From: Candidatus Gastranaerophilales bacterium
Lineage (GTDB): Bacteria; Cyanobacteriota; Vampirovibrionia; Gastranaerophilales; Gastranaerophilaceae
DNA length: 64,000 nucleotides
Assembly (NCBI GenBank): GCA_944324165.1
Contig: CALUVG010000005.1
Coordinates: 1-64,000, forward strand
Direction of reading: 5' to 3'
Part shown: piece by piece, positions 1 through 64,000 of the stretch
Numbering within the stretch: the stretch's first letter is position 1
How the letters are laid out: every line of letters starts with the position of its first letter
The notes under the pieces: model-generated
What the model saw: the letters and a program-made list of their open reading frames with translations, nothing else
What the model was told of the DNA's origin: nothing
Databases searched by the model: none
Made by a program: the position numbers and the translations under genes

Positions 1-213
1 CACGGGAGCTACCTTGCCACAGTTATATTTTTTTGTCAATTGGCTCAGTTGGCTCGAGCGATGCTCTCACAAATATTGAATTTTGTTCGCTACGCTCACG
101 GGAGCTACCTTGCCACAGTTATATTTTTTTGTCAATTGGCTCAGTTGGCTCGAGCGATGCTCTCACAAATATTGAATTTTGTTCGCTACGCTCACTGGAA
201 CTACCTTGCCATG
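1..213. repeat. 96-bp tandem repeat, 2.2 copies seen
   Basis: Two full identical copies (1-96 and 97-192) are followed by a third that starts at 193 and diverges after about 20 bases. The array is cut by the window edge, so the copy number is unknown. Each unit holds short self-complementary pieces such as GCTCGAGC. The unit is a multiple of three, so a repetitive frame stays open across it by chance. The remaining DNA to 357 is AT-rich and carries the promoter of the next gene. Confidence 0.9.
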
Positions 214-288
214 TATTAATATTGACAGTCTTTATATTCCCATAAAAAAAATTAAATTTCAAGCACTTTTTTCGTAATATTTAAAAAT

Positions 289-320
289 TTGACCTTTTTA
301 TATATTTTTTAGGTTATAAT
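289..320 (+). promoter_or_regulatory. Possible promoter of the MATE gene
   Basis: A perfect -10 TATAAT lies at 315-320, with a TTGACC -35-like hexamer at 289-294. The 20-bp spacing is longer than optimal, so the -35 assignment is weak. A GGATGAG ribosome site precedes the ATG at 358. Confidence 0.45.
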
Positions 321-357
321 TTATGGTAGGCGACCCCCAAAAAATAAGGATGAGATT

Positions 358-1725
358 ATGATCACTGATATGACACAAGGGAACCCTCTTAAACATATCC
401 TTTTGTTTTCCGTTCCTTTGCTAATAGGGAATATATTTCAGCAGCTTTACAATATTGCTGACCTTGTTATTGTTGGTCGAACGCTTGGTGTTGAACCTTT
501 TGCGGCTGTCGGGGCTGTTTCACCTTTATTTTTCTTAATCGTTTTTGTTCTTGTCGGGTTAACTAATGGATTTGCGGTAGTTACAGGACAACGTTATGGA
601 GCTAAAGATTTTCAAGGGGTAAAAAATTCTGTTGTTGTATCTACCATACTTTGTGTTGTTATTACATTAATTTATACCATTATTTGTTCTATGTTTATGG
701 ATCCTATCCTGCATTGGATGAACGTACCTGAAAACATTTATCAAAATGCCTACTGGTATGTAGAAATTATTGTTCTGGGATTGCTGTCTACAACTATTTA
801 TAACATGCTTGCAAGTATTATTCGTGCGCTGGGAGACAGCAAAACGCCTCTGTATTTCTTAATTGCGGCTTCTATTGCTAATATTATTCTTGCACTTATT
901 TTTATTCAAGTATTTCATATGGGGGTGCCTGGCTCCGCGGTTGCCGTAATACTTTCTCAGGTTATTGCAATAATTTTATGTCTTATATTTGTAAAATATA
1001 AATTTCCTATTCTTCACCTGAAAAAAACTGATTGGATGATAAAATTCGATAAAGACTTCTATGACTCTGCCTATGAACACTTGCGGGTAGGTATTCCTAT
1101 GGCAATTCAATTTTCCATAATTGGTATAGGGATTATCATAATTCAAAGCGTATGTAACACTTTTGGTTCAAATGTAATTGCTGCAGTTACTGCCGCACTA
1201 AGAATTGAACAAATTGCCACAATGCCGATGATGTCTTTTGGCGTTGCCCTTGCGGCTTATGTTGCTCAGAATTTCGGGGCAAGGAAATTTAAAAGAATAA
1301 GACTTGGCATTATAAAAACATCTACAATAAATGTTGTTTTAAGTATTGTTATGGCATTTGTTATGAGATTTTGGGGAACTAATATTATTGGAGCATTTAT
1401 CGGGACGGCAACAAAAGATATTATTGATATTGCTCATCAATATCTTTTAATAAGCACTATATTCTACTTTTTCTTAGGGCAAATTTTTATATACAGAAAC
1501 GCACTACAAGGTATGGGAGAAACACTGTTCCCTCTAATCGCCTGTATTGCAGAGCTTGCGGTACGTTCTTTTGCAGCCATTTATCTTGTCGTTAAGTTTG
1601 GATATATCGGAATATTTTATTCCGGACCAATTGCATGGATAAGTGCCTCAAGTGTTTTATTTTTCGGCTATTTAGGCAGTATCAAACATATTGTCTTTAA
1701 AGTAAGAGAAAAATTACATACTTAG
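358..1725 (+). CDS. MATE family multidrug/cation antiporter
   Basis: This 455-residue polytopic inner-membrane protein has the MATE layout: two homologous halves (about residues 14-175 and 235-400), each made of several hydrophobic helices. The N-terminus reads GNPLKHILLFSVPLLIGNIFQQLYN, shortened here to its recognisable parts SVPLL and FQQLYN, and is typical of the NorM/MepA/DinF group. Such proteins export cationic drugs or metabolites in exchange for Na+ or H+. The length is normal for the family. It is a single gene followed by a 76-bp gap before eno. The substrate cannot be read from the sequence. Confidence 0.92.
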   Translation: MITDMTQGNPLKHILLFSVPLLIGNIFQQLYNIADLVIVGRTLGVEPFAAVGAVSPLFFLIVFVLVGLTNGFAVVTGQRYGAKDFQGVKNSVVVSTILCVVITLIYTIICSMFMDPILHWMNVPENIYQNAYWYVEIIVLGLLSTTIYNMLASIIRALGDSKTPLYFLIAASIANIILALIFIQVFHMGVPGSAVAVILSQVIAIILCLIFVKYKFPILHLKKTDWMIKFDKDFYDSAYEHLRVGIPMAIQFSIIGIGIIIIQSVCNTFGSNVIAAVTAALRIEQIATMPMMSFGVALAAYVAQNFGARKFKRIRLGIIKTSTINVVLSIVMAFVMRFWGTNIIGAFIGTATKDIIDIAHQYLLISTIFYFFLGQIFIYRNALQGMGETLFPLIACIAELAVRSFAAIYLVVKFGYIGIFYSGPIAWISASSVLFFGYLGSIKHIVFKVREKLHT

Positions 1726-1774
1726 GTTACTTGCAAAGATAAAAGTTTTATGCCAGAATTCACAATGTTAATGA

Positions 1775-3106
<1,332 letters not shown>

Positions 3107-3112
3107 AGCTAT

Positions 3113-3146
3113 AATCAGGCAAAACGTATATACGTTTTGCCTGATT
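3113..3146 (+). terminator. Hairpin after eno
   Basis: A perfect 17-bp palindrome without a loop (AATCAGGCAAAACGTAT and its complement) lies 6 bp after the eno stop. No T-run follows, so intrinsic termination is not certain. The outer part AATCAGGCAA recurs in the terminators of both prepilin genes A and B. Confidence 0.6.
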
Positions 3147-3219
3147 AAGTTAATTAAGGACTTGAAAAATTTAGGACAATATGTAATAATGGAAGTGTGG
3201 ATATTTGCGAGGAATTTGA

Positions 3220-3435
3220 ATGGCTGCAAATTTGGCAATAAAAGAAGAATTTACTGTAGGTTGTGGCTTTTACCCCAACAATAAGAATATTGTGCAACAA
3301 AATTCCTGTGGTTGTGAAAGTTTGACCGACAAAAATACGGCAATAACTCCATTCACCACACTTACCACTGCCTCGTATGAGGCTCAAACCCTTGTCCTGA
3401 GCGGCTTTCAGGGGGGGGGGGGGGGCAACCCGTAA
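3220..3435 (+). CDS. Possible short hypothetical protein running into a poly-G tract
   Basis: This 71-residue reading frame has a fair ribosome site (GAGGAA, 3210-3215 region) and an upstream TTGAAA (3162-3167) with TGTAATAAT 15 bp later. The protein has four cysteines/prolines of no recognisable family, and its end is encoded by the 15-G tract (poly-Gly, then Asn-Pro-stop). From about 3371 the DNA is palindromic (GCCTC-GTAT-GAGGC), so the 3' part is probably not original coding sequence. It may be a decayed or interrupted gene, and I cannot assign a function. Confidence 0.28.
   Translation: MAANLAIKEEFTVGCGFYPNNKNIVQQNSCGCESLTDKNTAITPFTTLTTASYEAQTLVLSGFQGGGGGNP
3411..3425. repeat. Homopolymer of 15 G
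   Basis: An uninterrupted G15 run in an AT-rich genome. Such tracts change length by slippage in living cells and are also error-prone in assemblies. Confidence 0.95.
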
Positions 3436-3460
3436 AACCCGCGCCACGTCTGCGTTTCAG

Positions 3461-3515
3461 GCACACGAAGTGTGCTCTTACATATGGGAAACCGCTAAAG
3501 GCGGACGAAGTCCGC
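3461..3515. repeat. Two hairpins of identical design with GAA loops
   Basis: GCACAC-GAA-GTGTGC (3461-3475) and GCGGAC-GAA-GTCCGC (3501-3515) are each followed by TCTTA. The stem bases differ between copies but remain perfectly paired. Confidence 0.75.
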
Positions 3516-3552
3516 TCTTATACATTAGAATATTGGTTAATGCCTGCATGTC

Positions 3553-3605
3553 ATCCCGCAACAGGTTGCGAGCAAGGCAAACAAAAAATTTCCGCCTTGC
3601 GGGAT
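3553..3605. repeat. Palindromic element with ATCCCGCAA ends
   Basis: The terminal inverted repeat ATCCCGCAA/TTGCGGGAT encloses a nested GCAAGGC/GCCTTGC pair. The style resembles small dispersed palindromic elements. The element at 56660-56785 has a related design. Confidence 0.6.
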
Positions 3606-3628
3606 CTCAAACAAAAATTCGACACAAG

Positions 3629-3656
3629 TTGAAAAGCTTGTGCGAAATTATATAAA
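3629..3656 (+). promoter_or_regulatory. Possible promoter of prepilin A
   Basis: TTGAAA (3629-3634) and TATAAA (3651-3656) are separated by 16 bp, about 80 bp before the ATG. Confidence 0.4.
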
Positions 3657-3735
3657 ACCACAAAAAGTGAACTATTAGATAGAAAAAGACGTTAAGTACG
3701 TATCAGAATTATAAAAGAAAGAAAGGTAAAAACTT

Positions 3736-4899
3736 ATGAAACAGAAAACAAATTCAAAAAAGATTATTCATCACGGAGTGACAGAGCCAGCTTTATGTAA
3801 CTCCTTAGTGCCTCAGTGCCTTAGTAACTTAGTGCCTTTAAGAAAGCCCGCCTTTACCCTCGCGGAGGTCTTAATCACCCTCGCAATAATCGGCGTAGTT
3901 GCAGCGATAACAATCCCTTCACTAGTTAAGAACTACAACGAGAAGGCATGGAGCACCGCTCAGGATGTGTTTACGAAACGCCTAGAAGTCGCAACGCGTC
4001 AAATGAACACAGAAGAAAAACTTGCTGGCTACTCAAACACCATGGACTTTGTGAACGAATTGAAGAAATACATAAAAATAACAAGAGTATGCGACAATAA
4101 CAATATTACCAAGTGTTTTAACAAAGAAGTAATCTGGAACGAAGGCGAAGACCCTATAGATATGTCCACAATCAAAAACGCTGCATCACTCGGGCAAGAT
4201 GACTGGGATACTGATACTGTAGCAGTGCAATTTGCAAACGGTGTAAATGCGATAATTGCATATAACCCGAATACAACCCAAGACCCGTTTAATAACCAAT
4301 TTAGCGCAACAAGCAATTCAATGGCAATATTGTATGATGTAACCGGCAACAAGAACCCGAATAAATATGGCGCAAATTCAGATATATTTGGCATAAACGT
4401 AACCCAACTAGCCGGCGTATCGGGCTGCTTGTTGCCAGAAGAAGAATTAGGATTTTGCATAAGCCAGATACTAGGACCACAGAATGGCGGTTATGGACCA
4501 TTAACCTATGCAGAATGTACAGAGGCGAAGAATAATGGAGAAATAGATGTAGATGCATGTTATAACGGAAATGATTATTTTGCGGGTGCAGTAAAAGCCT
4601 GCGGAGGTAAGAAAGCAAACTTACCGAGTCAAGACCAGCTAACGGAGTTAGCAAAATATGTATACAACAATGATAGTATAAACTCCAGTGGGTTTACATA
4701 CGATTTGGCGTTAGACACAACAAAAGCAGCCCAATTCCTCTCAGCCTCACCAGATTCAAATAGGTTCTATGTTTGGTCTGGGCAGGAGTATAGTCAGTTC
4801 ACCGCGTACAGCCGCCGCTTTAACGATAGCTTCACGCACTCGGACTACAACTACGTCCGCTTCACCAACCAATTCTTCGCGGTGTGCGTGGACAATTAA
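3736..4899 (+). CDS. Prepilin-like protein A with hypervariable lectin-like C-terminus
   Basis: This 387-residue protein has a type IV prepilin signal: A39-F40TLAEV, Glu at +5 and a hydrophobic helix to about residue 60, so it should be cleaved by prepilin peptidase and assembled in or displayed by a pilus/pseudopilus. Residues 62-220 are almost identical to prepilins B (9608-10660) and C (41362-42450). The last ~44 residues (FYVWSGQE to AVCVDN) resemble the end of a C-type-lectin fold and are completely different from B. There, 30 of 36 codons end in G or C and 23 end in C, unlike the rest of the gene. The leader is unusually long (39 residues) because an intergenic repeat (3801-3840) lies in frame inside it. 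AGAAAGG precedes the ATG. Retroelement-driven diversification of the tail is inference. Confidence 0.85.
   Translation: MKQKTNSKKIIHHGVTEPALCNSLVPQCLSNLVPLRKPAFTLAEVLITLAIIGVVAAITIPSLVKNYNEKAWSTAQDVFTKRLEVATRQMNTEEKLAGYSNTMDFVNELKKYIKITRVCDNNNITKCFNKEVIWNEGEDPIDMSTIKNAASLGQDDWDTDTVAVQFANGVNAIIAYNPNTTQDPFNNQFSATSNSMAILYDVTGNKNPNKYGANSDIFGINVTQLAGVSGCLLPEEELGFCISQILGPQNGGYGPLTYAECTEAKNNGEIDVDACYNGNDYFAGAVKACGGKKANLPSQDQLTELAKYVYNNDSINSSGFTYDLALDTTKAAQFLSASPDSNRFYVWSGQEYSQFTAYSRRFNDSFTHSDYNYVRFTNQFFAVCVDN
4768..4899 (+). other. Candidate DGR-type variable region of prepilin A
   Basis: The final codons after GQE follow an NNC pattern (TAC, AGC, CGC, AAC, TTC, GAC and so on), as expected when AAC codons of a template are randomised at adenines. 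The conserved frame FYVWSGQE...AVC is shared with B, while the residues between are not. The region ends directly in the hairpin 4894-4920. No template copy was found in the window. Confidence 0.55.
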
Positions 4900-4920
4900 G
4901 AGGACTTTGTCCTCTTAATT
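4894..4920 (+). other. Hairpin containing the stop codon of prepilin A
   Basis: AATTAAGAGGAC, loop TTT, then the exact complement. The TAA stop lies in the left arm. No T-run follows and a real terminator lies further on, so this is not an ordinary terminator. A near-identical hairpin ends prepilin B. Hairpins just after the variable region are a known DGR target feature. Confidence 0.75.
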
Positions 4921-5348
4921 GAGGGCACTAAGTATTTATAGAGGTAGTGAACAGTGAACTGTTGTTACAAAATCAGGCAACGTGAAATATCCGCATTGCC
5001 TGATTTTTGTATTGGACTTAACGTCTTAGCGGATTTGCGGACGGACGGAGTTTCGTAGGGTGGGCAAAGCAATGCGTGCCCACCTTTTTTACTTGTCGGC
5101 TTAGTAAAGCCGACCTACTTACTTCTTTAGCAGTTTCCCCAATATGTAAAAGTGGACTTCGCCCCCCCTCCTCGAAATCAGAGATTTCGGTTTCCTCTCA
5201 CAAAAACAATCCAGTGGATTGTTTTTGTTCGGCAGAGTCTCAAGGGGAGGACATGAAGTATTTTAGGCATCGTGGCGTTCCATGTTGCCTAATTTATGTA
5301 AAGGACTTAACGTCTTATAGTCCTAACGTCTTTATTAACAACCGTTCA
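4900..5348. other. 449-bp spacer holding a chain of hairpins
   Basis: After the prepilin A terminator come GGTGGGCA/TGCCCACC plus T6 (5059-5090), GTCGGCTT/AAGCCGAC (5095-5114), CGAAATC/GATTTCG (5173-5189) and a 13-bp stem ACAAAAACAATCC with its complement (5200-5228). No convincing gene is seen. The DNA looks like stacked palindromic repeats between convergent genes. Confidence 0.7.
4971..5008 (+). terminator. Terminator of prepilin A
   Basis: Stem AATCAGGCAA/TTGCCTGATT with a 15-nt loop, followed by TTT. The same stem sequence occurs after eno and after prepilin B. Confidence 0.75.
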
Positions 5349-6647
5349 CTATTTAGAAATTCTTCCAGGAACTACAACTCCGCCTTTCAAATTCTTTTTA
5401 TAGAATTCTACGTGCGGCTGCAATACACTGTCAAGAACTTCCGGCAAAGCTTTGTCTGCCATTACTTTTTCAACAATTTCCTGATAAACTGTCGCAAATG
5501 CACGTAATTGAGTCATTGCACCAGCCGCTTCCGCTGTCAAACCTAAAGTTGCCGTTTCAACTTCTTCTTTGAAAAATGCTCCTGTAGTTTCATAAGATTT
5601 TGTAAGTGCATCAATATAGCTTTCTGCATTTTCACGGCAAACGCCATTATCTACCGGTACTGTCAATGCAAATACAAGTTTGTTTGCAGGGTTGAAGTGT
5701 GCTTCTGCACTGTGATGCATTGCATCAGGAACTTTTGCAACCTGTTTTAATGTGTCTTTAACTGATTCATTTTGCATTTGTGCATGCCAGTAAACAGTAT
5801 TTTCAAACATAGAACCCATATATTGATGAACAGACGCTTCAATACCGTTCATTTTTGCATCTGCCCAGAAAATACCTTCTTTCAATGCGTCATTGTCTTC
5901 AAGATTGTCTGATAATGACAGTGAGGAAACTTCTTGAGCGGCATTTAACAAAGCTTTCAGATCATCTTTTTTCATGCCTGCAAAAATAAGTGTGAATAAA
6001 GCGTGGTCGTCAAATGCAGAAAATCTTCCGCCGACATCATCGTGAATAAACAAATCTCCCAGCCAGTTATCTGCAATTGATGTGCGACGAAGTTCGCTTT
6101 TTTCTGAGTTTGCATCAGTAACCGCAATAAAATGTTTTGCAGTTGCCTTTTTAGCTTCTTCTTCTGACATACCTTGTGCTTTATATGCATCAATCAGCAT
6201 TTCCTGTATTCTCAAAAATCCGTCTTTTGTTTCAAATGTTGAACCGGATTTTGATGCAACCATGTAGTTTGCTTTTGTAATGTCGCCTAATTTGTTCAAA
6301 AATCTTGCAAGGCTAACAGAATCAACATCTGAATAAAAATATACTGTTTCGCCGTTTATGTTCAGACCGTTAATTCCTAACATGTGTTCTACGGTATGTT
6401 TTGAACCACCAATACCAAGAACAGCAAGCTTTGTTACATTTGTTTGGGCTTTGAATTTTTCTGCCATTTCATATAATTCATCAACTCTTTTTAATTGTTC
6501 CTGCGGAAGATTTACCCAGTTTAAAAATTGTCCCTTCTTGTTTGCTCTTGATGAAAATTCTTTTACAAATTCTGAAATTTTTGATGTGTATTTTGAAAAA
6601 TCTACTCCTGTAAAACTTGTTTTTATTGCAGAGCTTTTTGTTGTCAT
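5349..6647 (-). CDS. pgi: Glucose-6-phosphate isomerase
   Basis: Cytoplasmic enzyme interconverting glucose-6-phosphate and fructose-6-phosphate. The 432-residue product has the bacterial Pgi signatures: LGIGGSKHT near residue 80, ASKSGSTFETK in the first sugar-phosphate-binding domain, DVGGRFSAF and a late QLRAFATVYQ helix. The frame extends 15 codons further upstream, but AAGGAG sits just before the ATG at 6647, which gives the N-terminus MTTKSSAIKTSFTGVDF. The SFTG motif in this extra N-terminal stretch is shared with other proteins in the window. It is divergent from the autotransporter gene. Confidence 0.95.
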   Translation of the reverse strand: MTTKSSAIKTSFTGVDFSKYTSKISEFVKEFSSRANKKGQFLNWVNLPQEQLKRVDELYEMAEKFKAQTNVTKLAVLGIGGSKHTVEHMLGINGLNINGETVYFYSDVDSVSLARFLNKLGDITKANYMVASKSGSTFETKDGFLRIQEMLIDAYKAQGMSEEEAKKATAKHFIAVTDANSEKSELRRTSIADNWLGDLFIHDDVGGRFSAFDDHALFTLIFAGMKKDDLKALLNAAQEVSSLSLSDNLEDNDALKEGIFWADAKMNGIEASVHQYMGSMFENTVYWHAQMQNESVKDTLKQVAKVPDAMHHSAEAHFNPANKLVFALTVPVDNGVCRENAESYIDALTKSYETTGAFFKEEVETATLGLTAEAAGAMTQLRAFATVYQEIVEKVMADKALPEVLDSVLQPHVEFYKKNLKGGVVVPGRISK

Positions 6648-6784
6648 AATTTTTCTCCTTTTCTTTTTACCCTCAAAAATATTATATAACAAAAAGATTT
6701 ATTTTATTGGATAGTATAAATTGGCTAGCCTGTTTTTTAAAAATAAATAGTCAAATGTTTAATATATAAATAAGTTTGAAATTT

Positions 6785-6790
6785 TATTAT
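6785..6790 (+). promoter_or_regulatory. -10-like TATTAT 6 nt before the autotransporter ATG
   Basis: TATTAT sits exactly 6 nt before the ATG at 6797, and no ribosome site is visible. This fits the leaderless pattern seen at several genes here, although no clear -35 is present. Confidence 0.35.
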
Positions 6791-6796
6791 AAAAAT

Positions 6797-9391
6797 ATGC
6801 AAAAAATATTTTTTATAATGTTTTTGTTTTTTATAAGCACATCTGTCAGTGCGAATGAATATTCAGTAACAACATTCGGACAACTAATGGATATTAATCC
6901 TGAAAGCGGTGATACAATAGTTATTGATGCAAACTTGCTTTCTACAGAAGATATAGGAAGTAATTTTGAGAATGCCGATTTAACTTTTGACGGTAATGAT
7001 CATTATATTGACGGAGGGGATAACTTTTCCGGGTTTGTGTTTAATCAAGATACATTATTTTATGAAGTCGGGGTTAGAAATTGTAAAGGACAAACATATA
7101 ATAATTCCACATTTGCAGGGGCTGTGTATAATAATGGCGGCAATTTAAATATAGACAGCTCTGCATTTAATGATAATTTTGTTGATTCAAACGGGTTAAA
7201 TTTTGGGATCGGCGGTGCTGTTTATAATCTTGCGGATGGATATATAAATGTTAATAATGCGCTTTTTGCAAATAATTATAGTAATGGTGCAGCGGCATAT
7301 GGCGGTGCTCTTGCAAATGGAAGTTTAACATTAAATACAGGTACCGTTGATGTCAGCAATAGTACATTTTTGTATAATTATGCAGAAGGTACTGTTGCCC
7401 CATATGGCGGTGCTATTTTTAACAATGGCGATATAACTATTAATAATAGCAGATTATTCTACAATTTTATTAAAGGTGATGAAGGTTTGTTTTCTGCAGG
7501 TGGTGCGATTTATAATATAGGCACTCTGACTATTAACGGAGGAACAATAAATAACAATTATGGAGAAGGCGGTTCCGGTACTCTTGTTAGAGGCGGGGCT
7601 ATTTATAATAATAATAGTTTAACCATTAATGATACAATTATTCGTAATAATCATGTTGATTCCGACCTGGGCGGCGAAGGCGGGGCTATATTTAATGATA
7701 CAAACGGAGATTTGACAATCACAAATTCAATCGTCGAAAATAATAATGTTAATAATGCGCCGTTTGGTGAAGGCGGGGCTATTTATAACAACAATATAAT
7801 GAAAATCAGTAATTCCACATTCAGAAACAACTATGACAGAAATGGTGAGTTAAACGATCTTTATAACAATTCAACAGGAATTATTGAATTTAACTCTGAT
7901 GGTATAACTAATATTTTGAGCGGTATAGCCGGTACCGGTACAATAGATAAAAATGATAGTGGGATATTAAATCTTGGTGGTATTAATAAAAATTATACAG
8001 GTACATTCAATTTTAACGGAGGAACTGTAAAGCTCCTTAAAGACAGTAGTTATTTTACTGCCGCAAATACAAATTTTGCAAATAATGTATATTTTGATAT
8101 GCAAAACGGGCAGATTAATAATATAAATTTTGGCAATTTATCACTTTCAGGTCAAAGTAACATTTTGCCGGATGTTAATTTCAACACAAACACAATGGAT
8201 ACAATAAATGCATCTTCACTAAACGGCAGCGGTTCAATTTTTGTACCTTCACTTGCACTTGAAGGTACCCCGAAAGGAAACTTTATTTCAATACCTTTTG
8301 CAGATAGTGTGTTGAAGGACTATGTAAACTACAATTCCACAACAATACATACACCAATTTATAATTATGCGGCTAGTTATGATTCAGCGAACGGACATTT
8401 TGAATTTAGGAGGGATGGATTTAATTCCGCAATTTTATCCGGAGAAGTTGCTGCACAATTAACCGGTTATTTGACTCAAATTGACACTTACAAAAATGTA
8501 TTTGCAAACCTTGATATGGTAATGATTACACCGCCAGATGCACGCGGCGGATTTGCGTCACAAAACAAAATAGCGGCGTCAGGTAGAACTTTTGCATTTT
8601 CACCGTTTTTAATGCCTGAACAACGTCGCGGGGTTTGGATTAAACCATATTCTACCTTTGAAAATGTTCATCTTGATAACGGACCACGTGTAAGTAATGT
8701 AAGTTATGGCAGTATGTTCGGGGTAGAAAGTGAATTGACAAAACTTAAAAAAGGCTGGTACACATTGTATGGCGGCTATGCCTCTTATAACGGCTCTCAT
8801 CAGGCTTTTGACGGTAATGGCATTTATAATAACGGCGGTTTATTAGGTATTGATGCCGTCTTTTATAAGGGTAATTTTTTCAGTGCGTGGACGGCAAATG
8901 TAGGAGCTAATGCCTCCGAAGCCTCTACAAATATGGGAAATGATAATTTTTCGATGCTAAATACAGGTATTGCTCAAAAAACGGGCTACAATTTTGAAAC
9001 TTTAAAACGAAGATTGATAATTCAGCCGAGTATTATGACTTCATACACTTTTGTTAACACATTTAATTACACAGCTCCGGGCAATGTTAACATTAATACG
9101 GAGCCATTGCATGCTATTCAAATTGAGCCGCAGATAAAACTAATAGGGAATTTCAAAGAATATTTACAGCCTTATATTGCTGTATCAATGGTTTGGAATA
9201 TAATTGATCACGCCAGATTTCAGGCAAATGATGTTTACCTGCCTGACCTGTCGATTAAACCATTTGTACAGTATGGGGCAGGTATACAAAAACGTTACGG
9301 AGACAAATTTACAGGATTTTTGGAAGCAATGATTAGAAATGGAGGAAGAAACGGTATAGCATTACAATTTGGTCTGCGTATAAGTATATAA
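6797..9391 (+). CDS. Autotransporter-like outer membrane protein with GGAIYN repeats
   Basis: 864 residues starting with a signal peptide (MQKIFFIMFLFFISTSVSA, cleavage before NEYS). Residues ~90-370 carry about ten imperfect repeats built around GGA(I/V)YN, LTIN and FxNN, typical of right-handed beta-helix passengers and of chlamydial Pmp-type proteins. The C-terminal ~260 residues, from GVWIKPYSTFE to the final FGLRISI, look like an autotransporter beta-barrel with alternating strands and a terminal aromatic/hydrophobic strand. The protein should be secreted by the type V route and exposed on the surface, possibly as an adhesin. An in-frame TTG at 6776 exists, but the ATG gives the clean signal peptide. 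Its ligand is unknown. Confidence 0.85.
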   Translation: MQKIFFIMFLFFISTSVSANEYSVTTFGQLMDINPESGDTIVIDANLLSTEDIGSNFENADLTFDGNDHYIDGGDNFSGFVFNQDTLFYEVGVRNCKGQTYNNSTFAGAVYNNGGNLNIDSSAFNDNFVDSNGLNFGIGGAVYNLADGYINVNNALFANNYSNGAAAYGGALANGSLTLNTGTVDVSNSTFLYNYAEGTVAPYGGAIFNNGDITINNSRLFYNFIKGDEGLFSAGGAIYNIGTLTINGGTINNNYGEGGSGTLVRGGAIYNNNSLTINDTIIRNNHVDSDLGGEGGAIFNDTNGDLTITNSIVENNNVNNAPFGEGGAIYNNNIMKISNSTFRNNYDRNGELNDLYNNSTGIIEFNSDGITNILSGIAGTGTIDKNDSGILNLGGINKNYTGTFNFNGGTVKLLKDSSYFTAANTNFANNVYFDMQNGQINNINFGNLSLSGQSNILPDVNFNTNTMDTINASSLNGSGSIFVPSLALEGTPKGNFISIPFADSVLKDYVNYNSTTIHTPIYNYAASYDSANGHFEFRRDGFNSAILSGEVAAQLTGYLTQIDTYKNVFANLDMVMITPPDARGGFASQNKIAASGRTFAFSPFLMPEQRRGVWIKPYSTFENVHLDNGPRVSNVSYGSMFGVESELTKLKKGWYTLYGGYASYNGSHQAFDGNGIYNNGGLLGIDAVFYKGNFFSAWTANVGANASEASTNMGNDNFSMLNTGIAQKTGYNFETLKRRLIIQPSIMTSYTFVNTFNYTAPGNVNINTEPLHAIQIEPQIKLIGNFKEYLQPYIAVSMVWNIIDHARFQANDVYLPDLSIKPFVQYGAGIQKRYGDKFTGFLEAMIRNGGRNGIALQFGLRISI

Positions 9392-9420
9392 ATCTATACC
9401 CAAAGTTACAGAGGAAGTGA

Positions 9421-9586
9421 ACAGTGAACGGTTATTACAAAAGGCACTAAGGCGCTAAGTTACTAAGGCACTAAGTATTTACAAAAAATCAGGCATTATG
9501 GAATACCCACATTGCCTTATTTTGTAACAACAGTTCACTGTTTCACCGTTCACTGTTCACTACCTCCGTATCTCCTTAGTGCCTAC
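9421..9586. repeat. 3' flank cassette shared by prepilins A and B
   Basis: Downstream of both prepilin genes occur the same words in the same order: GGCACTAAG, GAGGTAGTGAACAGTGAAC, TGTTGTTACAAAAT, then the AGGCAA...TGCCTGATTT terminator. Here they are on the minus strand and include extra GTGAAC and CTTAGTGCC repeats. The copy after A is at 4921-5010. It suggests duplication of gene, hairpin and flank as one unit. Confidence 0.75.
9483..9531 (-). terminator. Terminator of prepilin B
   Basis: On the minus strand the stem AATAAGGCA/TGCCTGATT is followed by a T-run. It is homologous to the prepilin A terminator. Confidence 0.7.
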
Positions 9587-9613
9587 AATTAAGAGGACAA
9601 AGTCTTCTTAATC
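9587..9613 (-). other. Hairpin containing the stop codon of prepilin B
   Basis: This is the counterpart of 4894-4920: arms of 12 nt with a 3-nt loop and the TAA in the left arm. Two bases differ from the A copy, leaving one mismatch and one wobble pair. Confidence 0.7.
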
Positions 9614-10660
9614 GGATATACAGACCGCCAGCAGGCTAGGATTGTCGCGGTTGCCGAAGTCGTACTTGTTCCAGGACAAGCCGGTATTGTAAAAGAACAT
9701 GTTGTACGCAAACAGACCATCCTCCTGCCCTGACCAAACATAGAACGAGCCAGAAGACGCTGAGACTGAGAGAAATTGAAATGCTTTTTCTGTATCCATT
9801 GTTTTTTCACTTGAATTTATACTATCAGTATTATATACATATTTTGCAAGCTCTATTAACTGATCATGGTTTGGTATGTTACTAACTCCGCCACATGCTT
9901 TCACTGCACCAGCCCAGTAGTCACTTGTATAGCCTCCACAATATGCCTTATTATTTCCATAGCCTTCATCTGCTATCTGTTCGCATTCTGCTTTGCTTAG
10001 GGCACTATACCCTGTTCCTGGGGCTAATATCTGGCTTATACAAAATCCTAGCTCCTCTTCCGGTAATAAACATCCTGTTACTCCTGCAAGCTGTTTTACA
10101 TTTCCATTATGAGCAATATCCTTACCGTTTGTATTCGGATTTTTGTTGCCTGACACATCATACAATATTGCCATGCTTGCTGAAGTTGCACTAAACTGGT
10201 TATTGAATGGTTGTTGCTCGGTATTAGGATTGTAGGCAATAATTGCATTTACGCCATTTGCGAATTGCACGGCTACAGTATCCGTATCCCAATCGTCTTG
10301 TCCTAAGCTTGCAGCATTTTTGATTGTGGACATGTCAATCGGGTCTTCGCCCTCATTCCAGATTACCTCTTTATTAAAACATTTTGTTATGTTACTATTG
10401 TCACATACGCGAGTTATTTTTATGTATTTCTTCAATTCATTTACGAAGTCCATGGTATTTGAATAGCCTGCAAGTTTTTCTTCGGTATTCATCTGACGCG
10501 TTGCAACTTCGAGACGTTTTGTGAACACATCCTGTGCTGTTGACCATGCCTTTTCATTGTAATTCTGGATTAATGCTGGTAATGTCAGCACAGCAACCAC
10601 ACCAATGACTGCTAGTGTTATTAGGACCTCTGCGAGAGTAAAGGCTTTTAATTTATACAT
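9608..10660 (-). CDS. Prepilin-like protein B with hypervariable lectin-like C-terminus
   Basis: 350 residues with a short leader MYKLKA, then FTLAEVLITLAVIGVVAVLTLP, the type IV prepilin cleavage site and helix. The body matches prepilin A residue for residue over long stretches (for example KRLEVATRQMNTEEKLAGYS) despite many silent DNA differences, so the body is under purifying selection. After FYVWSGQE the last 37 residues differ from A in sequence and by one residue in length. There, 27 codons end in G or C and 18 end in C. A GGAGG ribosome site precedes the ATG. The gene is divergent from a small HTH-like gene and shares a regulatory spacer with it. Confidence 0.85.
   Translation of the reverse strand: MYKLKAFTLAEVLITLAVIGVVAVLTLPALIQNYNEKAWSTAQDVFTKRLEVATRQMNTEEKLAGYSNTMDFVNELKKYIKITRVCDNSNITKCFNKEVIWNEGEDPIDMSTIKNAASLGQDDWDTDTVAVQFANGVNAIIAYNPNTEQQPFNNQFSATSASMAILYDVSGNKNPNTNGKDIAHNGNVKQLAGVTGCLLPEEELGFCISQILAPGTGYSALSKAECEQIADEGYGNNKAYCGGYTSDYWAGAVKACGGVSNIPNHDQLIELAKYVYNTDSINSSEKTMDTEKAFQFLSVSASSGSFYVWSGQEDGLFAYNMFFYNTGLSWNKYDFGNRDNPSLLAVCISD
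9610..9742 (-). other. Candidate DGR-type variable region of prepilin B
   Basis: The codon series after GQE is rich in TAC, AAC, TTC, GAC, GGC and CGC, between the conserved FYVWSGQE and AVC anchors, and it ends in the stop-codon hairpin. It has one more codon than A, so a different template repeat, or indels, must be assumed if a DGR is responsible. Confidence 0.5.
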
Positions 10661-10695
10661 CTTTTATACCTCCATTTCTAATACCATATTTAAAG

Positions 10696-10742
10696 ATAAT
10701 CATACTTAACGTTAACATAATCATATTATATTACATGATTAT
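10696..10742. promoter_or_regulatory. ATAATCAT operator-like cluster
   Basis: ATAATCATA occurs at 10696-10704 and 10717-10725, exactly 21 bp (two helical turns) apart, with an inverted ATGATTAT at 10735-10742. The cluster lies between divergent prepilin B and the small HTH gene, so it is a natural operator candidate. Confidence 0.5.
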
Positions 10743-10844
10743 CATATCATATGGCATTGTGTCAAGTCCAACTTGTAAATAATAAACACTTATCTGTATA
10801 CATTCCTCAAAAATGCTCTTAAAATTATTTTTAAGAGAGGACTT

Positions 10845-11093
10845 ATGAAGAAAAAACGTATTATCCCGAAAGAATATGCAAAAGCTATTCAAAATGAAGT
10901 AAAACAATATATCTACTCAAGAGGAATGAATTATGATATGGTTGCAAAACTGATTAACCAAAAATACCCTGATGCAAGTGCCGACCAAAATAATTTAGCT
11001 CATAAAGTTAACACGGGTAATATTAAATACATTGAAATAAAAGAACTTGCTGATATATTGAATTATGATATTAAATGGGTTAGCAGAATATAA
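10845..11093 (+). CDS. Small HTH-like protein divergent from prepilin B
   Basis: 82 residues, basic N-terminus (MKKKRIIPK), then predicted helices and a segment reading NNLAHKVNTGNIKYIEIKELADILNYDIKWV. This looks like a Cro/C1-type fold in which a K-x-x-x-G turn is followed by a helix choosing a target. The same architecture is seen in the 69-residue protein at 42552, which is likewise divergent from prepilin C. It is likely a DNA-binding regulator of its neighbour, but no family name can be given with certainty. A GAGAGGA ribosome site precedes the ATG. Confidence 0.65.
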   Translation: MKKKRIIPKEYAKAIQNEVKQYIYSRGMNYDMVAKLINQKYPDASADQNNLAHKVNTGNIKYIEIKELADILNYDIKWVSRI

Positions 11094-11097
11094 AAAA

Positions 11098-11125
11098 AAG
11101 CCGTCTTTTGGAAAAGAACGGCTAC
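11098..11125 (-). terminator. Possible leftward terminator
   Basis: Imperfect stem AGCCGTcTTTT/AAAAGaACGGCT. Read leftward it is followed by a run of T, so it would stop transcripts arriving from prs. Confidence 0.5.
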
Positions 11126-11212
11126 CAGACTTGGGGAGGATTATGAAAACAAATTTTTCATAATTATAATTCTCACTACGTCGAAACATTTTCTAAACTT
11201 GACTACATTATA

Positions 11213-11241
11213 AAAATCTCCTCTATATAGAGGAGATTTTA
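11213..11241 (-). terminator. Terminator of prs
   Basis: A perfect palindrome AAATCTCCTCTAT with its complement lies 25 bp after the prs stop. It is followed by T-rich DNA on both strands. Confidence 0.75.
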
Positions 11242-11265
11242 TCTTTTTCATACTTCACTAATGTT

Positions 11266-12276
11266 TTACACCTGAATATCTTTTTCAAATCCAAACAATG
11301 AACTTACAGATTCATCGTCATGAATTCTTGAAATTGCCTGTCCCAAAAGCGGAGCAACTGAAAGCTGTTTAATTTTATCAGGCATGTTTTCTATATCCAG
11401 AGGTATTGTATTTGTTACTATACATTCTTTAATCGGTGCATTTGCAAGACGTTCAATTGCCGGTCCTGAAAATACAGGGTGGACAGCACATACATAAACA
11501 TCTTTTGCACCTTCTTTTTTCAACAGTTTTGATGCCTCACAAATCGTTCCAGCAGTATCAATTAAATCATCAAAAAGAATACAAACTTTATCCTTAACAT
11601 CACCTATAACATGACTTGCTATTGCCTCGTTATGTTTATCACGGCGTTTGTCAATAATTGCTAGAGTAGTACCTATTTCTTTTGCAAGATGTCTTGTTCT
11701 TTGCACTCCACCTGTATCAGGGCTTACTGCAACCATGTCATCCGGATTAATACCAAGCTTTTTAATATAATTCACCAAAATTGGCATCGCAAAAATATGG
11801 TCGACAAGAATATTAAAGAACCCCTGAATTTGACCGGTATGCAAGTCCATTGCAAGAACTCTATCTGTTCCAGCTGTTGTCAATAAATCAGCAACAAGTT
11901 TTGCTGTAATAGCCTCGCGTCCGGAAGTTTTTCTATCCTGTCTTGCATATCCGTAATAAGGAATTACTGCTGTAATTGTTTTGGCACTTGCTCTTTTGAA
12001 CGCATCTATTATAATTAACAATTCCATCAAATTTTCATTTACAGGGTTACAAAGCGGCTGAATGATAAAAACATCATCACCACGCACACTTTCTTTAACC
12101 TGTACATAAATTTCACCGTCCGCAAAATTTTTCACTACCATAGGACCAATTGTTGTGCCCAGATAGTCTGCTATTTCCTGAGCAAGTTTAGGATTAGAAC
12201 GTCCGGCAAAAAGTTTTATGTCATGGGTCGGATTAATTGTACGTTCTAACTGTTCAAGAGGCATTTCCAAAACCAT
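11266..12276 (-). CDS. prs: Ribose-phosphate pyrophosphokinase
   Basis: Makes PRPP from ribose-5-phosphate and ATP for nucleotide, histidine and NAD synthesis. 336 residues with the class I features: [16 protein letters not shown] near the N-terminus, the ATP loop [11 protein letters not shown], the [12 protein letters not shown] segment, and the PRPP-binding loop [14 protein letters not shown]. It has about 20 residues more than E. coli Prs, mostly at the N-terminus. The upstream AGAAGGAA site supports the ATG at 12276. A promoter (12312-12340) and two palindromic boxes (12352-12373) precede it. Confidence 0.96.
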
Positions 12277-12311
12277 TTAATTCTATTTCCTTCTTTCTGC
12301 ATCGCTTTTAT

Positions 12312-12340
12312 ATTATAAAACTTAGGGCTGGTAACCTCAA
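12312..12340 (-). promoter_or_regulatory. prs promoter
   Basis: On the minus strand TTGAGG (12340-12335) and TATAAT (12317-12312) are separated by exactly 17 bp. Confidence 0.65.
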
Positions 12341-12351
12341 GTTTTTTTTAA

Positions 12352-12373
12352 GTAATATTACAAGTAATATTAC
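12352..12373. promoter_or_regulatory. Tandem GTAATATTAC palindromes
   Basis: Two identical 10-bp palindromes with centres 12 bp apart, just upstream of the prs -35 and about 90 bp before the DUF4127 gene. This is an operator candidate for a dimeric regulator. Confidence 0.5.
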
Positions 12374-12429
12374 GTTTATTTAAAAACAGGGGAAAAAATT
12401 TTTTGCGCATTTTTTAATTTGTTAATAAT

Positions 12430-12458
12430 TTGATAAACACTGAATAATCAGATATAAT
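12430..12458 (+). promoter_or_regulatory. Promoter of the DUF4127 gene (leaderless)
   Basis: TTGATA (12430-12435), 17 bp, TATAAT (12453-12458). The ATG starts 6 nt later, at the expected transcription start, and there is no ribosome site. Confidence 0.7.
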
Positions 12459-12464
12459 GCATAT

Positions 12465-13820
12465 ATGAAAATAGGATTTGTGCCAATAGATAACAGACCG
12501 GTTTGTTATAGTTTACCTGAGATGTGTGCAGCAATTGATGCTGACATTGAGTTTTTTATACCGGAAAGAGAATGGCTTGGTGATTTAACAAGATATGCAG
12601 ACAGAGACAAAATCTTTGAATGGCTGAAAATTCTGCCTCAACTTGATGCAATTATAATATCGCTGGACACGATTGCCTATGGCGGGCTTATACCTTCAAG
12701 ACGTTGTACGGATAGTTTTGAAGAGATAAAACAGCGCGTTCAACTGTTAAGCCAAATTTTGGAAAGTAAACATGCAAAAGTGTATGCTTTTTCAAGTATA
12801 ATGCGTATTTCAAACAACAATATTAATGAGGAAGAAAAAGAATACTGGGCAAAATATGGCAAAAAAATATTTGACTATTCTTACCAAACGCATAAACTGG
12901 GACATGAAAGCTGTGTAGGCAATTTAATTCCTTCAGATATTCTTCAGGATTATCTTGAAGGGCGCAAACGCAACTTTGAAATTAATAAAATGTATCTTGA
13001 GATGCAAAAACAAGGAATTTTTAACACATTAATATTTTCAAAAGACGATTGTGCTGAATACGGATTTAATGTTCAGGAAGCAAAGGCTTTAGAAAAACTC
13101 GGAGGATTTACCAAAACAGGGGCAGATGAAATTCCATTAACACTGCTTGCACGCGCCATCAGTGATTTTCAGGCAGAAAAATTAAAGATTGCGCCAATAT
13201 TTCTTGAACCTTCACAAAAGGATTTAATTTCAAATTATGAAGATGTTTCTATTGAACAGTCCGTAAATGGGCAGCTTGAACTTGCGGGTTGTGAGGTTGT
13301 TGATAAACAACAGGCGGATGTTCTGCTATATATCAACAATTTTGAAGAACATCAGGGTGAGATTGTTATGAAAGTTGCAACCAGACCTTTTTGCAAAGAC
13401 TGGAATATCCCAACCCAACCTTATATGATAGCAGATGTAAGATTTGCTAACGGTGCTGACAACGCATTTATACATAAACTGTTTGAAAAAGAATTAGGAG
13501 AGAACTTCTACGGCTATTCCGCATGGAACACATCTGCAAATACCCTCGGCAGTCTGATTTGTGCCGGTGTTATCAAATATTTTGCAAAAGAATATGATGA
13601 CCGTGCATTTAAAAAATTGCAGGCAGTCAGATTTTTGGATGATTGGGCATATCAGGCAAATGTTCGTCAGCAGCTTGAGAAACCTGACGTAGAAAAAATT
13701 AAAGAAAAAATGCGACCGTTTGAGGCGATTATATCGCAGCAGCTTGAGATAAAAGTTGATGCAAAATATACTTTTCCATGGCACAGGCTTTTTGAGGTTG
13801 AAGTAAATGAGTCTAATTGA
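12465..13820 (+). CDS. DUF4127 family protein
   Basis: 451 residues with the hallmarks of DUF4127: an N-terminal PIDNRPVCY motif, SLDTIAYGGLIPSRR near residue 65-80, and a C-terminal WNTSANTLG segment. It is a probable cytoplasmic enzyme of the alpha/beta type. The family has no established reaction, although conserved Asp/Asn/Arg residues suggest a carbohydrate- or nucleotide-related active site. The gene overlaps the start of mntP by 14 bp, so the two are co-transcribed. The leaderless promoter reads directly into the ATG. Confidence 0.85.
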   Translation: MKIGFVPIDNRPVCYSLPEMCAAIDADIEFFIPEREWLGDLTRYADRDKIFEWLKILPQLDAIIISLDTIAYGGLIPSRRCTDSFEEIKQRVQLLSQILESKHAKVYAFSSIMRISNNNINEEEKEYWAKYGKKIFDYSYQTHKLGHESCVGNLIPSDILQDYLEGRKRNFEINKMYLEMQKQGIFNTLIFSKDDCAEYGFNVQEAKALEKLGGFTKTGADEIPLTLLARAISDFQAEKLKIAPIFLEPSQKDLISNYEDVSIEQSVNGQLELAGCEVVDKQQADVLLYINNFEEHQGEIVMKVATRPFCKDWNIPTQPYMIADVRFANGADNAFIHKLFEKELGENFYGYSAWNTSANTLGSLICAGVIKYFAKEYDDRAFKKLQAVRFLDDWAYQANVRQQLEKPDVEKIKEKMRPFEAIISQQLEIKVDAKYTFPWHRLFEVEVNESN

Positions 13821-14346
13821 GATATTTTTACTTGCAATAGCCCTTGGAATTGACTGTTGCGTTGTATCATTTTCGCAGGGGTTAATTTTTAAATCTCAGC
13901 GTGTGAAAAATTCACTATTCCTTGCGCTTACAATGGGAATATTTCAGGGGCTGATGCCCTGTATCGGTTATACTGGGGCGGATGTAATCCACAAATATGT
14001 AGCGCCATTCAGTGATATTATTGTTTTTGCAATTTTTTTAATTCTCGGGATAAAATTTATTGCAGAGGCATTTCAGCCAAAAGAGGATGAAATATGCTGT
14101 ATCGGCTTTAAATGTCTTGTAGGAATGGGAATTGCGACAAGTATAGATGCGCTTGTTGCAGGCGGCAGTCTAAATTTTAGCCGCACACCGCTTGTGGAGC
14201 CTGCCATGATAATCGGGGCTGCGTCATTTATAATGTCATTAGCAGGATTTTGGAGCGGAAATTTGATTAAGAATTTCCCGTCAAAGTATCTTGAGATATC
14301 CGGCGGAATAATCTTGATACTTCTGGCTATCAAGGCTATTGTGTAA
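13807..14346 (+). CDS. mntP: Putative manganese efflux pump MntP
   Basis: 179 residues with six hydrophobic segments in two homologous halves, beginning MSLIEIFLLAIALGIDCCVVSFSQGL as two family pieces (ALGID and SFSQGL). The second half carries GMGIATSIDALVAGGSL. The aspartates in ALGID and SIDAL match the metal-binding Asp positions of the family. It should export Mn2+ across the inner membrane. A manganese riboswitch was not seen, and the start lies inside the DUF4127 gene. Confidence 0.85.
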   Translation: MSLIEIFLLAIALGIDCCVVSFSQGLIFKSQRVKNSLFLALTMGIFQGLMPCIGYTGADVIHKYVAPFSDIIVFAIFLILGIKFIAEAFQPKEDEICCIGFKCLVGMGIATSIDALVAGGSLNFSRTPLVEPAMIIGAASFIMSLAGFWSGNLIKNFPSKYLEISGGIILILLAIKAIV

Positions 14347-14402
14347 AAAATATGTATATGTTTTCATGTCCGAGAAAACATTGGTAAATATTGCCCAAAA
14401 GT

Positions 14403-14431
14403 GCCGTGGCGCGAAAAATTCGCGCCGCGGC
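14403..14431. terminator. Hairpin between convergent mntP and pgk
   Basis: A GC-rich stem GCCGtGGCGCGAA/TTCGCGCCgCGGC with one wobble pair in an AT-rich spacer. T-runs are poor on both sides. Confidence 0.55.
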
Positions 14432-14456
14432 TTCCATAAAATATTTATTTATATGA

Positions 14457-15659
14457 TTACTTATCATCAAGAGCTGCAACACCAGGAAGAATTTTCCCTT
14501 CAATAAATTCAAGTGATGCACCGCCGCCTGTTGATACGTGAGTGAAATCTTCTGCTTTAAAGAATTTTTTAGCAGCAGAAACAGAATCACCGCCGCCGAT
14601 TACAGAAGTTGCACCATTTTTAGTTGCTTCAACAATAGCTTCTAATACAGCTTTTGTACCTTCTGCAAATGCCGGATTTTCAAAAGCCCCAACAGGTCCG
14701 TTCATCAAAATTGTTTTTGAATTTTTAAGAACTTCTGCAAATGCTTTTCTTGAGTCCGGACCGGCATCTACGCCTTCAAATCCGTCAGGAATTTCATCAA
14801 TTTTAACGAATTTGTTAGTGCCGTTACCTGAAAAATCATCAGTAACAAGAACATCAGTTGCCATAACAAGTTTAACACCTTTATCAGCAGCTTTCTTTTC
14901 AATAGCTTTAGCAACTTCTAACTGATCATCTTCACAAATTGAGTTACCGATTTTACCACCGTTAGCTTTTACAAATGTATAAGCCATGCCGCCGCCGATA
15001 ATCATGTTGTCAACTTTATCTAGCAAGTTTTCTAAAACACCGATTTTAGAAGAAACTTTAGCCCCGCCTACAACTGCGGTAAATGGACGTGTAGGATTGT
15101 CAAGAGCCTGAGATAAGCATCTTAATTCTTTTTCCATTAACAAACCTGACACAGCCGGTTTCAAAACTTTTGCCAATTTAGCAGTTGATGTGTGGTTTCT
15201 ATGTGCAGCACCAAATGCATCGTTTACATAGAAATCACCAAGTTTAGCAAGTTCATTTGCAAAAGTCATATCATCGTCTTTTGCTTCTTCAGCTTTGTAG
15301 TAACGAATGTTTTCTAACAAAGCGACTTGACCGTCTTTCAGTGCTGCTAATTCTTTTTCAGCACCTTCACCAACCGGAGTTGAAACGAATAATACATCTT
15401 CACCTAAAACTTTTGATAAGTATTTAGCAACAGGGGCAAGTGTAAATTCAGGGTTTCTTTCACCTTTTGGTCTGCCCAAGTGAGCCATCAATATAATTTT
15501 GGCTCCTTTATCTTTCAGGTATTTTACTGTAGGCAAAATTGCCTGAATTCTTGTGTCATCTGTAACATTTTTGTCAGCATCAAGAGGAACGTTAATGTCA
15601 ACTCTGACTAACGCTCTTTTTCCCTGGATGTCTCCTAAGTCTTTAATTGATTTTTTCAT
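14457..15659 (-). CDS. pgk: Phosphoglycerate kinase
   Basis: Glycolytic enzyme that transfers phosphate from 1,3-bisphosphoglycerate to ADP. The 400-residue monomer shows RVDINVPLD near the N-terminus, MAHLGRPKG, the [16 protein letters not shown] substrate loop, [10 protein letters not shown], the [11 protein letters not shown] hinge and the C-terminal nucleotide loop [11 protein letters not shown]. The length is standard. AAGGAG precedes the ATG. It is monocistronic here, with a terminator-like hairpin shared with mntP. Confidence 0.98.
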
Positions 15660-15808
15660 AAGTTTTCTCCTTATTTAAAACTTCGCAACTAAATTCTACA
15701 CAAAACAAAAATTTTACGCAATGCTAATCCAATATTCATAAATTCCCCTGCTAGGCAATTTCAAAAACAAAATTTTAGTATAGATTAATATGACAAAGGG
15801 AGGTAAAA

Positions 15809-16273
15809 ATGAAAAAACATATTATCACAATGTTAATAGCGGTAATGGCATTTACTTGCGGATACTCAATGAATAATAAAGCTTTATCAGGTGACACGGA
15901 CTATAAAATTGCAGTTGTTGATGTGCAGCAATTAGTTTCAAACTCAAATGAAGTAAAAAAACTCAAAGCCGAACAGGAAAAGAAAATGCAGGCAATACAG
16001 GCAACATTAGATAAGGCGCGTGCCGACATGGCTAAGGAAACAGATTCGGCAAAACTAAAAGCTTTAGAGGAAAAATACCGCAGCGACATTAATAAACAAA
16101 AGTTAGCAATGGAACAGGAATATAATGCCAAATTCAATGCAATAGACCAGAATATAAGAAATGCCGTAATCGAAAAGGCACGTTCAATGAACTATAACCT
16201 TGTATTACCTAAAAATATAGTTTTACTTGGCGGGGACGACATAACCAATCAGGTTTCACCTGCCGTAAAATAG
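15809..16273 (+). CDS. OmpH/Skp family periplasmic chaperone
   Basis: 154 residues: signal-like N-terminus (MKKHIITMLIAVMAFTCG), then the OmpH start YKIAVVDVQQLVSNS, a long charged coiled coil (residues ~48-115) forming the tentacles, and a C-terminal VIEKARSMNYNLVLPKNIVLLGG strand region. Skp-type trimers hold unfolded outer-membrane proteins in the periplasm, which fits the autotransporter and outer-membrane efflux proteins in this window. A GGGAGG ribosome site supports the start, and a good terminator follows. Confidence 0.88.
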   Translation: MKKHIITMLIAVMAFTCGYSMNNKALSGDTDYKIAVVDVQQLVSNSNEVKKLKAEQEKKMQAIQATLDKARADMAKETDSAKLKALEEKYRSDINKQKLAMEQEYNAKFNAIDQNIRNAVIEKARSMNYNLVLPKNIVLLGGDDITNQVSPAVK

Positions 16274-16291
16274 ATTTTTGATTTTATTCAC

Positions 16292-16322
16292 TCCGGCATG
16301 ACTCCATGCCGGATATTTGTTT
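16292..16322 (+). terminator. Terminator of the OmpH gene
   Basis: Stem TCCGGCATG/CATGCCGGA with a 4-nt loop, then a T-rich tail. Confidence 0.8.
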
Positions 16323-16356
16323 TGCCATACATTAATTTATTGTCTGAAATTACGAC

Positions 16357-19275
16357 TTAGAAAAGTGTTAACTGATTGACATTGTCCTTTGCTTCACGTT
16401 CTTTTTCAAATTTTGACAGTGTTAACAGGTCATTTTCAATTTTTGCTAAAAATGGCGAAATATCAAAATGTTCCAACTTTCCATACATATAACGTTTTTG
16501 CGCACGGCTTAAAAATAATCGCTGTTTTGCACGTGTCATTCCAACATACAAAAGTCTTCTTTCTTCTTCAATCTCTTCAGGAGATTGAGCGCGGTACAGC
16601 GGTAAAATTCCATTCTCAAGCCCGACAACAAATACACATTTAAATTCCAGCCCCTTAGATGAGTGCAATGTCATTAAAGAAATTCTGTCTGCGCGGGCAT
16701 CCAGAGTGTCGGATTCTTTTATAATAGAAACTTCATGTATAAATTCTTCGAGTGTATTGTAAGTCTTTGCAAATTCCTGCAAGTATTTAAAAACATAATC
16801 TTCAATACTGTCTTTAATATCTATCGGTAAACTTTCTAACTGTTCTGTTATCGGGCTATCGTCCGTTAAATTCTTCAATAATTTCCGTACGGAACTTTTG
16901 TCGCATAATAAATCATCAGATAGTTTTACATATGGCATGCCGGATCTGTTCAGTGCCTCAACAAGCGGCTGCACCTGTGCTGACGTCCTGTAAAGAATTG
17001 CAAAATCGCCAAAAGATAACTCATCTTCCTCACCGGTTGAACGATTTGAATCAATAGAGAAAAAGCTGTGTCCGCCAATTAGTTTTTCTATTGTACTTAC
17101 TACAAATTCAGCCTCCGCCTTATCTGTCGGGGCTGTGTGTATTGTAATCTTTTCGTGCGGTTTGTCATATTGCGAAATTATATTAAAACAGTCAATCATT
17201 TGATTAGAAGCATTTACAATGCTTTCTGTAGAACGGTAATTGTTTTTAAGATTTATTACTTTAGCATTCGGGTAGTCCTGTTTAAAATTATTGAAAAATT
17301 TGGAACTTCCGCCGCGAAACCCGTAAATTGCCTGATTTGGATCGCCTATTGCACAAATATTACCGTCTGAAGGCACAAGTAACCTTATTATTGTATACTG
17401 ATTTTCATCAATATCCTGATACTCATCAACAGAAATACTGCTGTATCTTCTCTGATAAGACTGTGCAATTTCAGGATGATTATTAAAAATCTTTACCGTC
17501 AATTTAATTAAATCATCAAACTCAAGAGTATCCGGCGGCAATTCACCATTATACAAAGACTTTTCCTGTTCGCTAATTACCTTAAAATTCTCGCTTATAC
17601 CGGCTAATTCATGATGCTCCTTCAGTATGGAAAGGCAGAGTGAGTGAAAGGTATGTATATTAATAAAACTTGCTTGTTCGGGCAAAAGTAGAGATAACCT
17701 TTCACGCATTTCCTGTGCAGCCTTGCGGGTAAAAGTTATGGCAAGACAATCCTGCGGTAAAAAATGTTTTTCTTTTATCAAATATGCAATACGTCTTGTC
17801 AAAACAGTAGTTTTTCCTGATCCCGGTCCGGCAACAATCAGCAGTTGTTTATCCGGACATTCTACGGCTGCTTTTTGAAACTGATCCAATTCTTTAGAGA
17901 AATTTGCATTCTCCTGCGGCTGTAAAACTCTTTGTGGAGTTGCAGGCAGCTGTGAAGAAAAAGTTTCTGTCTGTGGTTGTGTTTTCGGTTCTTCAGGAAT
18001 ATTAATATCAAGCTTTAGATTTATAAAATTTTTTTTTACAAGTTCAGAATCTTCAAATAATTTTATTACACCATACTCTCCGTCATAACCGGCATGTTTA
18101 ATAACATCCCCCTGACGGAGTCGTAAAATACCTTCTCCCAGCAATGGTGAATCCTTTGACAGTTCATCAACAGGAATATCCTGTAAAATTGATAATTCCG
18201 AACCAAATTTATTTATAAGACGTTCATATTCAAGTGTTACAGCCTTGCTGGATGTACCGACATTCATAAATTCTGAAAGAATTTCAGGTAAAGGTACAAG
18301 ACTGAAAACTTTTCCTGCAGTTTCCGGCTTAAATATATTATTACAATCGCGGTCTGCAAGTTCACAAACACGGTTTAGAACACCTATTGTCATCGGTTTG
18401 CCGCAAACAGGACAGATGCCGTTAAGTTTACGAGTTTCTTCAGGCGTCATACAAACATTGCATTTTCTGTGTCCGTCTTCATGATATTTGCCTTCCTCAG
18501 GGAAAAACTCTACTGTTCCTACATATCCTTCACCTGTTTTTAATGCTTTCATAATACTGTAATAATCAGTATTAGTATCAAACACCGTTGCCTCCCGCGC
18601 AAGTTTTGCAGGAGAATGCGCATCAGAATTGGATACAAGTCTGTATTTGTCAAGTTTTGATACCCGCCAATTCATCTCAGGATCAGATGAAAGTCCTGTT
18701 TCTACAGCAAAAATATGTTCTGCTAAATCACCATAACAGTCCTCTATTGAATCAAACCCTGATTTTGACCCGAGAACAGAAAACCACGGAGTCCAGATAT
18801 GTGCAGGTATTATATAAGATCCTTCGCCTGACTCAAGTGTTGTTTCCAAAAGGTTTCTGGAATCTAAGCCTAAAATAGGTCTGCCGTCAGATTTAATATT
18901 TCCTATTGCATCAAGTTTATTTCTAAAATTTTCGGCGGTTTGCATATCCGGCACAAATACAACATGATGAACTTTTCTTGTCTTATCCCACTTTTTATAT
19001 ATCGTTGAAATTTCAACCGAAAGTAAAAATCTTACAGGACAGCCATCAGGAAATATTTGTTTTTCAATCTCAGGTCTAAGCCGAAAAACACCTTCTTCAG
19101 CAGGGACAAGTTTTTCTTTTATCTCATTAAACCATGCAGGATGCGTAAAATCTCCGGTTGAAATTACGCTAAGCCCCTTTTTCTTCGCCCATAATGCAAG
19201 TTCTTCCAGATTACAATTTTTGCTTGTTGCACGGGAATACTTAGAATGTATGTGTAAGTCAGCATAAAAAAACAT
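16357..19275 (-). CDS. Endonuclease Q-like PHP domain fused to UvrD-type helicase
   Basis: 972 residues. The N-terminal ~320 residues match the EndoQ/YqxK (TIGR00375) type: PHP motif YADLHIHSKYS, TGDFTHPAW near 40, SNSDAHS near 216 and a CxxC...CxxC zinc finger (272-291). Characterised EndoQ enzymes nick DNA 5' of deaminated bases and AP sites. After a linker (430-455) comes a superfamily 1 helicase: Walker A AGPGSGKTT (~482), VDEYQDIDENQ, GDPNQAIYGFRGG, NNYRST, TLHSSKGLEF and LLYVGMTRAKQR. The helicase half (~505 residues) is shorter than PcrA. The frame extends 5 codons upstream to a TTG, but GGGGG before the ATG at 19275 fixes the start. It is probably a repair enzyme coupling incision to unwinding; the coupling is inference. 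Confidence 0.88.
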   Translation of the reverse strand: MFFYADLHIHSKYSRATSKNCNLEELALWAKKKGLSVISTGDFTHPAWFNEIKEKLVPAEEGVFRLRPEIEKQIFPDGCPVRFLLSVEISTIYKKWDKTRKVHHVVFVPDMQTAENFRNKLDAIGNIKSDGRPILGLDSRNLLETTLESGEGSYIIPAHIWTPWFSVLGSKSGFDSIEDCYGDLAEHIFAVETGLSSDPEMNWRVSKLDKYRLVSNSDAHSPAKLAREATVFDTNTDYYSIMKALKTGEGYVGTVEFFPEEGKYHEDGHRKCNVCMTPEETRKLNGICPVCGKPMTIGVLNRVCELADRDCNNIFKPETAGKVFSLVPLPEILSEFMNVGTSSKAVTLEYERLINKFGSELSILQDIPVDELSKDSPLLGEGILRLRQGDVIKHAGYDGEYGVIKLFEDSELVKKNFINLKLDINIPEEPKTQPQTETFSSQLPATPQRVLQPQENANFSKELDQFQKAAVECPDKQLLIVAGPGSGKTTVLTRRIAYLIKEKHFLPQDCLAITFTRKAAQEMRERLSLLLPEQASFINIHTFHSLCLSILKEHHELAGISENFKVISEQEKSLYNGELPPDTLEFDDLIKLTVKIFNNHPEIAQSYQRRYSSISVDEYQDIDENQYTIIRLLVPSDGNICAIGDPNQAIYGFRGGSSKFFNNFKQDYPNAKVINLKNNYRSTESIVNASNQMIDCFNIISQYDKPHEKITIHTAPTDKAEAEFVVSTIEKLIGGHSFFSIDSNRSTGEEDELSFGDFAILYRTSAQVQPLVEALNRSGMPYVKLSDDLLCDKSSVRKLLKNLTDDSPITEQLESLPIDIKDSIEDYVFKYLQEFAKTYNTLEEFIHEVSIIKESDTLDARADRISLMTLHSSKGLEFKCVFVVGLENGILPLYRAQSPEEIEEERRLLYVGMTRAKQRLFLSRAQKRYMYGKLEHFDISPFLAKIENDLLTLSKFEKEREAKDNVNQLTLF

Positions 19276-19475
19276 TATTGCCCCCTTCAATTTACAAGGA
19301 TTGTAACAAAAATATTTTTAGGCTGCAACGTAAAATGATCAATCTGATATATATATTAGAAAAAGGAAAGTACAAATAAGCCGGATAAAAATGTTAATTT
19401 TTATTACTCTAATAGCAAAAAAAATTTTTATGTAATTTAAAATAGTATTACACGAGTAAACAAGGAGTTTGCAAC

Positions 19476-22430
19476 ATGATTGATAAAGTGGGATTAAGTT
19501 ATGGTATAAAATTTAAAAATAATCAACAGCACAATACTAATAGATCATATACAAGTACACCGCAACAACTTAAAAATAACAATCAAATAAACTTCGGATA
19601 TTATTATCCTATAAGCTTTACCGCAAATAAGAGAAGTAATGTTCAAAAAATGACTCCGCTTGAAGTGCTTGAATACTGTTACACAAATTCCGCTACCAAT
19701 CTTGTTAATGAAGCCACCAAAATTGCGAAAGATAATCAGAACAGTGAAGTTAATCATTTTCATATATGGAAGGTAGAACTAAATCAACTTGATAAATATA
19801 TTGATGATTTAAACTCCGGCAGCAAACATCATTCGGATCTTAACGGTGACAGCATACCATCTTTTTTAGAGTCAATAACAGCAAACAGTCTATTTAAAGA
19901 TGAACAAACCAGAAAAAAATTCCAAAAATTAATAAAAGAAGAAAATAAAACTCTTGATAATATAATATCAAAATTCCCGAAAGACGAAAAAGTTAATAAT
20001 CCTAAACTCTCTGATGAACTCGTACGTGATATCTGGAGTCCGAGAGAAGAAGAGAATGAAAGAGTGTACGACTTTAATATCTTTGGAGCAACTTTCTACT
20101 CCGCAAATGAAAATGTTAAAAATTTTATTGACAATTTTGTAAACAAAACATCCGATTTAACCATGGTTGTCCACACACCTGTTAAGGAACGTTCTCATAT
20201 AAAAGATTATGATGAAAAAGCTAACAATGTATGGAAAAATCTTTCACTCGGAACAAATATGTTTATAACTTTTGACCATAAAAAAGTTAACCCCAACATG
20301 TTTATTACAAGTTTATACACTACAGCTCCGGAAGATACCGATATTACAGAGTTCAACCTAAGTGTGAAAGAACGTTATGTATTTGAAAAAGTCAAAGAAC
20401 TTGCAAAAAATAAAAACAAAAAACACGTCATCATAATGTATCCGACAAATATGCTTGTAAATTCGACGAGTCAGGAAGATAAAGAACAACAAATCTACGC
20501 ATATTCAGATGAATTCCGTAATTTAATGGGCAACATACCGCAAAATATTAAATTTATAATGTTTGACGCTAAAGATAACTATTTTGTTAATATGCAAAAT
20601 CCGGTTATTCAAGCGATGTACGAGAATTTCGGTGAACTTTCCGTGCCTGTTTTGAGTACCGAGCAGTTTGTAAAAGCTTTCAAAGAAGAACCTAAACTGA
20701 TGAAAGATATTAAAAAACCGTTTAGCAAAAAGGCTATTGAAAAAACTGTAGAAAGTTCAGCCCAGCTTGACGGTATATTCCCCGATAAAACATTGAAGTT
20801 AATGAAAAAGATGACATCTTATTACATTGATAAAAAAGAGATAAATGAAAAAGATGTAATAAATTATGTGAAAGAAGCAAAAGAATTGTTCAAAAAGAAT
20901 GATGATGACAGTTCTATAAACGTAATCTTTGATACAGAAAAAAGAATAAAAGATATCATAGGAAAAGATTCGACCAAAAAAGAGGCAGCCGCTATCGTAA
21001 AACAAATAAAATCAAACCATATGGGTACAAAAGGTATGATTATTTACTCTCAAGACAGTATGGCAGGCAGCGGCAGACGCTTTATAGCCAAAACTATAGC
21101 AGGAGAGGCAAAAGTACCTTATATAGAAATGAATGCCATGGATTTTGGTACAAAAGAAGTCGATATCTTTGGCGGAAGTCTTTTATCTCCGGAAGGATCT
21201 ATTAAAAAAATGTTCTCGCTTGTAAATACTCAGGCAGAAAGTAATTCTAATAAGTCCGCTGTGTTATTTATTGAAAATTTCGAATACTTCTCTATTGGAG
21301 AACTTATCTCTGAATACCAGCAAAAAGCAATGGCGCAGCTTCTGCGAGAAATGGACAATGCAGAACGCAAAGGTCTAAATATTCTCGTAATAGGTTCAGT
21401 TTCTGACCCGAGACTTATTGGCGAAGCAACTATGAAATCCTTTAAGTTTGTTGACAGTATTGAAGTTTCCTCCCCTGCATATAACGATAAAGAAAGAGCA
21501 GACATCATACAGGCTGCTTTAAAAGAAAATAAAATAAAAATTGCCGGCAATACACCTGAAGAAAAACAGGAAATTATAAACTCTATTGCAAAAACAACAG
21601 AAGGCTTTCCTTTCATTTATGTGAAAAATGTAGTTAAAAAAGCACAGTCCGTTGCCCTTGAACGCGGACATAAAGAAGTTACCAAAGGCGATTTTACAGA
21701 AGCATATATGCAAATAACAACAGGACGCCCTTCTACAAAACACATTGAACCGCATGAAAAAGACATTGTCACATCACACGAGTGCGGACATGCCATTAAT
21801 GCAGAAATAATGAATGATATCGCTAAAAAATATGGCAAACCGTGGCATAAATCTTCAAAAGTAAACTTCATAACCCTGGATCCGCGCGGTTATTACGGCG
21901 GTGCAATGTATCCTTTAGAAGATAATAATGATGAAAAATCATTTGAAAAACTGTTTGCCGATATTGTATGTGATTACGGCGGACATTCCTGCGAAAAATA
22001 CTTCTATGGAATTGACGGATCTTATGGCATATCAAGTGATTTAAACATGGCAACAACTTCTGCCGATTGGATGGTTAAAATTATGGGGCAAGGCGCAAAA
22101 ACAGGTAAACAATCGCTGCTCAAATTTGATAAAAACTTATCCGAAAAAATGAAAGAACAAATTGAAGAAGACAGGCATGTAATTCTTGAAAATGCTCTTA
22201 CAGTATCCGACTTGATTACAGAAACTTATGCTGATTTCAATCGTGAATTTACTAAAAAATATGCACATCTTGTAGGCACAGGCGACTGCCTTGTTGATGG
22301 CGATGTTTTCAGAAATGAACTTGCAGACTGGAAAGCCCGTCAGCCTAAAGAAAAACAAGAAGAAATTAACCTTATGGAAAAAATGATTCTGGAAATTATT
22401 GCTAAAACAAAAAAAGGTGTAATATATTAA
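19476..22430 (+). CDS. FtsH-like M41 metalloprotease with degenerate AAA+ domain and Clp-N-like N-terminus
   Basis: 984 residues with no FtsH-type membrane helices. In order: a leader with PISFTANKR (~45-55), a helical part resembling the Clp N-domain (60-100), a degenerate Clp-like AAA part (~200-480), an FtsH-like AAA module (~510-700) and an M41 peptidase. The peptidase keeps the zinc site H768-E-C-G-H772 and the third ligand D855 in SSDLNMAT. The ATPase is damaged: the Walker A position reads MAGSGRRF (529-536) with no Lys-Thr, Walker B reads VLFIENF (596-602), and the arginine-finger RPGRFDR is replaced by KSFKFVD. It is therefore likely a soluble protease with a pseudo-ATPase. AAGGAG supports the start. 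Substrate unknown. Confidence 0.85.
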   Translation: MIDKVGLSYGIKFKNNQQHNTNRSYTSTPQQLKNNNQINFGYYYPISFTANKRSNVQKMTPLEVLEYCYTNSATNLVNEATKIAKDNQNSEVNHFHIWKVELNQLDKYIDDLNSGSKHHSDLNGDSIPSFLESITANSLFKDEQTRKKFQKLIKEENKTLDNIISKFPKDEKVNNPKLSDELVRDIWSPREEENERVYDFNIFGATFYSANENVKNFIDNFVNKTSDLTMVVHTPVKERSHIKDYDEKANNVWKNLSLGTNMFITFDHKKVNPNMFITSLYTTAPEDTDITEFNLSVKERYVFEKVKELAKNKNKKHVIIMYPTNMLVNSTSQEDKEQQIYAYSDEFRNLMGNIPQNIKFIMFDAKDNYFVNMQNPVIQAMYENFGELSVPVLSTEQFVKAFKEEPKLMKDIKKPFSKKAIEKTVESSAQLDGIFPDKTLKLMKKMTSYYIDKKEINEKDVINYVKEAKELFKKNDDDSSINVIFDTEKRIKDIIGKDSTKKEAAAIVKQIKSNHMGTKGMIIYSQDSMAGSGRRFIAKTIAGEAKVPYIEMNAMDFGTKEVDIFGGSLLSPEGSIKKMFSLVNTQAESNSNKSAVLFIENFEYFSIGELISEYQQKAMAQLLREMDNAERKGLNILVIGSVSDPRLIGEATMKSFKFVDSIEVSSPAYNDKERADIIQAALKENKIKIAGNTPEEKQEIINSIAKTTEGFPFIYVKNVVKKAQSVALERGHKEVTKGDFTEAYMQITTGRPSTKHIEPHEKDIVTSHECGHAINAEIMNDIAKKYGKPWHKSSKVNFITLDPRGYYGGAMYPLEDNNDEKSFEKLFADIVCDYGGHSCEKYFYGIDGSYGISSDLNMATTSADWMVKIMGQGAKTGKQSLLKFDKNLSEKMKEQIEEDRHVILENALTVSDLITETYADFNREFTKKYAHLVGTGDCLVDGDVFRNELADWKARQPKEKQEEINLMEKMILEIIAKTKKGVIY

Positions 22431-22492
22431 TATAAGCCTGATCTAAATATTCCGGTTTAATGTATCAATTTGTAACAATTCAGCAAAAACTT

Positions 22493-22520
22493 TAAAGTTC
22501 AGCCTGAAAAATTCCGTTTA
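22493..22520 (+). promoter_or_regulatory. Sigma-28-like promoter, copy 1
   Basis: TAAAGTTC, 12 bp ending in GAAAAAT, then TCCGTTTA. It shares sequence and spacing with three other promoters in the window. A dyad ATTAACTG/CAGTTAAT follows at 22521-22540, around the expected start of transcription. Confidence 0.5.
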
Positions 22521-22557
22521 ATTAACTGTTATCAGTTAATCTAAGGAGTGTGTTTTT

Positions 22558-22773
22558 ATGGCAGAAGAAAAAAAAGTTCTGGATATGGAAGATTTAATGA
22601 TTGATTACGGTGAAATGACCAGTTTCGATTTCAATTCATTAGATTATAAAGAAACAAGAGAGTTACAGAGAGCAATAGACAGCGAATATGCAAATCAGCC
22701 GCCAACATTTAAATATGGCAATTTTGATATTCTTGATATGCTGCACTCTTTTATTACACGAAAAGAATCTTAA
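22558..22773 (+). CDS. Small acidic hypothetical protein
   Basis: 71 residues, acidic (MAEEKKVLDMEDLMIDYGEM), with a predicted amphipathic helix around KETRELQRAIDSEY and a C-terminal ILDMLHSFITRK helix. No known family is recognised. The ribosome site AAGGAG (22543-22548) is well placed. It is the first gene of a two-gene unit behind a sigma-28-like promoter, which suggests a role tied to that regulon. This link is inference. Confidence 0.7.
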   Translation: MAEEKKVLDMEDLMIDYGEMTSFDFNSLDYKETRELQRAIDSEYANQPPTFKYGNFDILDMLHSFITRKES

Positions 22774-22791
22774 ATTCCACGGAGAGTTATT

Positions 22792-22998
22792 ATGAAAGAC
22801 GCTAAAGAATTATTCGATAAACTATGCATGTCTCCGGACTGGGGCGAATTGCCTCCGAAACCATTTGTAAGACAATATAAGGATTTGGAAACTCTCACCG
22901 CAGAACTTGAAGGCATAAAAAACAGAATTGACGAACTGAAAGCCAAAGAATGGAATATTCTTAAGCGTATGCAATTTAATAAAGAGGGGTTTCACTAA
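22792..22998 (+). CDS. Small coiled-coil hypothetical protein
   Basis: 68 residues: an N-terminal part with SPDWGELPPKPFVRQY, then a heptad-like helix LETLTAELEGIKNRIDELKAKEW that should form a coiled coil. It starts 19 bp after the preceding stop with its own GGAGAG site, so the two are co-transcribed and end at the terminator at 23025. The function is unknown; it could be an adaptor partner of the upstream protein. Confidence 0.7.
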   Translation: MKDAKELFDKLCMSPDWGELPPKPFVRQYKDLETLTAELEGIKNRIDELKAKEWNILKRMQFNKEGFH

Positions 22999-23024
22999 AT
23001 AACGGCTAAAGACTAAGGAGGCTG

Positions 23025-23052
23025 GCACCTGTATAATCTACAGGTGCTTTTA
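23025..23052 (+). terminator. Terminator of the two-gene unit
   Basis: Stem GCACCTGTA/TACAGGTGC with a 5-nt loop, followed by TTTTAG. Confidence 0.8.
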
Positions 23053-24321
23053 GATGTTAAAAACTTCTTCATCTATCAAGATGTCATTTCCTACATTGTG
23101 CATCAAATCAAGATAAGCCATATAATATACCTGCATTGCATTAATATATTCATTTAAAATACTCTGATGAGAATTTTCAACATACATTAAATTAATCAAA
23201 GATGTGTCACCTTTTTTATAGCGTTGTTTAGACATTTGTAATATCTCGTCAGAAGAAGATAAAATATCTTTGTAATACTTCATGTTTTCTTTTGCATACT
23301 TAAAATCATTATAATCCTGTTTAAGAGCTATTTTTAAACGATTTTCAAATGATTTTCTGTCCATATTTGCTCTTTCAAGAACAAGGTTTGCCTTACGCAC
23401 ATCAGGTCTGTATGTGTATAATACAGGGATATCAAAATATGCCCCGACAAATGCCCCCGGCATTGACTCTCCGCCTGTCTGGTGTGCCGTCTGATAAGCA
23501 GTACCGCCCGTAAGCGTTAAATCCGGTATAACCTTATGTTTTGCAACAGTCAATTCCTGCTCGGATATATCTAAATTGCTGTCTGCAATTCTTAAAGAAT
23601 AACTACATACAAGCGCAACAGCTTCCAGAGAGTCATATTCCGGCAAATCCAGATCTAAAATCGCTAAATCCTCAAACAAAGTGTCTTCCTGCGTGTCATA
23701 CATTACAGATGTGTCTTCAAGATTAAAAGTATCATTGAGATGGAACTGTGCACTAATTAGATTTGCCCTTGCCTGGTTAAGTTGAATAGCTTGCTTTTTA
23801 CATCTTATATTAGATTGTAAAAGATCAATTTTGTAATTCTTATCCGGCTTACGATTTTTAGATATATCATGCATATCCTCCAGAAGATCCATACGTTCTT
23901 CCATAATATAGACAACCGATTTCAGATACAAAACATTAAAATAAGCCTCCATAACCTCTATTTTTAAATCAAGTTCAGCCTTATGAATTTCGTTTTCAAT
24001 AAGTTTTAACTTAGCCTCCGCAACTTTTTTTCTCGGACCGCGTTTAGCTATTTCAATAGGCAGTGCTATACCAAATTGACTGGAATTTCCGCGGGAAACT
24101 TTACCTATAAGAAAATTGGATTGAAACTGTGGATTTTTCAATGCATTTACAATTTTTATATCCTGTTTTAATATATCAGCCTCTTTACGTTTTGCGTTCA
24201 ATGCCAGATTATTTTTTAGCGCCAGATCAACTGCATCATCCATTGATATCTTTTTAACTTCAGCGGCTGAAGGCAGGGCAAATATAAACATAAAGATTAT
24301 AATTGTAAGTATCTTTTTCAT
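23050..24321 (-). CDS. TolC/CzcC-like outer membrane efflux protein
   Basis: 423 residues with a signal peptide (MKKILTIIIFMFIFALPSAA). The mature start KKISMDDAVDLALKNNLALNA is the typical first helix of outer-membrane efflux proteins, followed by long alternating helices and barrel strands in two repeats. It would form a trimeric exit duct. No pump genes adjoin it, so it may serve a distant RND or ABC system. An in-frame TTG lies 7 codons upstream (24342), but the ATG at 24321 gives the normal signal sequence. No clear ribosome site is visible. Confidence 0.85.
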   Translation of the reverse strand: MKKILTIIIFMFIFALPSAAEVKKISMDDAVDLALKNNLALNAKRKEADILKQDIKIVNALKNPQFQSNFLIGKVSRGNSSQFGIALPIEIAKRGPRKKVAEAKLKLIENEIHKAELDLKIEVMEAYFNVLYLKSVVYIMEERMDLLEDMHDISKNRKPDKNYKIDLLQSNIRCKKQAIQLNQARANLISAQFHLNDTFNLEDTSVMYDTQEDTLFEDLAILDLDLPEYDSLEAVALVCSYSLRIADSNLDISEQELTVAKHKVIPDLTLTGGTAYQTAHQTGGESMPGAFVGAYFDIPVLYTYRPDVRKANLVLERANMDRKSFENRLKIALKQDYNDFKYAKENMKYYKDILSSSDEILQMSKQRYKKGDTSLINLMYVENSHQSILNEYINAMQVYYMAYLDLMHNVGNDILIDEEVFNI

Positions 24322-24424
24322 TGTCAAAATAATTATGTACAATCAACATACATTATTTTCTGATAAAATACAATTATAATCAAGATAATGTTAAAGAAAA
24401 TTCATTTACATTAAATTTTGCAAC

Positions 24425-24658
24425 TTAAGCCATTTTAGGGCGTCCTGAAGACTTCAATAAAACGTCAATAACCTTTGGCATCTGACATATGAATGAATAT
24501 TTACCGCCTGAAAGTGAGCATTTGCTGCAATCACAGCCAATTGAATAGCATTCTAAAGCCTGCTCCGTCCAGTTTTGAGTAATAGACTCCGAAATTTCCC
24601 CGTTAGTCTGTGGTGAAAACAAATCATCTTCTTCAAATAAATAATCCTGCAATTCCAT
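24425..24658 (-). CDS. Small cysteine-rich hypothetical protein
   Basis: 77 residues, acidic first half (MELQDYLFEEDDLF) and then a cysteine cluster CYSIGCDCSKCSLSGG...C (five Cys within about 22 residues), ending in VLLKSSGRPKMA. The cluster suggests a zinc or iron-sulfur site, and the basic GRPK tail could touch nucleic acid. No family is recognised. A GGGGGG ribosome site at 24667-24672 fits the ATG at 24658 better than the upstream TTG. It is a single gene with a long AT-rich upstream spacer. Confidence 0.65.
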   Translation of the reverse strand: MELQDYLFEEDDLFSPQTNGEISESITQNWTEQALECYSIGCDCSKCSLSGGKYSFICQMPKVIDVLLKSSGRPKMA

Positions 24659-24911
24659 AAAACATCCCCCCAAAAATTATATTACTAACCCATTAATATT
24701 TTAACTATTAATATACTACTTTTAATCCTGCAAATATATGATTTAATTTATACATAAACTTTTCTAATATTAACGTTTCCAATATCTTATGACATTATCC
24801 TCACTATTTAATAAAAATTGTAACGAAAAGTTACAATAATATACATATGTGAAATTTTCCCTATTTCAAAGCGTTATTATATTTAAGAGAGTAAAATTAC
24901 AAGGATTTATT

Positions 24912-25826
24912 ATGAGTATAGCCATTGATGCAGATTTAGCTTATCTACAAACCCGATTGCACATAAGTGCAACTAAATTCCAGCAAGTATATGCCAACAT
25001 GTCCATCAAAGAAATACTTATGGCAGAAGCTGCTGAAGGCAATCAGGAAGCTATCGCACTGGCAAATGAACTTCTTAACAATGTAAATCTTATAATGGAA
25101 CTATTTAATCTTGCTGATCCAAGTAATAAATATGAAATTTTAAGCGAAATGACAGCACAGCAATTAAGAGTATTTCTCCCACGAATGGAAGAAAAAGACC
25201 TCGTTCAGGGATTATACTATTTTTCAGAAGACAAATTAATGACAATGCTTGAAGATGTCCCGCCTGAACAATTAGTTAAAGTTGTTTTCCAAATGTTTTC
25301 TAAAGAAGAGGTCGTAAGATTACTTCCTGATGAACAACTTGACAAATTTTTGACAAGTACTGACATTGATAAAAATAAAATTCTTAAACATATGCAGTCA
25401 ATTCCGGAAGAATATCTTATGCAAATATTAGAAAACATTACCGGAAAATCAGAAGATGGTGATCAAACCAGTTATGACCTGACAAAAAAAATTGGTGAAT
25501 TAAATCCGTTAGAATTTAAAGAAGCCTTAATGAGTTTTCAACCGACTCAAAAACAGCAGCTTGTATTGTCACTGGGTAAAGAACATTCTGAATGGTTCCA
25601 GCTTTTTGATCCGCATGCTTATACAAAAATGATTTATAACCACAAACAAAAGCCGGATATGGTTAAATCTATGGCTGTTCTTGAACCGGATCAAATTATC
25701 AAGATGAATGAAGAATTGCCTAATGATTTATTATCTATGGTCATTACACAGATGGATACCGAACCGTTTGCGGAAACACTTATGGATAAAATGCCTGAAC
25801 TTATTGCTAAATTTTTGATGAAATAA
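24912..25826 (+). CDS. Helical-repeat protein resembling MgtE-N/FliG-type domains
   Basis: 304 residues, no signal or membrane segment. The middle (about 75-170) consists of short helical hairpins such as DKLMTMLEDVPPEQLVKVVFQM and LLPDEQLDKFL, shown here in part, like the superhelical N-domain of MgtE or the FliG middle domain. The C-terminal part repeats similar units (LEPDQIIKMNEELPNDLLS). It is likely a scaffold or protein-binding module in the cytoplasm. The ATG at 24912 has AAGGA upstream; an in-frame ATG at 24849 lacks one. Its end overlaps the convergent pncC by 20 bp. Confidence 0.65.
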   Translation: MSIAIDADLAYLQTRLHISATKFQQVYANMSIKEILMAEAAEGNQEAIALANELLNNVNLIMELFNLADPSNKYEILSEMTAQQLRVFLPRMEEKDLVQGLYYFSEDKLMTMLEDVPPEQLVKVVFQMFSKEEVVRLLPDEQLDKFLTSTDIDKNKILKHMQSIPEEYLMQILENITGKSEDGDQTSYDLTKKIGELNPLEFKEALMSFQPTQKQQLVLSLGKEHSEWFQLFDPHAYTKMIYNHKQKPDMVKSMAVLEPDQIIKMNEELPNDLLSMVITQMDTEPFAETLMDKMPELIAKFLMK

Positions 25827-26289
25827 TATCAATTGCCATTTGTAGTGCCAGATTTGCAAAACGTTCTTTCATTTGTGCTTTAGAAAGCGTTTCTTTTATT
25901 TGAAACTTTTCTACCTTTACATTACCTTTGAAAGATATCCCGATATAAATAAGTCCGACAGGCTTGCCTTCATCTTTCAGAGGTCCCGCAATACCGGTTG
26001 TACAAATCGCTAAATCACATCCTGTAACCCTGCTTAAGCCGGCTGCCATTTCATATGCGCATTCATAGCTGACCGCACCATGCTCTTTAAGCGTTTTTTC
26101 AGAGACATTCAAAATACTCTGCTTTGCCTCATTAGCATAGGTTACAAAATTTAGCTTTATATAAGCGGAACTGCCCGTAATATCTGTCAATTTTGAACTG
26201 ACAAGCCCTCCGGTACAGCTTTCCGCTGTTGCAGCCGTAAGTTTTTTTTCTATTAAAATTCTGCCTAACTTTTCTTCTAATTTTTCCAT
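25807..26289 (-). CDS. pncC: CinA C-terminal domain protein, nicotinamide-nucleotide amidase
   Basis: 160 residues forming a stand-alone CinA-C domain, which deamidates nicotinamide mononucleotide to nicotinate mononucleotide in NAD recycling. Signatures are TAATAESCTGGLVSSKLTDI near the N-terminus (catalytic Ser in SCTGG), the VTYANEAKQSIL segment, and TTGIAGP followed by GKPVGLIYIG. The usual glycine-rich GGGT after GIAGP is replaced by LKDE. It is convergent with the helical-repeat gene. Confidence 0.9.
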   Translation of the reverse strand: MEKLEEKLGRILIEKKLTAATAESCTGGLVSSKLTDITGSSAYIKLNFVTYANEAKQSILNVSEKTLKEHGAVSYECAYEMAAGLSRVTGCDLAICTTGIAGPLKDEGKPVGLIYIGISFKGNVKVEKFQIKETLSKAQMKERFANLALQMAIDIISSKI

Positions 26290-26435
26290 AGTTTAACTTT
26301 ATTGTCTTTTTATAGTTTTGTCAATTGTATTCGATAATTATAAAAATTGTGAAAAAGAATTTTGTAATAATGTTTAATCTAAACTTTCAATTCTAATATT
26401 GTCCATGTATCATGTAAATATATTGGAGGAAAAGC

Positions 26436-27818
26436 ATGCCTGCTGTTTATAAAACACAAGATAAAAGTTTAGATGCAAATTTACTGCCGCAGAATATTGA
26501 GGCTGAAGAGGCTGTTCTCGGCGCGATTCTGGTTAACCCGCAGGTTATTACAAAAGTAGTTGAAACACTTAAACCGGAAAGTTTTTATAAACCTGCTCAC
26601 AGATATGTTTATGAAGCAATGCTGCAACTTTTTAACCAGAACGAAAGAATTGATATTGTTTCTGTTTCCGATGTTCTGAATTATAACCAAAAACTTGAAA
26701 CCGTCGGCGGCAGAGCGTTCATAAACGATTTGAGCTACAAAACAATTACAACCTCTAATATCGAATATTATGCAAAAATTGTTCAGGAAAAAGCAATAAA
26801 AAGAGCTCTAATTAATGCAGGATCTGAAATTGTCGGATTTGGTTATGACGTAAACCCTATTGATGAATCTCTTGACCGCGCAGAAAAACTTATTTTTGAT
26901 ATTGCCTCCAAAAAAGCAACATCTGATTTAACTCACGTAAAAGACCTTGTATTAAATACCTATGAAAAAATTGAATACCGTTATGAACACAAAGACGAAT
27001 TAACCGGGGTTCCAACAGGATTTTATGAACTTGATGCAATAATGAATGGACTTCAAAAATCAGATTTAATAATTCTTGCAGCACGTCCGGCAATGGGTAA
27101 AACAGCTTTTGCGCTTAATATCGCACAAAATGTTGCCTTAAAGACAAATACACCGGTTGCAATATTTTCTCTTGAAATGTCAAAAGAACAGCTAATGCAG
27201 AGAATGCTTTGTTCCGAGGCAGAAATAGATTCCCAAAGAGTCAAAACAGGCAACATGCAAAGCAAAGACTGGGAAAAACTGGCAAATGCCATGAATGCCT
27301 TTACTCAGGCACCTATCTATATTGATGACACTTCAGGCTGTACGATTACAGATATCCGTGCGAAATGCCGCCGTTTAAAAATGGAAGAAAAAGATCTTGG
27401 ATTAGTTCTGATTGACTACTTACAGTTGATGGAAAGCTCGGGCAGAGAAGATAGAATGCAGCAAATTTCTGCAATATCACGCGGCTTGAAAATTCTTGCA
27501 AGAGAACTGGATATTCCTGTAATTGCATTGTCACAATTGTCACGTGCCGTAGAATCCCGAACTGATAAACGTCCTATGCTGTCAGACTTAAGAGAATCCG
27601 GAGCGATTGAACAAGACGCAGATATTGTTATGTTCATTTACCGTGATGAGTATTATAAAAAAGGTGACGAAGATGATGAAGTTTCTAAAGCATCTTCAAA
27701 AGGCGAATCTGAAATTATTATAGCAAAACACAGAAACGGATCAGTGGGTACAATAAAACTGCTTTTCCAGGGAAATATTACAAAATTCAAAAATCCTATA
27801 AAAACAGATGTATTCTAA
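26436..27818 (+). CDS. dnaB: Replicative DNA helicase DnaB
   Basis: 460 residues. The N-terminal domain starts LLPQNIEAEEAVLGAILVNP (residues ~17-110), followed by a linker and a RecA-like ATPase with Walker A ARPAMGKTAFALN, IFSLEMSKEQL, Walker B LVLIDYLQLM and ALSQLSRAVE...RPMLSDLRESGAIEQDAD. It forms the hexamer that unwinds DNA 5'-3' at the fork. TTGGAGG precedes the ATG. No intein or insertion is present. It ends 2 bp from a convergent ABC ATPase gene. Confidence 0.98.
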   Translation: MPAVYKTQDKSLDANLLPQNIEAEEAVLGAILVNPQVITKVVETLKPESFYKPAHRYVYEAMLQLFNQNERIDIVSVSDVLNYNQKLETVGGRAFINDLSYKTITTSNIEYYAKIVQEKAIKRALINAGSEIVGFGYDVNPIDESLDRAEKLIFDIASKKATSDLTHVKDLVLNTYEKIEYRYEHKDELTGVPTGFYELDAIMNGLQKSDLIILAARPAMGKTAFALNIAQNVALKTNTPVAIFSLEMSKEQLMQRMLCSEAEIDSQRVKTGNMQSKDWEKLANAMNAFTQAPIYIDDTSGCTITDIRAKCRRLKMEEKDLGLVLIDYLQLMESSGREDRMQQISAISRGLKILARELDIPVIALSQLSRAVESRTDKRPMLSDLRESGAIEQDADIVMFIYRDEYYKKGDEDDEVSKASSKGESEIIIAKHRNGSVGTIKLLFQGNITKFKNPIKTDVF

Positions 27819-27820
27819 TC

Positions 27821-28798
27821 CTATTCAATACTACATTGATCATCTTTGTGCAAAAAACAGGCAGAAAAATGCTCTTCACCGACCTTATAAACCGGCGGAA
27901 CAACATTTTTGCAAATATCCATACAATGTTCGCATCTCAGGTTAAACCTGCAGCCTTGAATAAATTGCTGAATTGAAGGAGGCTGCCCCGGAATAGTTTG
28001 CAATTTCTTTCCTTTACCCGCAGAAGGCAATGATTTTAGTAGTGCAAGCGAATAAGGATGACTTGTATTTGTAAAAAACTCGTTAACCGGTGCATTTTCT
28101 ACAATCCTGCCGGCATACATTACTGAAACATAATCTGCATTTTCGCCCACAAGCGAAAGATCATGAGTGATTAACAAAATGGCTGTTTTCAAATTATCTT
28201 TTATTTCTTTTAAAAGATTCATAATTTGTGCCTGAATAGTTACATCTAAAGCGGTTGTAGGCTCATCTGCAATCAATATTTCCGCATTACAGGCAAGTGC
28301 CATTGCAATAATTGCACGCTGTTTCATTCCACCCGAAAATTCGTGAGGATAAGCCCTTATTCGCTCTTTTGCACACGGAATTTGTACCATCTCAAGTGCT
28401 GTAACAGCTTTTTTTCGTGCCTCCTCACCCTGCAATCCCTGATGTATTCTAATAACCTCAAGAAGCTGATCCCCTATTGTATATAAAGGATTTAATGAAG
28501 TCATAGGGTCCTGTGGTATCAATGCTATCTTAGCCCCGCGCAGTTTTTGCAGCCTGCGCTGCGGCATTGTTAATAAATTTTCATTATTATAAAATATTTC
28601 GCCGCCTGTAATCCTTGCTGTTTTAGGCAAAAGCTGCAGTATACTCATCGCGCTGACTGTCTTTCCACATCCTGATTCGCCAACAAGTGCATGCATTTTA
28701 CCGCGCTCAAGACAAAACGACACATCAAAAAGTGCTTGCTTAAACCCGCTCTCACAATTAAAACCTAAATTTAAATTATTTACCTCTAAAATTGCCAT
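27821..28798 (-). CDS. ABC transporter ATPase, oligopeptide/dipeptide (DppD/OppD) type
   Basis: 325 residues with the full nucleotide-binding set: Walker A GESGCGKTVS, Q-loop IPQDPMTSLNP (family-typical), signature FSGGMKQR, Walker B EILIADEPTTALDV and switch His ITHDLSLV. The C-terminal oligo_HPY extension SHPYSLALLKSLP plus a cysteine-containing tail (GCRFNLRCEHC...C...C) is characteristic of peptide/nickel importers. No permease or binding-protein genes adjoin it, so the partners must be elsewhere. It is convergent with dnaB. Confidence 0.9.
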   Translation of the reverse strand: MAILEVNNLNLGFNCESGFKQALFDVSFCLERGKMHALVGESGCGKTVSAMSILQLLPKTARITGGEIFYNNENLLTMPQRRLQKLRGAKIALIPQDPMTSLNPLYTIGDQLLEVIRIHQGLQGEEARKKAVTALEMVQIPCAKERIRAYPHEFSGGMKQRAIIAMALACNAEILIADEPTTALDVTIQAQIMNLLKEIKDNLKTAILLITHDLSLVGENADYVSVMYAGRIVENAPVNEFFTNTSHPYSLALLKSLPSAGKGKKLQTIPGQPPSIQQFIQGCRFNLRCEHCMDICKNVVPPVYKVGEEHFSACFLHKDDQCSIE

Positions 28799-28956
28799 TA
28801 CAGTAATTATACACTATATATAAAAAAAGTCATAGTTAATAAGGATTATGTACCGGCATTATGTAATTATATTATATTTTAAAATGTTAAAAAATGTTAA
28901 GCTTATTTTAATTCGTCTGCAACTCGCTAAATTACTGCTTATTTGACCGCATAAAT

Positions 28957-28994
28957 ATCCCTGAAACCCATGTAAACACGCAATTTTCAGGGAT
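28957..28994 (+). other. 5' hairpin upstream of the LysM protein gene
   Basis: ATCCCTGAAA/TTTCAGGGAT with an 18-nt loop, about 80 bp before the next ATG. No known riboswitch was recognised. It could be an mRNA leader structure or a terminator without a gene. Confidence 0.4.
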
Positions 28995-29072
28995 AAAAAT
29001 TGTTTATAAAGGTATAGGGGAAACAAAAAGACTTTGTAATGAAGTCACGAGGAAATTTGAAAGGGGATTAAA

Positions 29073-30701
29073 ATGTCAGATTTTGCAATTCATGGCAACA
29101 ATGCCTTGCAAACACATGGAAATGAAACACTTTACAAAAAAGTTGAAATCAACGGTCAAATTCATTTCGTTGAAGTTCCTATTGGAAAGTCTGCAACGAA
29201 AACGCCAGCTTCAAAACCGGACAGTGCTCTAGAAAAAGAAGTAAAACCGTTTGAAGACACAACACAAAAAGAAATTTTACAGGCAAGAAAGTTCCTTGAT
29301 CACGAAGACAAAAAAGTCAGAAAAGGAGCAGAACTTACGCTTACAGAATTGTACAAACAAGCCTTTATAGAAGAAGGCAAAAGTGAAAAAGAAGCAAAGA
29401 AACTTGCAAAACTTGCGCTGAAAGAAGATCAGGCAGCATTAAGATTTGAAAAACGTCAGGTATTCATAGACAAAGATGAATACAAAGCTGCAAAAAAAGC
29501 GGACAAAGATAATAAAGATAATTATGAATATCTTGGCAGAAAAACTCGTAAATTCGTAGAAGCACATAAAGATGAATTCTATGAAAACGGTGATTTTTCT
29601 AACAAAAAATTCAAAGATTTTATGAAAGGCATAGCCGCTGAAGACCATCAGGCTGATCTTGCAGAGCTTGATGAAGCCGCAGAAGAATATAATTCAACCA
29701 GAAGAGTAATGGGAAAAGCCGCAAAATCTGCAGGATTGGACAAAGAAAAAGATAAAACGGCGGGTAAACGTGCATTACATGTTCTCAAAACAACTGCCAT
29801 AGGAGCAGGATTGGGGGCAGCCGCCGGCGCAGCAATAGGTTATGCAACAGGTTCTGTAACAGAATTAAAAGATGTAAACCATAAACACATTAACATTAAT
29901 GATCCAAACTTTGATGTAGATGTAGATACAAATTGTGACCTTGAAGGAACAATTGATACAAGAAAATCTTCAGCCAAAACAGGAGCCATAGCAGGGGCAG
30001 TCGGAGGCGGTCTCGCAGGTATGGTGACAGGTCTAACAACAATGAAAAAAATTAAGGATGAAGGTGAAGGAATATATACAAAACGTGAAGAAGCAACCGA
30101 AATAATAAAAGGTAAATTTGAGGAGCCAACACCACCAGCTCCGCCAACACCACCAACACCACCAACACCGCCAACACCGCCAACACCGCCTACTCCTCCA
30201 ACTCCACCTGTTGAAAAGGTACAATGCCGGGAAGAAATTGATGAAGTTCCTATAATGGAAGAAAAACCGGATCTGGATTACTGTGAATACAAAGTAAAAC
30301 GCGGTGAATCCTGGTATGATATCACAAGAGATAAATACGGTATTAAAGACCATAAAGACATTATGGACGCAGTACACGTACTAAAAGATCAACACGGTGT
30401 TAAATATAGTGAAAATGTTCAGCCAAAAGTAATGAAATTATACTACGATTTAGAAGTCGGTGACAAAGTATATCAACTTGACTGTGACAAAGATGTAAAA
30501 GGTACCGTTAGAAAATATGGAAACCAAAAACAATATAATGGAAAATTCCAGCCAAGAACAGTTGAACAGCAAACAGGTACAGAATATATCTACAACAGAT
30601 ATGAAACAAGAAATGGTGAGGAAGAACAACTGGTTGACAGCCAGAAATTCACAAATCAAAAAGATCTGGAAGAATACATCCTTGAAAACGGATGTAACTA
30701 A
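29073..30701 (+). CDS. LysM-like protein with Gly-zipper segments and a PTPP-repeat linker
   Basis: 542 residues: a charged, largely helical N-terminal half rich in Lys/Glu; two glycine-alanine-rich hydrophobic stretches (about 245-270, GAGLGAAAGAAIGYATG, and 305-325, GAIAGAVGGGLAGMVTG) like glycine-zipper membrane segments; a proline linker of eight TPP units (352-379); then a LysM-like domain (YCEYKVKRGESWYDITRDKYG, given in part, ~397-455). It may bridge membrane and peptidoglycan. There is no signal peptide, which is odd for a LysM protein and suggests another export route. GAAAGGGG precedes the ATG and a clean terminator follows. Confidence 0.75.
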   Translation: MSDFAIHGNNALQTHGNETLYKKVEINGQIHFVEVPIGKSATKTPASKPDSALEKEVKPFEDTTQKEILQARKFLDHEDKKVRKGAELTLTELYKQAFIEEGKSEKEAKKLAKLALKEDQAALRFEKRQVFIDKDEYKAAKKADKDNKDNYEYLGRKTRKFVEAHKDEFYENGDFSNKKFKDFMKGIAAEDHQADLAELDEAAEEYNSTRRVMGKAAKSAGLDKEKDKTAGKRALHVLKTTAIGAGLGAAAGAAIGYATGSVTELKDVNHKHININDPNFDVDVDTNCDLEGTIDTRKSSAKTGAIAGAVGGGLAGMVTGLTTMKKIKDEGEGIYTKREEATEIIKGKFEEPTPPAPPTPPTPPTPPTPPTPPTPPTPPVEKVQCREEIDEVPIMEEKPDLDYCEYKVKRGESWYDITRDKYGIKDHKDIMDAVHVLKDQHGVKYSENVQPKVMKLYYDLEVGDKVYQLDCDKDVKGTVRKYGNQKQYNGKFQPRTVEQQTGTEYIYNRYETRNGEEEQLVDSQKFTNQKDLEEYILENGCN

Positions 30702-30725
30702 AAAGCAAACCCGAAATGTATAATT

Positions 30726-30757
30726 AAAAGCCCTCTTTATATAAGAGGGCTTTTCTA
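30726..30757 (+). terminator. Terminator after the LysM protein gene
   Basis: Stem AAAAGCCCTCTT with its complement, a 5-nt loop and a T-run. It also suits the convergent nitroreductase gene. Confidence 0.85.
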
Positions 30758-30784
30758 TTAAAGTTTATGTACAGACTCAGCCAT

Positions 30785-31291
30785 TTACCATTTGTTGTAA
30801 TGAACTTTTTCAGGCTTGTATCTGTCTACAAATCTGTTTTCATCAGGCGTATAGCCGAGTGCAATTATAGAAAACGGTTCAATATAATCCGGCAGATTAA
30901 AATATTCTTTTACGTTACGGACATTGTTTTCATTCGGATAAGTGCCAATCCAGCATCCGCCAAGCCCTTCTTCTGCTATTTGTAAAAGCACATTTTCAGT
31001 ACATGCTCCCAGATCCTGCTGAATAAACAAATTGTTATCAAAATCGCCTGTCTGTTTGTTCATCAAAATAATAATGACAGCTCCGGCTGATGCAGCCATC
31101 CCGCTGTATGGCGTCATTTTACCCATAGCATTTTTAGTTTCTTCATCAGTTATTACCAGAAATTCCCACGGCTGTCGGTTATGTGCAGAAGGTGCCTGCA
31201 TGCCTGCCCTTACTATTCTGTCCAGTTTTTCCTGTTCTACAGGCTTGTTTTCAAATCTTCTGATTGAACGTCTTGTAAATATAGTATTCAT
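30785..31291 (-). CDS. Nitroreductase family protein
   Basis: 168 residues of the FMN-dependent nitroreductase fold: RRSIRRFENKPVEQEKL near the N-terminus (FMN phosphate contact), APSAHNRQPWEFLVI, and EEGLGGCWIGTYPN near 110. Such flavoenzymes reduce nitro compounds, quinones or other NAD(P)H-linked acceptors. It has the short form typical of anaerobes. AAGGAGG precedes the ATG. Divergent from the next gene, with about 100 bp between the starts. The substrate is not predictable. Confidence 0.9.
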   Translation of the reverse strand: MNTIFTRRSIRRFENKPVEQEKLDRIVRAGMQAPSAHNRQPWEFLVITDEETKNAMGKMTPYSGMAASAGAVIIILMNKQTGDFDNNLFIQQDLGACTENVLLQIAEEGLGGCWIGTYPNENNVRNVKEYFNLPDYIEPFSIIALGYTPDENRFVDRYKPEKVHYNKW

Positions 31292-31381
31292 TAAACCCCT
31301 CCTTATTTTTTATCTATTATACATCATTTTTTTGCTAAAAAAATAGACTATTCTATGTACATTAATTATTCTAAATTATGT

Positions 31382-31387
31382 TATGAT
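31382..31387 (+). promoter_or_regulatory. -10 TATGAT six nt before ATG
   Basis: TATGAT with a TG-like extension lies exactly 6 nt before the ATG at 31394, giving a leaderless transcript. Confidence 0.45.
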
Positions 31388-31393
31388 ATAAAA

Positions 31394-33265
31394 ATGGATT
31401 TTAAAACGCAAAATGATATAGATAGAGAATATTTTAAACAGGATTTCAAACCGATGTCGGATCTGCTTTTCAGAATACGACAATCCTTACGTACAGGCAA
31501 AACGCTTGACATTAACGGTATAAACCTGAAAGGCATATATGACTTTAATCCCGAACTCTCATTTACCTACATAACTCTGTTTCAGGAAGGCTTAACACCT
31601 ATAAGATACGGCAGCAGACGTAAAACTCTTGTCAATACATTAAACAGAGATATTGAAAAACTACGCGAAAACAAAAATTTTCACAAATTTGAAGTCGGCA
31701 GCTTTAGCAAATGCCGCATAATGATTGAATTCATTATTGAACGCCGACAGACTGATTTAGACAAATTGCACACTAAAATCTTTAATCATAATCGTTTTGA
31801 ACCCGGAATTACAGGTATTGAACTACAGGACAGTCAGGCATCTTACTATTATATGCCTACAGATGCCGTTGTACAAAGCCAGATGGGACTTCGCGGTGCT
31901 CTGGAAACTCTTGCCAAACGTTCGCCTGTCGGTAAAATGACTAACAAAATTTCCGAAAGATTAAAAATTTTACATGCATCTTACAAACTTAAATGGTATG
32001 TATTCAGAACTCGCGCTTTTGTTACTTACAAAAATGGATGTGTTCCTCTATACCGCGGGAATATTTTATACAAAGGATTTGATGAAAATACTCTTCTGGG
32101 ACAATTTATTAAATCCTGCGACTGGTTAATCGCTAACATGTATGATGACGGTCGATTTCTATATTATTATGACTGCAAAGAGGATAATTTCAAAGACCAT
32201 GAACATCCAAACCGAACTGAAGATAATCTATATTACAATGACCTTCGTCACAGCGGCGGCACAATCACTCTTATCAGGGCATTTTCTCAAACAGGTGATA
32301 AAAAATACATTAATGCCGCTAAAAAATCTCTGGATTTTACCGTTTCAATTTCATATGAACAGGATATAAAAGGTAAAACAGGGTATTATACTTTTTACAA
32401 TCAGAAAGCAAAACTCGGCGGTACAGGGCTTGCACTTATAGCGTTTATGCAGTACAGGATTGCAACAGGCGACAAAAGTTACGACGAATATATAAAAGGT
32501 TATGCCAGACATCTGTTAAGCCGTATGCACAAAAGCGGTGAATTTTACGGTTATTACATTCATCCGGCATATAACGACGGTCAGCCTTTATTAAAATTAG
32601 ATGAAATTGAACGACGCGAAACATTTTCATTCTACTATCCCGGAGAAGCACTATTAGGATTGGCTCTGTTTGCAAATCACTTTGATGATGATAATGAACT
32701 TGTTCAGGAAGTACGCAAAAAGTCAAAAAAAGCACTTGACTGGATAGTAGACGACAGACCTAATTTCTACAAAGATTTGTTTACTGCTCTGCCTTCAGAT
32801 GCCTGGTTAATGCAAGCCATTGAAGAATGGTGCAGCGATCCTGAATTTATCAAAGACAATTATTTAAAATTTGTATTTGATGATGCAAAAACAATGATGG
32901 AAAAGACCTATCAGCGCGATGACAGTCCTTATATCGACTTTGAAGGCGGATATTATTACGATTACGGTGACCATTATTATCCTGACGGTGCGCGTTCCGA
33001 GGGGCTTGTTGCCGCATATTATCTTGCGAAAAAACTGGGAAATAAAGATTTTGCGGAAGAACTGCTGCAAGCCTGTAAAAATGTTGCAGCCTGTCAATTC
33101 CAGCTGTTCAATGCCCCTGAAATGACCTATGCACACAAAAATCCCGCACGTTCGGTTAACGGCATACGATTTAAAGCAACACGCCAGTGGGTTAGAGTAG
33201 ATTCAATCCAGCACGTAGCGTGCTTCTTTATAAGACTGTACTGGGCTTTACAAACAAAAAAATAA
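31394..33265 (+). CDS. Hypothetical protein with six-hairpin (alpha/alpha)6-like domain
   Basis: 623 residues, no signal peptide. The C-terminal ~430 residues show the repeated helix pattern of six-hairpin glycosidase-like proteins: WLIANMYDDGRFLYYYD, NDLRHSGGTITLIRAFSQTGD, GGTGLALIAFMQYRIATGD, FYYPGEALLGLALFA, and GARSEGLVAAYYLAKKLG. Aromatic and acidic residues line the segments, which fits a carbohydrate-active or epimerase-like enzyme. The N-terminal ~190 residues are unassigned. The ATG at 31394 directly follows a -10 box; an in-frame ATG at 31355 lies upstream of that promoter. No specific reaction can be named. Confidence 0.65.
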   Translation: MDFKTQNDIDREYFKQDFKPMSDLLFRIRQSLRTGKTLDINGINLKGIYDFNPELSFTYITLFQEGLTPIRYGSRRKTLVNTLNRDIEKLRENKNFHKFEVGSFSKCRIMIEFIIERRQTDLDKLHTKIFNHNRFEPGITGIELQDSQASYYYMPTDAVVQSQMGLRGALETLAKRSPVGKMTNKISERLKILHASYKLKWYVFRTRAFVTYKNGCVPLYRGNILYKGFDENTLLGQFIKSCDWLIANMYDDGRFLYYYDCKEDNFKDHEHPNRTEDNLYYNDLRHSGGTITLIRAFSQTGDKKYINAAKKSLDFTVSISYEQDIKGKTGYYTFYNQKAKLGGTGLALIAFMQYRIATGDKSYDEYIKGYARHLLSRMHKSGEFYGYYIHPAYNDGQPLLKLDEIERRETFSFYYPGEALLGLALFANHFDDDNELVQEVRKKSKKALDWIVDDRPNFYKDLFTALPSDAWLMQAIEEWCSDPEFIKDNYLKFVFDDAKTMMEKTYQRDDSPYIDFEGGYYYDYGDHYYPDGARSEGLVAAYYLAKKLGNKDFAEELLQACKNVAACQFQLFNAPEMTYAHKNPARSVNGIRFKATRQWVRVDSIQHVACFFIRLYWALQTKK

Positions 33266-33426
33266 ATAACATTACATTCAAAATGCTGCCAAAATCCGGC
33301 AAATCTCTACCTGTAGAAGTAGTTCATTATTTAACTTCTCCGATTAACAAACAAATTAAAGTCCCGGCACATAAAATTAGTTCAACCGTACTTAAATCAA
33401 CTATTCCAATATAAAACTTTTCGTGT

Positions 33427-33432
33427 TATAAT
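33427..33432 (+). promoter_or_regulatory. Extended -10 of lepA, seven nt before ATG
   Basis: TGTTATAAT ends at 33432 and the lepA ATG is at 33440. There is no ribosome site and no good -35. Confidence 0.55.
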
Positions 33433-33439
33433 CAGTTAT

Positions 33440-35242
33440 ATGAAGTATAGAGAAAATGTAAGAAATTTTTGTATCATTGCCCACATTGACCACGGTAAAT
33501 CAACTCTGGCAGATAGACTGCTGGAATTTACCGGTACAGTTGCACAGCGCGATATGCAAAATCAAATTCTTGATTCTATGGACATTGAGCGTGAACGCGG
33601 TATTACAATCAAACTCAACGCCGCAAGAATGAATTACAAAGGAAAAGACGGCAAAAATTATATTCTTAACCTTATTGATACTCCTGGGCATGTAGATTTT
33701 TCTTACGAAGTTTCCCGCTCCCTCGCTGCTTGCGAAGGTGCTTTGCTCATTGTAGATTCCACTCAGGGAGTTGAGGCACAAACCCTTGCAAATGTTTATC
33801 TCGCCGCTGAACAAAATCTTGAAATTATACCCGTTATAAACAAAATTGACCTTCCATCCGCGGATGTAGAACGCGTTAGGCAGGAAATTGAAGAAGTTTT
33901 AGGTATTGATGCATCTATGGCTATTCCTGTAAGTGCAAAAGCAGGTATAGGAATTGAAGAAGTCCTTGATGCCATAGTAGATTTTATCCCGCCGCCTGAA
34001 GATACATCAGACAAACCATTACGCGCCCTTGTTTTTGACAGTGCTTACGATCAGTATCTTGGCACTTTGTGTTTCTTTAAAATTATTGACGGCAAAATGA
34101 AACTCGGAGATAAAGTAAAATTCATGGCGTCAGGAAAAGAGTACGAAATAGTCGAACTTGGATATTTAACCCCAAACAGAGTTCAGGTAAATGAACTGGT
34201 TTGCGGTGATGTTGGATATTTTGCCGGCTCAATTAAAGAATTGACAAGATTTGTAGGTGACACAATCACACATGTGGATGCACCCGCATCTGAACCGCTC
34301 CCGGGCTACAAAGAAGCCTTGCCTATGGTATTTTCAGGACTCTATCCGGTTGACAATGATGATTATCATAACCTCAAAGAAGCTCTTGAAAAACTTAAAC
34401 TCAACGACAGCAGCATTACATTTGAACCAGAAACCTCTAGTGCTTTAGGATTCGGATTCCGCTGCGGATTTTTGGGTATGCTCCATATGGAAATAGCTCA
34501 GGAACGCCTTGAACGTGAATATAATTTATCACTGGTCACAACAGCTCCATCAGTTGTATACAAAGTCTATAAAACTAATGGCGAAATGGTTGAAATAGAC
34601 AACCCTGCCAATCTGCCGCCGGCTCAGGTCCGCGATTATATAGAAGAACCTTATGTTAAAGTTCAAATAATAACCCCGAATGACTATGTCGGAACACTGA
34701 TGGATTTAGCACAAACTAAACGCGGTATTTTTGTCAATATGTCCTATCTTGACAAAATACGTGCAAGTTTAGAATATGAAATACCGTTAAGTGAAGTCAT
34801 CACAGATTTTTATGATCAATTAAAATCACGCTCTAAAGGCTATGCGAGTATGGATTACGAATTTCATGATTACAAACGCTCAAATCTCGTCAAGCTGGAT
34901 ATCCTGCTTGCCAATGAGGTTGTCGACGCTTTGTCTGTAATCTGTCACGCTGACAGTGCTTTTTATATAGGTCAAAAATTGACCGCTAAATTAAAAGATA
35001 TAATTCCGCGTCAATTGTTTGAAGTGCCTATTCAAGCCGCAATTGGCGGACGTGTCATTGCTCGTACCAATATTAAAGCTTTACGTAAAAACGTTCTTGA
35101 TAAATGTTATGGTGGTGACATCTCCCGTAAACGTAAACTTTTAGAAAAGCAGAAAAAAGGTAAAAAACGAATGAAATCCGTAGGACGCGTAGAAGTACCT
35201 CAAGAAGCCTTTATGGCTGTGTTGAGTCTTGATGATGAATAG
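33440..35242 (+). CDS. lepA: Elongation factor 4 (LepA)
   Basis: 600 residues, the family's usual length. GTPase G1 [16 protein letters not shown], switch [17 protein letters not shown]3 DTPGHVDF, G4 NKIDLP and G5 SAKAG, followed by the EF-G-like domains and the LepA-specific C-terminal domain ([16 protein letters not shown]... to [15 protein letters not shown]). It acts on stalled or back-tracked ribosomes. No leader is visible before the ATG. Its last 32 bp overlap the convergent LuxR-type gene. Confidence 0.98.
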
Positions 35243-35453
35243 CGTGCCGCATCTCTATACCTATTCTTGCTGCAGCAGTTCTTGATTTAACCCCAAATTT
35301 ATGTAATATAGAACTTACATGCGCCTTTGATGTGTGATGTGTAATTGTCAATTTCTCAGCAATCTCCCTATTGTTTAACCCCTCGATTACACAGTCCAAA
35401 ACTTCATCTTCTCTTTTTGTTAATTCTCTGTCATTGTTATTAATGCTTAACAT
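35211..35453 (-). CDS. Stand-alone LuxR/GerE-type HTH regulator
   Basis: 80 residues consisting almost only of a GerE domain: [44 protein letters not shown] is the complete four-helix motif (quoted in pieces: [30 protein letters not shown]). There is no receiver or ligand domain, as in GerE itself. It probably binds DNA as a dimer; the perfect palindrome 50 bp upstream is a candidate operator. GAAAGGAG precedes the ATG. The gene overlaps lepA by 32 bp tail to tail. Confidence 0.85.
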
Positions 35454-35504
35454 TCATCACTCCTTTCAATACATACCGATGGTAACAAAAGCATATCTTG
35501 TTGG

Positions 35505-35526
35505 ATATTAGCCAGCTGGCTAATAT
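35505..35526. promoter_or_regulatory. Perfect 22-bp palindrome upstream of the LuxR-type gene
   Basis: ATATTAGCCAG followed directly by its complement. It is the only perfect dyad of this kind in the 348-bp spacer and lies 52 bp before the regulator's start codon. Confidence 0.6.
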
Positions 35527-35742
35527 TGCCCAAATCCTTTAAAAATAGATTTATCCGGTATATATTTGATTTGAGTATGTAAACTTTTGTTAAAGTTTCA
35601 TTACAAAGTATATACGATATACGCAATTTTTCTATACGAAAATACTTTATATAAATATGGAAAACATTTTTTAGGATATACAAATTAAAGGAATGGCAAT
35701 GTAAATAATTGTAACAAAAACTGATAATTTATAAGAAATTAT

Positions 35743-35770
35743 TAAAGTTTACAATAGAAAATGTCGATTA
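35743..35770 (+). promoter_or_regulatory. Sigma-28-like promoter, copy 2
   Basis: TAAAGTTT, 12 bp ending in GAAAAT, then GTCGATTA. Of the four copies this is the closest to the bacterial FliA consensus (TAAAGTTT and GCCGATAA). Confidence 0.55.
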
Positions 35771-35801
35771 AGAGAACGTGAGTAAATAAAGGAGAACCGA
35801 A

Positions 35802-36236
35802 ATGGGTATCGAAGATTTAAAATTCAGATTAGCTAGCCAGTATGTACAATCAAGTAAAAATGCTAAAACTGAAGAAGGAAAAGGAAAAAAAGAGGTAAAG
35901 GCTGAAGAAGCACCAAAACAACAACAAACAACTGAGGTTGGAGATAAATTGCTGACTGAAGATCCAAAAATGGCAGTTATGCGTGATTTGGGCTTTATTA
36001 AAGCCGGAAGAGTTAATACATCACCGGAAGCTACAATGCAGAGAGCACAAACTTATTTTGAAACAGCTCCTGAGATGGCAGCTTTAAATGAAATGTTTGG
36101 CATTACAAATCAAAGAGGATATAATGTACGCGGTGTTGATAATGATAAACTTGACAGATATCTTGCAAAAGGTTTGTCTGAAGAATCCAGCACAGGTGTA
36201 CTAGATTTTATGGATAAATTAGTCGCTTTAGGTTAA
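35802..36236 (+). CDS. Hypothetical protein behind a sigma-28-like promoter
   Basis: 144 residues: a polar, Lys/Glu/Gln-rich disordered stretch (20-48) followed by a helical C-terminal domain (DPKMAVMRDLGFIKAG... to STGVLDFMDKLVALG). No family is recognised. AAAGGAG precedes the ATG, and a terminator follows 40 bp after the stop, so it is monocistronic. Its promoter links it to the operon at 22558 and the genes at 60082 and 60518; a shared function is inference. Confidence 0.7.
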   Translation: MGIEDLKFRLASQYVQSSKNAKTEEGKGKKEVKAEEAPKQQQTTEVGDKLLTEDPKMAVMRDLGFIKAGRVNTSPEATMQRAQTYFETAPEMAALNEMFGITNQRGYNVRGVDNDKLDRYLAKGLSEESSTGVLDFMDKLVALG

Positions 36237-36275
36237 GCGAAACTTATAAAATACATTTACTCACACATTTAAAGC

Positions 36276-36302
36276 GGCTGACAGTAATTGTCAGCCCTTT
36301 TT
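36276..36302 (+). terminator. Terminator of the 35802 gene
   Basis: Stem GGCTGACA/TGTCAGCC, loop GTAAT, then CTTTTT. Confidence 0.85.
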
Positions 36303-36306
36303 ATGT

Positions 36307-36312
36307 TATATT
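36307..36312 (+). promoter_or_regulatory. Extended -10 six nt before ATG
   Basis: TGTTATATT ends at 36312 and the ATG is at 36319. There is no ribosome site. Confidence 0.45.
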
Positions 36313-36318
36313 GATTGT

Positions 36319-36975
36319 ATGATAGATACAGTAATTTTTGATTTGGATGGAACATTATTATTTTCACTGGAAGACTTGAAAAACAGTACAAATTTTGCAC
36401 TGCGCCAATTTGGCTTTAAAGAAAGAACGCTTGAGGAGGTACGCATATTTGTAGGTGACGGTGTAAGAAAATTGATAGAACGCGCACTGCCGCAAGGAAC
36501 GGACGCTATGATAATAGAAGATGTATTGCGTGTATTTAAAGAAAATTATGAACAAAATATGTATAATTGCACAAAACCTTACAATGGTATCCAAAAGTTA
36601 CTATTAGATTTAAGGCATAGCAGTCTTAAAACTGCCGTAGTTTCTAACAAATTTGATATTGCAGTCAAAGAACTTTGCAAAAAATATTTTGGAGATTTAA
36701 TAGATGTCGCAATAGGACAGAGAGACGATGTACCTAAAAAACCTGCCCCGAATGGCGTTTTTGCGGCTATAAAAGAACTCGGCGCCAAACAGCAAAACTG
36801 TATTTATGTTGGAGACAGCGATGTAGATGTTTTAACCGCACACAATGCAGGTCTTAAGTGTATAGGAGTAACCTGGGGATATCGCGACAGAGAGCTTTTA
36901 GAAAGCAAAGGAGCCGATTACATTGTAAACGACCCCCATGAAATTTTTAATCTTATTAAAAAAATTAACCGATAA
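36319..36975 (+). CDS. HAD family phosphatase, phosphoglycolate phosphatase-like
   Basis: 218 residues with all HAD motifs: motif I IFDLDGTLLFSLED (nucleophile Asp8-like), motif II AVVSNKFD, the lysine in KKPAPNG and motif III YVGDSDVDVLTAHNAG. The alpha-helical C1 cap (about 15-80) is of the Gph/PGP type. It likely dephosphorylates phosphoglycolate or similar small phosphates. It starts leaderless and overlaps the convergent ferritin gene by 11 bp. Confidence 0.85.
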   Translation: MIDTVIFDLDGTLLFSLEDLKNSTNFALRQFGFKERTLEEVRIFVGDGVRKLIERALPQGTDAMIIEDVLRVFKENYEQNMYNCTKPYNGIQKLLLDLRHSSLKTAVVSNKFDIAVKELCKKYFGDLIDVAIGQRDDVPKKPAPNGVFAAIKELGAKQQNCIYVGDSDVDVLTAHNAGLKCIGVTWGYRDRELLESKGADYIVNDPHEIFNLIKKINR

Positions 36976-37474
36976 CCGGTGCAACAAATGTTCTTGTTGC
37001 AAGTTCTTTATCAAGAAGAAGTAATGCATTTGCATCATTTCCGATAAGTTTTAATGTAGCCAGAACGCCGCCGACATTTGCTTCTTCTTCAACCTGTTCT
37101 TTCAAATACCAGTCAAGGAAAGATAATGCGGCACGATCTTTAACTTCATCTGCTACATCCATTAAAGCATTAATCCTTGAAGTTACATATTCTTCATGTT
37201 CAAGAACCTGTTCAAAGCAAGCAAGAGGAGAATCCCAATCTGTTTCCGGTTTGTCAATCGCATCAAGTTCAACCTTGCCGCCGCGTTCGTGTACATAGTT
37301 AAACATACCCATAGCATGAGCGTGTTCTTCCTGAACCTGAACAGTAAACCAGTTTACAAATCCTTTTAAGTTTAATCTTTCAAAATAAGCCTGCATTGAC
37401 AAGTAAAGGTATTCTGAATAAAGTTCTTTGTTTATTTGATCATTAAAAGCTTTTTCCATTTTCTCATTTAGCAT
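36965..37474 (-). CDS. Ferritin
   Basis: 169 residues, non-haem bacterial ferritin. The four-helix bundle carries ferroxidase residues in QINKELYSEYLYLSM (Glu), VQEEHAHAMGMFNYV (Glu-Glu-His) and later EHEEYVTSR and KEQVEEEANVG helices. It stores iron in a 24-mer and limits Fenton chemistry. An in-frame upstream start adds 16 residues, but AGGGAG lies just before the ATG at 37474. It is convergent with the HAD gene. Confidence 0.93.
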   Translation of the reverse strand: MLNEKMEKAFNDQINKELYSEYLYLSMQAYFERLNLKGFVNWFTVQVQEEHAHAMGMFNYVHERGGKVELDAIDKPETDWDSPLACFEQVLEHEEYVTSRINALMDVADEVKDRAALSFLDWYLKEQVEEEANVGGVLATLKLIGNDANALLLLDKELATRTFVAPVIG

Positions 37475-37620
37475 AATTTTATCTCCCTTCGTATAAAACT
37501 TATTCCGATTAAATTTTAGCACGTAAAAAAGAGAAATTAAACTATTTAAAAATTAAATTTTCTTAACAAAAATGTTAGTAAAGGCAATAAATTAGTTTGT
37601 CTTTTTTTATTAAGACTGCT

Positions 37621-38244
37621 ATGAATATTAATGCTTTACAGAATAATTACTATTGCGGACATCCCCAACCGATCACATCAGGCAAGAAACAATCACCTTC
37701 TTTTAAAGGAAACGGTGTTCAGAGATTAACCAATATAAATATTGGAATGATGCCACAGGGATTTATAGGTGAAGTTGCTCTGTTTAATAAAAAACTGCAC
37801 AAAAATGTGTTTGTAAATGTGTTTAAAGAGTTTGACTGCGGTGATGAAATTTACAGCCTTAAAGATGAAAATAATCAACCAATTGGGAAATTGGCGCTAA
37901 GGATAAAAAAATATTTTGACTATGATAAATCTATTAATAAAGATGACCCAAGTCACGTTTATGTCGTTGATTTGTACAATTTTTCACGAAAAGACACTCC
38001 TTTTGCAAACCAAAATACCGATGATTACAGCCATGTTGGTATAAGACTTTTACAAATAGCCCAGAGACGGAGTGATGAGGCTCAATGCAGCGGCAACATT
38101 AAACTTAATGCAATGCCGGAAGCGTTGTCTTTTTATCGCAGTAAAATCGGAATGCAGAGTGATCCGGATGCATTCAATAAAAATTTTCTCTTTCTTCCAT
38201 GGGACAAAAAAGAGACGCTGTCCAGAATGTATGACGGATTATAA
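37621..38244 (+). CDS. GNAT-like hypothetical protein with N-terminal SFKG motif
   Basis: 207 residues. The N-terminus (MNINALQNNYYCGHPQP...SPSFKGNGVQ) is polar and carries an SFKG motif like those in Pgi (SFTG) and the FtsH-like protein (SFTA). The C-terminal half has the acetyltransferase pattern: YVVDLYNF strand, VGIRLLQIAQRRSDEA helix where acetyl-CoA pyrophosphate would bind, and ALSFYRSKIGM. It may be an N-acetyltransferase or a relict of one. An upstream in-frame TTG (37597) is a less likely start. There is no strong ribosome site. Confidence 0.55.
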   Translation: MNINALQNNYYCGHPQPITSGKKQSPSFKGNGVQRLTNINIGMMPQGFIGEVALFNKKLHKNVFVNVFKEFDCGDEIYSLKDENNQPIGKLALRIKKYFDYDKSINKDDPSHVYVVDLYNFSRKDTPFANQNTDDYSHVGIRLLQIAQRRSDEAQCSGNIKLNAMPEALSFYRSKIGMQSDPDAFNKNFLFLPWDKKETLSRMYDGL

Positions 38245-38309
38245 TACACTTCCTGACTAATACTTCGGATAATGAAAATTAGACATTGTTTTCTTTAAAT
38301 ATATTTGTT

Positions 38310-39650
38310 ATGAAAGAAAACAATAGACATATACCTGTAAATAAATTATTGCTGGCATTAGGCGAAAATACAAAATTAGAAGTTAATGAGTGGGCAAAAA
38401 ACGCCTGTTACCATGGTCTCGGCAGTGCTTTCAACAAAAAATGGATGGCAAATATTACACCGGTTGCATTATTAAGACTTTCTGTAAAAGAAAATGTTAA
38501 TATAATTGCCACCTTAAGTGAAAGCGGAATATTTTATGAGCACTTTCCCGAACACATAGAAACGCCGAATTACGGTGATAAATGGGGACGGCTTGCAAAT
38601 TATATAGAAATTAACGACAGAGCAATAGCCACAATGGACGGAGGCTGCACCTGCAAAGGCATTTTAAGCTGTATAAAACTGCTTGCGGCAATTCCGCCTT
38701 CAGCAAAAAGCTGGGCAAATTGCATTATTCTGTCACAAATCTGGCAGAATATTTATGGAGATGCATACGAGAAAGGACTTTTTGAAGAAAACTCTATATA
38801 TGGTCTGAGATTAAATACTTCTTATAGCGATAATATTATTGATTATTCAATTGTTGATAAAATATCCCCTGACGAACAATTGAAAGCATTTGTTGATTTA
38901 GCACATTTTAGAGGAATAAAAACAGGATTCAGGCAGGTCATTTCAGCAGACCAGATGAAGGTTGCTTATCCTGATCACGAAGAAACTTTTAGCTGGTGTA
39001 ATCCTGAACATGTTGAAATATACATTAATGAAAATGTTAAATTAATGAAACTAGGGTTTGAATGCATGTTTATAGATTCTGCAAAGCATATAGGCGGTTA
39101 TGACTGCGCCAATTACACAGGCGTCGGTGATTTACCTGAATATCCGCAAATGCAATACATACTTAACGAAATTCGGATAAGAAGCGGCAAAACAGATATT
39201 AGTTTTGTCGGAGAAAAAAGTTCAGATGACTTTGAACGATACAGATTAATGGGACTTACCGCAGGAACAGATTTTATAACAGGTGATGATTTTTATGCTG
39301 TAAGGCAATTATCAGAACGCCTGAAATACTTTCGGGATTACGCCCCCGGAGTTGAAGTCTCCAATGACAACAACGAAGGCGGCATGAGTTATGAGCAGCG
39401 TTTAAATCGCATTAATACAGCTCTTTTTGCATTTTATCTTGCAAGTGACAAACTCCCGAGTTTTATGCAGATGAACGATTTATTCCCTCTGCGTTATGAC
39501 ACAAGCACGCATCATCTTATGATGACTAATCCGTCTTATTCAACTGACGGTTCTGCCGAAAGCCACTGGGATAATCTTTTTGCCAGAGATGACGGCAGGT
39601 ATTACAACCACAAAGTAGGTGAGCTTTTTGCACATGCATTAAGCCTTTAA
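38310..39650 (+). CDS. Hypothetical TIM-barrel, glycosidase-like protein
   Basis: 446 residues, no signal peptide. The order of segments suggests a beta/alpha barrel: IEINDRAIATMDGG, KTGFRQVISADQM, GFECMFIDSAKHIGGYD (Asp in a strand-end position), DISFVGEKSSDD (candidate acid Glu) and AGTDFITGDDFYAV. The Asp...Glu arrangement recalls alpha-amylase-type or related glycosidases, but the family is not certain. The following gene starts 21 bp later. The frame opens upstream at TTG 38286; the ATG at 38310 is preferred, without a clear ribosome site. Confidence 0.5.
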   Translation: MKENNRHIPVNKLLLALGENTKLEVNEWAKNACYHGLGSAFNKKWMANITPVALLRLSVKENVNIIATLSESGIFYEHFPEHIETPNYGDKWGRLANYIEINDRAIATMDGGCTCKGILSCIKLLAAIPPSAKSWANCIILSQIWQNIYGDAYEKGLFEENSIYGLRLNTSYSDNIIDYSIVDKISPDEQLKAFVDLAHFRGIKTGFRQVISADQMKVAYPDHEETFSWCNPEHVEIYINENVKLMKLGFECMFIDSAKHIGGYDCANYTGVGDLPEYPQMQYILNEIRIRSGKTDISFVGEKSSDDFERYRLMGLTAGTDFITGDDFYAVRQLSERLKYFRDYAPGVEVSNDNNEGGMSYEQRLNRINTALFAFYLASDKLPSFMQMNDLFPLRYDTSTHHLMMTNPSYSTDGSAESHWDNLFARDDGRYYNHKVGELFAHALSL

Positions 39651-39671
39651 TAAAAAAGAAAGGATAAAAAA

Positions 39672-40976
39672 ATGAGTTTTAATCCATTACAAGAAAAAGG
39701 TATTCCTTTAGAAAAACAAATACGCACATGGCATGATATTGTCAAAAGACCATTCAACAAGTACGAAGTAAATTGTTACTCAAGAACAAGACAAATTTTA
39801 CTTAATGGTATAGAAGTTGAAGCGTGGAATTTTAAACACAATTTAAGCAGAACTTGTTCTGACCCTGAAACAAGAAAACTTATTGCGCTAACAAGGCGTA
39901 TAGAAGACATGCAGCAGACAACCGTAAACTGGCTGACACCGGCATGTCAGACAGTTCTTGAAACAACTCTTGGATACGAACAGGTCGCAGTTGACTTAAC
40001 AGCATGGCTTGCCCAGAATGAACCTGATGATTATGTAAGAGAAACATTTAATTTCGGGTTATTAGAAGATTTTGACCATTTATACAGATACAGTCAATGG
40101 GCTTATATGATGGAGGGCAGCGATCCTAATAATATTCTGCAAGGGATGACCGATGTTGTTGTCGGCAGACCAACCCAAAATCATCACAATTGTAATGCGT
40201 TACGTCTTAGAAAACACTACGACAGAATGACTGCTGATCCACAGACAAAAGTTAATATCTACACACTTGTTTCCGGCGAACAACAGACACATAACTTCTA
40301 CGCTGAACACGGCATGATGTATGCAAATGACGACTTAAGAAGAACTTACGGTGAAATTTGTGATGTTGAAGAAGAACACGTTACAATGTACGAATCCCTG
40401 ATTGATCCGGATGAAACACCTTATGAAAAACTTCTTCTGCACGAATTTACAGAAGTCTGCAACTACTACAACTGTTACAAAGACGAAGAAGATGACAAAC
40501 TTAAACAGGTATGGGAAGAATTTCTCGGATTTGAATTAGGTCATCTGCAAATAGCAGCAGATTTATTCAAAAAACACGAAAACAGAGATCCTGAAGAAGT
40601 TATTGGCGAAAAAGTTGTTCTTCCGTGTCATTTTGAAAGTCAGAAAGAATATGTCACAAATATTCTGGAAAACGAAATAGATAAACGCCTTGCGCCTGAC
40701 GATGAAATGTCTTACACAACAATAAGCAAACTGCCTGATGATTGGAAAAGCTACAATGTACAGGAAAAAGTAGGTCTTGAAGGTGCCCCTACAGAAGAAA
40801 CTGTAAGATTAATCAAAGAATCAATAAATCGTGATATTGTTTCTGCGGACAAAAAGTTAATCCATAAACAGCCGGATTTGGTAAAACGCGGCTTGGAAGA
40901 ACGTGCACAGGCTCCAAATACCGTAGGCTATGAAGACTACAAAGAAATGGATAAAGTCGATTTAATGGAATTTTAA
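39672..40976 (+). CDS. Large ferritin-like diiron protein, uncharacterised
   Basis: 434 residues with several Glu/His helices in the ferritin-like pattern: LGYEQVAVDLTAWLAQ, LLEDFDHLYRYSQW (ExxxH-type), GEICDVEEEHVTMYESL (EEEH), LLHEFTEVCNYYNCY and FLGFELGHLQIAADLF (ELGH). This suggests a diiron or dimanganese site in an enlarged rubrerythrin/ferritin-like bundle. The C-terminal ~110 residues are an unassigned extension. AAAGGAT precedes the ATG. It is probably co-transcribed with the small membrane-protein gene after it. The biochemical role is unknown. Confidence 0.6.
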   Translation: MSFNPLQEKGIPLEKQIRTWHDIVKRPFNKYEVNCYSRTRQILLNGIEVEAWNFKHNLSRTCSDPETRKLIALTRRIEDMQQTTVNWLTPACQTVLETTLGYEQVAVDLTAWLAQNEPDDYVRETFNFGLLEDFDHLYRYSQWAYMMEGSDPNNILQGMTDVVVGRPTQNHHNCNALRLRKHYDRMTADPQTKVNIYTLVSGEQQTHNFYAEHGMMYANDDLRRTYGEICDVEEEHVTMYESLIDPDETPYEKLLLHEFTEVCNYYNCYKDEEDDKLKQVWEEFLGFELGHLQIAADLFKKHENRDPEEVIGEKVVLPCHFESQKEYVTNILENEIDKRLAPDDEMSYTTISKLPDDWKSYNVQEKVGLEGAPTEETVRLIKESINRDIVSADKKLIHKQPDLVKRGLEERAQAPNTVGYEDYKEMDKVDLMEF

Positions 40977-41004
40977 AAAGACTTTTTCCATAGAAAGGAA
41001 AATT

Positions 41005-41301
41005 ATGCTAAAAAAAATCTTAAAAATTGGTGCATTTACGGCAATTGCAGCACTAGGTATAACAGCTTTGATACGCAGCAATTTATTTCCGAAATTAAAA
41101 GAGAAACTACATGATTACGATGTAGATTTTGAAAAAAAAAATTGCATAAAGAGACGTTTGCAGGTTATTGCAGATGTGATGCAAAAACGGATTAAGGAAA
41201 TAGACTGCCGCACATCCTGTGAAAATCATAAACGCCGTCAGGAGGAATATGATAAAATGAATTGGGATGAAAAAAAGATATCCCGCAAAGCTTTTTCATA
41301 A
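41005..41301 (+). CDS. Small single-pass membrane protein, hypothetical
   Basis: 98 residues: one N-terminal hydrophobic helix (KIGAFTAIAALGITALI) with positive residues before it, then a charged, largely helical cytoplasmic or periplasmic part with three cysteines. It starts 28 bp after the ferritin-like gene with an AAAGGA site, so it is likely in the same transcript, and a strong hairpin follows. No family is recognised. Confidence 0.65.
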   Translation: MLKKILKIGAFTAIAALGITALIRSNLFPKLKEKLHDYDVDFEKKNCIKRRLQVIADVMQKRIKEIDCRTSCENHKRRQEEYDKMNWDEKKISRKAFS

Positions 41302-41308
41302 GTCAGCG

Positions 41309-41341
41309 GGCGCCGCGGAAAATTTTCCGCGGCGCCTTTAT
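41309..41341 (+). terminator. Perfect 28-bp GC-rich palindrome, terminator
   Basis: GGCGCCGCGGAAAA with its exact complement, then TTTATTA. It lies between convergent genes and can serve both. The composition is extremely GC-rich for this genome. Confidence 0.75.
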
Positions 41342-41361
41342 TATATTCAAAAAAACCAAAC

Positions 41362-42450
41362 TTACGACTGATGCGTACATATGGTCATAAGATTAATTTT
41401 TTGGCTGCGATGGGCACCCTCATAATAAAAACCCAAACAAGAATTGTTAATTATCCCAGAATATGTGGCCATACTGCTTGCCTCATCGTTTGTCCAGAAA
41501 TCAATTCTATCATTTGATGAAGATGCTTTTAGAAACAAAGTCGCTTTGTCCGGATCCCATTTAAACGGGTTATTGCAAACACTATCATTACCAACCCATT
41601 CGAACCTTGAACTCAAATCGTCCGTTCCCAAAAGATATATCGCAAGATCTCTTGCTTGATCGGAACTTATAAGATTGTTCACACCTCCACAGGTTTTTAT
41701 TGCTCCAGCCCAATAATCATTATCATCATAACAAGCTTCAATTCCTAAATCGTCTTTTTGCTTATTACAATCTTCTAATGACATAGGGCTATAGCTGCCA
41801 GGGGCTAACACCTGTGTTATACACATTTTATCTGCTAATTCAGGTATTAAGCATACTACAGCTTCTTCCTTTCCTAATTTTGTTACGTTGATATTACTTA
41901 TATCTTTTCCTATCGTATTCGGATTTTTGTTACCTGAGACATCATACAATATCGCCATACTGGAGGCTGTTGCCGCAAACTGATTATTATATGGTTCCTG
42001 AGTTGTTTCAGGATTGTATGCAATAACTGCATTTACTCCGTTTGCAAACTGCACAGCTACTGTATCTGTTCCCCAATCAAGCCCGAAACATTCCGCATCT
42101 TTTATTGTTGACATGTCAACCGGATCTTCATCTGCGTTTGCTATAACTTCATTTGTAAAACACTTTGTTATATTGTCATTATCGCAAACACGTGTAATTT
42201 TAATATACTTTTTGAGTTCATTCACAAAGTCCATGGTACTTGAGTAGCCCGCAAGCTTTTCTTCAGTGTTCATTTGTCTTGTTGCAACTTCAAGACGCTT
42301 TTCAAATACACTTTGGGCTGTGCTCCAGGCTCTGTCATTATAATGTTTTATTAATGGCGGAAGTGCAAGTACTGCCACTATACCGATAATTGCGAGAGTA
42401 ATTAAAACTTCTGCCAATGTAAATGCTTTCGTACTTATATTTTTTATCAT
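41362..42450 (-). CDS. Prepilin-like protein C, divergent C-terminus without NNC bias
   Basis: 362 residues. MIKNISTKA then FTLAEVLITLAIIGIVAVLALP is the prepilin signal and helix. Residues ~25-200 are close to prepilins A and B. The C-terminal ~150 residues diverge and end FWTNDEASSMA...LMTICTHQS, occupying the place of the lectin-like tail. Only 8 of its last ~42 codons end in C and no stop-codon hairpin follows, so it does not look like an active variable region. GGAGG precedes the ATG. It is divergent from a small HTH-like gene, as B is. Confidence 0.85.
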   Translation of the reverse strand: MIKNISTKAFTLAEVLITLAIIGIVAVLALPPLIKHYNDRAWSTAQSVFEKRLEVATRQMNTEEKLAGYSSTMDFVNELKKYIKITRVCDNDNITKCFTNEVIANADEDPVDMSTIKDAECFGLDWGTDTVAVQFANGVNAVIAYNPETTQEPYNNQFAATASSMAILYDVSGNKNPNTIGKDISNINVTKLGKEEAVVCLIPELADKMCITQVLAPGSYSPMSLEDCNKQKDDLGIEACYDDNDYWAGAIKTCGGVNNLISSDQARDLAIYLLGTDDLSSRFEWVGNDSVCNNPFKWDPDKATLFLKASSSNDRIDFWTNDEASSMATYSGIINNSCLGFYYEGAHRSQKINLMTICTHQS

Positions 42451-42539
42451 TTATACCTCCAATATTTCAAACTTTAATAAAATAAATATTGTATTATAGT
42501 TTGTTAATATCATAATTAGTAACTTTTGTCAACTATTCG

Positions 42540-42545
42540 TATAAT
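42540..42545 (+). promoter_or_regulatory. -10 TATAAT six nt before ATG
   Basis: TATAAT at 42540-42545 with the ATG at 42552. There is no ribosome site, so a leaderless transcript is likely. Confidence 0.5.
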
Positions 42546-42551
42546 TGAAAA

Positions 42552-42761
42552 ATGGACATCAGAAATGAATTAAAAAGCTTGATTGCAAAAAACGGCACTA
42601 CTTTAAAAAAAGTGTGCGAATGTTTGACCCAAACAACCGGTAAAAATTATATTGGAAATAACATAACAAACAAGTTACGCAGAAAAACGATTAAGTTTGA
42701 GGAAGTTCAGGAAATACTGACCGTTCTGGATTACCATATTGAATTTGTGCGTAATAAATAA
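42552..42761 (+). CDS. Small HTH-like protein divergent from prepilin C
   Basis: 69 residues: ELKSLIAKNGTTLKKVCECL, NNITNKLRRKTIKFEEVQEIL and LDYHIEFVRNK. Helix spacing and the N-K-L-R-R turn match the protein at 10845 (divergent from prepilin B), suggesting a Cro/C1-like DNA-binding fold. It probably regulates the neighbouring prepilin gene; this is inference from conserved gene pairing. No ribosome site is visible because the mRNA seems leaderless. Confidence 0.65.
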   Translation: MDIRNELKSLIAKNGTTLKKVCECLTQTTGKNYIGNNITNKLRRKTIKFEEVQEILTVLDYHIEFVRNK

Positions 42762-42777
42762 CCGTAAAAATATGCTG

Positions 42778-43383
42778 CTAAATCAAATTCACCAAACCGG
42801 TAGAATGATCAAAGTGACATTTTGCAATATACAATTTGTCGTTTTGAACAGCATCTCTGATTATTGTTGAACGCTCCATCAAAACATTTTCAACCCATAT
42901 AGTATGTTGTTGAGCAAAATAATTGTGACAGGTAATATCTTCTTCTTTATCCAAAACAGGATAAACACAATTCAATATGGATGTAAAATTCCCGTCTATT
43001 TGAGGGTAATGTTCTTTGGCATACTTCATAACCCCGCAATCATCATGTCCAAGCAAAATTAATAACGGAATTTGTAATTTTTTGACACCATATTCAATAC
43101 TCTCGATTACGTTCGGTCCGGCTGTAATTCCCGCAACACGAACAACAAAAAGTTCGCCTATGCCGCAATCAAAAATTATTTCAGGAACAACGCGTGAATC
43201 AGAACAGCTTAAAACTAACGCATACGGCTCCTGATGAAATGCATATTTCTGCAAAGTTTCTAGCGTCATATTCTGCGCTGTCGGCGTGCCGTTTACAAAT
43301 TTACGGTTGCCGTTCAATAACTTAATTAGCTCTTTTCTCGCCGCCTCAGGCATATTTTTTTCTAAATTATATTTATTATCCAT
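42778..43383 (-). CDS. Beta-class carbonic anhydrase
   Basis: 201 residues. Zinc and catalytic residues are in place: Cys-Asp-x-Arg in VLSCSDSRVVPE (residues ~59-70), and His-x-x-Cys in LLGHDDCGVMKY (~115-127). The core VVRVAGITAGPNVIESIEYGV is typical. It interconverts CO2 and bicarbonate in the cytoplasm. It is convergent with the small HTH gene. Confidence 0.95.
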   Translation of the reverse strand: MDNKYNLEKNMPEAARKELIKLLNGNRKFVNGTPTAQNMTLETLQKYAFHQEPYALVLSCSDSRVVPEIIFDCGIGELFVVRVAGITAGPNVIESIEYGVKKLQIPLLILLGHDDCGVMKYAKEHYPQIDGNFTSILNCVYPVLDKEEDITCHNYFAQQHTIWVENVLMERSTIIRDAVQNDKLYIAKCHFDHSTGLVNLI

Positions 43384-43482
43384 AAATATATATTAACATA
43401 AATTTACCAATTTTCGCCATTGTCAGATAGATTATGTTATAATTTTTAATGTTGGAGATTACTTAAAACAGGGATGATTATT

Positions 43483-45171
43483 ATGAGCTTTACTCAAATA
43501 AAAACTTTTGTAAAAAATCACGCTGACTGGTTTACATTTATCGGGTTGTGTATATTGTTTTACTTTATATTTTTTCACAACATCGGCAATTACGCGCTTA
43601 TGGATGTTGATGAGACCAGATATGTTGCAATGTCACGTGATATGTTTCACAGTAAAAACTTTTTGACATTGTATTTAAACGGGGATTATTTTTTTGAAAA
43701 ACCTCCTCTTTATTTTTGGGGTGAATGTCTCTCTTTTGCAATATTTGGCAAAGTCAATGAATTTACTGCGAGATTTCCTGTAGCTTTTTATGGAATGATG
43801 TCCTGCTTTTTACTTTATTTTACAGGCAAAAAAATTGTATCACGAGAGTTTGGCGTCATATCATCACTGATACTTGCCACAAGTATGGAGTTTACAATAC
43901 TCGCGAAATTCGCAATACTTGATATTGTGGTTTCAACCTGTGTTGCTTTTGCTGTAATGTTTGGCTTTATTACTTATTTTTGCCGTGAAAGCAGAAGAAA
44001 ATATTACTGGTGGCTTTTTTATATCTTCTCAGGACTTGCCGTAATGGCAAAAGGCATCCCGGGATTTGTGCTGCCATTTGGAACAATGTTCTTTATCGGG
44101 CTTGTTACTAATAAATTAAAATCTTATTTTAAACCTAAATATTTCGTGGTTGGTATGATTTTATTTTTACTGGTAGTTCTACCGTGGCATTTGATAATGT
44201 TTAAACTGCATGACCCGCTTTTCTGGAATGAATATATAATTAAACATCATATAAACAGATTTTTCTCTTCCTCCCAAATACAAAGGGATGAACCATTCTA
44301 TTTTTATATATTTACGCTGCTGTGGGGATTAATACCGTGGGTATTTTCGGCAATTGCTGTCGGTGTTACAAAGTTAAAAGCCTTCAAAAAAATCTCTTAT
44401 GACAATTTGAACATACAACAAAAATACCTGTTGTTTAACTGGGTTGGATTTCTGGTAACATTTATTTTCTTCTCAATATCGGAAACAAAACTTATTACTT
44501 ACATTTTGCCTATATATTTCTTTACGGCAAACATTTTAGGTTATGTTTGGAAAGAATATATAGACAATGATAAACATAAAAAAGCTATAAATCTTTCCGT
44601 TTATATTGTCGGCGGGATAATGATTTTTGCAGGTATTGCCGCAATGTTTACAAAATACTACCTGCCGGCACAGTTGTATCAAGACATTTTAAACGCTAAG
44701 TGGCTGTGTATAGGACTTGTTTTATTCCTTGGTATCTCAAGCATTATTTGTGCCTTAAAAAACTGCAAACGCGGAGTATTCTTCACATATGTAATCTTTA
44801 TGACTCTGCTTTCAGCTTTTGGCACTAAAGAGCTTTTCAATATTGATTACAAATTTGGACAAAATGATATTATGGAATATGCAGAATACGCCAAAGAACA
44901 CAATAATGAAGTTGTAATATTTGGTTATGGTAAAAAATATTCGCTGCTTTATTATCTCGGGCGTCATGTTACCTTTGAAGTTACCAACAATTATCCGTAT
45001 CTTGATAAGGCATTAAACAATAAAAATACTTTATTCATAATCCGTAAAGATGAATATCATGATATTGCCCAAAACGAAGACGACTTTGAAATAATCAAAG
45101 CCGGTAGAAAATACCTCTTGATTAGAGGTAAAGAAAATGGTCAGCAAGGGAAAAATTTAAGGTTTGAATAG
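43483..45171 (+). CDS. GT39-type (ArnT-like) membrane glycosyltransferase
   Basis: 562 residues with about 11-12 transmembrane helices. The first extracytoplasmic loop has the family motif ALMDVDETRYVAMSRDM (acidic pair Asp-Glu) and LNGDYFFEKPPLYFW, as in ArnT and protein mannosyltransferases, which use polyprenyl-phosphate sugars. The C-terminal soluble part is about 90 residues. Targets may be lipid A, glycolipid or surface protein. An ATG at 43474 is in frame; AGGG at 43470-43473 fits the ATG at 43483 better. Its 3' end overlaps a small minus-strand gene by 15 bp. Confidence 0.85.
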   Translation: MSFTQIKTFVKNHADWFTFIGLCILFYFIFFHNIGNYALMDVDETRYVAMSRDMFHSKNFLTLYLNGDYFFEKPPLYFWGECLSFAIFGKVNEFTARFPVAFYGMMSCFLLYFTGKKIVSREFGVISSLILATSMEFTILAKFAILDIVVSTCVAFAVMFGFITYFCRESRRKYYWWLFYIFSGLAVMAKGIPGFVLPFGTMFFIGLVTNKLKSYFKPKYFVVGMILFLLVVLPWHLIMFKLHDPLFWNEYIIKHHINRFFSSSQIQRDEPFYFYIFTLLWGLIPWVFSAIAVGVTKLKAFKKISYDNLNIQQKYLLFNWVGFLVTFIFFSISETKLITYILPIYFFTANILGYVWKEYIDNDKHKKAINLSVYIVGGIMIFAGIAAMFTKYYLPAQLYQDILNAKWLCIGLVLFLGISSIICALKNCKRGVFFTYVIFMTLLSAFGTKELFNIDYKFGQNDIMEYAEYAKEHNNEVVIFGYGKKYSLLYYLGRHVTFEVTNNYPYLDKALNNKNTLFIIRKDEYHDIAQNEDDFEIIKAGRKYLLIRGKENGQQGKNLRFE

Positions 45172-45333
45172 ATCCCTTATACTGAATTTTCCCGCTTTTT
45201 CCTGATGAAATTCCAACATTTTTTTCATAATAGGATTTGTATGACGAATAGCAGATGATTTGGAAACTTTTTCAACTTCATCTGTTTTTGTATTTTCTAT
45301 TACTGTAAATTTTGATGATTTTCTCTCGTCCAT
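45157..45333 (-). CDS. 58-residue hypothetical protein
   Basis: A short gene: MDERKSSKFTVIENTK at the N-terminus, then KSSAIRHTNPIMKKMLEFHQ and a C-terminal GKFSIRDLFKP. It is basic and helical. AGAGG sits 6 nt before the ATG (45333), and the spacer would otherwise be empty. No family is recognised. The tail overlaps the glycosyltransferase gene by 15 bp. Confidence 0.6.
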   Translation of the reverse strand: MDERKSSKFTVIENTKTDEVEKVSKSSAIRHTNPIMKKMLEFHQEKAGKFSIRDLFKP

Positions 45334-45423
45334 ACGAAACCTCTATATTTATAATAAAAAGATTATTTATGAAAAATTGCCGGATTTGTATATAAAAATT
45401 ATATATTTTTACAATGCTTAACA

Positions 45424-46143
45424 TCAACCGTGAAGCTTTGCTATTGTAACATTAAAGACCTTTTCAATGTCAATACCGGAAAGAATATTCGCAATTAAAT
45501 CATTTGGATTAACATTTTGAATATTATCAACATGATTAAATCTGCCAAGCACACATGTATCGGTATAAGTTTCTATAAGGTTAGGCATTGTTTTAACTTC
45601 TGCCGGACAATCTTGCTCTTTGTAATCATTTATGATTACCCCGCGAATGTTTAATCCTTCAATTTGAGCATGGTTAATAGTCATAAGTGTAGAAGTAACA
45701 GCAGAAGCCGTTGGCTTTATTATAAAAACAACCGGCAAATTCAGTTCTTTTATAAAATCTTTTTCAGAAAAATTAGGCGCAAAAGGCGTATTAATCCCTG
45801 ATGTACCATCGGTTATAATACATTCATAACTCTTCATAATACTTTCGTAATCACGCAAAATCAACTCCTTATCAATAAGCAAATTTTCTTCGGCTGCAGC
45901 AACAAAAGGGGTTGATTTACTCTTTAAAAGATAACTAAAATAAGTTTGTATATAAGTATCAATTAATTTTACGAAAACTAAATCCGGAGATTGAAGATAA
46001 CCGTTATTTTCCACAGCTCCGGTTTGAACAGGCTTGTAGACTGTTGTATAATACCCCAGTCCCTGCATTGTTGCGGCTAATCCCGCTGTTATATAGATTT
46101 TATCCGAATCCGGTTCAATTTCCGTAACAAATAATTCTAACAT
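45424..46143 (-). CDS. BioD-like dethiobiotin synthetase with degenerate P-loop
   Basis: 239 residues. The fold-specific pieces YKPVQTGA (Lys and Thr for substrate), TDGTSGINTPF (replacing the usual EGAGG), VVFIIKPTASAVTSTL and GVIINDY follow the BioD order. However, the P-loop, normally GTDTxVGKT, reads TEIEPDSDKIYIT, so the glycines and the GKT are lost. Either ATP binding is altered or the protein has another role. It is directly downstream (9 bp) of the Xer gene and likely co-transcribed. No other biotin genes are in the window. Confidence 0.75.
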   Translation of the reverse strand: MLELFVTEIEPDSDKIYITAGLAATMQGLGYYTTVYKPVQTGAVENNGYLQSPDLVFVKLIDTYIQTYFSYLLKSKSTPFVAAAEENLLIDKELILRDYESIMKSYECIITDGTSGINTPFAPNFSEKDFIKELNLPVVFIIKPTASAVTSTLMTINHAQIEGLNIRGVIINDYKEQDCPAEVKTMPNLIETYTDTCVLGRFNHVDNIQNVNPNDLIANILSGIDIEKVFNVTIAKLHG

Positions 46144-46152
46144 TAATTACCT

Positions 46153-47010
46153 TCATGATGAGTTTATTGCAAAATAAACTTCTTTCAAGCGTTTTTTACT
46201 GATATGTGTGTACAGCTGAGTTGTAGAAACATCACTATGCCCCAAAAGTTCCTGCACAATACGCAAATCAGCCCCATTTTCAAGCAAATGAGTTGCAAAA
46301 CTATGTCTTAGAGTATGCGGTGAAATATGTTTGTGTATCTTTTCGCCCTGCTCTTTTATAAAATTATACACATCCTGACGTGTTATTTCTCTCCCGTTTT
46401 CCAAAACGAGTAATTTTTTTGTTGTCAGGTTGTATTTATTGATAATAAATTCTCTGTATGGTAAAAAATCTTTAATCGCTTTAATCGCCTTTTTGCCAAT
46501 AGGTACAATTCTTTCTTTTGAACCTTTACCGAGACATTGAAGGTATTTGGCGTTAATATCTATATTACTTATTTCAAGATTTACAAGCTCTGATACACGC
46601 AGCCCGCAGCCATATAAAAGTTCAACAATAACCTTTTGTTCGGGAGTTAAATTTTGTTTCAGAATAGTTTCTATTTCTTCAATAGTCATAACTTTTGGTA
46701 ACTTTTGCGGCAGCTTAGGCTGTTCAAGTGTAAGTGCCGGATTGGATTTACAAATCTCATTTGCACAGAGCCATTTGAAAAAACCGCGCAGGGAGGCAAT
46801 TTTTCTGGCAACACTTGTCGGAGAATATTTGTCGTCGCGAAGTTTCAGGATAAAAGAATTAAGATTTGAGCGTTTGACATCCTGAACCTTACAGCCGCAG
46901 AAATTTAAAAATTCGCCTAAATCTCTTCTGTAGGCTTCCCTTGTGTTTTCAGAAAGCCCCTTTTCAACATCCAAATATTCCAGATATTCCGCCAGAATCT
47001 GCATACTCAT
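46153..47010 (-). CDS. Tyrosine recombinase XerC/XerD family
   Basis: 285 residues. N-terminal SAM-like core-binding domain (LAEYLEYLDVEKGLSENTREAYRRDL, given in part) and catalytic domain with all active residues: Arg in GCGLRVSEL, Lys in LGKGSKERIVP, His-x-x-Arg in HTLRHSFATHLL, His in LLGHSDVSTTQ and Tyr in LYTHISKKRL. It probably resolves chromosome dimers at dif, or integrates elements. TATAAT (47022-47017) lies 6 nt before the ATG, so the message is probably leaderless. No dif site was recognised here. Confidence 0.92.
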   Translation of the reverse strand: MSMQILAEYLEYLDVEKGLSENTREAYRRDLGEFLNFCGCKVQDVKRSNLNSFILKLRDDKYSPTSVARKIASLRGFFKWLCANEICKSNPALTLEQPKLPQKLPKVMTIEEIETILKQNLTPEQKVIVELLYGCGLRVSELVNLEISNIDINAKYLQCLGKGSKERIVPIGKKAIKAIKDFLPYREFIINKYNLTTKKLLVLENGREITRQDVYNFIKEQGEKIHKHISPHTLRHSFATHLLENGADLRIVQELLGHSDVSTTQLYTHISKKRLKEVYFAINSS

Positions 47011-47016
47011 AAAAAT

Positions 47017-47022
47017 ATTATA
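47017..47022 (-). promoter_or_regulatory. -10 TATAAT of the xer gene, six nt before ATG
   Basis: On the minus strand TATAAT is followed by 6 nt and then ATG; the expected transcription start coincides with the start codon. Confidence 0.5.
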
Positions 47023-47063
47023 AATCAGTACGGATGTTTTGTAATGCTTTATTTGACGTAGTT

Positions 47064-47843
47064 TTAATCCATACTGCCGCTGCGCAACCCTTCTAAATCA
47101 AGGGTTAAATATTTGATGTTCATTTTCTTTAATTCATTGATAAGATTATCACGTTTCAACATAAACATTTCAAATTCACTCAACGGAATTTCAATACGCA
47201 CTATATCATTATGCAAACGTACACGATTGTTTTCAAATCCATTATATTTCAAGATTCTTTCAGCGTTTTTTACTTTTTCAATTTTTTCTTTATCAAGTTT
47301 TGTGTTGTAAGAAAATCGGGTTGCTATGCATGGAGTTGACGGCTTATCAAATATGCTTAATCCTGAGTGTTTTGCATAATCTCTTATTTCCTGTTTGGTT
47401 ATTTCAAACTCGGCAAACGGCGAAATAATTCCTAATTCATCAAGTGCCCTTAATCCGGGGCGATAAACATGTAAATCATCATAGTTTGTACCATCAATAA
47501 CATATTTAATATTATTTTTTCCGGCATAATCCTTTATCTTTGAGAAAAACCTTTTTTTGCAGTGATAACATCTGTCTTTTGGATTATTCACAAGAATATC
47601 ATTTTCCAGAGGATCAAAAGTTATTATTTCATGCTTTACGCCAAGTTTGTTGCAAAAGTCTTTTGTAAAATTCAATTCTTCATCAGTTTGAAAAACAGAA
47701 TTAAACGTTACTGCATTTATATTCATATCTTTACAGAGAAAAAGCAGCAGCGCACTGTCAATTCCGCCTGAAAAAGCAAGGCACAAGCCCTGCTTTTCCA
47801 GATTTTCAAGATAGTTTTTTAATTGTTCAAATTTACTTTTCAT
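47064..47843 (-). CDS. larE: ATP-dependent sacrificial sulfur transferase LarE
   Basis: 259 residues. PP-loop AFSGGIDSALLLFL activates the substrate, CYHCKKRFFSKIKDYA and IDGTNYDDLHVYRPG are family signatures, and the sulfur-donor cysteine is present in DKPSTPCIATRF. LarE inserts sulfur into the nickel-pincer nucleotide cofactor of lactate racemase and relatives. It overlaps the nickel/cobalt-transporter-like gene upstream by 11 bp, which fits nickel use. LarB and LarC are not in this window. Confidence 0.9.
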   Translation of the reverse strand: MKSKFEQLKNYLENLEKQGLCLAFSGGIDSALLLFLCKDMNINAVTFNSVFQTDEELNFTKDFCNKLGVKHEIITFDPLENDILVNNPKDRCYHCKKRFFSKIKDYAGKNNIKYVIDGTNYDDLHVYRPGLRALDELGIISPFAEFEITKQEIRDYAKHSGLSIFDKPSTPCIATRFSYNTKLDKEKIEKVKNAERILKYNGFENNRVRLHNDIVRIEIPLSEFEMFMLKRDNLINELKKMNIKYLTLDLEGLRSGSMD

Positions 47844-48659
47844 AAACTTTTACTTTTTTATCAGCTACAAAATACACAACTGCAAACATTATAACTGCAA
47901 CAGTCGCAAGACCTATTATGTTCGCAGGAATAGACGGAAGATTGGCAAGTATTGCTGTTTTTGCCTGAATTGCTTCTGAAACTGCATAAATCTGACCGTT
48001 AGTTTGTTCAACAAAGGATTCAGACATATTTAACAGTGACCATTCAAGTCCGTCTGGTTTAGCAGACGCGAATTGTGAAATACCGCCGGCTAATATAAGT
48101 GATATCATGCCTATCAAATAAGAAAAATTCTTAGAAAGATTTGTTTTTTGAGCGGCATAAACAATAGCGGCAGTTACAACACCTTCTATTACACCAATTG
48201 CCAGATGAATACTTTGCATCAAACCTGCAAACAAACCAATATTTGCTGTTGTAGAGCCTGATACTGCAGATTCAGCAACAACAGCAATTGAGCCGAGTTG
48301 TAAAGCAACAACAGAGGCAAGTATAGCGCCCAAAACTGATTTTTTATTATCAGCAAGCGGTTTGTAAATCAAAGGATAAGCAACAAAACATGCTAAAAAT
48401 CCCATGTTAAAAATGTTGCATCCCAATGCCATAAGACCACCATCAGCAAAGAAAACAGCCTGTACAAGCAATATTGCACACATAGCAAGAAATGCAGCGT
48501 AAGGACCTAATAATGCCGCAAGTAAAATTCCTCCTACAATATGACCGCTGGATGCCGTAGTTGGTATTGAAAAATTAATTTTTTCTCACCGCAACCGGCA
48601 AGTAATGCCGTACCGCCTATTGCTAGTGCTGAATTTATAATGAATTCTCTTCTTTTCAT
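47833..48659 (-). pseudogene. CbiM/NikM-like nickel/cobalt transporter, altered N-terminus and frameshift
   Basis: From about 48580 downward one frame encodes CbiM-type membrane protein (INFSIPTTASSGHIVGG, FFADGGLMALGCNIFNMG, and a C-terminal PDGLEWSLL part like CbiN fusions). Upstream, with a good AAGGAG and ATG at 48659, another frame encodes MKRREFIINSALAIGGTALLAGCGEKK, quoted as KRREF and LLAGC: a twin-arginine/lipoprotein-like signal. The frames join at a run of six A (48579-48584); one extra A would fuse them. The family's own start MHIPDG, needed for metal binding, is missing. It is probably a deletion fusion or broken gene; an assembly error in the A-run is possible. An ATG at 48483 would give only a truncated protein. 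Confidence 0.65.
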
Positions 48660-48784
48660 AAAATCTCCTTATATTACTTAAATTATAATACAACTTGATA
48701 ACTACTCTCAGTCAAGAGATAAACTTTAATTTTTTTAATATTTTGCGATACGATCGCATCGGACATATCTATATTTTTTGTTTT

Positions 48785-50302
48785 TTATAAATCAACTTCG
48801 GATTCTTTTATAGGGGCACCTATAACACGTTCAAGCTCTGCAGCATTGACGTTATAATCCAAAAGGTTTGAATAGTAACTCAATTGTGCATTAAGATAGG
48901 TATTCTCAGCATCTTTAAATTCAATAGCATTACCTAACCCGACCTGATATCTCCTATAAGCTTGATACTGCTGTTCTTTTGCCTGTTGCAGTGCAAGTTT
49001 TGCAACCTCAAGACTGTCATGCGAATTTAAAAGGCTTATATATGCGCTTTTTACTTCCAGATAAACATTCTGGCGTTCGGCTTCGTAATCCGCAACACAT
49101 TTTTTGTAAGTAGAATTTGCCTCATCAACCAGTTTTTTCAACAGCATTAAATTTAAACCCGTATAATTCAACTGGACTCCAAACTGATAACCATAATCAG
49201 TATTTACACGCGGACCGCCATGATTGTAAGATCCAAAAGCACTCAAATCAGGCGTAAATGCTCGTTTCGCACTTCTTATTCCAAGTTCTGCAGCGTCCAT
49301 TCTTTTCTTTGCGGCAAGAAGTGACGGACGTGACGCTTCCGCAACCTTTATCAACTCTTTAAAATCCACATCATATGCTTTTGTATTTAATTTATCTTTT
49401 AAAATTACATTCTCTAACTCCGGAATACCAACTGCATTTGCAAGTTCCACCGCAGCAAGTTCAAGAGTGTTTTTAGCTTTAATCAAATTAACCCTTGCGT
49501 TACCAAGGTTGTATTCCGCGGTCGTAACATCAATCTTTGCCTTTTTACCAATATGATAATATGCGCTCGCCTGTTTCAGTTGCAATTCATAATCCTTAAC
49601 AGTATCTTCATATACAAGTTTTTGAATGTCTGCAAAAACAAGATTATAATACGCAACTTTTACATTATAAATTACAAGCTCAATACTCGTTTCCGCATCA
49701 AATCTTGAAGATTCATAAGTCTTTTTTGCAGCATCAGCATTAGCCTTTGTTTTGCCGAAATCAAATAGTAACATATTTGCAGAAAGTGTCGGGGTATAAT
49801 ACAAATCATACCGTCTATTCATCATATGTGAAAACTGTCCGCCTGTCATAGTCATCAAGGAATCATTTCTTGAATAACTTATACCCGCCCCAAGTGTCGG
49901 AAAATAATTTGACCATGCCTGACCAACTCTTGATTTATAAATCTCTGCATTATTAATCGCTGACATTATCGCCGGATTATGTGTAATAGCGAGTTTAATA
50001 CAATCTGTGAGTGTAACTTCGCCATTCATTTCAGAATATTCGATTTTACTATTGATAACAGGGAATTTCGTTTCGTACATGCCTTCGGCTTCTTTTGAAG
50101 ATTCTTCTTTTGATTTTGCATTTTCTGCATGTTTTTTTCTTTCCTTTTTCAAATTTATTTTTTTAGTTTTTTCCGGTTTAACAATCTGGATTTTTTCAGG
50201 CTTTTTAGCAATATCGTTTTCCGGCACATCCTTAGCCCAAGCAATATTAAATGCGCCTATTGCAATTGAAGATATTAAAAGTAAACTAAAAATCCTTTTC
50301 AT
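48785..50302 (-). CDS. Outer membrane efflux protein of the RND operon (TolC family)
   Basis: 505 residues with signal peptide (MKRIFSLLLISSIAIGAFNIAWA is its extent, cut after AWA) and a Lys/Glu-rich N-terminal insert (about 25-75) before the first conserved helix LTDCIKLAITHNPAIMSA. Two structural repeats follow with the typical AxxxLxxA helices and FDFGKTKANADAA. It is the third gene of the efflux operon, starting 3 bp after the pump's stop with a GGAG site inside the pump's end. It should form the outer-membrane duct for the RND complex. Confidence 0.92.
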   Translation of the reverse strand: MKRIFSLLLISSIAIGAFNIAWAKDVPENDIAKKPEKIQIVKPEKTKKINLKKERKKHAENAKSKEESSKEAEGMYETKFPVINSKIEYSEMNGEVTLTDCIKLAITHNPAIMSAINNAEIYKSRVGQAWSNYFPTLGAGISYSRNDSLMTMTGGQFSHMMNRRYDLYYTPTLSANMLLFDFGKTKANADAAKKTYESSRFDAETSIELVIYNVKVAYYNLVFADIQKLVYEDTVKDYELQLKQASAYYHIGKKAKIDVTTAEYNLGNARVNLIKAKNTLELAAVELANAVGIPELENVILKDKLNTKAYDVDFKELIKVAEASRPSLLAAKKRMDAAELGIRSAKRAFTPDLSAFGSYNHGGPRVNTDYGYQFGVQLNYTGLNLMLLKKLVDEANSTYKKCVADYEAERQNVYLEVKSAYISLLNSHDSLEVAKLALQQAKEQQYQAYRRYQVGLGNAIEFKDAENTYLNAQLSYYSNLLDYNVNAAELERVIGAPIKESEVDL

Positions 50303-50305
50303 ATG

Positions 50306-53300
50306 CTAATACTCCAAATCTTCTTCTGTAATTTGTTTTGTCGGGAATTTATCTACAAATTCCTGAACAATAACGTAAAATGCCGGTGTCAACACAGCAC
50401 CGATAGTAGCTGCAGCAACCATACCGCCAAAAACAGTAGATCCTACCGATAATCTTGAATTTGCGCCAGCTCCTGATGCAAACAACATTGGTAATACCCC
50501 AAGAATAAATGCTATTTCTGTCATCATAATCGCACGGAAACGAAGTTTTGCAGCTTTTACTGCCGCATCTTTTACCGAAAGACCGTGTTTTTCATGTTCT
50601 TCTTTTGCAAATTCTACAATCAAAATAGATTGTTTAGCTGCAAGTCCAATTAATGTTATCATACCGACTTGCGAATAAATATCAAATGACTGATTAATCA
50701 TCATCTGGAATATCAAAGCCCCGAGAGCCGCAACCGGTGAGATTAATAATACAGCAATTGGTATGGTATAGCTTTCATACAAAGCAACAAGAAATAAATA
50801 GACAAATATTAATGCCATTGCAACAATTATAATGGTTTGCCCTGATGCCTCACGTTCCTGAGCAGATGTTCCTGACCAGTCAAAGGTAATATCAGAAGGT
50901 AGTACTCTTCTTGCAACGTTTTCCATTGCCTTCATCGCATCACCGGAACTTTTTCCCGCTGCCTGCTGACCTTGTATTTGTACTGATTGATAAAGGTTAT
51001 ATCTTGATATTGATGCAGTACCTATTGTCTGTTTCAATTTAACCATTGACAAAATAGGAACCATTACCCCGTTTGTGTTTTTCACATATATACCCGACAG
51101 GTCGCTTGCAGTATTTCTGAATTGACTTTCTGCCTGCATTTCAACCTTAAATACCCTGTCATATTTATTAAAATCATTCACGTAATATGTACCGAGCATT
51201 GATGCAAGTGTGGAATAAAGTTCTTGCAAGTCAACACTTTGCGCCATTGCCTTTTCATAATCAATTTCTAAAGTATACTGCGGCACATTTGCCTGAAATG
51301 TTGTATAAACACTTGATAATGAAGGATCTTGATTGGCTGCCTCAATAAGTTTATTTGCCCAGCTTTCAAGTTCCTGCGGCGTGTATTCACCTCTTGCCAG
51401 CATCTGGAATTCAAATCCGCCCATCATACTCATACCGCTGATTGCCGGCGGTGAGAATGTAACTATTGATGCTTCTTTTGTGCTTGATGCGATTGCCCTT
51501 ATTCTATTCAATATTGCTGTATGTGACAAATCTGTCGGACGCCCTTTAAATTTTCTCTCAATCCAATCAATAGGAGATACTTTTCTGTCTGCATAATCAT
51601 CCAGCATTATAATTGCTGTGGCACTGTTTGCGGCCCCATTACCGCCAAAAACAATCAGTCGGTCTTCATCAACGCCTTCAATATCTCTTATTTGTGACAC
51701 AAATCTTGATGCAACATCTTCTGTTCTTGAAAGCGATGCACCATCGGGTAATGTTATACTGGCAAGCAAAACCCCTTGATCTTCATCCGGAATAAATCCG
51801 GTTGAAATTATTCTAAATGACAAAAGAGTCAGAACAACTATTGATAAATAAAATATTATTGTAAGCTTTTTATCATGTACAAATTTCTCTACAAATTCAA
51901 TATAAAAATCCTCTGTTTTTGCAAAAAACGCATTAAAATCTTTAACGACGACATCTGTTCTTTCTGCAATATTATTACATATGTGTTTAAGATGAAGTAA
52001 AAATGGTGATTTAATTTCTTTAACTTTCTTGTCATCGTTCTTTTCTCCAAGAAAATGAGAACACATAGCAGGGGAAAGCGTTAAAGCACAAATTGCAGAA
52101 ACTGCAATAGAAACAGCTATACACACCGCAAACTGTTTATACATAACTCCGGTCATGCCGCCCATAAATATAATAGGAACAAATACTGCCATCAACACCA
52201 TTGCCATTGCAACCAGCGAAGACCCAACCTCTTCCATTGTTAATTGCGTTGCGATTACCGCAGATTTTCCTTCTTCTAAGTGTCTTTTAACGTTTTCGAT
52301 AACAACAATTGCGTCATCAACAACAACACCTACTGCAAGTACAAGCGCAAATAATGACAGAAGATTTATACTCATATTAAACGCTTTTAGTGCAATAAAC
52401 GTACCGATTAGAGAAACCGGTATGGTAACGCAAGGCACAAGCGTTGCCATTGCATCGCCCAAAAACAGGAATATTATTATAACAACGATTAGACCTGTCA
52501 AAAGAATAGTAAATTCAACTTCTTTCATTGATTCATGGATATAATCCGAATCATCTTTGATAAATTGAACCTTCAATCCATTATCAAATTGCGAATTCAA
52601 ATCCTCTACTTTTTTTCTAATAGCTTTAGACAAATTCAAAATATTTGCATCGGAAAGCTGTGATACCATTATCAAAGCTGCAGGCTTATTGTTAATTCTA
52701 CCTAATTGTGTGTAAGTTGCAGCACCGAGTTCTACGCGTGCGACATCTTTCAATCGCACCTTACTGCCATCCATATTTGAACGCAAAATTATATCTTCAA
52801 ACTCTTTTACATCGGAAAGACGACCTTTTGTTTTAAGGGTAAGCTGTAAAGCCTGTTCATCATCTGTCGGCAATGCTCCAAGTGAACCTGCCGTAACCTG
52901 TGTATTTTGAGCGACAATGGCATTTTTAACCTCTGTAGTTGATATATTTAAACCTGCCATTTTTTCAGGATCAAGCCATATTCTCATTGAATAATCGCCT
53001 GAACCGTAAACATCTATATCTGCAACACCTTCTACACGTTTCAATTCGTCTTTAATATATATAGATCCGTAATTTGTTAAATCTAATTGCGACCAGTTTC
53101 CTTCCTCAGATGCTATATTAAGAATTATGGCACCGGAACCGGATGTTCGGCTCAATGCTGTAACACCTGTTCTTTGAACTTCTTCAGGCAGCTGTGACAA
53201 TACTTGTTGAATTCTGTTTTGCACATTCATCAGGTTTACGTTTTTATCTGTTCCAACCTTAAAATACATTGTCAAAGAATATGAACCATCATATGAAGTT

Positions 53301-53563
53301 GATGTCATATAAGAAAGATTTTCAACACCGTTCAATTTGTTTTCCAAAACTGTAGCAATAGAAGACTCAATAACTTCGGCATTTGCTCCGGTATATGAGG
53401 CTGAAACTCTAACCTGTGGCGGCGTTACATCCGGATAGTTCTCCTGTTTTAAAGACGCCATTGAAATTAAGCCCATAATCACTATACATATAGAAATTAC
53501 CAGAGCAAATCTAGGCTTTCTTATAAAAAAGTACAACTTTTCTTTATCAAAAATCTTTTTCAT
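50306..53563 (-). CDS. RND efflux pump, AcrB/HAE1 type inner membrane transporter
   Basis: 1085 residues with 12 transmembrane helices and two large periplasmic loops. Family marks: [20 protein letters not shown]-like first helix, [19 protein letters not shown] (quoted in part), the proton-relay pair in [17 protein letters not shown] (two Asp in TM4), and the second-half [16 protein letters not shown] Lys/Asp-rich insert of about 40 residues follows TM6. It should expel drugs, bile acids or other amphiphiles using the proton gradient. Its ATG overlaps the stop of the adaptor gene (TAATG), showing translational coupling. Confidence 0.96.
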
Positions 53564-54729
53564 TATTTACCTGCGTTTAAGTGTTTGATGTATTCTTCAT
53601 TATCTATAATTTTTAATTTTTGCCCTTCCGCATTAATATTCTGAATGCCTGAAACAACGACAACATCATCCTTGCTGAGTCCTTTTTCTACAACCCAGTT
53701 GTTATTAATACTATCTGAAACTTCTATATCTTTTCTTACAGCCTTATCTTCCACAACAGTCCAAACATAATAGCCGCTCATCGGATCACCTTTTGTACAA
53801 GCTTGAGGAACTGTCATAAAATCAACCATTTTAGGGGCAATAAGTTTAACCTTCATGTAATCACCAGGTACAAGCCATCCACGGTCATTATCAAAAACAG
53901 CTCTTAAATTGATTGATCCGGAATCCTTATCTATTTTATTGTCTACAAAATCAACCTTCCCAACCTTATCATACCATTGACCGTCTTCTATTTCTAATTG
54001 AACCTGAACATCTTTTAAGCGATCACTGGCTCTTAACAATTTAACAAAATCATCCCCTTTTAAACTAAATGAAACATAAACAGGATTGGTACTGGAAATA
54101 TTTACCAGAGATCCTGATGTTGCTGTTACATAATTTCCTTCGGTTATATTAACCTTGCCAATACGACCGTCAATCGGAGATTTTATAGAGGTATAACTCA
54201 AATTAACCTTTGCCAGTTCCAGTTGCTGAACTGCTGCATCAAGAAGTGCTCTATTCTGATTTCTGGTGGCAAAACTCTGGTCAACATCTGATCTGCTTAT
54301 CAGATCTTCCTTAACAAGTGCGTTTGCACGATCTAATTCTTGCTGCGCATTTTTTAATAATGCACGATACTGGTTAACAGATGCTGCTGCGTTATTAACC
54401 TCTATCTGGTATTCACGCGGATCAATTTGAAAAATAAGCTGACCTTTTTTAACAAAATCGCCTTCTTTAAAATACTTCTTTATCAAAAATCCGGGAACAC
54501 GTGCTATTACATCAACTGAATACTTTGCCTCCACACGTCCTGTTGCCTCGGCAGAGATAAATACGCTCTCATTCTTTGGATGATCAACAACAACCTCTTT
54601 TGGCATCATCATCGCACGTTTTTGTATTAATCCGGCTATCCAGCCTGTTGTTTTATTGTAAATTATTGGCACTATTATAATCAATAAAATAATTATCAAT
54701 GCCTTTTTTCTCGTTATATTTACCTTCAT
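53563..54729 (-). CDS. RND periplasmic adaptor (membrane fusion protein)
   Basis: 388 residues, the first gene of the operon. An N-terminal membrane anchor ([17 protein letters not shown]) is followed by lipoyl halves ([31 protein letters not shown] in part; [22 protein letters not shown] in part) flanking an alpha-hairpin (85-165), then beta-barrel and membrane-proximal domains. It is anchored by a helix, not a lipobox. It links pump and outer-membrane duct. A consensus promoter (54769-54797) and an upstream dyad (54804-54835) precede it. Confidence 0.95.
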
Positions 54730-54768
54730 ACTTCTCTCCGATTAAAAAAACAGAATTTTCTAATGTTT

Positions 54769-54797
54769 ATATTAAAGCATTTTTCAATTCGTGTCAA
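54769..54797 (-). promoter_or_regulatory. Promoter of the RND operon
   Basis: On the minus strand TTGACA (54797-54792), 17 bp, TAATAT (54774-54769). Confidence 0.65.
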
Positions 54798-54803
54798 TAA
54801 AAC

Positions 54804-54835
54804 ACTTGTAACCTGCTCCTATCAAGGGATACAAG
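54804..54835. promoter_or_regulatory. Dyad upstream of the RND promoter
   Basis: CTTGTAaCC and GGgATACAAG form an interrupted inverted repeat just upstream of the -35, as expected for an activator or repressor of the pump. No regulator gene adjoins it. Confidence 0.45.
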
Positions 54836-54953
54836 CCATTAGGATTCGTATCAATAACTTATAAATAATATTCTTTCGTTATGTCATTATGGTCATTGCA
54901 ACTTATTTTTACAGCCTGTTTAATGGTATTGGTAAAGTATAGGAGAACTTATT

Positions 54954-55259
54954 ATGTATTACAATGTTTTAGAAGCAAAAAAAATTGTAAATCTTGATGA
55001 AGAAAAATTTGCAAGAGAAGTATTAATGGAAGATAACAATAGCAGTTTAAGCATCATTGCAATAAGAAAGGATGAAATAATAGATACACACACATCCATT
55101 TGTGATGCGGCTGTTTTTGTTCTTGAAGGAGAATTAGAACTTCATTTTGATGCCGAAAAGTTCAAAGTAGAAAAAGGCGAAATACTTCTGTTCAAACGAG
55201 ACAAAGAACACAAAGTCGTTGCATTAAAAGACAGTAAATTTTTCCTTATAAAAATTTAA
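54954..55259 (+). CDS. Small cupin-domain protein
   Basis: 101 residues forming one cupin barrel: DTHTSICDAAVFVLEGELELHFD (motif 1 region), EKGEILLFKRDKEHKVVAL (motif 2 region). Only a His (DTHTS) and a late Glu/His remain of the metal ligands, so metal binding is uncertain. AGGAGA precedes the ATG. It is divergent from the RND operon and convergent with the next gene. Role unknown; sensing or small-molecule binding is possible. Confidence 0.75.
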   Translation: MYYNVLEAKKIVNLDEEKFAREVLMEDNNSSLSIIAIRKDEIIDTHTSICDAAVFVLEGELELHFDAEKFKVEKGEILLFKRDKEHKVVALKDSKFFLIKI

Positions 55260-55260
55260 A

Positions 55261-55980
55261 TTATTTATTGCAAGGGCAGGTGCATTGCTTAGACAATCCA
55301 AGGTTTTCACACAAAATGATTGTAACAGCTTCGCCTGCTTTTGCATGATATTTAAGCCCAGGAGTAATAAGCCCTGTAATTAAGCCAACCGTAGTACCTA
55401 CAGGAATACCTATGGCATACCCTACACCAAGCTTTGCCGGATTAGGAATAAAAGCAAACCCGGTGCCGGCTCCTGCGCCGACAATTCCCAGACCAAGAGT
55501 ATAAGCAAACAACTTACCGGCAGTCATCCATGGACCTTCTTTCAAAGCCCCATCTTTTGTAGCCGCTTTAGCTGCCATTGAAACGGCGGTTCCATCCGGC
55601 AGCAATAAACATTCAAAATTTAAATACACCCTTGCATTTTTATTCGGTACACGCTGTTTTTCTATCTTTATTACTGTAGCAACAATTTTGGAACATGCCG
55701 GTATAAGCAAAGTGCCTTCCTGTGTATAAATTGCCTCCGGTATATCAAAATTAACTCTATCGCCAGCCTTTACACACTCTGACCAAAACTTGCATTCAAA
55801 AAGTATTTTAAAAGCGTTACCGGCACAAATTATATTTCTTTGATTTGTAATCACAACCTGATCACTGGTTGCCTGTTTTTCCTTAAACATATGCTCATAA
55901 GCAATAACTTCTTCGCAATTATCCGCCATTGCCTGTGATGCTATTAATAGAATTGTTAAAATAATCAGTAGATTTTTCAT
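55261..55980 (-). CDS. Secreted cysteine-containing hypothetical protein
   Basis: 239 residues with signal peptide MKNLLIILTILLIASQAMA cleaved before DNCEE. The mature part has a beta-rich middle (QEGTLLIPACSKIVATVIKIEK in part) and a glycine-rich hydrophobic segment (about 165-215, GLGIVGAGAGTGFAF, GVGYAIGIPVG) that could insert in a membrane, then a C-terminal CTCPC cluster. No family is recognised. The frame extends 9 codons further upstream, but the chosen ATG gives the clean signal peptide. Convergent with the cupin gene. Confidence 0.65.
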   Translation of the reverse strand: MKNLLIILTILLIASQAMADNCEEVIAYEHMFKEKQATSDQVVITNQRNIICAGNAFKILFECKFWSECVKAGDRVNFDIPEAIYTQEGTLLIPACSKIVATVIKIEKQRVPNKNARVYLNFECLLLPDGTAVSMAAKAATKDGALKEGPWMTAGKLFAYTLGLGIVGAGAGTGFAFIPNPAKLGVGYAIGIPVGTTVGLITGLITPGLKYHAKAGEAVTIILCENLGLSKQCTCPCNK

Positions 55981-56117
55981 ACAAATATATTGCACAAATA
56001 CAATCAAAATTTATATTACCCGAACGGTTAATCTTTAAATAAACATATTATATTTTTTTACAAAAGTAGCAAAAAACTGTATGTTTTGTTTTTAGGTATA
56101 AAAAAAAGGAGTTTTTT

Positions 56118-56525
56118 ATGGAAATACAAGAAGGCGGACATCGTTATGAATCAATTAGACACAATGCTCAATATAACAACATGCATTTAGATACGCGTTT
56201 TAAAATAGATTCTAATTGTGTAGAAGATGCAGTAAATCATCTTGACGATTGCACAAAAAATCCTACAGTAGCACTTCTTGCACGTAAAAAAGCTCGAAGC
56301 AATAATTATCCTGAATTCTTTAAAAGAAATTTAAATGATATTTATAAATTAACCCCGGTAAGAGATGCTTATGATATATTTAGGACGAAGTTTTCATTTA
56401 TGTATCCTAAAACAGGTAAAGCACGCAAATTACTCATTAATACAGAAAGCATAGTACTTAATTACGTAAAACCTATAAAGAAAGATTTTAAACGTACAGT
56501 TATAAAGCTGTTATGCAAAATATAA
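56118..56525 (+). CDS. Basic hypothetical protein
   Basis: 135 residues, basic, mostly helical, with DAVNHLDDCTKNPTVALLARKKAR and a lysine-rich C-terminus (KPIKKDFKRTVIKLLCKI). AAAAGGAG precedes the ATG. There is no signal or membrane segment and no recognised family. It is the last gene before the long spacer with the putative origin; a nucleic-acid role would fit its charge but is only a guess. Confidence 0.6.
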   Translation: MEIQEGGHRYESIRHNAQYNNMHLDTRFKIDSNCVEDAVNHLDDCTKNPTVALLARKKARSNNYPEFFKRNLNDIYKLTPVRDAYDIFRTKFSFMYPKTGKARKLLINTESIVLNYVKPIKKDFKRTVIKLLCKI

Positions 56526-56659
56526 AAGCCGCGTTTTTTTTGAGATATGACTTTATTAATTCAGTCCAACCATTAATATTGTTGTTGGGCTAAAGCCCGA
56601 CCAACTTTATCTGTGGAGAATAGGTAATTAAGTGACTGAGAAAGATAGATTAATTTTAG

Positions 56660-56785
56660 GAGATCCTGAAACAAGAGCTTGGTTGCTCGCTTGTAACGGC
56701 GTTCCGGACTTTCTTTTCGCAAGCTGTGCTTGCTCCAAAGAAAGCTCCTCCAGCCTCAGCTCGCAATCCGCTTCAGGATGACGTA
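56660..56785. repeat. Nested palindromic element
   Basis: Ends ATCCTGAA/TTCAGGAT enclose an inner hairpin CTTTCTTT...GCAAG...CTTGC...AAAGAAAG (56709-56744). GC-rich compared with the neighbouring DNA, and similar in style to the element at 3553-3605. It is probably a small dispersed non-coding repeat. Confidence 0.6.
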
Positions 56786-56834
56786 ATTATAACTGCATAC
56801 AAATGTTCGACATATATAAAAAATTTGCTTTTAT

Positions 56835-57111
56835 TGTAGAAAACTTCATACCTTTCTGTAGAAAACTCATGAATTTTCTACATTTTGTTTTTTGTTTTAT
56901 TGTTTAATTTGTTTTCTACATTTTATTGTTACTTTTTTCTACAAAATATTCTACGACCTAAAGTCAATAATAACAATACTTTCACAAGCTTTTCTACAAA
57001 TAAATTGATCTTATTATTACTACTATTTATTATAAATTATTTATTTTAATAATTAATATATAATAATTAGCCGATTGTAGAAAAACTAAAATGCCAGAAA
57101 GAAGTGGATAA
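56835..57111. other. Candidate replication origin (oriC)
   Basis: Seven exact copies of TTTTCTACA or its complement: reverse at 56835-56843, 56857-56865 and 57076-57084; forward at 56874-56882, 56912-56920, 56935-56943 and 56990-56998. The box differs by one base from TTTTCCACA, the cyanobacterial DnaA box. A further near-consensus box (complement of TTATCCACT) lies at 57103-57111. About 70 bp of almost pure AT (57001-57070) could be the unwinding element. dnaN follows directly, as at cyanobacterial origins. The origin assignment is inference; the box cluster is seen directly. Confidence 0.7.
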
Positions 57112-57248
57112 AACTTTTAATTATTCTGTTTGCATAAGTTTTTTGAATTATTGTTTTAAAAGGTTACAATTTATTTCACCATAATGTTTTAATCTCTATT
57201 TTATATTATAATTCTATTAAAGGGAGATAAATTGAAAAGGAGCGTATT

Positions 57249-58370
57249 ATGAAATTTTTGGTTAAAAAAGAAGATTTATATAACGGAATAAAAATTGTAG
57301 AACGTGCAACCAGCATGAAAGCTTTGCAACCGGTACTTTTGAATATCTTAATAGAAACAATTGATAACAGTAAAATAAAATTGGTTGCTACAGATTTGGA
57401 TTTAACAGTTATAGCTTATGTTGATGCCCAGGTAGAAGAATCTGGTAAAATAACATTGCCTTCTAAAACGCTCAATGAGATAGTTTCAAAGCTAGGAGAT
57501 AAACTGATTACTTTTGAAATGAATAATGATGAATCAAATGTTAATATTACCTGCCAGAATTCAAAATTTGATATCATAGGTATATCAGCAAATGAATTTC
57601 CTCCGGAATTTTCAAATATAGAAATAAATGAAGAAAATGGCTTTGAAATAGCTATTAAACCTTTTGTGAAAGCTGTGCGTCAAGCAGGTTTCGCCGCTGC
57701 AAGCTATGAAACAAGCAACCTTTTATCCGGAATTGTTTGTGATATTAATGGCGATACTCTTGAAATTGCATCAACCGATGGTAACAGATTGGCTAGAGTA
57801 AGAGAAAAAATAGAAAACAAAGATAACAGAAATTGCCAGTTGATAATTCCTTCAAAAACTCTCAACGAATTTATAAAAATGAGTGCATTTTTAGAAGAAG
57901 AAACCGTTAAATTATATACAGAAAAAACAAAACTTATTATAAAGTCAGAAACAACAATTACCGTTTCAAGACTTTTGGAAGGTCAATTTCCTAAATATAA
58001 TCAGTTAATACCTGCTGAAAGTCCGAAAACGGCAATTATTAATGTAACTCAAATGATTTCAGCCCTAGATCGTGTATCTATCATGGTTAATGATAAAACA
58101 AGTATCGTTAAATTAGAGTTTAGTGAAAATAGCCTTAAACTTACTGCTGATACTCCTGATTCCGGTAAATCAGAAGAAAATTTGGATATAGATTATAAAG
58201 CAGAAGAGTTGACAATTGCTTTTAACTATAAGTATGTTCTTGAAGCATTAAAAAATATTGATGCAGATGAAGTTAAATTCGGGTTAAATACAAATCTTTC
58301 TGCAACCGTTTTGAAACCGAACAGTGAAGAAGATTTTGTTTGTTTAATTATGCCGGTACAAATTCGATAA
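57249..58370 (+). CDS. dnaN: DNA polymerase III beta sliding clamp
   Basis: 373 residues in three similar clamp domains, with MKFLVKKEDLYNGIKIVERATS at the start (quoted in part), LPSKTLNEIVSKL and the matching IPSKTLNEFIK in domain two, SNLLSGIVCDI and a C-terminal FVCLIMPVQIR like the usual LIMPMR end. It tethers polymerases to DNA as a dimeric ring. AAAGGAG-type site before the ATG. It heads a cluster with 12-bp or smaller gaps to the redox, FluC and EndoIV genes. Confidence 0.97.
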   Translation: MKFLVKKEDLYNGIKIVERATSMKALQPVLLNILIETIDNSKIKLVATDLDLTVIAYVDAQVEESGKITLPSKTLNEIVSKLGDKLITFEMNNDESNVNITCQNSKFDIIGISANEFPPEFSNIEINEENGFEIAIKPFVKAVRQAGFAAASYETSNLLSGIVCDINGDTLEIASTDGNRLARVREKIENKDNRNCQLIIPSKTLNEFIKMSAFLEEETVKLYTEKTKLIIKSETTITVSRLLEGQFPKYNQLIPAESPKTAIINVTQMISALDRVSIMVNDKTSIVKLEFSENSLKLTADTPDSGKSEENLDIDYKAEELTIAFNYKYVLEALKNIDADEVKFGLNTNLSATVLKPNSEEDFVCLIMPVQIR

Positions 58371-58382
58371 GGAAAACGAAAA

Positions 58383-58787
58383 ATGTCTTTAAAAGAAGAA
58401 GCAGTTGAGTATTATATGAATGGCGGATATTCCTGCAGCGAGAGTGTTATAAAAGCAGCTATTCGTGAAGGTTTGTGTGATAAATCTTTGCTTTCGGCGG
58501 CAACAGCATTTTCGGGCGGAATGTCATCCGGTTGTGTCTGTGGAGCTGTTGCGGCTGCACAGATTATTTCCGGTATGCACTTTGGGCGTGAAAATCAGTT
58601 CGGTAACGAAAATACAGCAAGAGAAAAGGCTGCTTTTATTGTGAATGAATTCAAGAAAAAATACAAAGTGACATGTTGTAGAGTGCTTTCCAAAAACTTG
58701 GAAGGTATAGCAAGAAAGCAGAATTGTTCAAAATACGTTGCAGATGCATGCGATATTTTGCAAAAACTTCTGGAAGTAAAGGTTTAA
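58383..58787 (+). CDS. C_GCAxxG_C_C family redox-active protein
   Basis: 134 residues. The family's cysteine pattern is present: GYSCSESVIKAA near the N-terminus, FSGGMSSGCVCGAVAAAQ in the middle, CCRVL near 100, and a late CSKYVADACDILQ. Members are thought to be small redox or metal proteins, often near oxidoreductases, without a settled reaction. It begins 12 bp after dnaN and ends 1 bp before crcB. Confidence 0.88.
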   Translation: MSLKEEAVEYYMNGGYSCSESVIKAAIREGLCDKSLLSAATAFSGGMSSGCVCGAVAAAQIISGMHFGRENQFGNENTAREKAAFIVNEFKKKYKVTCCRVLSKNLEGIARKQNCSKYVADACDILQKLLEVKV

Positions 58788-58788
58788 G

Positions 58789-59163
58789 ATGCTGAATATT
58801 TTTGCTGTATTCATCGGAGGTGGAACAGGAGCTGTGCTCAGATATCTTGCGGGAGTTATGGCTGTAAAGGTGTTGAACGTAAGTTTTCCCGTATCAACTT
58901 TCGTTGTGAATATAGCCGGATGTTTTATTCTCGGATTTTTGTTTGCGTTATTTGTTAACAAACCGGAGATTAATCCGGTTCTGAAACTTGCTCTGGGGGC
59001 GGGATTTTGTGGAGGGCTTACAACCTTTAGTACTTTTTCTTTAGAACTGTTTGAAATGTTTCGAAACGCACAATATATGCAAGTTTTAGTGTATTTAGTA
59101 TCAAGTTTGTCCGTCGGAATTTTGGCGGTTTGGATTGGGGTGAACAGTGCAAAATTTGTATAA
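58789..59163 (+). CDS. crcB: Fluoride ion channel FluC
   Basis: 124 residues with four transmembrane helices. Signatures are GGGTGAVLRYLAG near the N-terminus, TFVVNIAGCFILGF (pore Asn) and GFCGGLTTFSTFSLE (the TTFST phenylalanine-box region). Works as a dual-topology dimer that lets fluoride leave the cell. No fluoride riboswitch was recognised, which fits its position inside a cluster. The start codon follows the previous stop by 1 bp. Confidence 0.93.
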   Translation: MLNIFAVFIGGGTGAVLRYLAGVMAVKVLNVSFPVSTFVVNIAGCFILGFLFALFVNKPEINPVLKLALGAGFCGGLTTFSTFSLELFEMFRNAQYMQVLVYLVSSLSVGILAVWIGVNSAKFV

Positions 59164-59995
59164 ATTTGACAGATTGAATTTTTTGACAGCCGGCATGCCT
59201 TTAGCTACGGGAAAAAGCAGTTACGGGCGTGCTTTTGAAATTCTTGAAGAAATGGAACTTGACGGCATGGAGCTGGAATTTGTTCATGGAGTCAGAATGT
59301 CAGAAGAAACCAGAGGGCTGGTGAAAAAAACAGCTAAGGATAAAAATTTATTTTTAACAGCGCATGGACCATTTTATATTAATCTTAATGCAAAAGAGGA
59401 TGATAAAGTTGACGCAAGTGTTCAAAGAGTTCTTGACACAGCGCAGGCAGCCTATGATACCGGAGCTTACAGTATAACTTATCATGCCGCATATTATTTA
59501 GGTGCGGATAAAGAGACTGTTTTTAATCAGGTTGTCAGACAGACAGAAAGAATAATAAAGACACTTGAACAGGCAAATATTAACGTATGGATTCGTCCGG
59601 AAACTACCGGCAAGGCTACTCAGTGGGGGGATTTGGATGAAGTTATAAATTTGTCAAAAGAGTTTGAGCAAGTTTTGCCATGTATTGATTTTTCTCATCT
59701 TCATGCACGTTCTGTAGGTGAATATAATACTTATGATGAATTTGCTTTTATTTTGGAGAGAATAGGAAAAGAGTTAGGTCAGTATGCGCTTGATAATTTT
59801 CATGCGCATCTTGCAGGAATTGAATATACAGCAAAAGGTGAACGACAGCATTTGGTGGTGCAAGAATCAGATATGAATTATAAAGATCTTCTTAAGGCAT
59901 TAAAAGCATTTGATATTAAAGGAGTTTTAGTTTGTGAAAGTCCGAATATAGAAGAAGATTGTAAGCTGTTCAAAGATTATTATATGTCGTTGTAA
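59147..59995 (+). CDS. Endonuclease IV-like (AP endonuclease family 2) protein
   Basis: 282 residues, TIM barrel of the Nfo/xylose-isomerase-like group. Metal ligand positions of EndoIV are kept: TAHGPFYIN, TYHAAYYLG, IRPETTGK, CIDFSHLHARS, FHAHLAGIE and VCESPNIEED. It probably cuts at abasic sites in base-excision repair. The start is GTG (59147), with GGGGTG just upstream, overlapping crcB by 17 bp, which signals coupled translation. It is shorter than some archaeal homologues but near E. coli Nfo (285). Confidence 0.85.
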   Translation: MQNLYKFDRLNFLTAGMPLATGKSSYGRAFEILEEMELDGMELEFVHGVRMSEETRGLVKKTAKDKNLFLTAHGPFYINLNAKEDDKVDASVQRVLDTAQAAYDTGAYSITYHAAYYLGADKETVFNQVVRQTERIIKTLEQANINVWIRPETTGKATQWGDLDEVINLSKEFEQVLPCIDFSHLHARSVGEYNTYDEFAFILERIGKELGQYALDNFHAHLAGIEYTAKGERQHLVVQESDMNYKDLLKALKAFDIKGVLVCESPNIEEDCKLFKDYYMSL

Positions 59996-60020
59996 TAAAT
60001 CCTTCATTTGGAGTATTTTT

Positions 60021-60048
60021 TAAAGTTTTATGTTGAAAATGTCGTAGT
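60021..60048 (+). promoter_or_regulatory. Sigma-28-like promoter, copy 3
   Basis: TAAAGTTT, 12 bp ending in GAAAAT, then GTCGTAGT, 33 bp before the ATG at 60082. Confidence 0.5.
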
Positions 60049-60081
60049 TAAGCATGCAATTTATTATATTGAGGCATCCTT

Positions 60082-60444
60082 ATGTTTAACTCTGTAAATA
60101 ATCCTTTTAACAGACCAATAGAGTCTTCTACTTCGTCTGATAGCAACCGGCAGCATCAGCAAGAGAAAAGAGAAAGCGAAAAAAAATACCTTGAGCAGGA
60201 AGAAAATGACGAAGTCAGACTTGGTGGACTGCCAATACTTACAGAAGATGAAATTATATCTATGACAAGAGGTTATATAAATAATTTAAAGCAGGAACAT
60301 GAAGATAACGAGAAGATTGTAAAGAAACTTGAGAAATATCTGGAGAAGTTTGATGTAAAAAAGTTTATGAAGAAAAATCCAAATTTAACAAGCCCTGATT
60401 TTTATATGGTAATGTATAATGAAACAGAATCGCTGGTAAAATAA
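60082..60444 (+). CDS. Hypothetical protein, tandem paralogue 1
   Basis: 120 residues: a polar, Ser/Gln/Glu-rich disordered N-terminus (1-45), then a helical domain RGYINNLKQEHEDNEKIVKKLEKYLEKFDVKKF (quoted as extents 60-95) ending SPDFYMVMYNETESLVK. The domain pattern Y-x-NL...Y-x-x-x-FD-x-x-x-F...S...MY...VK is shared with the next gene. No family is recognised. It has its own sigma-28-like promoter and a GAGG ribosome site. Confidence 0.68.
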   Translation: MFNSVNNPFNRPIESSTSSDSNRQHQQEKRESEKKYLEQEENDEVRLGGLPILTEDEIISMTRGYINNLKQEHEDNEKIVKKLEKYLEKFDVKKFMKKNPNLTSPDFYMVMYNETESLVK

Positions 60445-60455
60445 CTTAATACAAT

Positions 60456-60483
60456 TAAAGTTTTTACTAAAAAATTCCGTAGT
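60456..60483 (+). promoter_or_regulatory. Sigma-28-like promoter, copy 4
   Basis: TAAAGTTT, 12 bp ending in AAAAAT, then TCCGTAGT, 34 bp before the ATG at 60518. Confidence 0.5.
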
Positions 60484-60517
60484 TTTACATGAGTACTTTT
60501 AAAGAAAGGACGGTAAT

Positions 60518-60901
60518 ATGGAAGTAAACAATGTATCAGGTGCCTACACATCAGCGGCAAAAGTCACAGAAACTGACGAAGATAAAGAAACCAAGAAAAC
60601 ACAAGAAGAAGAGGCAAAAGAAGCAAAAGTCAGTGAAAAAGAAGATAAAGACACGGTAGAGCTTACGGATAGCGATTATGATGAAGACGGGGTAGAAGAA
60701 AAAGCTAATAATTATGTTGCAAATTTATTGGCTAATCAGAGTCTGACAGAAGAATCACGTGCCTTAATTCAGCAATATATGAATACTTTTGATGGCGCAC
60801 GGTTTATAAAGATGTATGGACCATTTTCCTCAACAGCAGAGATTTCGGCTGCAATGTATGCGGTAACATCGCATATGGTAAAATATCAACAGGATGAATA
60901 G
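60518..60901 (+). CDS. Hypothetical protein, tandem paralogue 2
   Basis: 127 residues: a very acidic/lysine-rich disordered first half (15-65), then a domain NNYVANLLANQSLTEESRAL, IQQYMNTFDGARFIKMYG and TAEISAAMYAVTSHMVKY, matching the domain of the previous gene position by position. AAAGGA precedes the ATG and a strong terminator follows. Separate promoters for the two paralogues suggest repeated recruitment to one regulon. Function unknown. Confidence 0.68.
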   Translation: MEVNNVSGAYTSAAKVTETDEDKETKKTQEEEAKEAKVSEKEDKDTVELTDSDYDEDGVEEKANNYVANLLANQSLTEESRALIQQYMNTFDGARFIKMYGPFSSTAEISAAMYAVTSHMVKYQQDE

Positions 60902-60906
60902 AAACA

Positions 60907-60935
60907 AAAAGACCGGTTATAAACCGGTCTTTTGT
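60907..60935 (+). terminator. Terminator after the tandem paralogues
   Basis: Stem AAAAGACCGGTT/AACCGGTCTTTT with a 3-nt loop and a T-run. Confidence 0.85.
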
Positions 60936-61048
60936 ATAATAATAATTAAATAGCAAATTATAAATATTTTACAGCAGTATATTTGTGTTTGATCTAAATA
61001 GATGTCAGGCGGGATATCAAAAATTTCTGCTTGCTGAACATTTTAACA

Positions 61049-61267
61049 TTAAAATAATAGTAGATTTTTGATATCAGTATCCAAAATAATTGCCATGTTT
61101 AAAATTTTCAGGATAGACATATTTTCCTGCCCGCGTTCAATACGGCTTATGTATTCTCTTGACACGCCGGCTTTTTCTGCGAAGAGTTCCTGTGTGTAAC
61201 CTTTTCGTACACGTTCTGCTTTAATATTTCTACCCAATTGTTTTAATAATTCATTGCTGTCATACAT
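61049..61267 (-). CDS. XRE family transcriptional regulator
   Basis: 72 residues, a single Cro/C1 HTH domain: LGRNIKAERVRKGYTQELFAEKAGVSREYISRIERGQENMS (extent 12-52) with the recognition helix SREYISRIERG. It is divergent from prepilin D, repeating the arrangement of prepilins B and C with small HTH genes. It may control that prepilin; the spacer holds a consensus promoter and a GTAAC/GTTAC dyad. Confidence 0.88.
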   Translation of the reverse strand: MYDSNELLKQLGRNIKAERVRKGYTQELFAEKAGVSREYISRIERGQENMSILKILNMAIILDTDIKNLLLF

Positions 61268-61287
61268 ATTAAATTTATTTTACTATA

Positions 61288-61316
61288 TTGACATATTTAT
61301 TCCTGTAACCTATAAT
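61288..61316 (+). promoter_or_regulatory. Consensus promoter of prepilin D
   Basis: TTGACA (61288-61293), 17 bp, TATAAT (61311-61316). A dyad TGTAAC (61304-61309) and GTTACA (61339-61344) surrounds the -10 and the expected start, suiting repression. Confidence 0.8.
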
Positions 61317-61358
61317 TGCTATTAATGAGAATATATAAGTTACATTTTGAGGTGTATA

Positions 61359-62078
61359 ATGAAACAGAATATTGAGTTTGTAAAGAGATCGGATATTTGG
61401 ACAGGAAAATTGACAGTAAAAGCTGCCTTTACACTTGCCGAATTATTAATAACCCTTGTGGTAATCGGTGTGGTTGCAGTTATAACTATTCCCGGATTAG
61501 TCCAGAATTATAAAAAAACAGAATATTCTGCAAGATTGAAGAAATTTTACTCAACTATGCAGCAAGCAATTCAAATGTCAGAAATTGATAACGGTCCTCT
61601 AGCAAACTGGGAGTTCTCATCTTCAAGCTATGATGAGGATGGAATTTACTCTGAAACAAATTATCCTTATATGGATAACTGGATGAATAAATATCTTTTG
61701 CCATATATAAAATATGACAAATATGTTTTAGGGTATAATGAAATAAATGAAGATACAAATGAGAATACATACCATTTTCCCACTGTATATTTGAGTGATG
61801 GGTCAAAATTTTTTATAAGTAGAGGCGGATGCATGGATATTCGTTATGATGTAAATGGGGATAAATATCCAAATAAAATTGGACGCGATATATTTTGGTA
61901 TAATTTTTGTTGGAATTACGGAAATAACACAAAGGCTGGCTTTATTCCTTATTTAAAATATGATGTATTTTCACGTACAGAAGCTCTGCAGAAATGTCAA
62001 AATTCTCCTGTATATTGTTCAGTGTTACTTGAGTACGACTGCTGGGAATTTAAGAAAGATTATCCATATAAGCTTTAA
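61359..62078 (+). CDS. Prepilin-like protein D
   Basis: 239 residues. The leader (about 22 residues) ends KA before AFTLAELLITLVVIGVVAVITIP, the prepilin cleavage motif and helix. The rest is pseudopilin-like: NYKKTEYSARLKKFYSTMQQAIQ, then a globular part with VYLSDGSKFFISRGG and DVNGDKYPNKIGRD, a motif seen in many lineage pilins, and a C-terminal cysteine-rich end. It is not close to prepilins A-C and has no NNC-rich tail. GAGGTG precedes the ATG at 61359; the ATG at 61347 is less well placed. Confidence 0.85.
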   Translation: MKQNIEFVKRSDIWTGKLTVKAAFTLAELLITLVVIGVVAVITIPGLVQNYKKTEYSARLKKFYSTMQQAIQMSEIDNGPLANWEFSSSSYDEDGIYSETNYPYMDNWMNKYLLPYIKYDKYVLGYNEINEDTNENTYHFPTVYLSDGSKFFISRGGCMDIRYDVNGDKYPNKIGRDIFWYNFCWNYGNNTKAGFIPYLKYDVFSRTEALQKCQNSPVYCSVLLEYDCWEFKKDYPYKL

Positions 62079-62100
62079 AATCTTACAGTAGGTCTACCTT

Positions 62101-63432
62101 TTACTTATTTTTTTCGCTGCGCTCGCGGATAGAAAGCCGTATCGGTGTGCCAAAAAAGCCAAAGGCTTCACGCAGCTTGTTTTCTATGTATTTTTTATAG
62201 TGATCTTTCATAAGATCAGCGTTGTTAGCGAAAATTACAATATGCGGAGGTTGAATTCCCGTTTGAGTAACATATAGTAATTTTAACCGCTTGCCTTTTG
62301 ATGATTGCGGCGGATTTAGCATATAAGCCTCTTTTATGACTTTATTCAACAATCCGGTTGAGACGCGCTTAGTACATTCTGCGAAAACTTCTTCTGCTTT
62401 ATCAAAGATTGTGTGAATGCGTTGTTTTGTTAAAGCACTGATAAAAATTTTAGGCGCAAATTCTAAAAAAGGAATATCGTTTGTTATTTTTTTTGTAAAT
62501 TCATTTATGGTATTAGATTTTTTGTCTTCAATCAAATCCCACTTGTTAATTGCTATAATCAGCCCTTTGCCTGCTTCCGTTATAATTGATGCAATTTTTT
62601 TATCCTGATCGGAAATTCCTTCTGTTGCATCTATAACAAGCAATGCGACATCGCATTCTCTAATCGAGCGTATAGCGCGGTCAACTGCAAATTTTTCAAC
62701 GCCGTAATCAACTTTTGCTTTTTTTCTAATACCGGCAGTGTCGATGATTATGAATTCTTTATCTTTGTAAGTTACTTTGCTGTCAATGCTGTCACGCGTA
62801 GTACCTGAAATATCCGATACAATAACACGATTTTCATTTAAAACAGAGTTAACAATAGACGATTTTCCGGCATTTGGTCGTCCTACAATTGCTATTTTTA
62901 TAATGTGTTCTTTGTCACTTTCCTCTATAACTTCAAAATCTTCTGTTATAAGTTCAAGTAAGTCGCCAACACCGCCGCTTCCGTGAAGTGCAGAAATAGC
63001 TATAGGGTCTCCTAACGCAAGTCCGTAAAAGTCGTTTATCATCATTAAAGATGCAGGATTATCAATTTTGTTTACTGCAAGATAAACAGGCTTTCCTGAC
63101 TGTCTCAATATATTTGCAATATCATAATCTACAGGGTTGGAACCTTCTTTTCCATCGACAAGAAATATGATTTTGTCGGCTTCTTCGCAGGCAATTTTTG
63201 CCTGATCGAAAATTGACAGCATAATTTCGTCTTCATCACCCGGTATAATACCGCCGGTATCAATCACGGTAAAAACTTTATTTTGCCATTCAACATCAAA
63301 ATATATTCTGTCCCGCGTAACTCCGGGTAAATCGTCAACAATAGAGTTTCGTGAACCTACAAGACGGTTTACGAAAGTTGATTTGCCTACATTCGGGCGT
63401 CCTACTATTGCTACTACAGGTTTTCTTTCCAT
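62101..63432 (-). CDS. der: Ribosome-assembly GTPase Der (EngA)
   Basis: 443 residues with two tandem GTPase domains: first G1 VGRPNVGKSTFVN, DTGGIIPGD and NKID; second G1 VGRPNAGKSSIVN, DTAGIRKKAKVD and NKWDL; then the KH-like C-terminal domain (GLLNKVIKEAYMLNPPQSSKGKRLK, in part). Needed for 50S ribosome maturation. It lies 24 bp downstream of the RecJ-like gene and is probably co-transcribed with it. Confidence 0.97.
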   Translation of the reverse strand: MERKPVVAIVGRPNVGKSTFVNRLVGSRNSIVDDLPGVTRDRIYFDVEWQNKVFTVIDTGGIIPGDEDEIMLSIFDQAKIACEEADKIIFLVDGKEGSNPVDYDIANILRQSGKPVYLAVNKIDNPASLMMINDFYGLALGDPIAISALHGSGGVGDLLELITEDFEVIEESDKEHIIKIAIVGRPNAGKSSIVNSVLNENRVIVSDISGTTRDSIDSKVTYKDKEFIIIDTAGIRKKAKVDYGVEKFAVDRAIRSIRECDVALLVIDATEGISDQDKKIASIITEAGKGLIIAINKWDLIEDKKSNTINEFTKKITNDIPFLEFAPKIFISALTKQRIHTIFDKAEEVFAECTKRVSTGLLNKVIKEAYMLNPPQSSKGKRLKLLYVTQTGIQPPHIVIFANNADLMKDHYKKYIENKLREAFGFFGTPIRLSIRERSEKNK

Positions 63433-63456
63433 AGTTTTTATATTATCACAAAAATA

Positions 63457-64000
63457 TTAACTTATGGAAAGAGTTTCTAAATCATCTTCCAAAAGGCTTT
63501 TTTGGAACTCTTCACATTCATCAATTAAATCAAGTAATTTGGTGTATTTCGCATTATGTAAAACGTTTGATAATTCGCTGTTTCCAATATATTCAATAAT
63601 ATAATAATCCGGTGTTTGTTCTTTAATTTTTATGAGAGAAACTTCTTCAAATATATTAAAAAGCAGCTGCAGAACATCATACGATTTGCCCAGAAAACTG
63701 GCAAATCTGCGCAATTCTATTTTGCCGTTATTGTTGTGGGCAGCAAATTTTAACATTCCGTTTACTGTTTTTAAAAACTCTTTTTCGTCAAACGTTTTAA
63801 TATCGTAATTCATAAAATGAATAGCTTTAGGGTTTGTTTGTTCTATTATTTTATTGAAAGTTTTTCGGTCAGCGGGGTAGTCAAAAAACATTAAGCCATC
63901 ACATTGGGATAATGTATCACGTGTTATAGATTTTTCAAAAAGACTTGCAAATGGTCTCAATGTATCTAAAGTGGATTTGCTTTCTGCAAAAACGGCAATA
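63457..64000 (-). CDS. RecJ-like exonuclease, C-terminal part (cut by window edge)
   Basis: The frame is open to the window edge, so the 5' part is missing. The visible ~180 residues begin AVFAESKSTLDTLRPF and continue CDGLMFFDYPADRKTFNKIIEQTNP and HFMNYDIKTFDEKEFLKT, ending in a winged-helix-like domain (GKIELRRFASFLGKSYDVLQLLFNIF in part). This resembles the C-terminal region of single-strand-specific exonuclease RecJ in cyanobacteria-like lineages. The catalytic DHH motifs would lie outside the window, so the name is tentative. Confidence 0.5.
   Translation of the reverse strand, partial: IAVFAESKSTLDTLRPFASLFEKSITRDTLSQCDGLMFFDYPADRKTFNKIIEQTNPKAIHFMNYDIKTFDEKEFLKTVNGMLKFAAHNNNGKIELRRFASFLGKSYDVLQLLFNIFEEVSLIKIKEQTPDYYIIEYIGNSELSNVLHNAKYTKLLDLIDECEEFQKSLLEDDLETLSIS

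Follow-up and report, generated by a model that had tools for sequence, protein, structure and literature searches.

A soluble FtsH-like zinc peptidase family with rewritten ATPase motifs in Gastranaerophilales

The use of ATP is regarded as the core of AAA proteases, and the Walker A lysine and the Walker B glutamate are needed for its hydrolysis. The locus described here raises the question of what an FtsH-like protease does when its zinc site is kept and its motor residues are replaced. The gene (19476–22430, + strand) lies in a 64,000-bp stretch of a contig (hereafter, the window, meaning the whole stretch of DNA analyzed) from a Candidatus Gastranaerophilales bacterium, a gut-dwelling relative of the cyanobacteria. 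It is an intact ORF with AAGGAG just 5' of its ATG start and, based on the ORF and its homology, encodes a soluble FtsH-like zinc peptidase of 984 aa with pseudo-ATPase domains. Our best reading is that this protein is probably a protease that works without ATP hydrolysis.

Five parts follow one another from the N- to the C-terminus, all encoded on the + strand. An N/K-rich leader (residues 1–54; 19476–19637), which closes with a motif rich in aromatic residues (of the type [IV][SN]F[TGK][AG]), is followed by Clp N-domain-like helices (about residues 55–128; 19638–19859), of which one half-repeat was recognized, and by a degenerate ClpC-D1-like AAA domain without a P-loop (about residues 215–485; 20118–20930). 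An FtsH-type AAA domain (residues 489–745; 20940–21710) with substituted Walker A, Walker B, sensor 1, and arginine-finger residues, and an M41 zinc peptidase (residues 757–929; 21744–22262) with catalytic E769, complete the protein. Both C-terminal domains exceed the curated Pfam cut-offs (AAA: residues 531–658, E 6.9e-11; Peptidase_M41: residues 757–929, E 1.5e-13). The nearest solved sequences are FtsH structures (6gcn, E 1.4e-23), and homology to FtsH spans residues 490–919 in the AAA-M41 order; the FtsH equivalog model (NCBIfam TIGR01241) is not reached (105.1 bits vs. a cut-off of 600). Structure models of the two halves were poor (mean pLDDT 53.2 for the C-terminal and 47.4 for the N-terminal half). 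The best Foldseek match of the C-terminal model was the FtsH structure 2ce7 (E 7.9e-16), with an rmsd near 18 Å over the whole, and the model therefore supports the AAA fold only.

Motif positions were assigned by alignment with canonical FtsH proteins of the same order, following the usual AAA correspondences. The zinc site is complete in the window protein (H768, E769, and H772 in HECGH, and D855), whereas the Walker A K/T positions are occupied by R534/R535, the Walker B D/E positions by E600/N601, the arginine positions of the second region of homology (SRH) by K654/K657, and the sensor-1 Asn position by S643. The rewritten P-loop comprises residues 524–536 (21045–21083, +) with Arg534 at the Walker lysine position, and the rewritten Walker B comprises residues 598–605 (FIENFEYF; 21267–21290, +). 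These observations agree with the original prediction, made from the DNA of the window, that the M41 zinc ligands are intact and that the Walker A lysine-threonine, the Walker B acidic pair, and the arginine finger are all replaced. A motif scan found no GxxxxGK[ST] anywhere in the 984-aa protein; functional Walker residues located elsewhere, which the prediction had named as the observation that would speak against it, were thus not found at this level.

Residues were counted in 51 relatives (loci L003–L015, L037–L059, and L065–L079), drawn one per genome from 51 of the 117 strongly matching genomes, after excluding a second entry of the window gene (L002), a peptidase fragment (L016), and loci with scores identical to those already included (L033–L036). 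H768, E769, G771, H772, and D855 (HExGH plus Asp) are retained in 51/51 relatives. Arg replaces the Walker A lysine in all 51, and the Walker B glutamate has become Asn (44), Lys (5), or His (2). GxxxxGK[ST] is present in 12/12 soluble relatives and 10/10 canonical FtsH proteins and was found in 0/51 of this motor-less set. A point against complete motor loss is that a few rows still have motor residues: Asn at the sensor-1 position in 7/51, Arg at 654 in 3/51, and Arg at 657 in 2/51, with no row having Arg at both. Since the same replacements are fixed across a large family, they are neither chance nor a sequencing defect.

Selection on the two modules was compared in six pairs using a Nei-Gojobori count, in which several dS values were saturated. 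The dN of the AAA part ranged from 0.017 to 0.078 and was below that of M41 in five of the six pairs; L005/L007 was the one pair with the peptidase more constrained. AAA values were dN 0.017 and dS 0.52 for L009/L044, and dN 0.029 and dS 0.49 for L041/L043; AAA dN/dS was near 0.03 and 0.06 in the two least saturated pairs. These values indicate strong purifying selection on the pseudo-AAA domain, about as strong as on the peptidase. A sequencing error or a decaying gene is ruled out by the low dN, together with the identical replacements in 51 relatives. The order of the domains, retention of the zinc site, loss of the hydrolysis lysine and glutamate, and selection on both modules are all established at the level of sequence.

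The N-terminal half had been described as resembling a Clp N-domain and a degenerate AAA. A likeness to Clp proteins emerged when a profile of 34 relatives was used, although the single sequence was insufficient, a Pfam search with it yielding nothing convincing in this half. The best 37 PDB sequences matched by the profile were all Clp/Hsp104 (best E 8.1e-8, to the ClpC N-domain), with profile columns 12–55 matching the Clp N-domain and columns 333–440 the small domain (lid) of ClpC D1. Among individual members, Pfam Clp_N matched weakly in 1/34 (E 0.016) and AAA_lid_9 weakly in 5/34 (best E 0.009). The N-half was found in 31/194 genomes of the class and, as a profile, in 62/386 genomes of the phylum, where all matches fell within two families of this order.

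The predicted absence of membrane helices was borne out by hydropathy, which revealed no transmembrane helix or N-terminal anchor in the window protein. The best 19-residue Kyte-Doolittle mean was <1.6 in 50/51 relatives vs. 2.46–2.98 in 10/10 canonical FtsH proteins; L076 alone does not stay below this value (at residue 13), probably because its start was called too early. The leader sequence is poorly conserved, and its end motif recurs among the relatives. Unrelated proteins in the order also carry a short leader ending in an [ILVP][SNT]F[TKG][GAS]-type motif, at 37597–38244 in the window and at L082:5004–5585, L084:18258–18743, L085:1963–2412, L100:2319–4043, and L114:2964–4232, besides 19476–19637. 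Within residues 1–60 of 641 ORFs (38,460 residues), the pattern was counted 20 times, some of these plainly by chance, vs. 25 times in about 141,000 residues past position 120. A secretion signal explaining the loss of ATP use was considered for the leader and rejected: relatives with an intact ATPase have similar leaders, and the same pattern is N-terminal on proteins matching FliH, a ribonucleotide reductase barrel, and DUF2023.

Compared to known systems, the protein has in common with FtsH the AAA-M41 order and the zinc ligands H, H, and D, but it differs in lacking the transmembrane anchor, Walker A/B, and the SRH arginine pair, and in carrying the extra Clp-N-like and pseudo-D1 half. As judged from these features, the family is an FtsH variant, related by descent and by its peptidase, in which the anchor and motor features fail. 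ClpC and ClpB (Hsp100) place an N-domain before D1, an order that the Clp-N-like and pseudo-D1 parts resemble. However, Hsp100 proteins have Walker motifs in both D1 and D2, and they dock on ClpP, whereas the second AAA of the window protein is of FtsH type and fused to its own M41 domain. Selection likewise maintains the plant FtsHi proteins, FtsH relatives in which one of two activities has been lost; two papers describe their HEXXH as lost or changed (PMC8197885, PMC9020784). They are membrane proteins and the mirror image of the window family, which keeps HExGH and loses the ATPase, so that the protein is unlike an FtsHi-type pseudoprotease. A family of this kind did not come up in a literature search on Gastranaerophilales proteases and on FtsH/M41 proteins with an inactive ATPase, most subscription papers being outside its scope.

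The origin of the family was addressed with a quick maximum-likelihood tree of 54 of 73 aligned rows (19 were dropped for speed), with motif columns removed and SH-aLRT values in place of bootstraps. All 36 motor-less rows formed a single clade (SH-aLRT 100), the six canonical FtsH proteins formed a separate clade (SH-aLRT 100), and soluble relatives with an intact motor were placed between them and were not monophyletic. These relatives from within the order (L017, L019, L020, L022, L023, and L060–L064) are likewise soluble and FtsH-like and have M41, and most carry a leader resembling that of the motor-less form, but they retain GTGKT and IDE at Walker A/B and are shorter. The pseudo-D1 of the motor-less clade is also found in the larger ones (L017, L020, and L023, and the partly decayed L018 and L021), with an hhalign probability of 98.9 (E 1.1e-17) over N-half profile columns 183–452, whereas the Clp-N-like columns before 183 lie outside the match. 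The family is best read as having descended from FtsH-like proteases of this order that were themselves soluble, and it belongs to FtsH by descent only. The intact-motor soluble relatives and the shared pseudo-D1 imply that the anchor was lost first and the motor later, once, in one clade. The tree further suggests that the pseudo-D1 arose first in a soluble FtsH-like protein, and that the Clp-N-like part and the loss of the motor came in the motor-less clade. In L018 and L021, the P-loop is intact (GSGKT/GSGKS) and Walker B (IDDFD/INDFD) and the arginine fingers are altered, which may mark motor loss beginning a second time, independently.

Taken with the residue and selection data, the explanation we favor, with somewhat better than even confidence, is a soluble M41 zinc endopeptidase that probably forms hexamers, does not hydrolyze ATP, and uses its pseudo-ATPase AAA modules as scaffolds or gates; a protease working without ATP was one of the two possibilities raised in the original prediction. 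The AAA modules would form a ring scaffold and a gate above the peptidase chamber, no ATP being burned, with Arg534 perhaps occupying the former phosphate pocket. The Clp-N-like domain would recognize substrates or adaptors, and cleavage would be limited to peptides, unfolded chains, and flexible segments that need no ATP-driven unfolding. According to one paper, FtsH itself is not a robust unfoldase and spends ATP on the translocation of unfolded substrates (PMC8197885); losing the motor may therefore have been less costly than for a strong unfoldase. More tentatively, and short of an even chance in our estimate, the family may be an energy-free AAA protease lineage whose pseudo-AAA modules stack as two rings, are locked by the invariant arginine, and form a passive or ligand-operated gate over a live M41 chamber, with the Clp-type N-domain selecting substrates.

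The conservation of the altered P-loop bears on a different role for the AAA domain. In the motor-less family, G531, G533, and R534 of the pseudo-P-loop (GxGR) and G640-S641 are invariant, and among the regions compared conservation is highest in 26 residues spanning the P-loop, with a mean majority-residue share of 0.753 vs. 0.655 in M41. As read from the alignment, the motor site is rewritten rather than merely lost, and its invariant residues could mark a changed nucleotide site rather than none. A nucleotide-sensing pseudo-ATPase, in which the P-loop binds ATP, ADP, or another nucleotide without hydrolysis and binding opens or closes the protease, would account for these residues. However, with the Walker lysine and the Walker B glutamate gone throughout, the sensor-1 Asn gone in 44/51 relatives (persisting in 7/51), and a loop longer than in FtsH (SQDxxAGSGRR vs. 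GPPGTGKT), we consider nucleotide sensing rather unlikely, if a serious alternative.

Alternatively, the protein may sit in a mixed ring in which translocation is supplied by another subunit that hydrolyzes ATP, be it canonical FtsH, a Clp ATPase, or a soluble M41 paralogue with an active motor. Pseudo-subunits of the FtsHi type are discussed for plant FtsH complexes in one paper (PMC9020784), and a soluble active paralogue accompanies the dead form in at least 9/117 genomes, further-paralogue counts being lower bounds as the survey scored two candidates per genome. The original prediction had offered an active partner as an alternative and proposed a search of the genome for an active paralogue, but the source genome (G000; 2,052,190 bases in 55 contigs) lends this alternative no support. 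Its two M41 genes are the window gene and a canonical membrane FtsH (a 635-codon frame on contig 39), with no soluble active M41 partner. Two ClpP genes are also present in G000, and Clp_N was recognized in two long frames (843 and 881 codons) and, repeatedly, in a frame of 454 codons. Six Clp_N matches make up most of this last frame (L147; contig 6, 39800–42200), in which no ATPase domain was seen; it adjoins a frame that presumably resembles tilS.

Genome context likewise revealed no conserved operon partner across genera. In 11 contexts compared, no gene family occurred within 7 kb of the gene in more than four; the most frequent, an outer-membrane efflux protein gene, was confined to the genus, and a few families recurred in two or three contexts from other genera. 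A 71-aa ORF (22558–22773) lies 3' of the protease gene in the genus and in L056, and it and a 68-aa ORF (22792–22998) are shared with genus g48. The 71-aa and 68-aa ORFs occur in 155/241 and 78/146 genomes of the order, where in most cases the protease is either missing or located elsewhere. The 71-aa ORF was thus ruled out as a partner gene and is taken for a neighbor only; the two ORFs lie near one another in many genomes across the order. With no linked partner across genera other than this pair, and the other M41 protein of G000 membrane-bound, a mixed ring appears improbable. On the other side of the gene, a 977-aa frame (16357–19290, − strand) combines a PHP-domain-like N-terminus, with weak PHP matches, and a UvrD helicase.

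Two further alternatives stand much lower in our estimate than the motor-less protease we favor. Cryptic hydrolysis by way of Arg534, Glu600/Glu603, or other non-canonical residues could draw on the acidic position 600 in 46/51 relatives (E 38, D 8), but it is very improbable with the Walker B glutamate in 0/51 and Lys at 654 and at 657 in 41/51 each. That the peptidase is inactive too, leaving a pure scaffold despite the intact zinc site, is just as hard to credit given four zinc-site residues invariant in 51/51 and further invariant peptidase residues (L801-R804, G835-G836, and G851-I852).

The family may matter beyond this order as a large natural case in which the cutting site is kept, hydrolysis is discarded, and the AAA fold remains under strong selection. 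It would thereby form the counterpart of plant FtsHi, in which the ring is kept and the cutting site lost, and a ready experiment on what a ring does beyond pulling, including gating, assembly, and substrate choice. The intact-motor soluble relatives of the order would provide natural controls and the order of events.

The gene is missing from most genomes of the order: matches of at least 290 bits were found in 117/383, and the next class starts at 175 bits. Among the matches listed, G183, G382, and G317 contain a stop inside the match, and some copies are therefore damaged or misread. Within genus g48, the gene precedes the small-ORF pair in G065, only both of its ends are found at the corresponding place in G186, and the pair stands without the gene in G084. 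The G186 sequence (L145, contig 6) is a gene remnant with an N-terminal part and the last 60 residues, the middle being gone. Absence from most genomes together with this remnant implies that the protease function is dispensable. Horizontal transfer was judged a less likely cause of the patchy distribution, as the present/remnant/absent series in g48 fits loss.

A search of viral contigs for relatives found none. Twenty-six phage records matched, with identity always <60% and query coverage always <80%, and the best 10 of these 26 (H1–H10) matched the ordinary FtsH part only. Several of the 10 resemble ordinary cellular FtsH and possibly represent host contamination.

What the first reader, a model, noticed from the sequence alone, without database searches (positions are those of the whole stretch)
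35743..35770. Four sigma-28/SigF-like promoters before small unknown genes
TAAAGTTY-N12-(G/T)(C/T)CG(A/T) occurs at 22493, 35743, 60021 and 60456, each 33-40 bp before a small hypothetical gene, with an extra shared A-rich block ending AAAAT directly before the -10. FliA consensus is TAAAGTTT with GCCGATAA. In cyanobacteria the related SigF governs type IV pili, so these proteins may belong to a pilus or motility regulon. No flagellar gene is in the window.
Basis: partly seen in the sequence, partly recalled or inferred. Interest (0 to 1): 0.75.

Follow-up and report, generated by a model that had tools for sequence, protein, structure and literature searches.

The report
Sigma-28 switch for a secretion regulon
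The four repeated DNA signals are real sigma-28 (flagellar-type) promoters, but in this gut relative of cyanobacteria, which has no flagellin gene, they drive a set of uncharacterised and probably exported proteins, and two of the four also carry what looks like a binding site for a response regulator known from light control in cyanobacteria.

Summary
Confirmed and extended. The window belongs to a Gastranaerophilales (Melainabacteria) genome. All four sites exist (0.03 expected). The genome has 15 sites against 6 for the reversed pattern, and 13 of the 15 lie before ORFs. It encodes a true FliA sigma factor but no flagellin.

The strongest evidence comes from an uncharacterised, order-wide protein family ("SASQAR": MG(L/M)(S/A)ASQAR start, conserved C-terminal coil, variable middle). 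Of 102 distinct genes, 85 carry TAAAG-N15/16-YCGW upstream; shuffles give about 0.5.

Every sampled genome, flagellated or not, has a second flagellum-like export apparatus (second FliP in 39/39, second FlhA in 35/39). I infer the regulon is the late-gene set of this non-flagellar secretion system.

New element: many of these promoters carry an HLR1-like direct repeat, the published RpaB site, locked 34-36 or 44-46 bp upstream of the -35. With at most 1 mismatch it occurs in 33/84 SASQAR promoters (shuffled 0.1); site 35743 has a perfect copy and 22493 has one mismatch. The genome encodes RpaB (NCBIfam equivalog). RpaB's role in these non-photosynthetic bacteria is an open question.

The pilus/SigF reading is not supported. 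Export, FliA dependence and RpaB binding remain inferences.

The parts
22459..22476 (+). HLR1/RpaB-like direct repeat AATGTATCAATTTGTAAC, 34 bp upstream of the -35
   Evidence: 1 mismatch to the reverse complement of the published HLR1 consensus; conserved in the G001 orthologue (AATGTATCATTTTGTAAC)
22493..22517 (+). sigma-28-type promoter TAAAGTTC-N12-TCCGT
   Evidence: PWM 21.5; conserved 40 bp before the 90%-identical G001 orthologue
22558..22773 (+). 71-aa acidic protein of unknown family, first gene behind the promoter
   Evidence: no Pfam or NCBIfam match
22792..22998 (+). 68-aa coiled-coil-like protein, probable second gene of the operon
   Evidence: 18 bp gap, same strand; no significant family
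35698..35715 (+). perfect HLR1/RpaB-like direct repeat AATGTAAATAATTGTAAC, 45 bp upstream of the -35
   Evidence: 0 mismatches to HLR1 (reverse complement)
35743..35767 (+). sigma-28-type promoter TAAAGTTT-N12-GTCGA
   Evidence: PWM 21.2
35802..36236 (+). 144-aa protein of unknown family
   Evidence: no Pfam or NCBIfam match
60021..60045 (+). sigma-28-type promoter TAAAGTTT-N12-GTCGT (no HLR1 box)
   Evidence: PWM 18.9; motif conserved before orthologues in G002, G003, G004, and in relaxed form in G005, G015, G018
60082..60444 (+). 120-aa protein, distant paralogue of the next gene
   Evidence: 26% identity to 60518 product; orthologues in relatives
60456..60480 (+). sigma-28-type promoter TAAAGTTT-N12-TCCGT (no HLR1 box)
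   Evidence: PWM 21.9; conserved in G002-G004, G015, and with a one-base variant in G005 and G018
60518..60901 (+). 127-aa protein: about 50 disordered N-terminal residues and a 4-helix C-terminal domain
   Evidence: AlphaFold2 from a 2-sequence alignment, pLDDT below 50 for residues 1-46 and about 90 in the domain; no fold match

Best explanation
The four sites are core promoters for the sigma-28 factor FliA. In this flagellin-less Gastranaerophilales bacterium FliA no longer serves a filament. It switches on the late genes of a second, flagellum-derived secretion apparatus that the whole order keeps. Those genes are the SASQAR family (candidate exported, filament- or tip-like proteins), small acidic or helical proteins such as the four in the window (candidate substrates or chaperones), a peptidoglycan hydrolase, a c-di-GMP-phosphodiesterase-like protein and effector-like proteins. 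At a large subset of these promoters, including 22493 and 35743, an OmpR-family response regulator, most likely RpaB, binds an HLR1-type direct repeat at a fixed helical phase upstream of the -35 and helps FliA-RNA polymerase. Apparatus genes have neither element, so the flagellar logic of early structural genes and late sigma-28 genes appears to be kept. Shown here: motif, spacing lock, HLR1-like box and its phase, presence of FliA, RpaB and the apparatus genes. Inferred: that FliA reads the motif, that RpaB binds the box, and that the products are exported.
For: Motif real and genome-wide. 85 of 102 distinct SASQAR genes carry TAAAG-N15/16-YCGW (71 N16, 14 N15), while spacers N11-N14 and N17-N20 are at background. 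FliA passes its family cut-off in 38 of 39 genomes, and its region 2-3 and 4 positions match E. coli FliA. Five flagellins in flagellated relatives have the N15 form. No flagellin in this genome, and in 18 of the 39 genomes in all, yet a second FliP in 39/39, a second FlhA in 35/39, SASQAR in 39/39, and FlgG' in 36/39. FliE-FliF-FliH-FlhA cluster and FlhB in this genome. HLR1-like box: at most 1 mismatch in 33/84 SASQAR promoters (shuffled 0.1) at fixed distances, and in 9/47 strict sites outside the main SASQAR set (shuffled 0.15). RpaB present: NF045944 equivalog 361 vs cut-off 330 bits. Flagellin promoters and apparatus operons lack the box. Activator-dependent sigma-28 promoters have precedent in E. 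coli aer and trg (PMC2859248).
Against: No transcript starts, binding or secretion data exist here. The rod genes flgFGBC' were not found in this genome's 55-contig assembly. The spacer is one base longer than the E. coli consensus. Two short FliA-like proteins (one beside flhB) are further sigma candidates. Many SASQAR promoters are paralogous, so they are not independent. 60021 and 60456 lack the HLR1 box. RpaA or another OmpR-type regulator could bind similar repeats. SASQAR proteins show no sequence homology to flagellin and no diagnostic fold match. In an unbiased 400-kb sample the PWM excess over the reversed control is small (6 vs 3 at score 16).
Confidence: 0.68

Rival explanations
1. 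Another sigma factor reads these promoters: the SigF-like group-3 factor at C1:118957 or the short FliA-like factor encoded beside flhB.
For: SigF-like factor (190 bits to cyanobacterial SigF, below cut-off); the flhB-linked factor is found in most relatives; the N16 spacing differs from the N15 of the flagellin promoters.
Against: Both lack the FliA positions equivalent to E. coli R74 and D81; the flhB-linked protein has no recognisable region 2; the -35 and -10 sequences are FliA-like and the full-length FliA is present in 38/39 genomes.
Confidence: 0.17
2. The sites belong to a type IV pilus or motility regulon.
Against: None of the regulon genes recovered in this genome and four congeners is a pilin or pilus-machine gene; pseudopilin-like genes in the window do not carry the motif.
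Confidence: 0.04
3. The sites are remnants of a flagellar regulon in a lineage that recently lost flagella, now without function.
For: Related genomes have complete flagella; published work called the sets of most Gastranaerophilales an incomplete flagellum (PMC4040986).
Against: Flagellated relatives carry both apparatuses side by side, so the set is not a decayed flagellum; motifs are conserved before orthologues across genera; SASQAR genes are in every genome, often in many copies.
Confidence: 0.06
4. The HLR1-like repeat is an AT-rich UP element or a site for another OmpR-family regulator (RpaA or others) rather than RpaB.
For: UP elements are AT-rich and lie upstream of the -35; OmpR-family sites are typically direct repeats of 10-11 bp (established knowledge, not tested here).
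Against: Specific TGTAAC half-sites, orientation bias (33 vs 5 in reverse at 1 mismatch) and fixed positions speak against a simple UP element; RpaB is encoded in this genome. RpaA or another regulator is not excluded.
Confidence: 0.3

Closest known systems
FliA/sigma-28 class III flagellar promoters (E. coli, TAAAGTTT-N11-GCCGATAA)
   Same: Same -35 and -10 sequences; a FliA-family factor is encoded; late-gene logic
   Different: Dominant spacer is one base longer; downstream genes are not flagellar; genome has no flagellin
CRP-activated sigma-28 promoters aer and trg of E. coli (PMC2859248)
   Same: Sigma-28 core plus an activator site at a fixed position upstream of the -35
   Different: Box is an OmpR-type direct repeat, not a CRP palindrome, and lies further upstream
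HLR1 element and RpaB of cyanobacteria (PMC11633204)
   Same: (G/T)TTACA(T/A)(T/A)NN(G/T)TTACA(T/A)(T/A) direct repeat; RpaB equivalog encoded
   Different: Coupled to sigma-28 promoters of a secretion-like regulon in a non-photosynthetic gut bacterium
Flagellar basal-body-type secretion without filament (reported for Melainabacteria as an incomplete flagellum, PMC3787301 and PMC4040986)
   Same: FliE, FliF, FliH, FlhA, FlhB, FliP and FlgBCFG-like proteins
   Different: Coexists with a separate complete flagellum in relatives; universal in the order; linked here to a FliA regulon of SASQAR proteins

Membership tests
sigma-28 (FliA) promoter | TAAAG(TTT) -35 element and (G)CCGA(TAA) -10 element | tested here: met
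sigma-28 (FliA) promoter | spacer of N11 between the octamers, or close to it | tested here: inconclusive
   window sites have one base more; across SASQAR genes 71 have the longer and 14 the canonical spacer
sigma-28 (FliA) promoter | cognate FliA encoded in the genome | tested here: met
   C9:36933-37595, 243 bits vs cut-off 189.6
sigma-28 (FliA) promoter | transcript starts at the expected distance, dependent on FliA | not testable with these tools
   no RNA data
Cyanobacterial SigF / type IV pilus regulon | downstream genes encode pilus components | tested here: not met
Flagellum | flagellin present | tested here: not met
   no PF00669 match in this genome
Flagellum-type export apparatus | FlhA, FlhB, FliP, FliE, FliF, FliH | tested here: met
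Flagellum-type export apparatus | rod proteins FlgB, FlgC, FlgF, FlgG | tested here: inconclusive
   present in most relatives, not found in this assembly
Injectisome (non-flagellar T3SS) | SctV-type export gate | tested here: not met
   FlhA' scores 707 bits to FlhA and 598 to SctV, below both cut-offs
Injectisome (non-flagellar T3SS) | secretin, needle and translocon proteins | not tested
   no searches made
RpaB / HLR1 | RpaB encoded | tested here: met
   C3:31136-31885, NF045944 361 vs 330 bits
RpaB / HLR1 | HLR1 consensus upstream of the window promoters | tested here: inconclusive
   perfect at 35743, one mismatch at 22493, absent at 60021 and 60456
RpaB / HLR1 | binding of RpaB to the box | not testable with these tools
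   needs protein-DNA experiment
Flagellin-like filament protein (SASQAR family) | sequence homology to flagellin | tested here: not met
   hhalign probability 0.3%; no Pfam or PDB profile match
Flagellin-like filament protein (SASQAR family) | terminal helices forming a coiled-coil core with variable middle | tested here: inconclusive
   AlphaFold2 helices 3-49 and 312-372, pLDDT 81; flagellins at Z about 9 but unrelated coiled coils score higher

The most novel reading that the evidence does not exclude
An order of gut relatives of cyanobacteria keeps a dedicated, non-motile, flagellum-derived secretion machine. Its exported proteins (the SASQAR family and effector-like proteins) are switched on by FliA together with RpaB. 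RpaB's original role before photosynthesis, or its later re-use, would then be in secretion or surface control rather than light response.
Probability: 0.35. Interest if true: 0.9.

Novelty: new variant of a known kind. Interest (0 to 1): 0.78.

Why it matters
Melainabacteria live in animal guts and are non-photosynthetic relatives of cyanobacteria. Di Rienzi et al. noted that they keep RpaA, RpaB and NblS and that these 'may have another function' (PMC3787301). The HLR1-like boxes give a concrete, testable set of targets for RpaB. The data also suggest that what was read as an incomplete flagellum in many of these genomes is a separate, universal secretion apparatus with its own sigma-28 regulon, including candidate host- or neighbour-directed proteins.

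Tried and rejected
SigF/type IV pilus regulon: no pilus genes behind the motif. SASQAR as flagellin homologues: hhalign 0.3%, no PDB profile hit; Foldseek gave nothing below E 0.001, and VIA-align matches to flagellins are no better than to unrelated coiled coils. Fold of the 60518 product: no match. Flagellins in all flagellated relatives being FliA-driven: only five of about 15 scored show the motif within 200 bp. The PWM scan on loci chosen because they hold the motif is biased (18 vs 2 at score 16); in an unbiased 400-kb sample the excess is small (6 vs 3), so the regulon is sparse and weak PWM hits should not be trusted. Literature searches found no report of a T3SS or of FliA in Gastranaerophilales or Melainabacteria in the library held; that library lacks most subscription journals.

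Full report
Observation. The pattern TAAAGTTY-N12-KYCGW occurs exactly four times in the window, at 22493, 35743, 60021 and 60456, all on the + strand; shuffles give 0.03. The genome in which the window lies (2.05 Mb, 55 contigs) has 15 matches against 6 for the reversed pattern. Thirteen of the 15 stand shortly before an ORF start. Relatives named by the genome collection are Candidatus Gastranaerophilales, Melainabacteria and Scatousia.

Conservation. In four congeners, 40 strict sites were read out: 35 precede an ORF of 55 aa or more, and 23 of these ORFs are orthologues of genes behind the motif in this genome, including the 71-aa window gene (90% identical, same 40-bp distance). The neighbouring pair 60082/60518 keeps both motifs in G002, G003 and G004, and in relaxed form in G005, G015 and G018.

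The strongest test. Three of the first 15 sites lie before proteins that begin MG(L/M)AASQAR and share a conserved C-terminal coil. This family, here called SASQAR, is found in all 39 genomes searched and has no Pfam, NCBIfam or PDB counterpart. Among 102 distinct SASQAR genes, 71 have TAAAG-N16-YCGW and 14 have TAAAG-N15-YCGW within 160 bp upstream, against about 0.2-0.3 in shuffles; spacers N11-N14 and N17-N20 are at background. The consensus is TAAAGTTTT, an A-rich stretch, then gCCG(A/T), usually 25-60 bp before the start codon. E. coli sigma-28 has TAAAGTTT-N11-GCCGATAA (PMC2859248), so the dominant form here is one base longer.

Which sigma factor. The genome encodes eight proteins with sigma-70 region 2. 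One is a FliA/WhiG-family factor above its curated cut-off and closest in the PDB to WhiG and FliA. In an alignment with E. coli FliA it keeps the positions equivalent to R74, D81, R84 and R91, while the SigF-like factor and a short FliA-like factor encoded beside flhB do not. The E. coli sequence and the role of these residues were supplied from my own knowledge. Five flagellins of flagellated relatives carry the N15 form of the motif, a useful positive control. Two short FliA-like paralogues remain as candidates.

What the regulon is. This genome and 17 other sampled genomes have no flagellin. Yet every genome has a FliP of a second type (39/39) and 35 of 39 have a second FlhA; most flagellated relatives have both types. 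In this genome FliE, FliF, FliH and FlhA stand in one cluster and FlhB elsewhere. In G017 a single cluster holds FlgF-, FlgG-, FlgB- and FlgC-like proteins, a transglycosylase, FliE, FliF, FliH, FlhA and FliI. FlgG' is in 36 of 39 genomes but not in this assembly. The apparatus operons have no sigma-28 motif. I infer that the motif marks late, probably exported products of this second apparatus. Other genes behind it are a LysM-amidase-lysozyme protein, a GAF-HD protein and a 1842-aa protein with EF-hand, FHA and a C-terminal ADP-ribosyltransferase-like domain. The SASQAR model has long terminal helices (3-49 and 312-372, pLDDT 81), but neither sequence nor fold search shows kinship with flagellin.

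A second promoter element. TGTAACA lies 22-24 or 32-36 bp upstream of the -35 in 35 of 84 SASQAR promoters (0.62 in shuffles), often as a direct repeat of 10-11 bp. On the other strand this is the published HLR1 consensus of the response regulator RpaB (PMC11633204). With that outside consensus, at most one mismatch, 33 of 84 promoters match (0.1 in shuffles; 5 in the opposite orientation); best matches of up to three mismatches start nearly always 34-36 or 44-46 bp upstream of the -35. Among 47 strict sites outside the main SASQAR set (three of them SASQAR genes with a mis-called start), 9 match with at most one mismatch and 18 with two (0.15 and 0.9 in shuffles). In the window, 35743 has a perfect copy at 45 bp and 22493 a one-mismatch copy at 34 bp, while 60021 and 60456 have none. 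Flagellin promoters do not have it (best 2 mismatches). The genome encodes RpaB (361 bits vs 330 cut-off). Melainabacteria were reported to keep RpaA, RpaB and NblS with unknown function (PMC3787301). Activator-dependent sigma-28 promoters are known from E. coli.

Limits. The motif pattern came from the window itself, and SASQAR promoters are related by descent. The spacing lock, the outside HLR1 consensus and the non-SASQAR sites reduce but do not remove that concern. Export, FliA dependence and RpaB binding are inferred. The literature search covered open-access papers only.

Noticed in passing
G000:C21:18045-19064 (L049:9016-10491, - strand): A 491-aa protein that holds only the C-terminal cytoplasmic half of FlhA (165 bits); a similar half-FlhA is found in most relatives. 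Function unknown.
   Followed up: partly
G000:C1:113382-114035 (L037:2380-3036, - strand): Short FliA-like sigma protein with region 4 but no recognisable region 2, next to flhB; a second paralogue at C4:75786. Both are widespread in the order.
   Followed up: partly
G000:C2, L040:2979-8507 (- strand): 1842-aa protein behind a sigma-28-type promoter with EF-hand, FHA and a C-terminal ADP-ribosyltransferase-like domain (PF03496, E 1e-14); looks like a secreted effector.
   Followed up: partly
window 3736-4899, 9608-10660, 41362-42450: Three pseudopilin-like proteins sharing a nearly identical stretch (EKAWSTAQ...RQMNTEEKLAGYS...) after the pilin signal; a further copy at L047:11856-13016.
   Followed up: no
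window 24849-25826: MgtE_N-domain protein (E 1.7e-9, three stretches), possibly FliG-like; the FliG position of the second apparatus (L047:7428-8447) holds another weak MgtE_N protein.
   Followed up: partly
window 19476-22430: 984-aa protein with AAA-type ATPase and zinc-protease-like (HECGH) motifs directly upstream of the 22493 promoter; FtsH-like but with an unusual N-terminus.
   Followed up: no
   Followed up: partly
L043:10772, L300:3632, L313:10453: Perfect HLR1-like repeats without a sigma-28 motif, for example before a fabD-like gene; possible further RpaB targets.
   Followed up: no

Follow-up and report, generated by a model that had tools for sequence, protein, structure and literature searches.

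Results

The origin region upstream of dnaN

At 56835-57084 the window, a stretch of 64,000 nucleotides from a genome of the Gastranaerophilales, carries seven exact copies of the 9-mer TTTTCTACA; three of them read on the minus strand, the other four on the plus strand. They are followed by an AT-rich block and the gene for the beta clamp, dnaN (Table 1). A recount confirmed that, as an earlier note on this DNA had described, seven identical 9-mers stand in both orientations beside an AT block and dnaN. The span of 56835-57111 that it gave is right at its start and slightly generous at its end, as the last box stops at 57084. The sole full-length DnaA gene found in this genome is located on contig G000:C41, while dnaN is on contig C5; adjoining dnaN, with dnaA elsewhere, is the arrangement of a cyanobacterial-type oriC. 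Three consecutive genes on the minus strand (48785-54729) were judged by eye to be RND efflux-like, encoding an outer membrane factor, an inner membrane pump and an adaptor, and this trio ends shortly before the predicted origin.

Table 1. Features of the predicted origin region, in window coordinates
Feature	Position	Strand	Basis
DnaA box TTTTCTACA (1)	56835..56843	-	exact match; arrangement <13<8> shared by many genera
DnaA box TTTTCTACA (2)	56857..56865	-	exact match; conserved arrangement
DnaA box TTTTCTACA (3)	56874..56882	+	exact match; conserved arrangement
DnaA box TTTTCTACA (4)	56912..56920	+	exact match; conserved arrangement
DnaA box TTTTCTACA (5)	56935..56943	+	exact match; conserved arrangement
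DnaA box TTTTCTACA (6), predicted loading box of the unwinding module	56990..56998	+	dnaN-proximal forward box; spacer and trios in relatives
12-nt spacer AATAAATTGATC	56999..57010	+	12 nt in 33/43 trio-bearing loci
DnaA-trios, upper strand TTATTATTACTACTA, bound strand 3'-AATAATAATGATGAT-5'	57011..57025	-	definition PMC8287927
AT-rich duplex-unwinding element (predicted)	57011..57069	.	best 50-bp stretch 96% AT
DnaA box TTTTCTACA (7), distal accessory	57076..57084	-	only in the window's genus and G103
dnaN, DNA polymerase III beta clamp	57249..58370	+	TIGR00663, 293 bits, E 1.4e-87

In the whole window TTTTCTACA occurs nine times, seven copies clustered and two scattered, against an expectation of 1.5 +/- 1.1, and none of 100 shuffles reached nine. 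Across the 55 contigs of the genome (2.05 Mb) there are 103 copies, and the reversed control word likewise has 103. TTTTCTACA is therefore not enriched in the genome at large and clusters only at 56835-57084. This count, which had been proposed as a check, revealed no second cluster. The density elsewhere in the genome predicts 0.012 copies per 250 bp, which puts the probability of at least seven at about 6e-18. No comparable cluster of another 9-mer was found in the window, and 15 Markov simulations of the window never gave 9-mer clusters of more than three copies. The runner-up, GCCAACACC at 30125 with four copies in 260 bp, is unrelated and the only other clustered 9-mer of the window. The cyanobacterial box TTTTCCACA is absent from the 1200 bp preceding dnaN, where the box is TTTTCTACA instead.

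An unwinding module has been defined as a DnaA-box, a spacer (peak 10-13 bp, maximum 16) and three or more 3'-NAN-5' trios (PMC8287927). The box at 56990-56998 and the trios at 57011-57025 agree with this definition, three or more trios lying no further than 16 bp from the box, and the AT-rich unwinding element of a DnaA-dependent oriC is found at 57011-57069. The box at 57076 was also considered as the start of a second module of opposite direction; this was dropped, as the box is present only in the window's genus and in G103.

GC skew was calculated over the whole 93-kb contig for the window's genome and over sampled stretches for relatives. It had been suggested as a test of the origin and speaks for it: the cumulative skew of the contig has its minimum at 57,000, the mean being -0.096 over 40-56.9 kb and +0.059 over 56.9-74 kb. 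In G085, a member of the same family with a 740-kb contig, the skew of the sampled stretches is negative until dnaN and mostly positive past it, two of the ten stretches beyond dnaN being negative. G040, a member of the same class whose 2.2-Mb genome is a single contig, has dnaN at 1.738 Mb and dnaA at 1.025 Mb; its skew flips at the former and not at the latter.

Conservation of the layout in relatives

The relatives compared are draft genomes, whose kinship groups are numbered (f2, f3 and so on). Most of the genera sampled from the window's family have clusters of TTTTCTACA upstream of dnaN, and such clusters also occur in the families f2-f4, f6 and f7 of the order; f8 and f10 have mostly one to three copies there. 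In f8, the origin regions mostly have 43-52% GC and dnaA is directly upstream of dnaN. The pattern < 13 < 8 > ... > 46 > of box orientation and spacing recurs across genera. Moreover, the motif YTAYTAYTA, which on the lower strand reads as DnaA-trios, follows the dnaN-proximal forward box by 8-17 nt in 43 of 70 loci, and by exactly 12 nt in 33 of these 43. The same motif was seen after only 3 of 263 other boxes and at 1.1% of random positions.

Not all relatives have boxes directly upstream of dnaN. Paired boxes lie 0.4-5.5 kb off in G006, G118, G012, G131 and G016, with about 5 kb in the first three, and about 17 kb from dnaN in G124. No paired boxes were found around dnaN in G029, G034, G021, G007, G008 and a few others; G029 and G034 are well assembled, and their lack of a TTTTCTACA pair counts against the explanation that we favour. 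In f9, f11, f12, f14 and f15 the box was not confidently readable from the dnaN flanks. The DnaA of G051 from f9 (L233) scores 284 bits, below the family cut-off, and has Thr433; the origin word of this genome may be TTATCAACC.

The earlier note had proposed a lineage with a shifted DnaA box. This is supported by the relatives, and the shift spans several families of the class: Gastranaerophilales-like and Obscuribacter-like families share the box TTWTCTACA, and a second shifted word, TTTTGAACA, is found at dnaN in the four genera G010, G017, G022 and G023 of the window's family (loci L081, L078, L068 and L065). The latter is a second box switch within this family, and the same word occurs in Clostridia with Lys433 (see below). 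The box of G040 is TTATCAACA. Where the sampled cyanobacteria show a cluster at dnaN, its word is TTTTCCACA, in agreement with PMC4674748, and several photosynthetic cyanobacteria have TTTTCCACA, sometimes together with GTTTCCACA, then CTACTACTACT, in the layout of the window. In the open-licence PMC literature TTTTCTACA appears only in unrelated papers; an earlier database listing, for example in DoriC, is possible. Judged by title and abstract, the open-licence PMC papers that combine Melainabacteria, DnaA and replication origin do not seem to deal with such origins.

DnaA residue 433 and the box word

Asp433 of DnaA (E. coli numbering) has been described as highly conserved in all bacterial classes (PMC8235120). 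Alignment of domain IV demonstrated that the window's DnaA keeps R399, H434 and T435 of the canonical set and has Lys in place of D433; the residues of this domain had been named as a point to inspect, and position 433 indeed departs from cyanobacteria. Among the 67 Vampirovibrionia DnaAs with a scored locus, 49 have Lys, 7 Thr, 5 Arg, 3 Gly, 2 Gln and 1 Asn at this position, and none has Asp, which is the residue in the sampled Cyanobacteriia and other outgroup families of the phylum. TTWTCCACA was found in 11 of 15 genomes of Cyanobacteriia and other D433 outgroups and in none of 67 Vampirovibrionia. Over all loci, it accompanies D433 in 45 of 55 and H433 in 4 of 4 cases, and any other residue in 0 of 99.

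A search for DnaA proteins containing GGRKHTT[VI] covered the genomes of 84,980 species. Matches came from Vampirovibrionia, one Chloroflexi, and Clostridia labelled Saccharofermentans, Ruminococcaceae and similar. Downstream of dnaA, the K433 Clostridia mostly carry TTTTGAACA and TTATGAACA, and in a control sample of the clostridial class D433 prevails among the DnaAs and TTWTCCACA among the origins. Around dnaA of Clostridia, TTWTCCACA is present with D433 in 34/40, H433 in 4/4, K433 in 0/27 and N433 in 0/4 (D433 versus K433, Fisher P 2.7e-13, a value that ignores relatedness, the real number of events being small). At least two TTWTGAACA are found in 19 of 27 K433 as against 1 of 40 D433 Clostridia. 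When the K433 loci of Clostridia were filtered for trios following TTTTGAACA, none came up. In a tree of DnaA domain III, in which the DNA-binding domain was left out, the clostridial K433 proteins are nested among other Clostridia in a supported clade (99/98) and are separate from Vampirovibrionia; hence, the association of residue and box arose at least twice.

Three further observations concern single proteins or small groups. The Asn433 Clostridia (L387, L389, L393 and L399) lack TTWTCCACA near dnaA, unlike their D433 and H433 relatives. L411 (G205) is a lone clostridial K433 DnaA outside the Saccharofermentans-like clade and a possible third origin of the change. The Chloroflexi genome (J064) has a K433 DnaA (L346, GGRKHTTVMHS); its box was not found.

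Discussion

Judged from its sequence, the region at 56835-57084 is almost certainly where this gut relative of the cyanobacteria begins to replicate its chromosome. We read it as a DnaA-dependent oriC with an unwinding module of BUS type. With a probability of roughly 0.9, it is the oriC of a Gastranaerophilales-like member of the Vampirovibrionia, where a K433 DnaA would bind the TTTTCTACA boxes and melt the AT block, and where box position 6 (C to T) and residue 433 would have changed together. DnaA may pass from the box at 56990 over the 12-nt spacer to the DnaA-trios of the lower strand. Melting of 57011-57069 would then lead to helicase loading, and the origin would fire with bidirectional replication.

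The site could also be a true origin while box and residue 433 drifted independently of each other in AT-rich genomes. AT-richness is indeed common among these genomes, and the change within the phylum is close to a single event, but we consider this explanation rather unlikely. The Obscuribacter-like origin regions, at 43-52% GC, also have TTWTCTACA; in Clostridia, by a test that does not correct for kinship, TTWTCCACA is kept with D433 (34/40) and absent with K433 (0/27), and the clostridial K433 clade is independent. These data point to a linked change of amino acid and base that was convergent in two phyla.

Residue 433 and base pair 6 of the box probably form a recognition pair (Asp or His with C6; Lys and others with T6 or A6), which would have been recoded independently in Vampirovibrionia and in the clostridial group and would give initiators that do not cross-recognise ordinary origins. 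Residue 433 may thereby be the cause of the box change. As a possible chemical basis, Asp could act as hydrogen-bond acceptor for the amino group of C or A, and Lys as donor to T (at O4) or to a purine (at N7). However, positions 5-6 of the box can be either CT or GA where residue 433 is Lys, which means that further residues must help to select the word. Moreover, the contact of D433 has been assigned to the 7th and not the 6th base pair (PMC8235120), a contact geometry that the recognition pair leaves unexplained.

That the boxes are an operator array which only regulates dnaN transcription, through DnaA or another factor, with the origin elsewhere, would fit their position directly upstream of dnaN and the location of dnaA on a separate contig. 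We regard this as very improbable, since the contig's cumulative skew minimum lies at the site and two relatives flip at dnaN, since trios and AT block stand at a fixed distance, and since the paired boxes about 5 kb from dnaN in G006, G118 and G012 fit an origin and not a promoter operator. A plasmid-type iteron origin or an integrated mobile element, which repeated 9-mers next to an AT block may resemble, can practically be dismissed in view of the association with dnaN over many families, the two orientations of the boxes, the match to the cyanobacterial layout and the neighbouring ORFs, among which no plasmid-type initiator gene was seen by eye.

In bacteria, few protein-DNA pairs are as conserved as DnaA and its box. 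Here both appear to have changed across a class of gut and environmental bacteria, and convergently in Clostridia, which would provide a natural experiment on the joint change of an essential initiator and its numerous sites. The data suggest that origin finders tuned to TTATCCACA or TTTTCCACA would probably perform poorly on these origins. TTWTCTACA or TTTTGAACA may serve as a motif for finding origins in metagenome-derived genomes.

Origins linked to dnaN with TTTTCCACA boxes have been described for the cyanobacteria Synechococcus elongatus, Anabaena and Cyanothece 51142 (PMC4674748). Like these, the region in the window adjoins dnaN and has multiple 9-mer boxes and an AT stretch, and in sampled cyanobacterial genomes trios likewise follow the last box. 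Unlike in cyanobacteria, position 6 of the box is T and not C, the second tandem box is weak, and residue 433 of DnaA is Lys and not Asp. With the BUS of B. subtilis and others (PMC8287927) the region shares a box, a 12-nt spacer, five trios with a middle A on the bound strand and an AT-rich region, whereas its box sequence is non-canonical. The DnaA boxes of Epsilonproteobacteria have a fixed T5, and the D433-H434 dyad is kept there (PMC5043019). In both groups the box changed across a whole class and helix 5 of DnaA domain IV differs; whereas Epsilonproteobacteria fixed position 5 and kept D433, the class of the window changed position 6, or positions 5-6, and lost D433.
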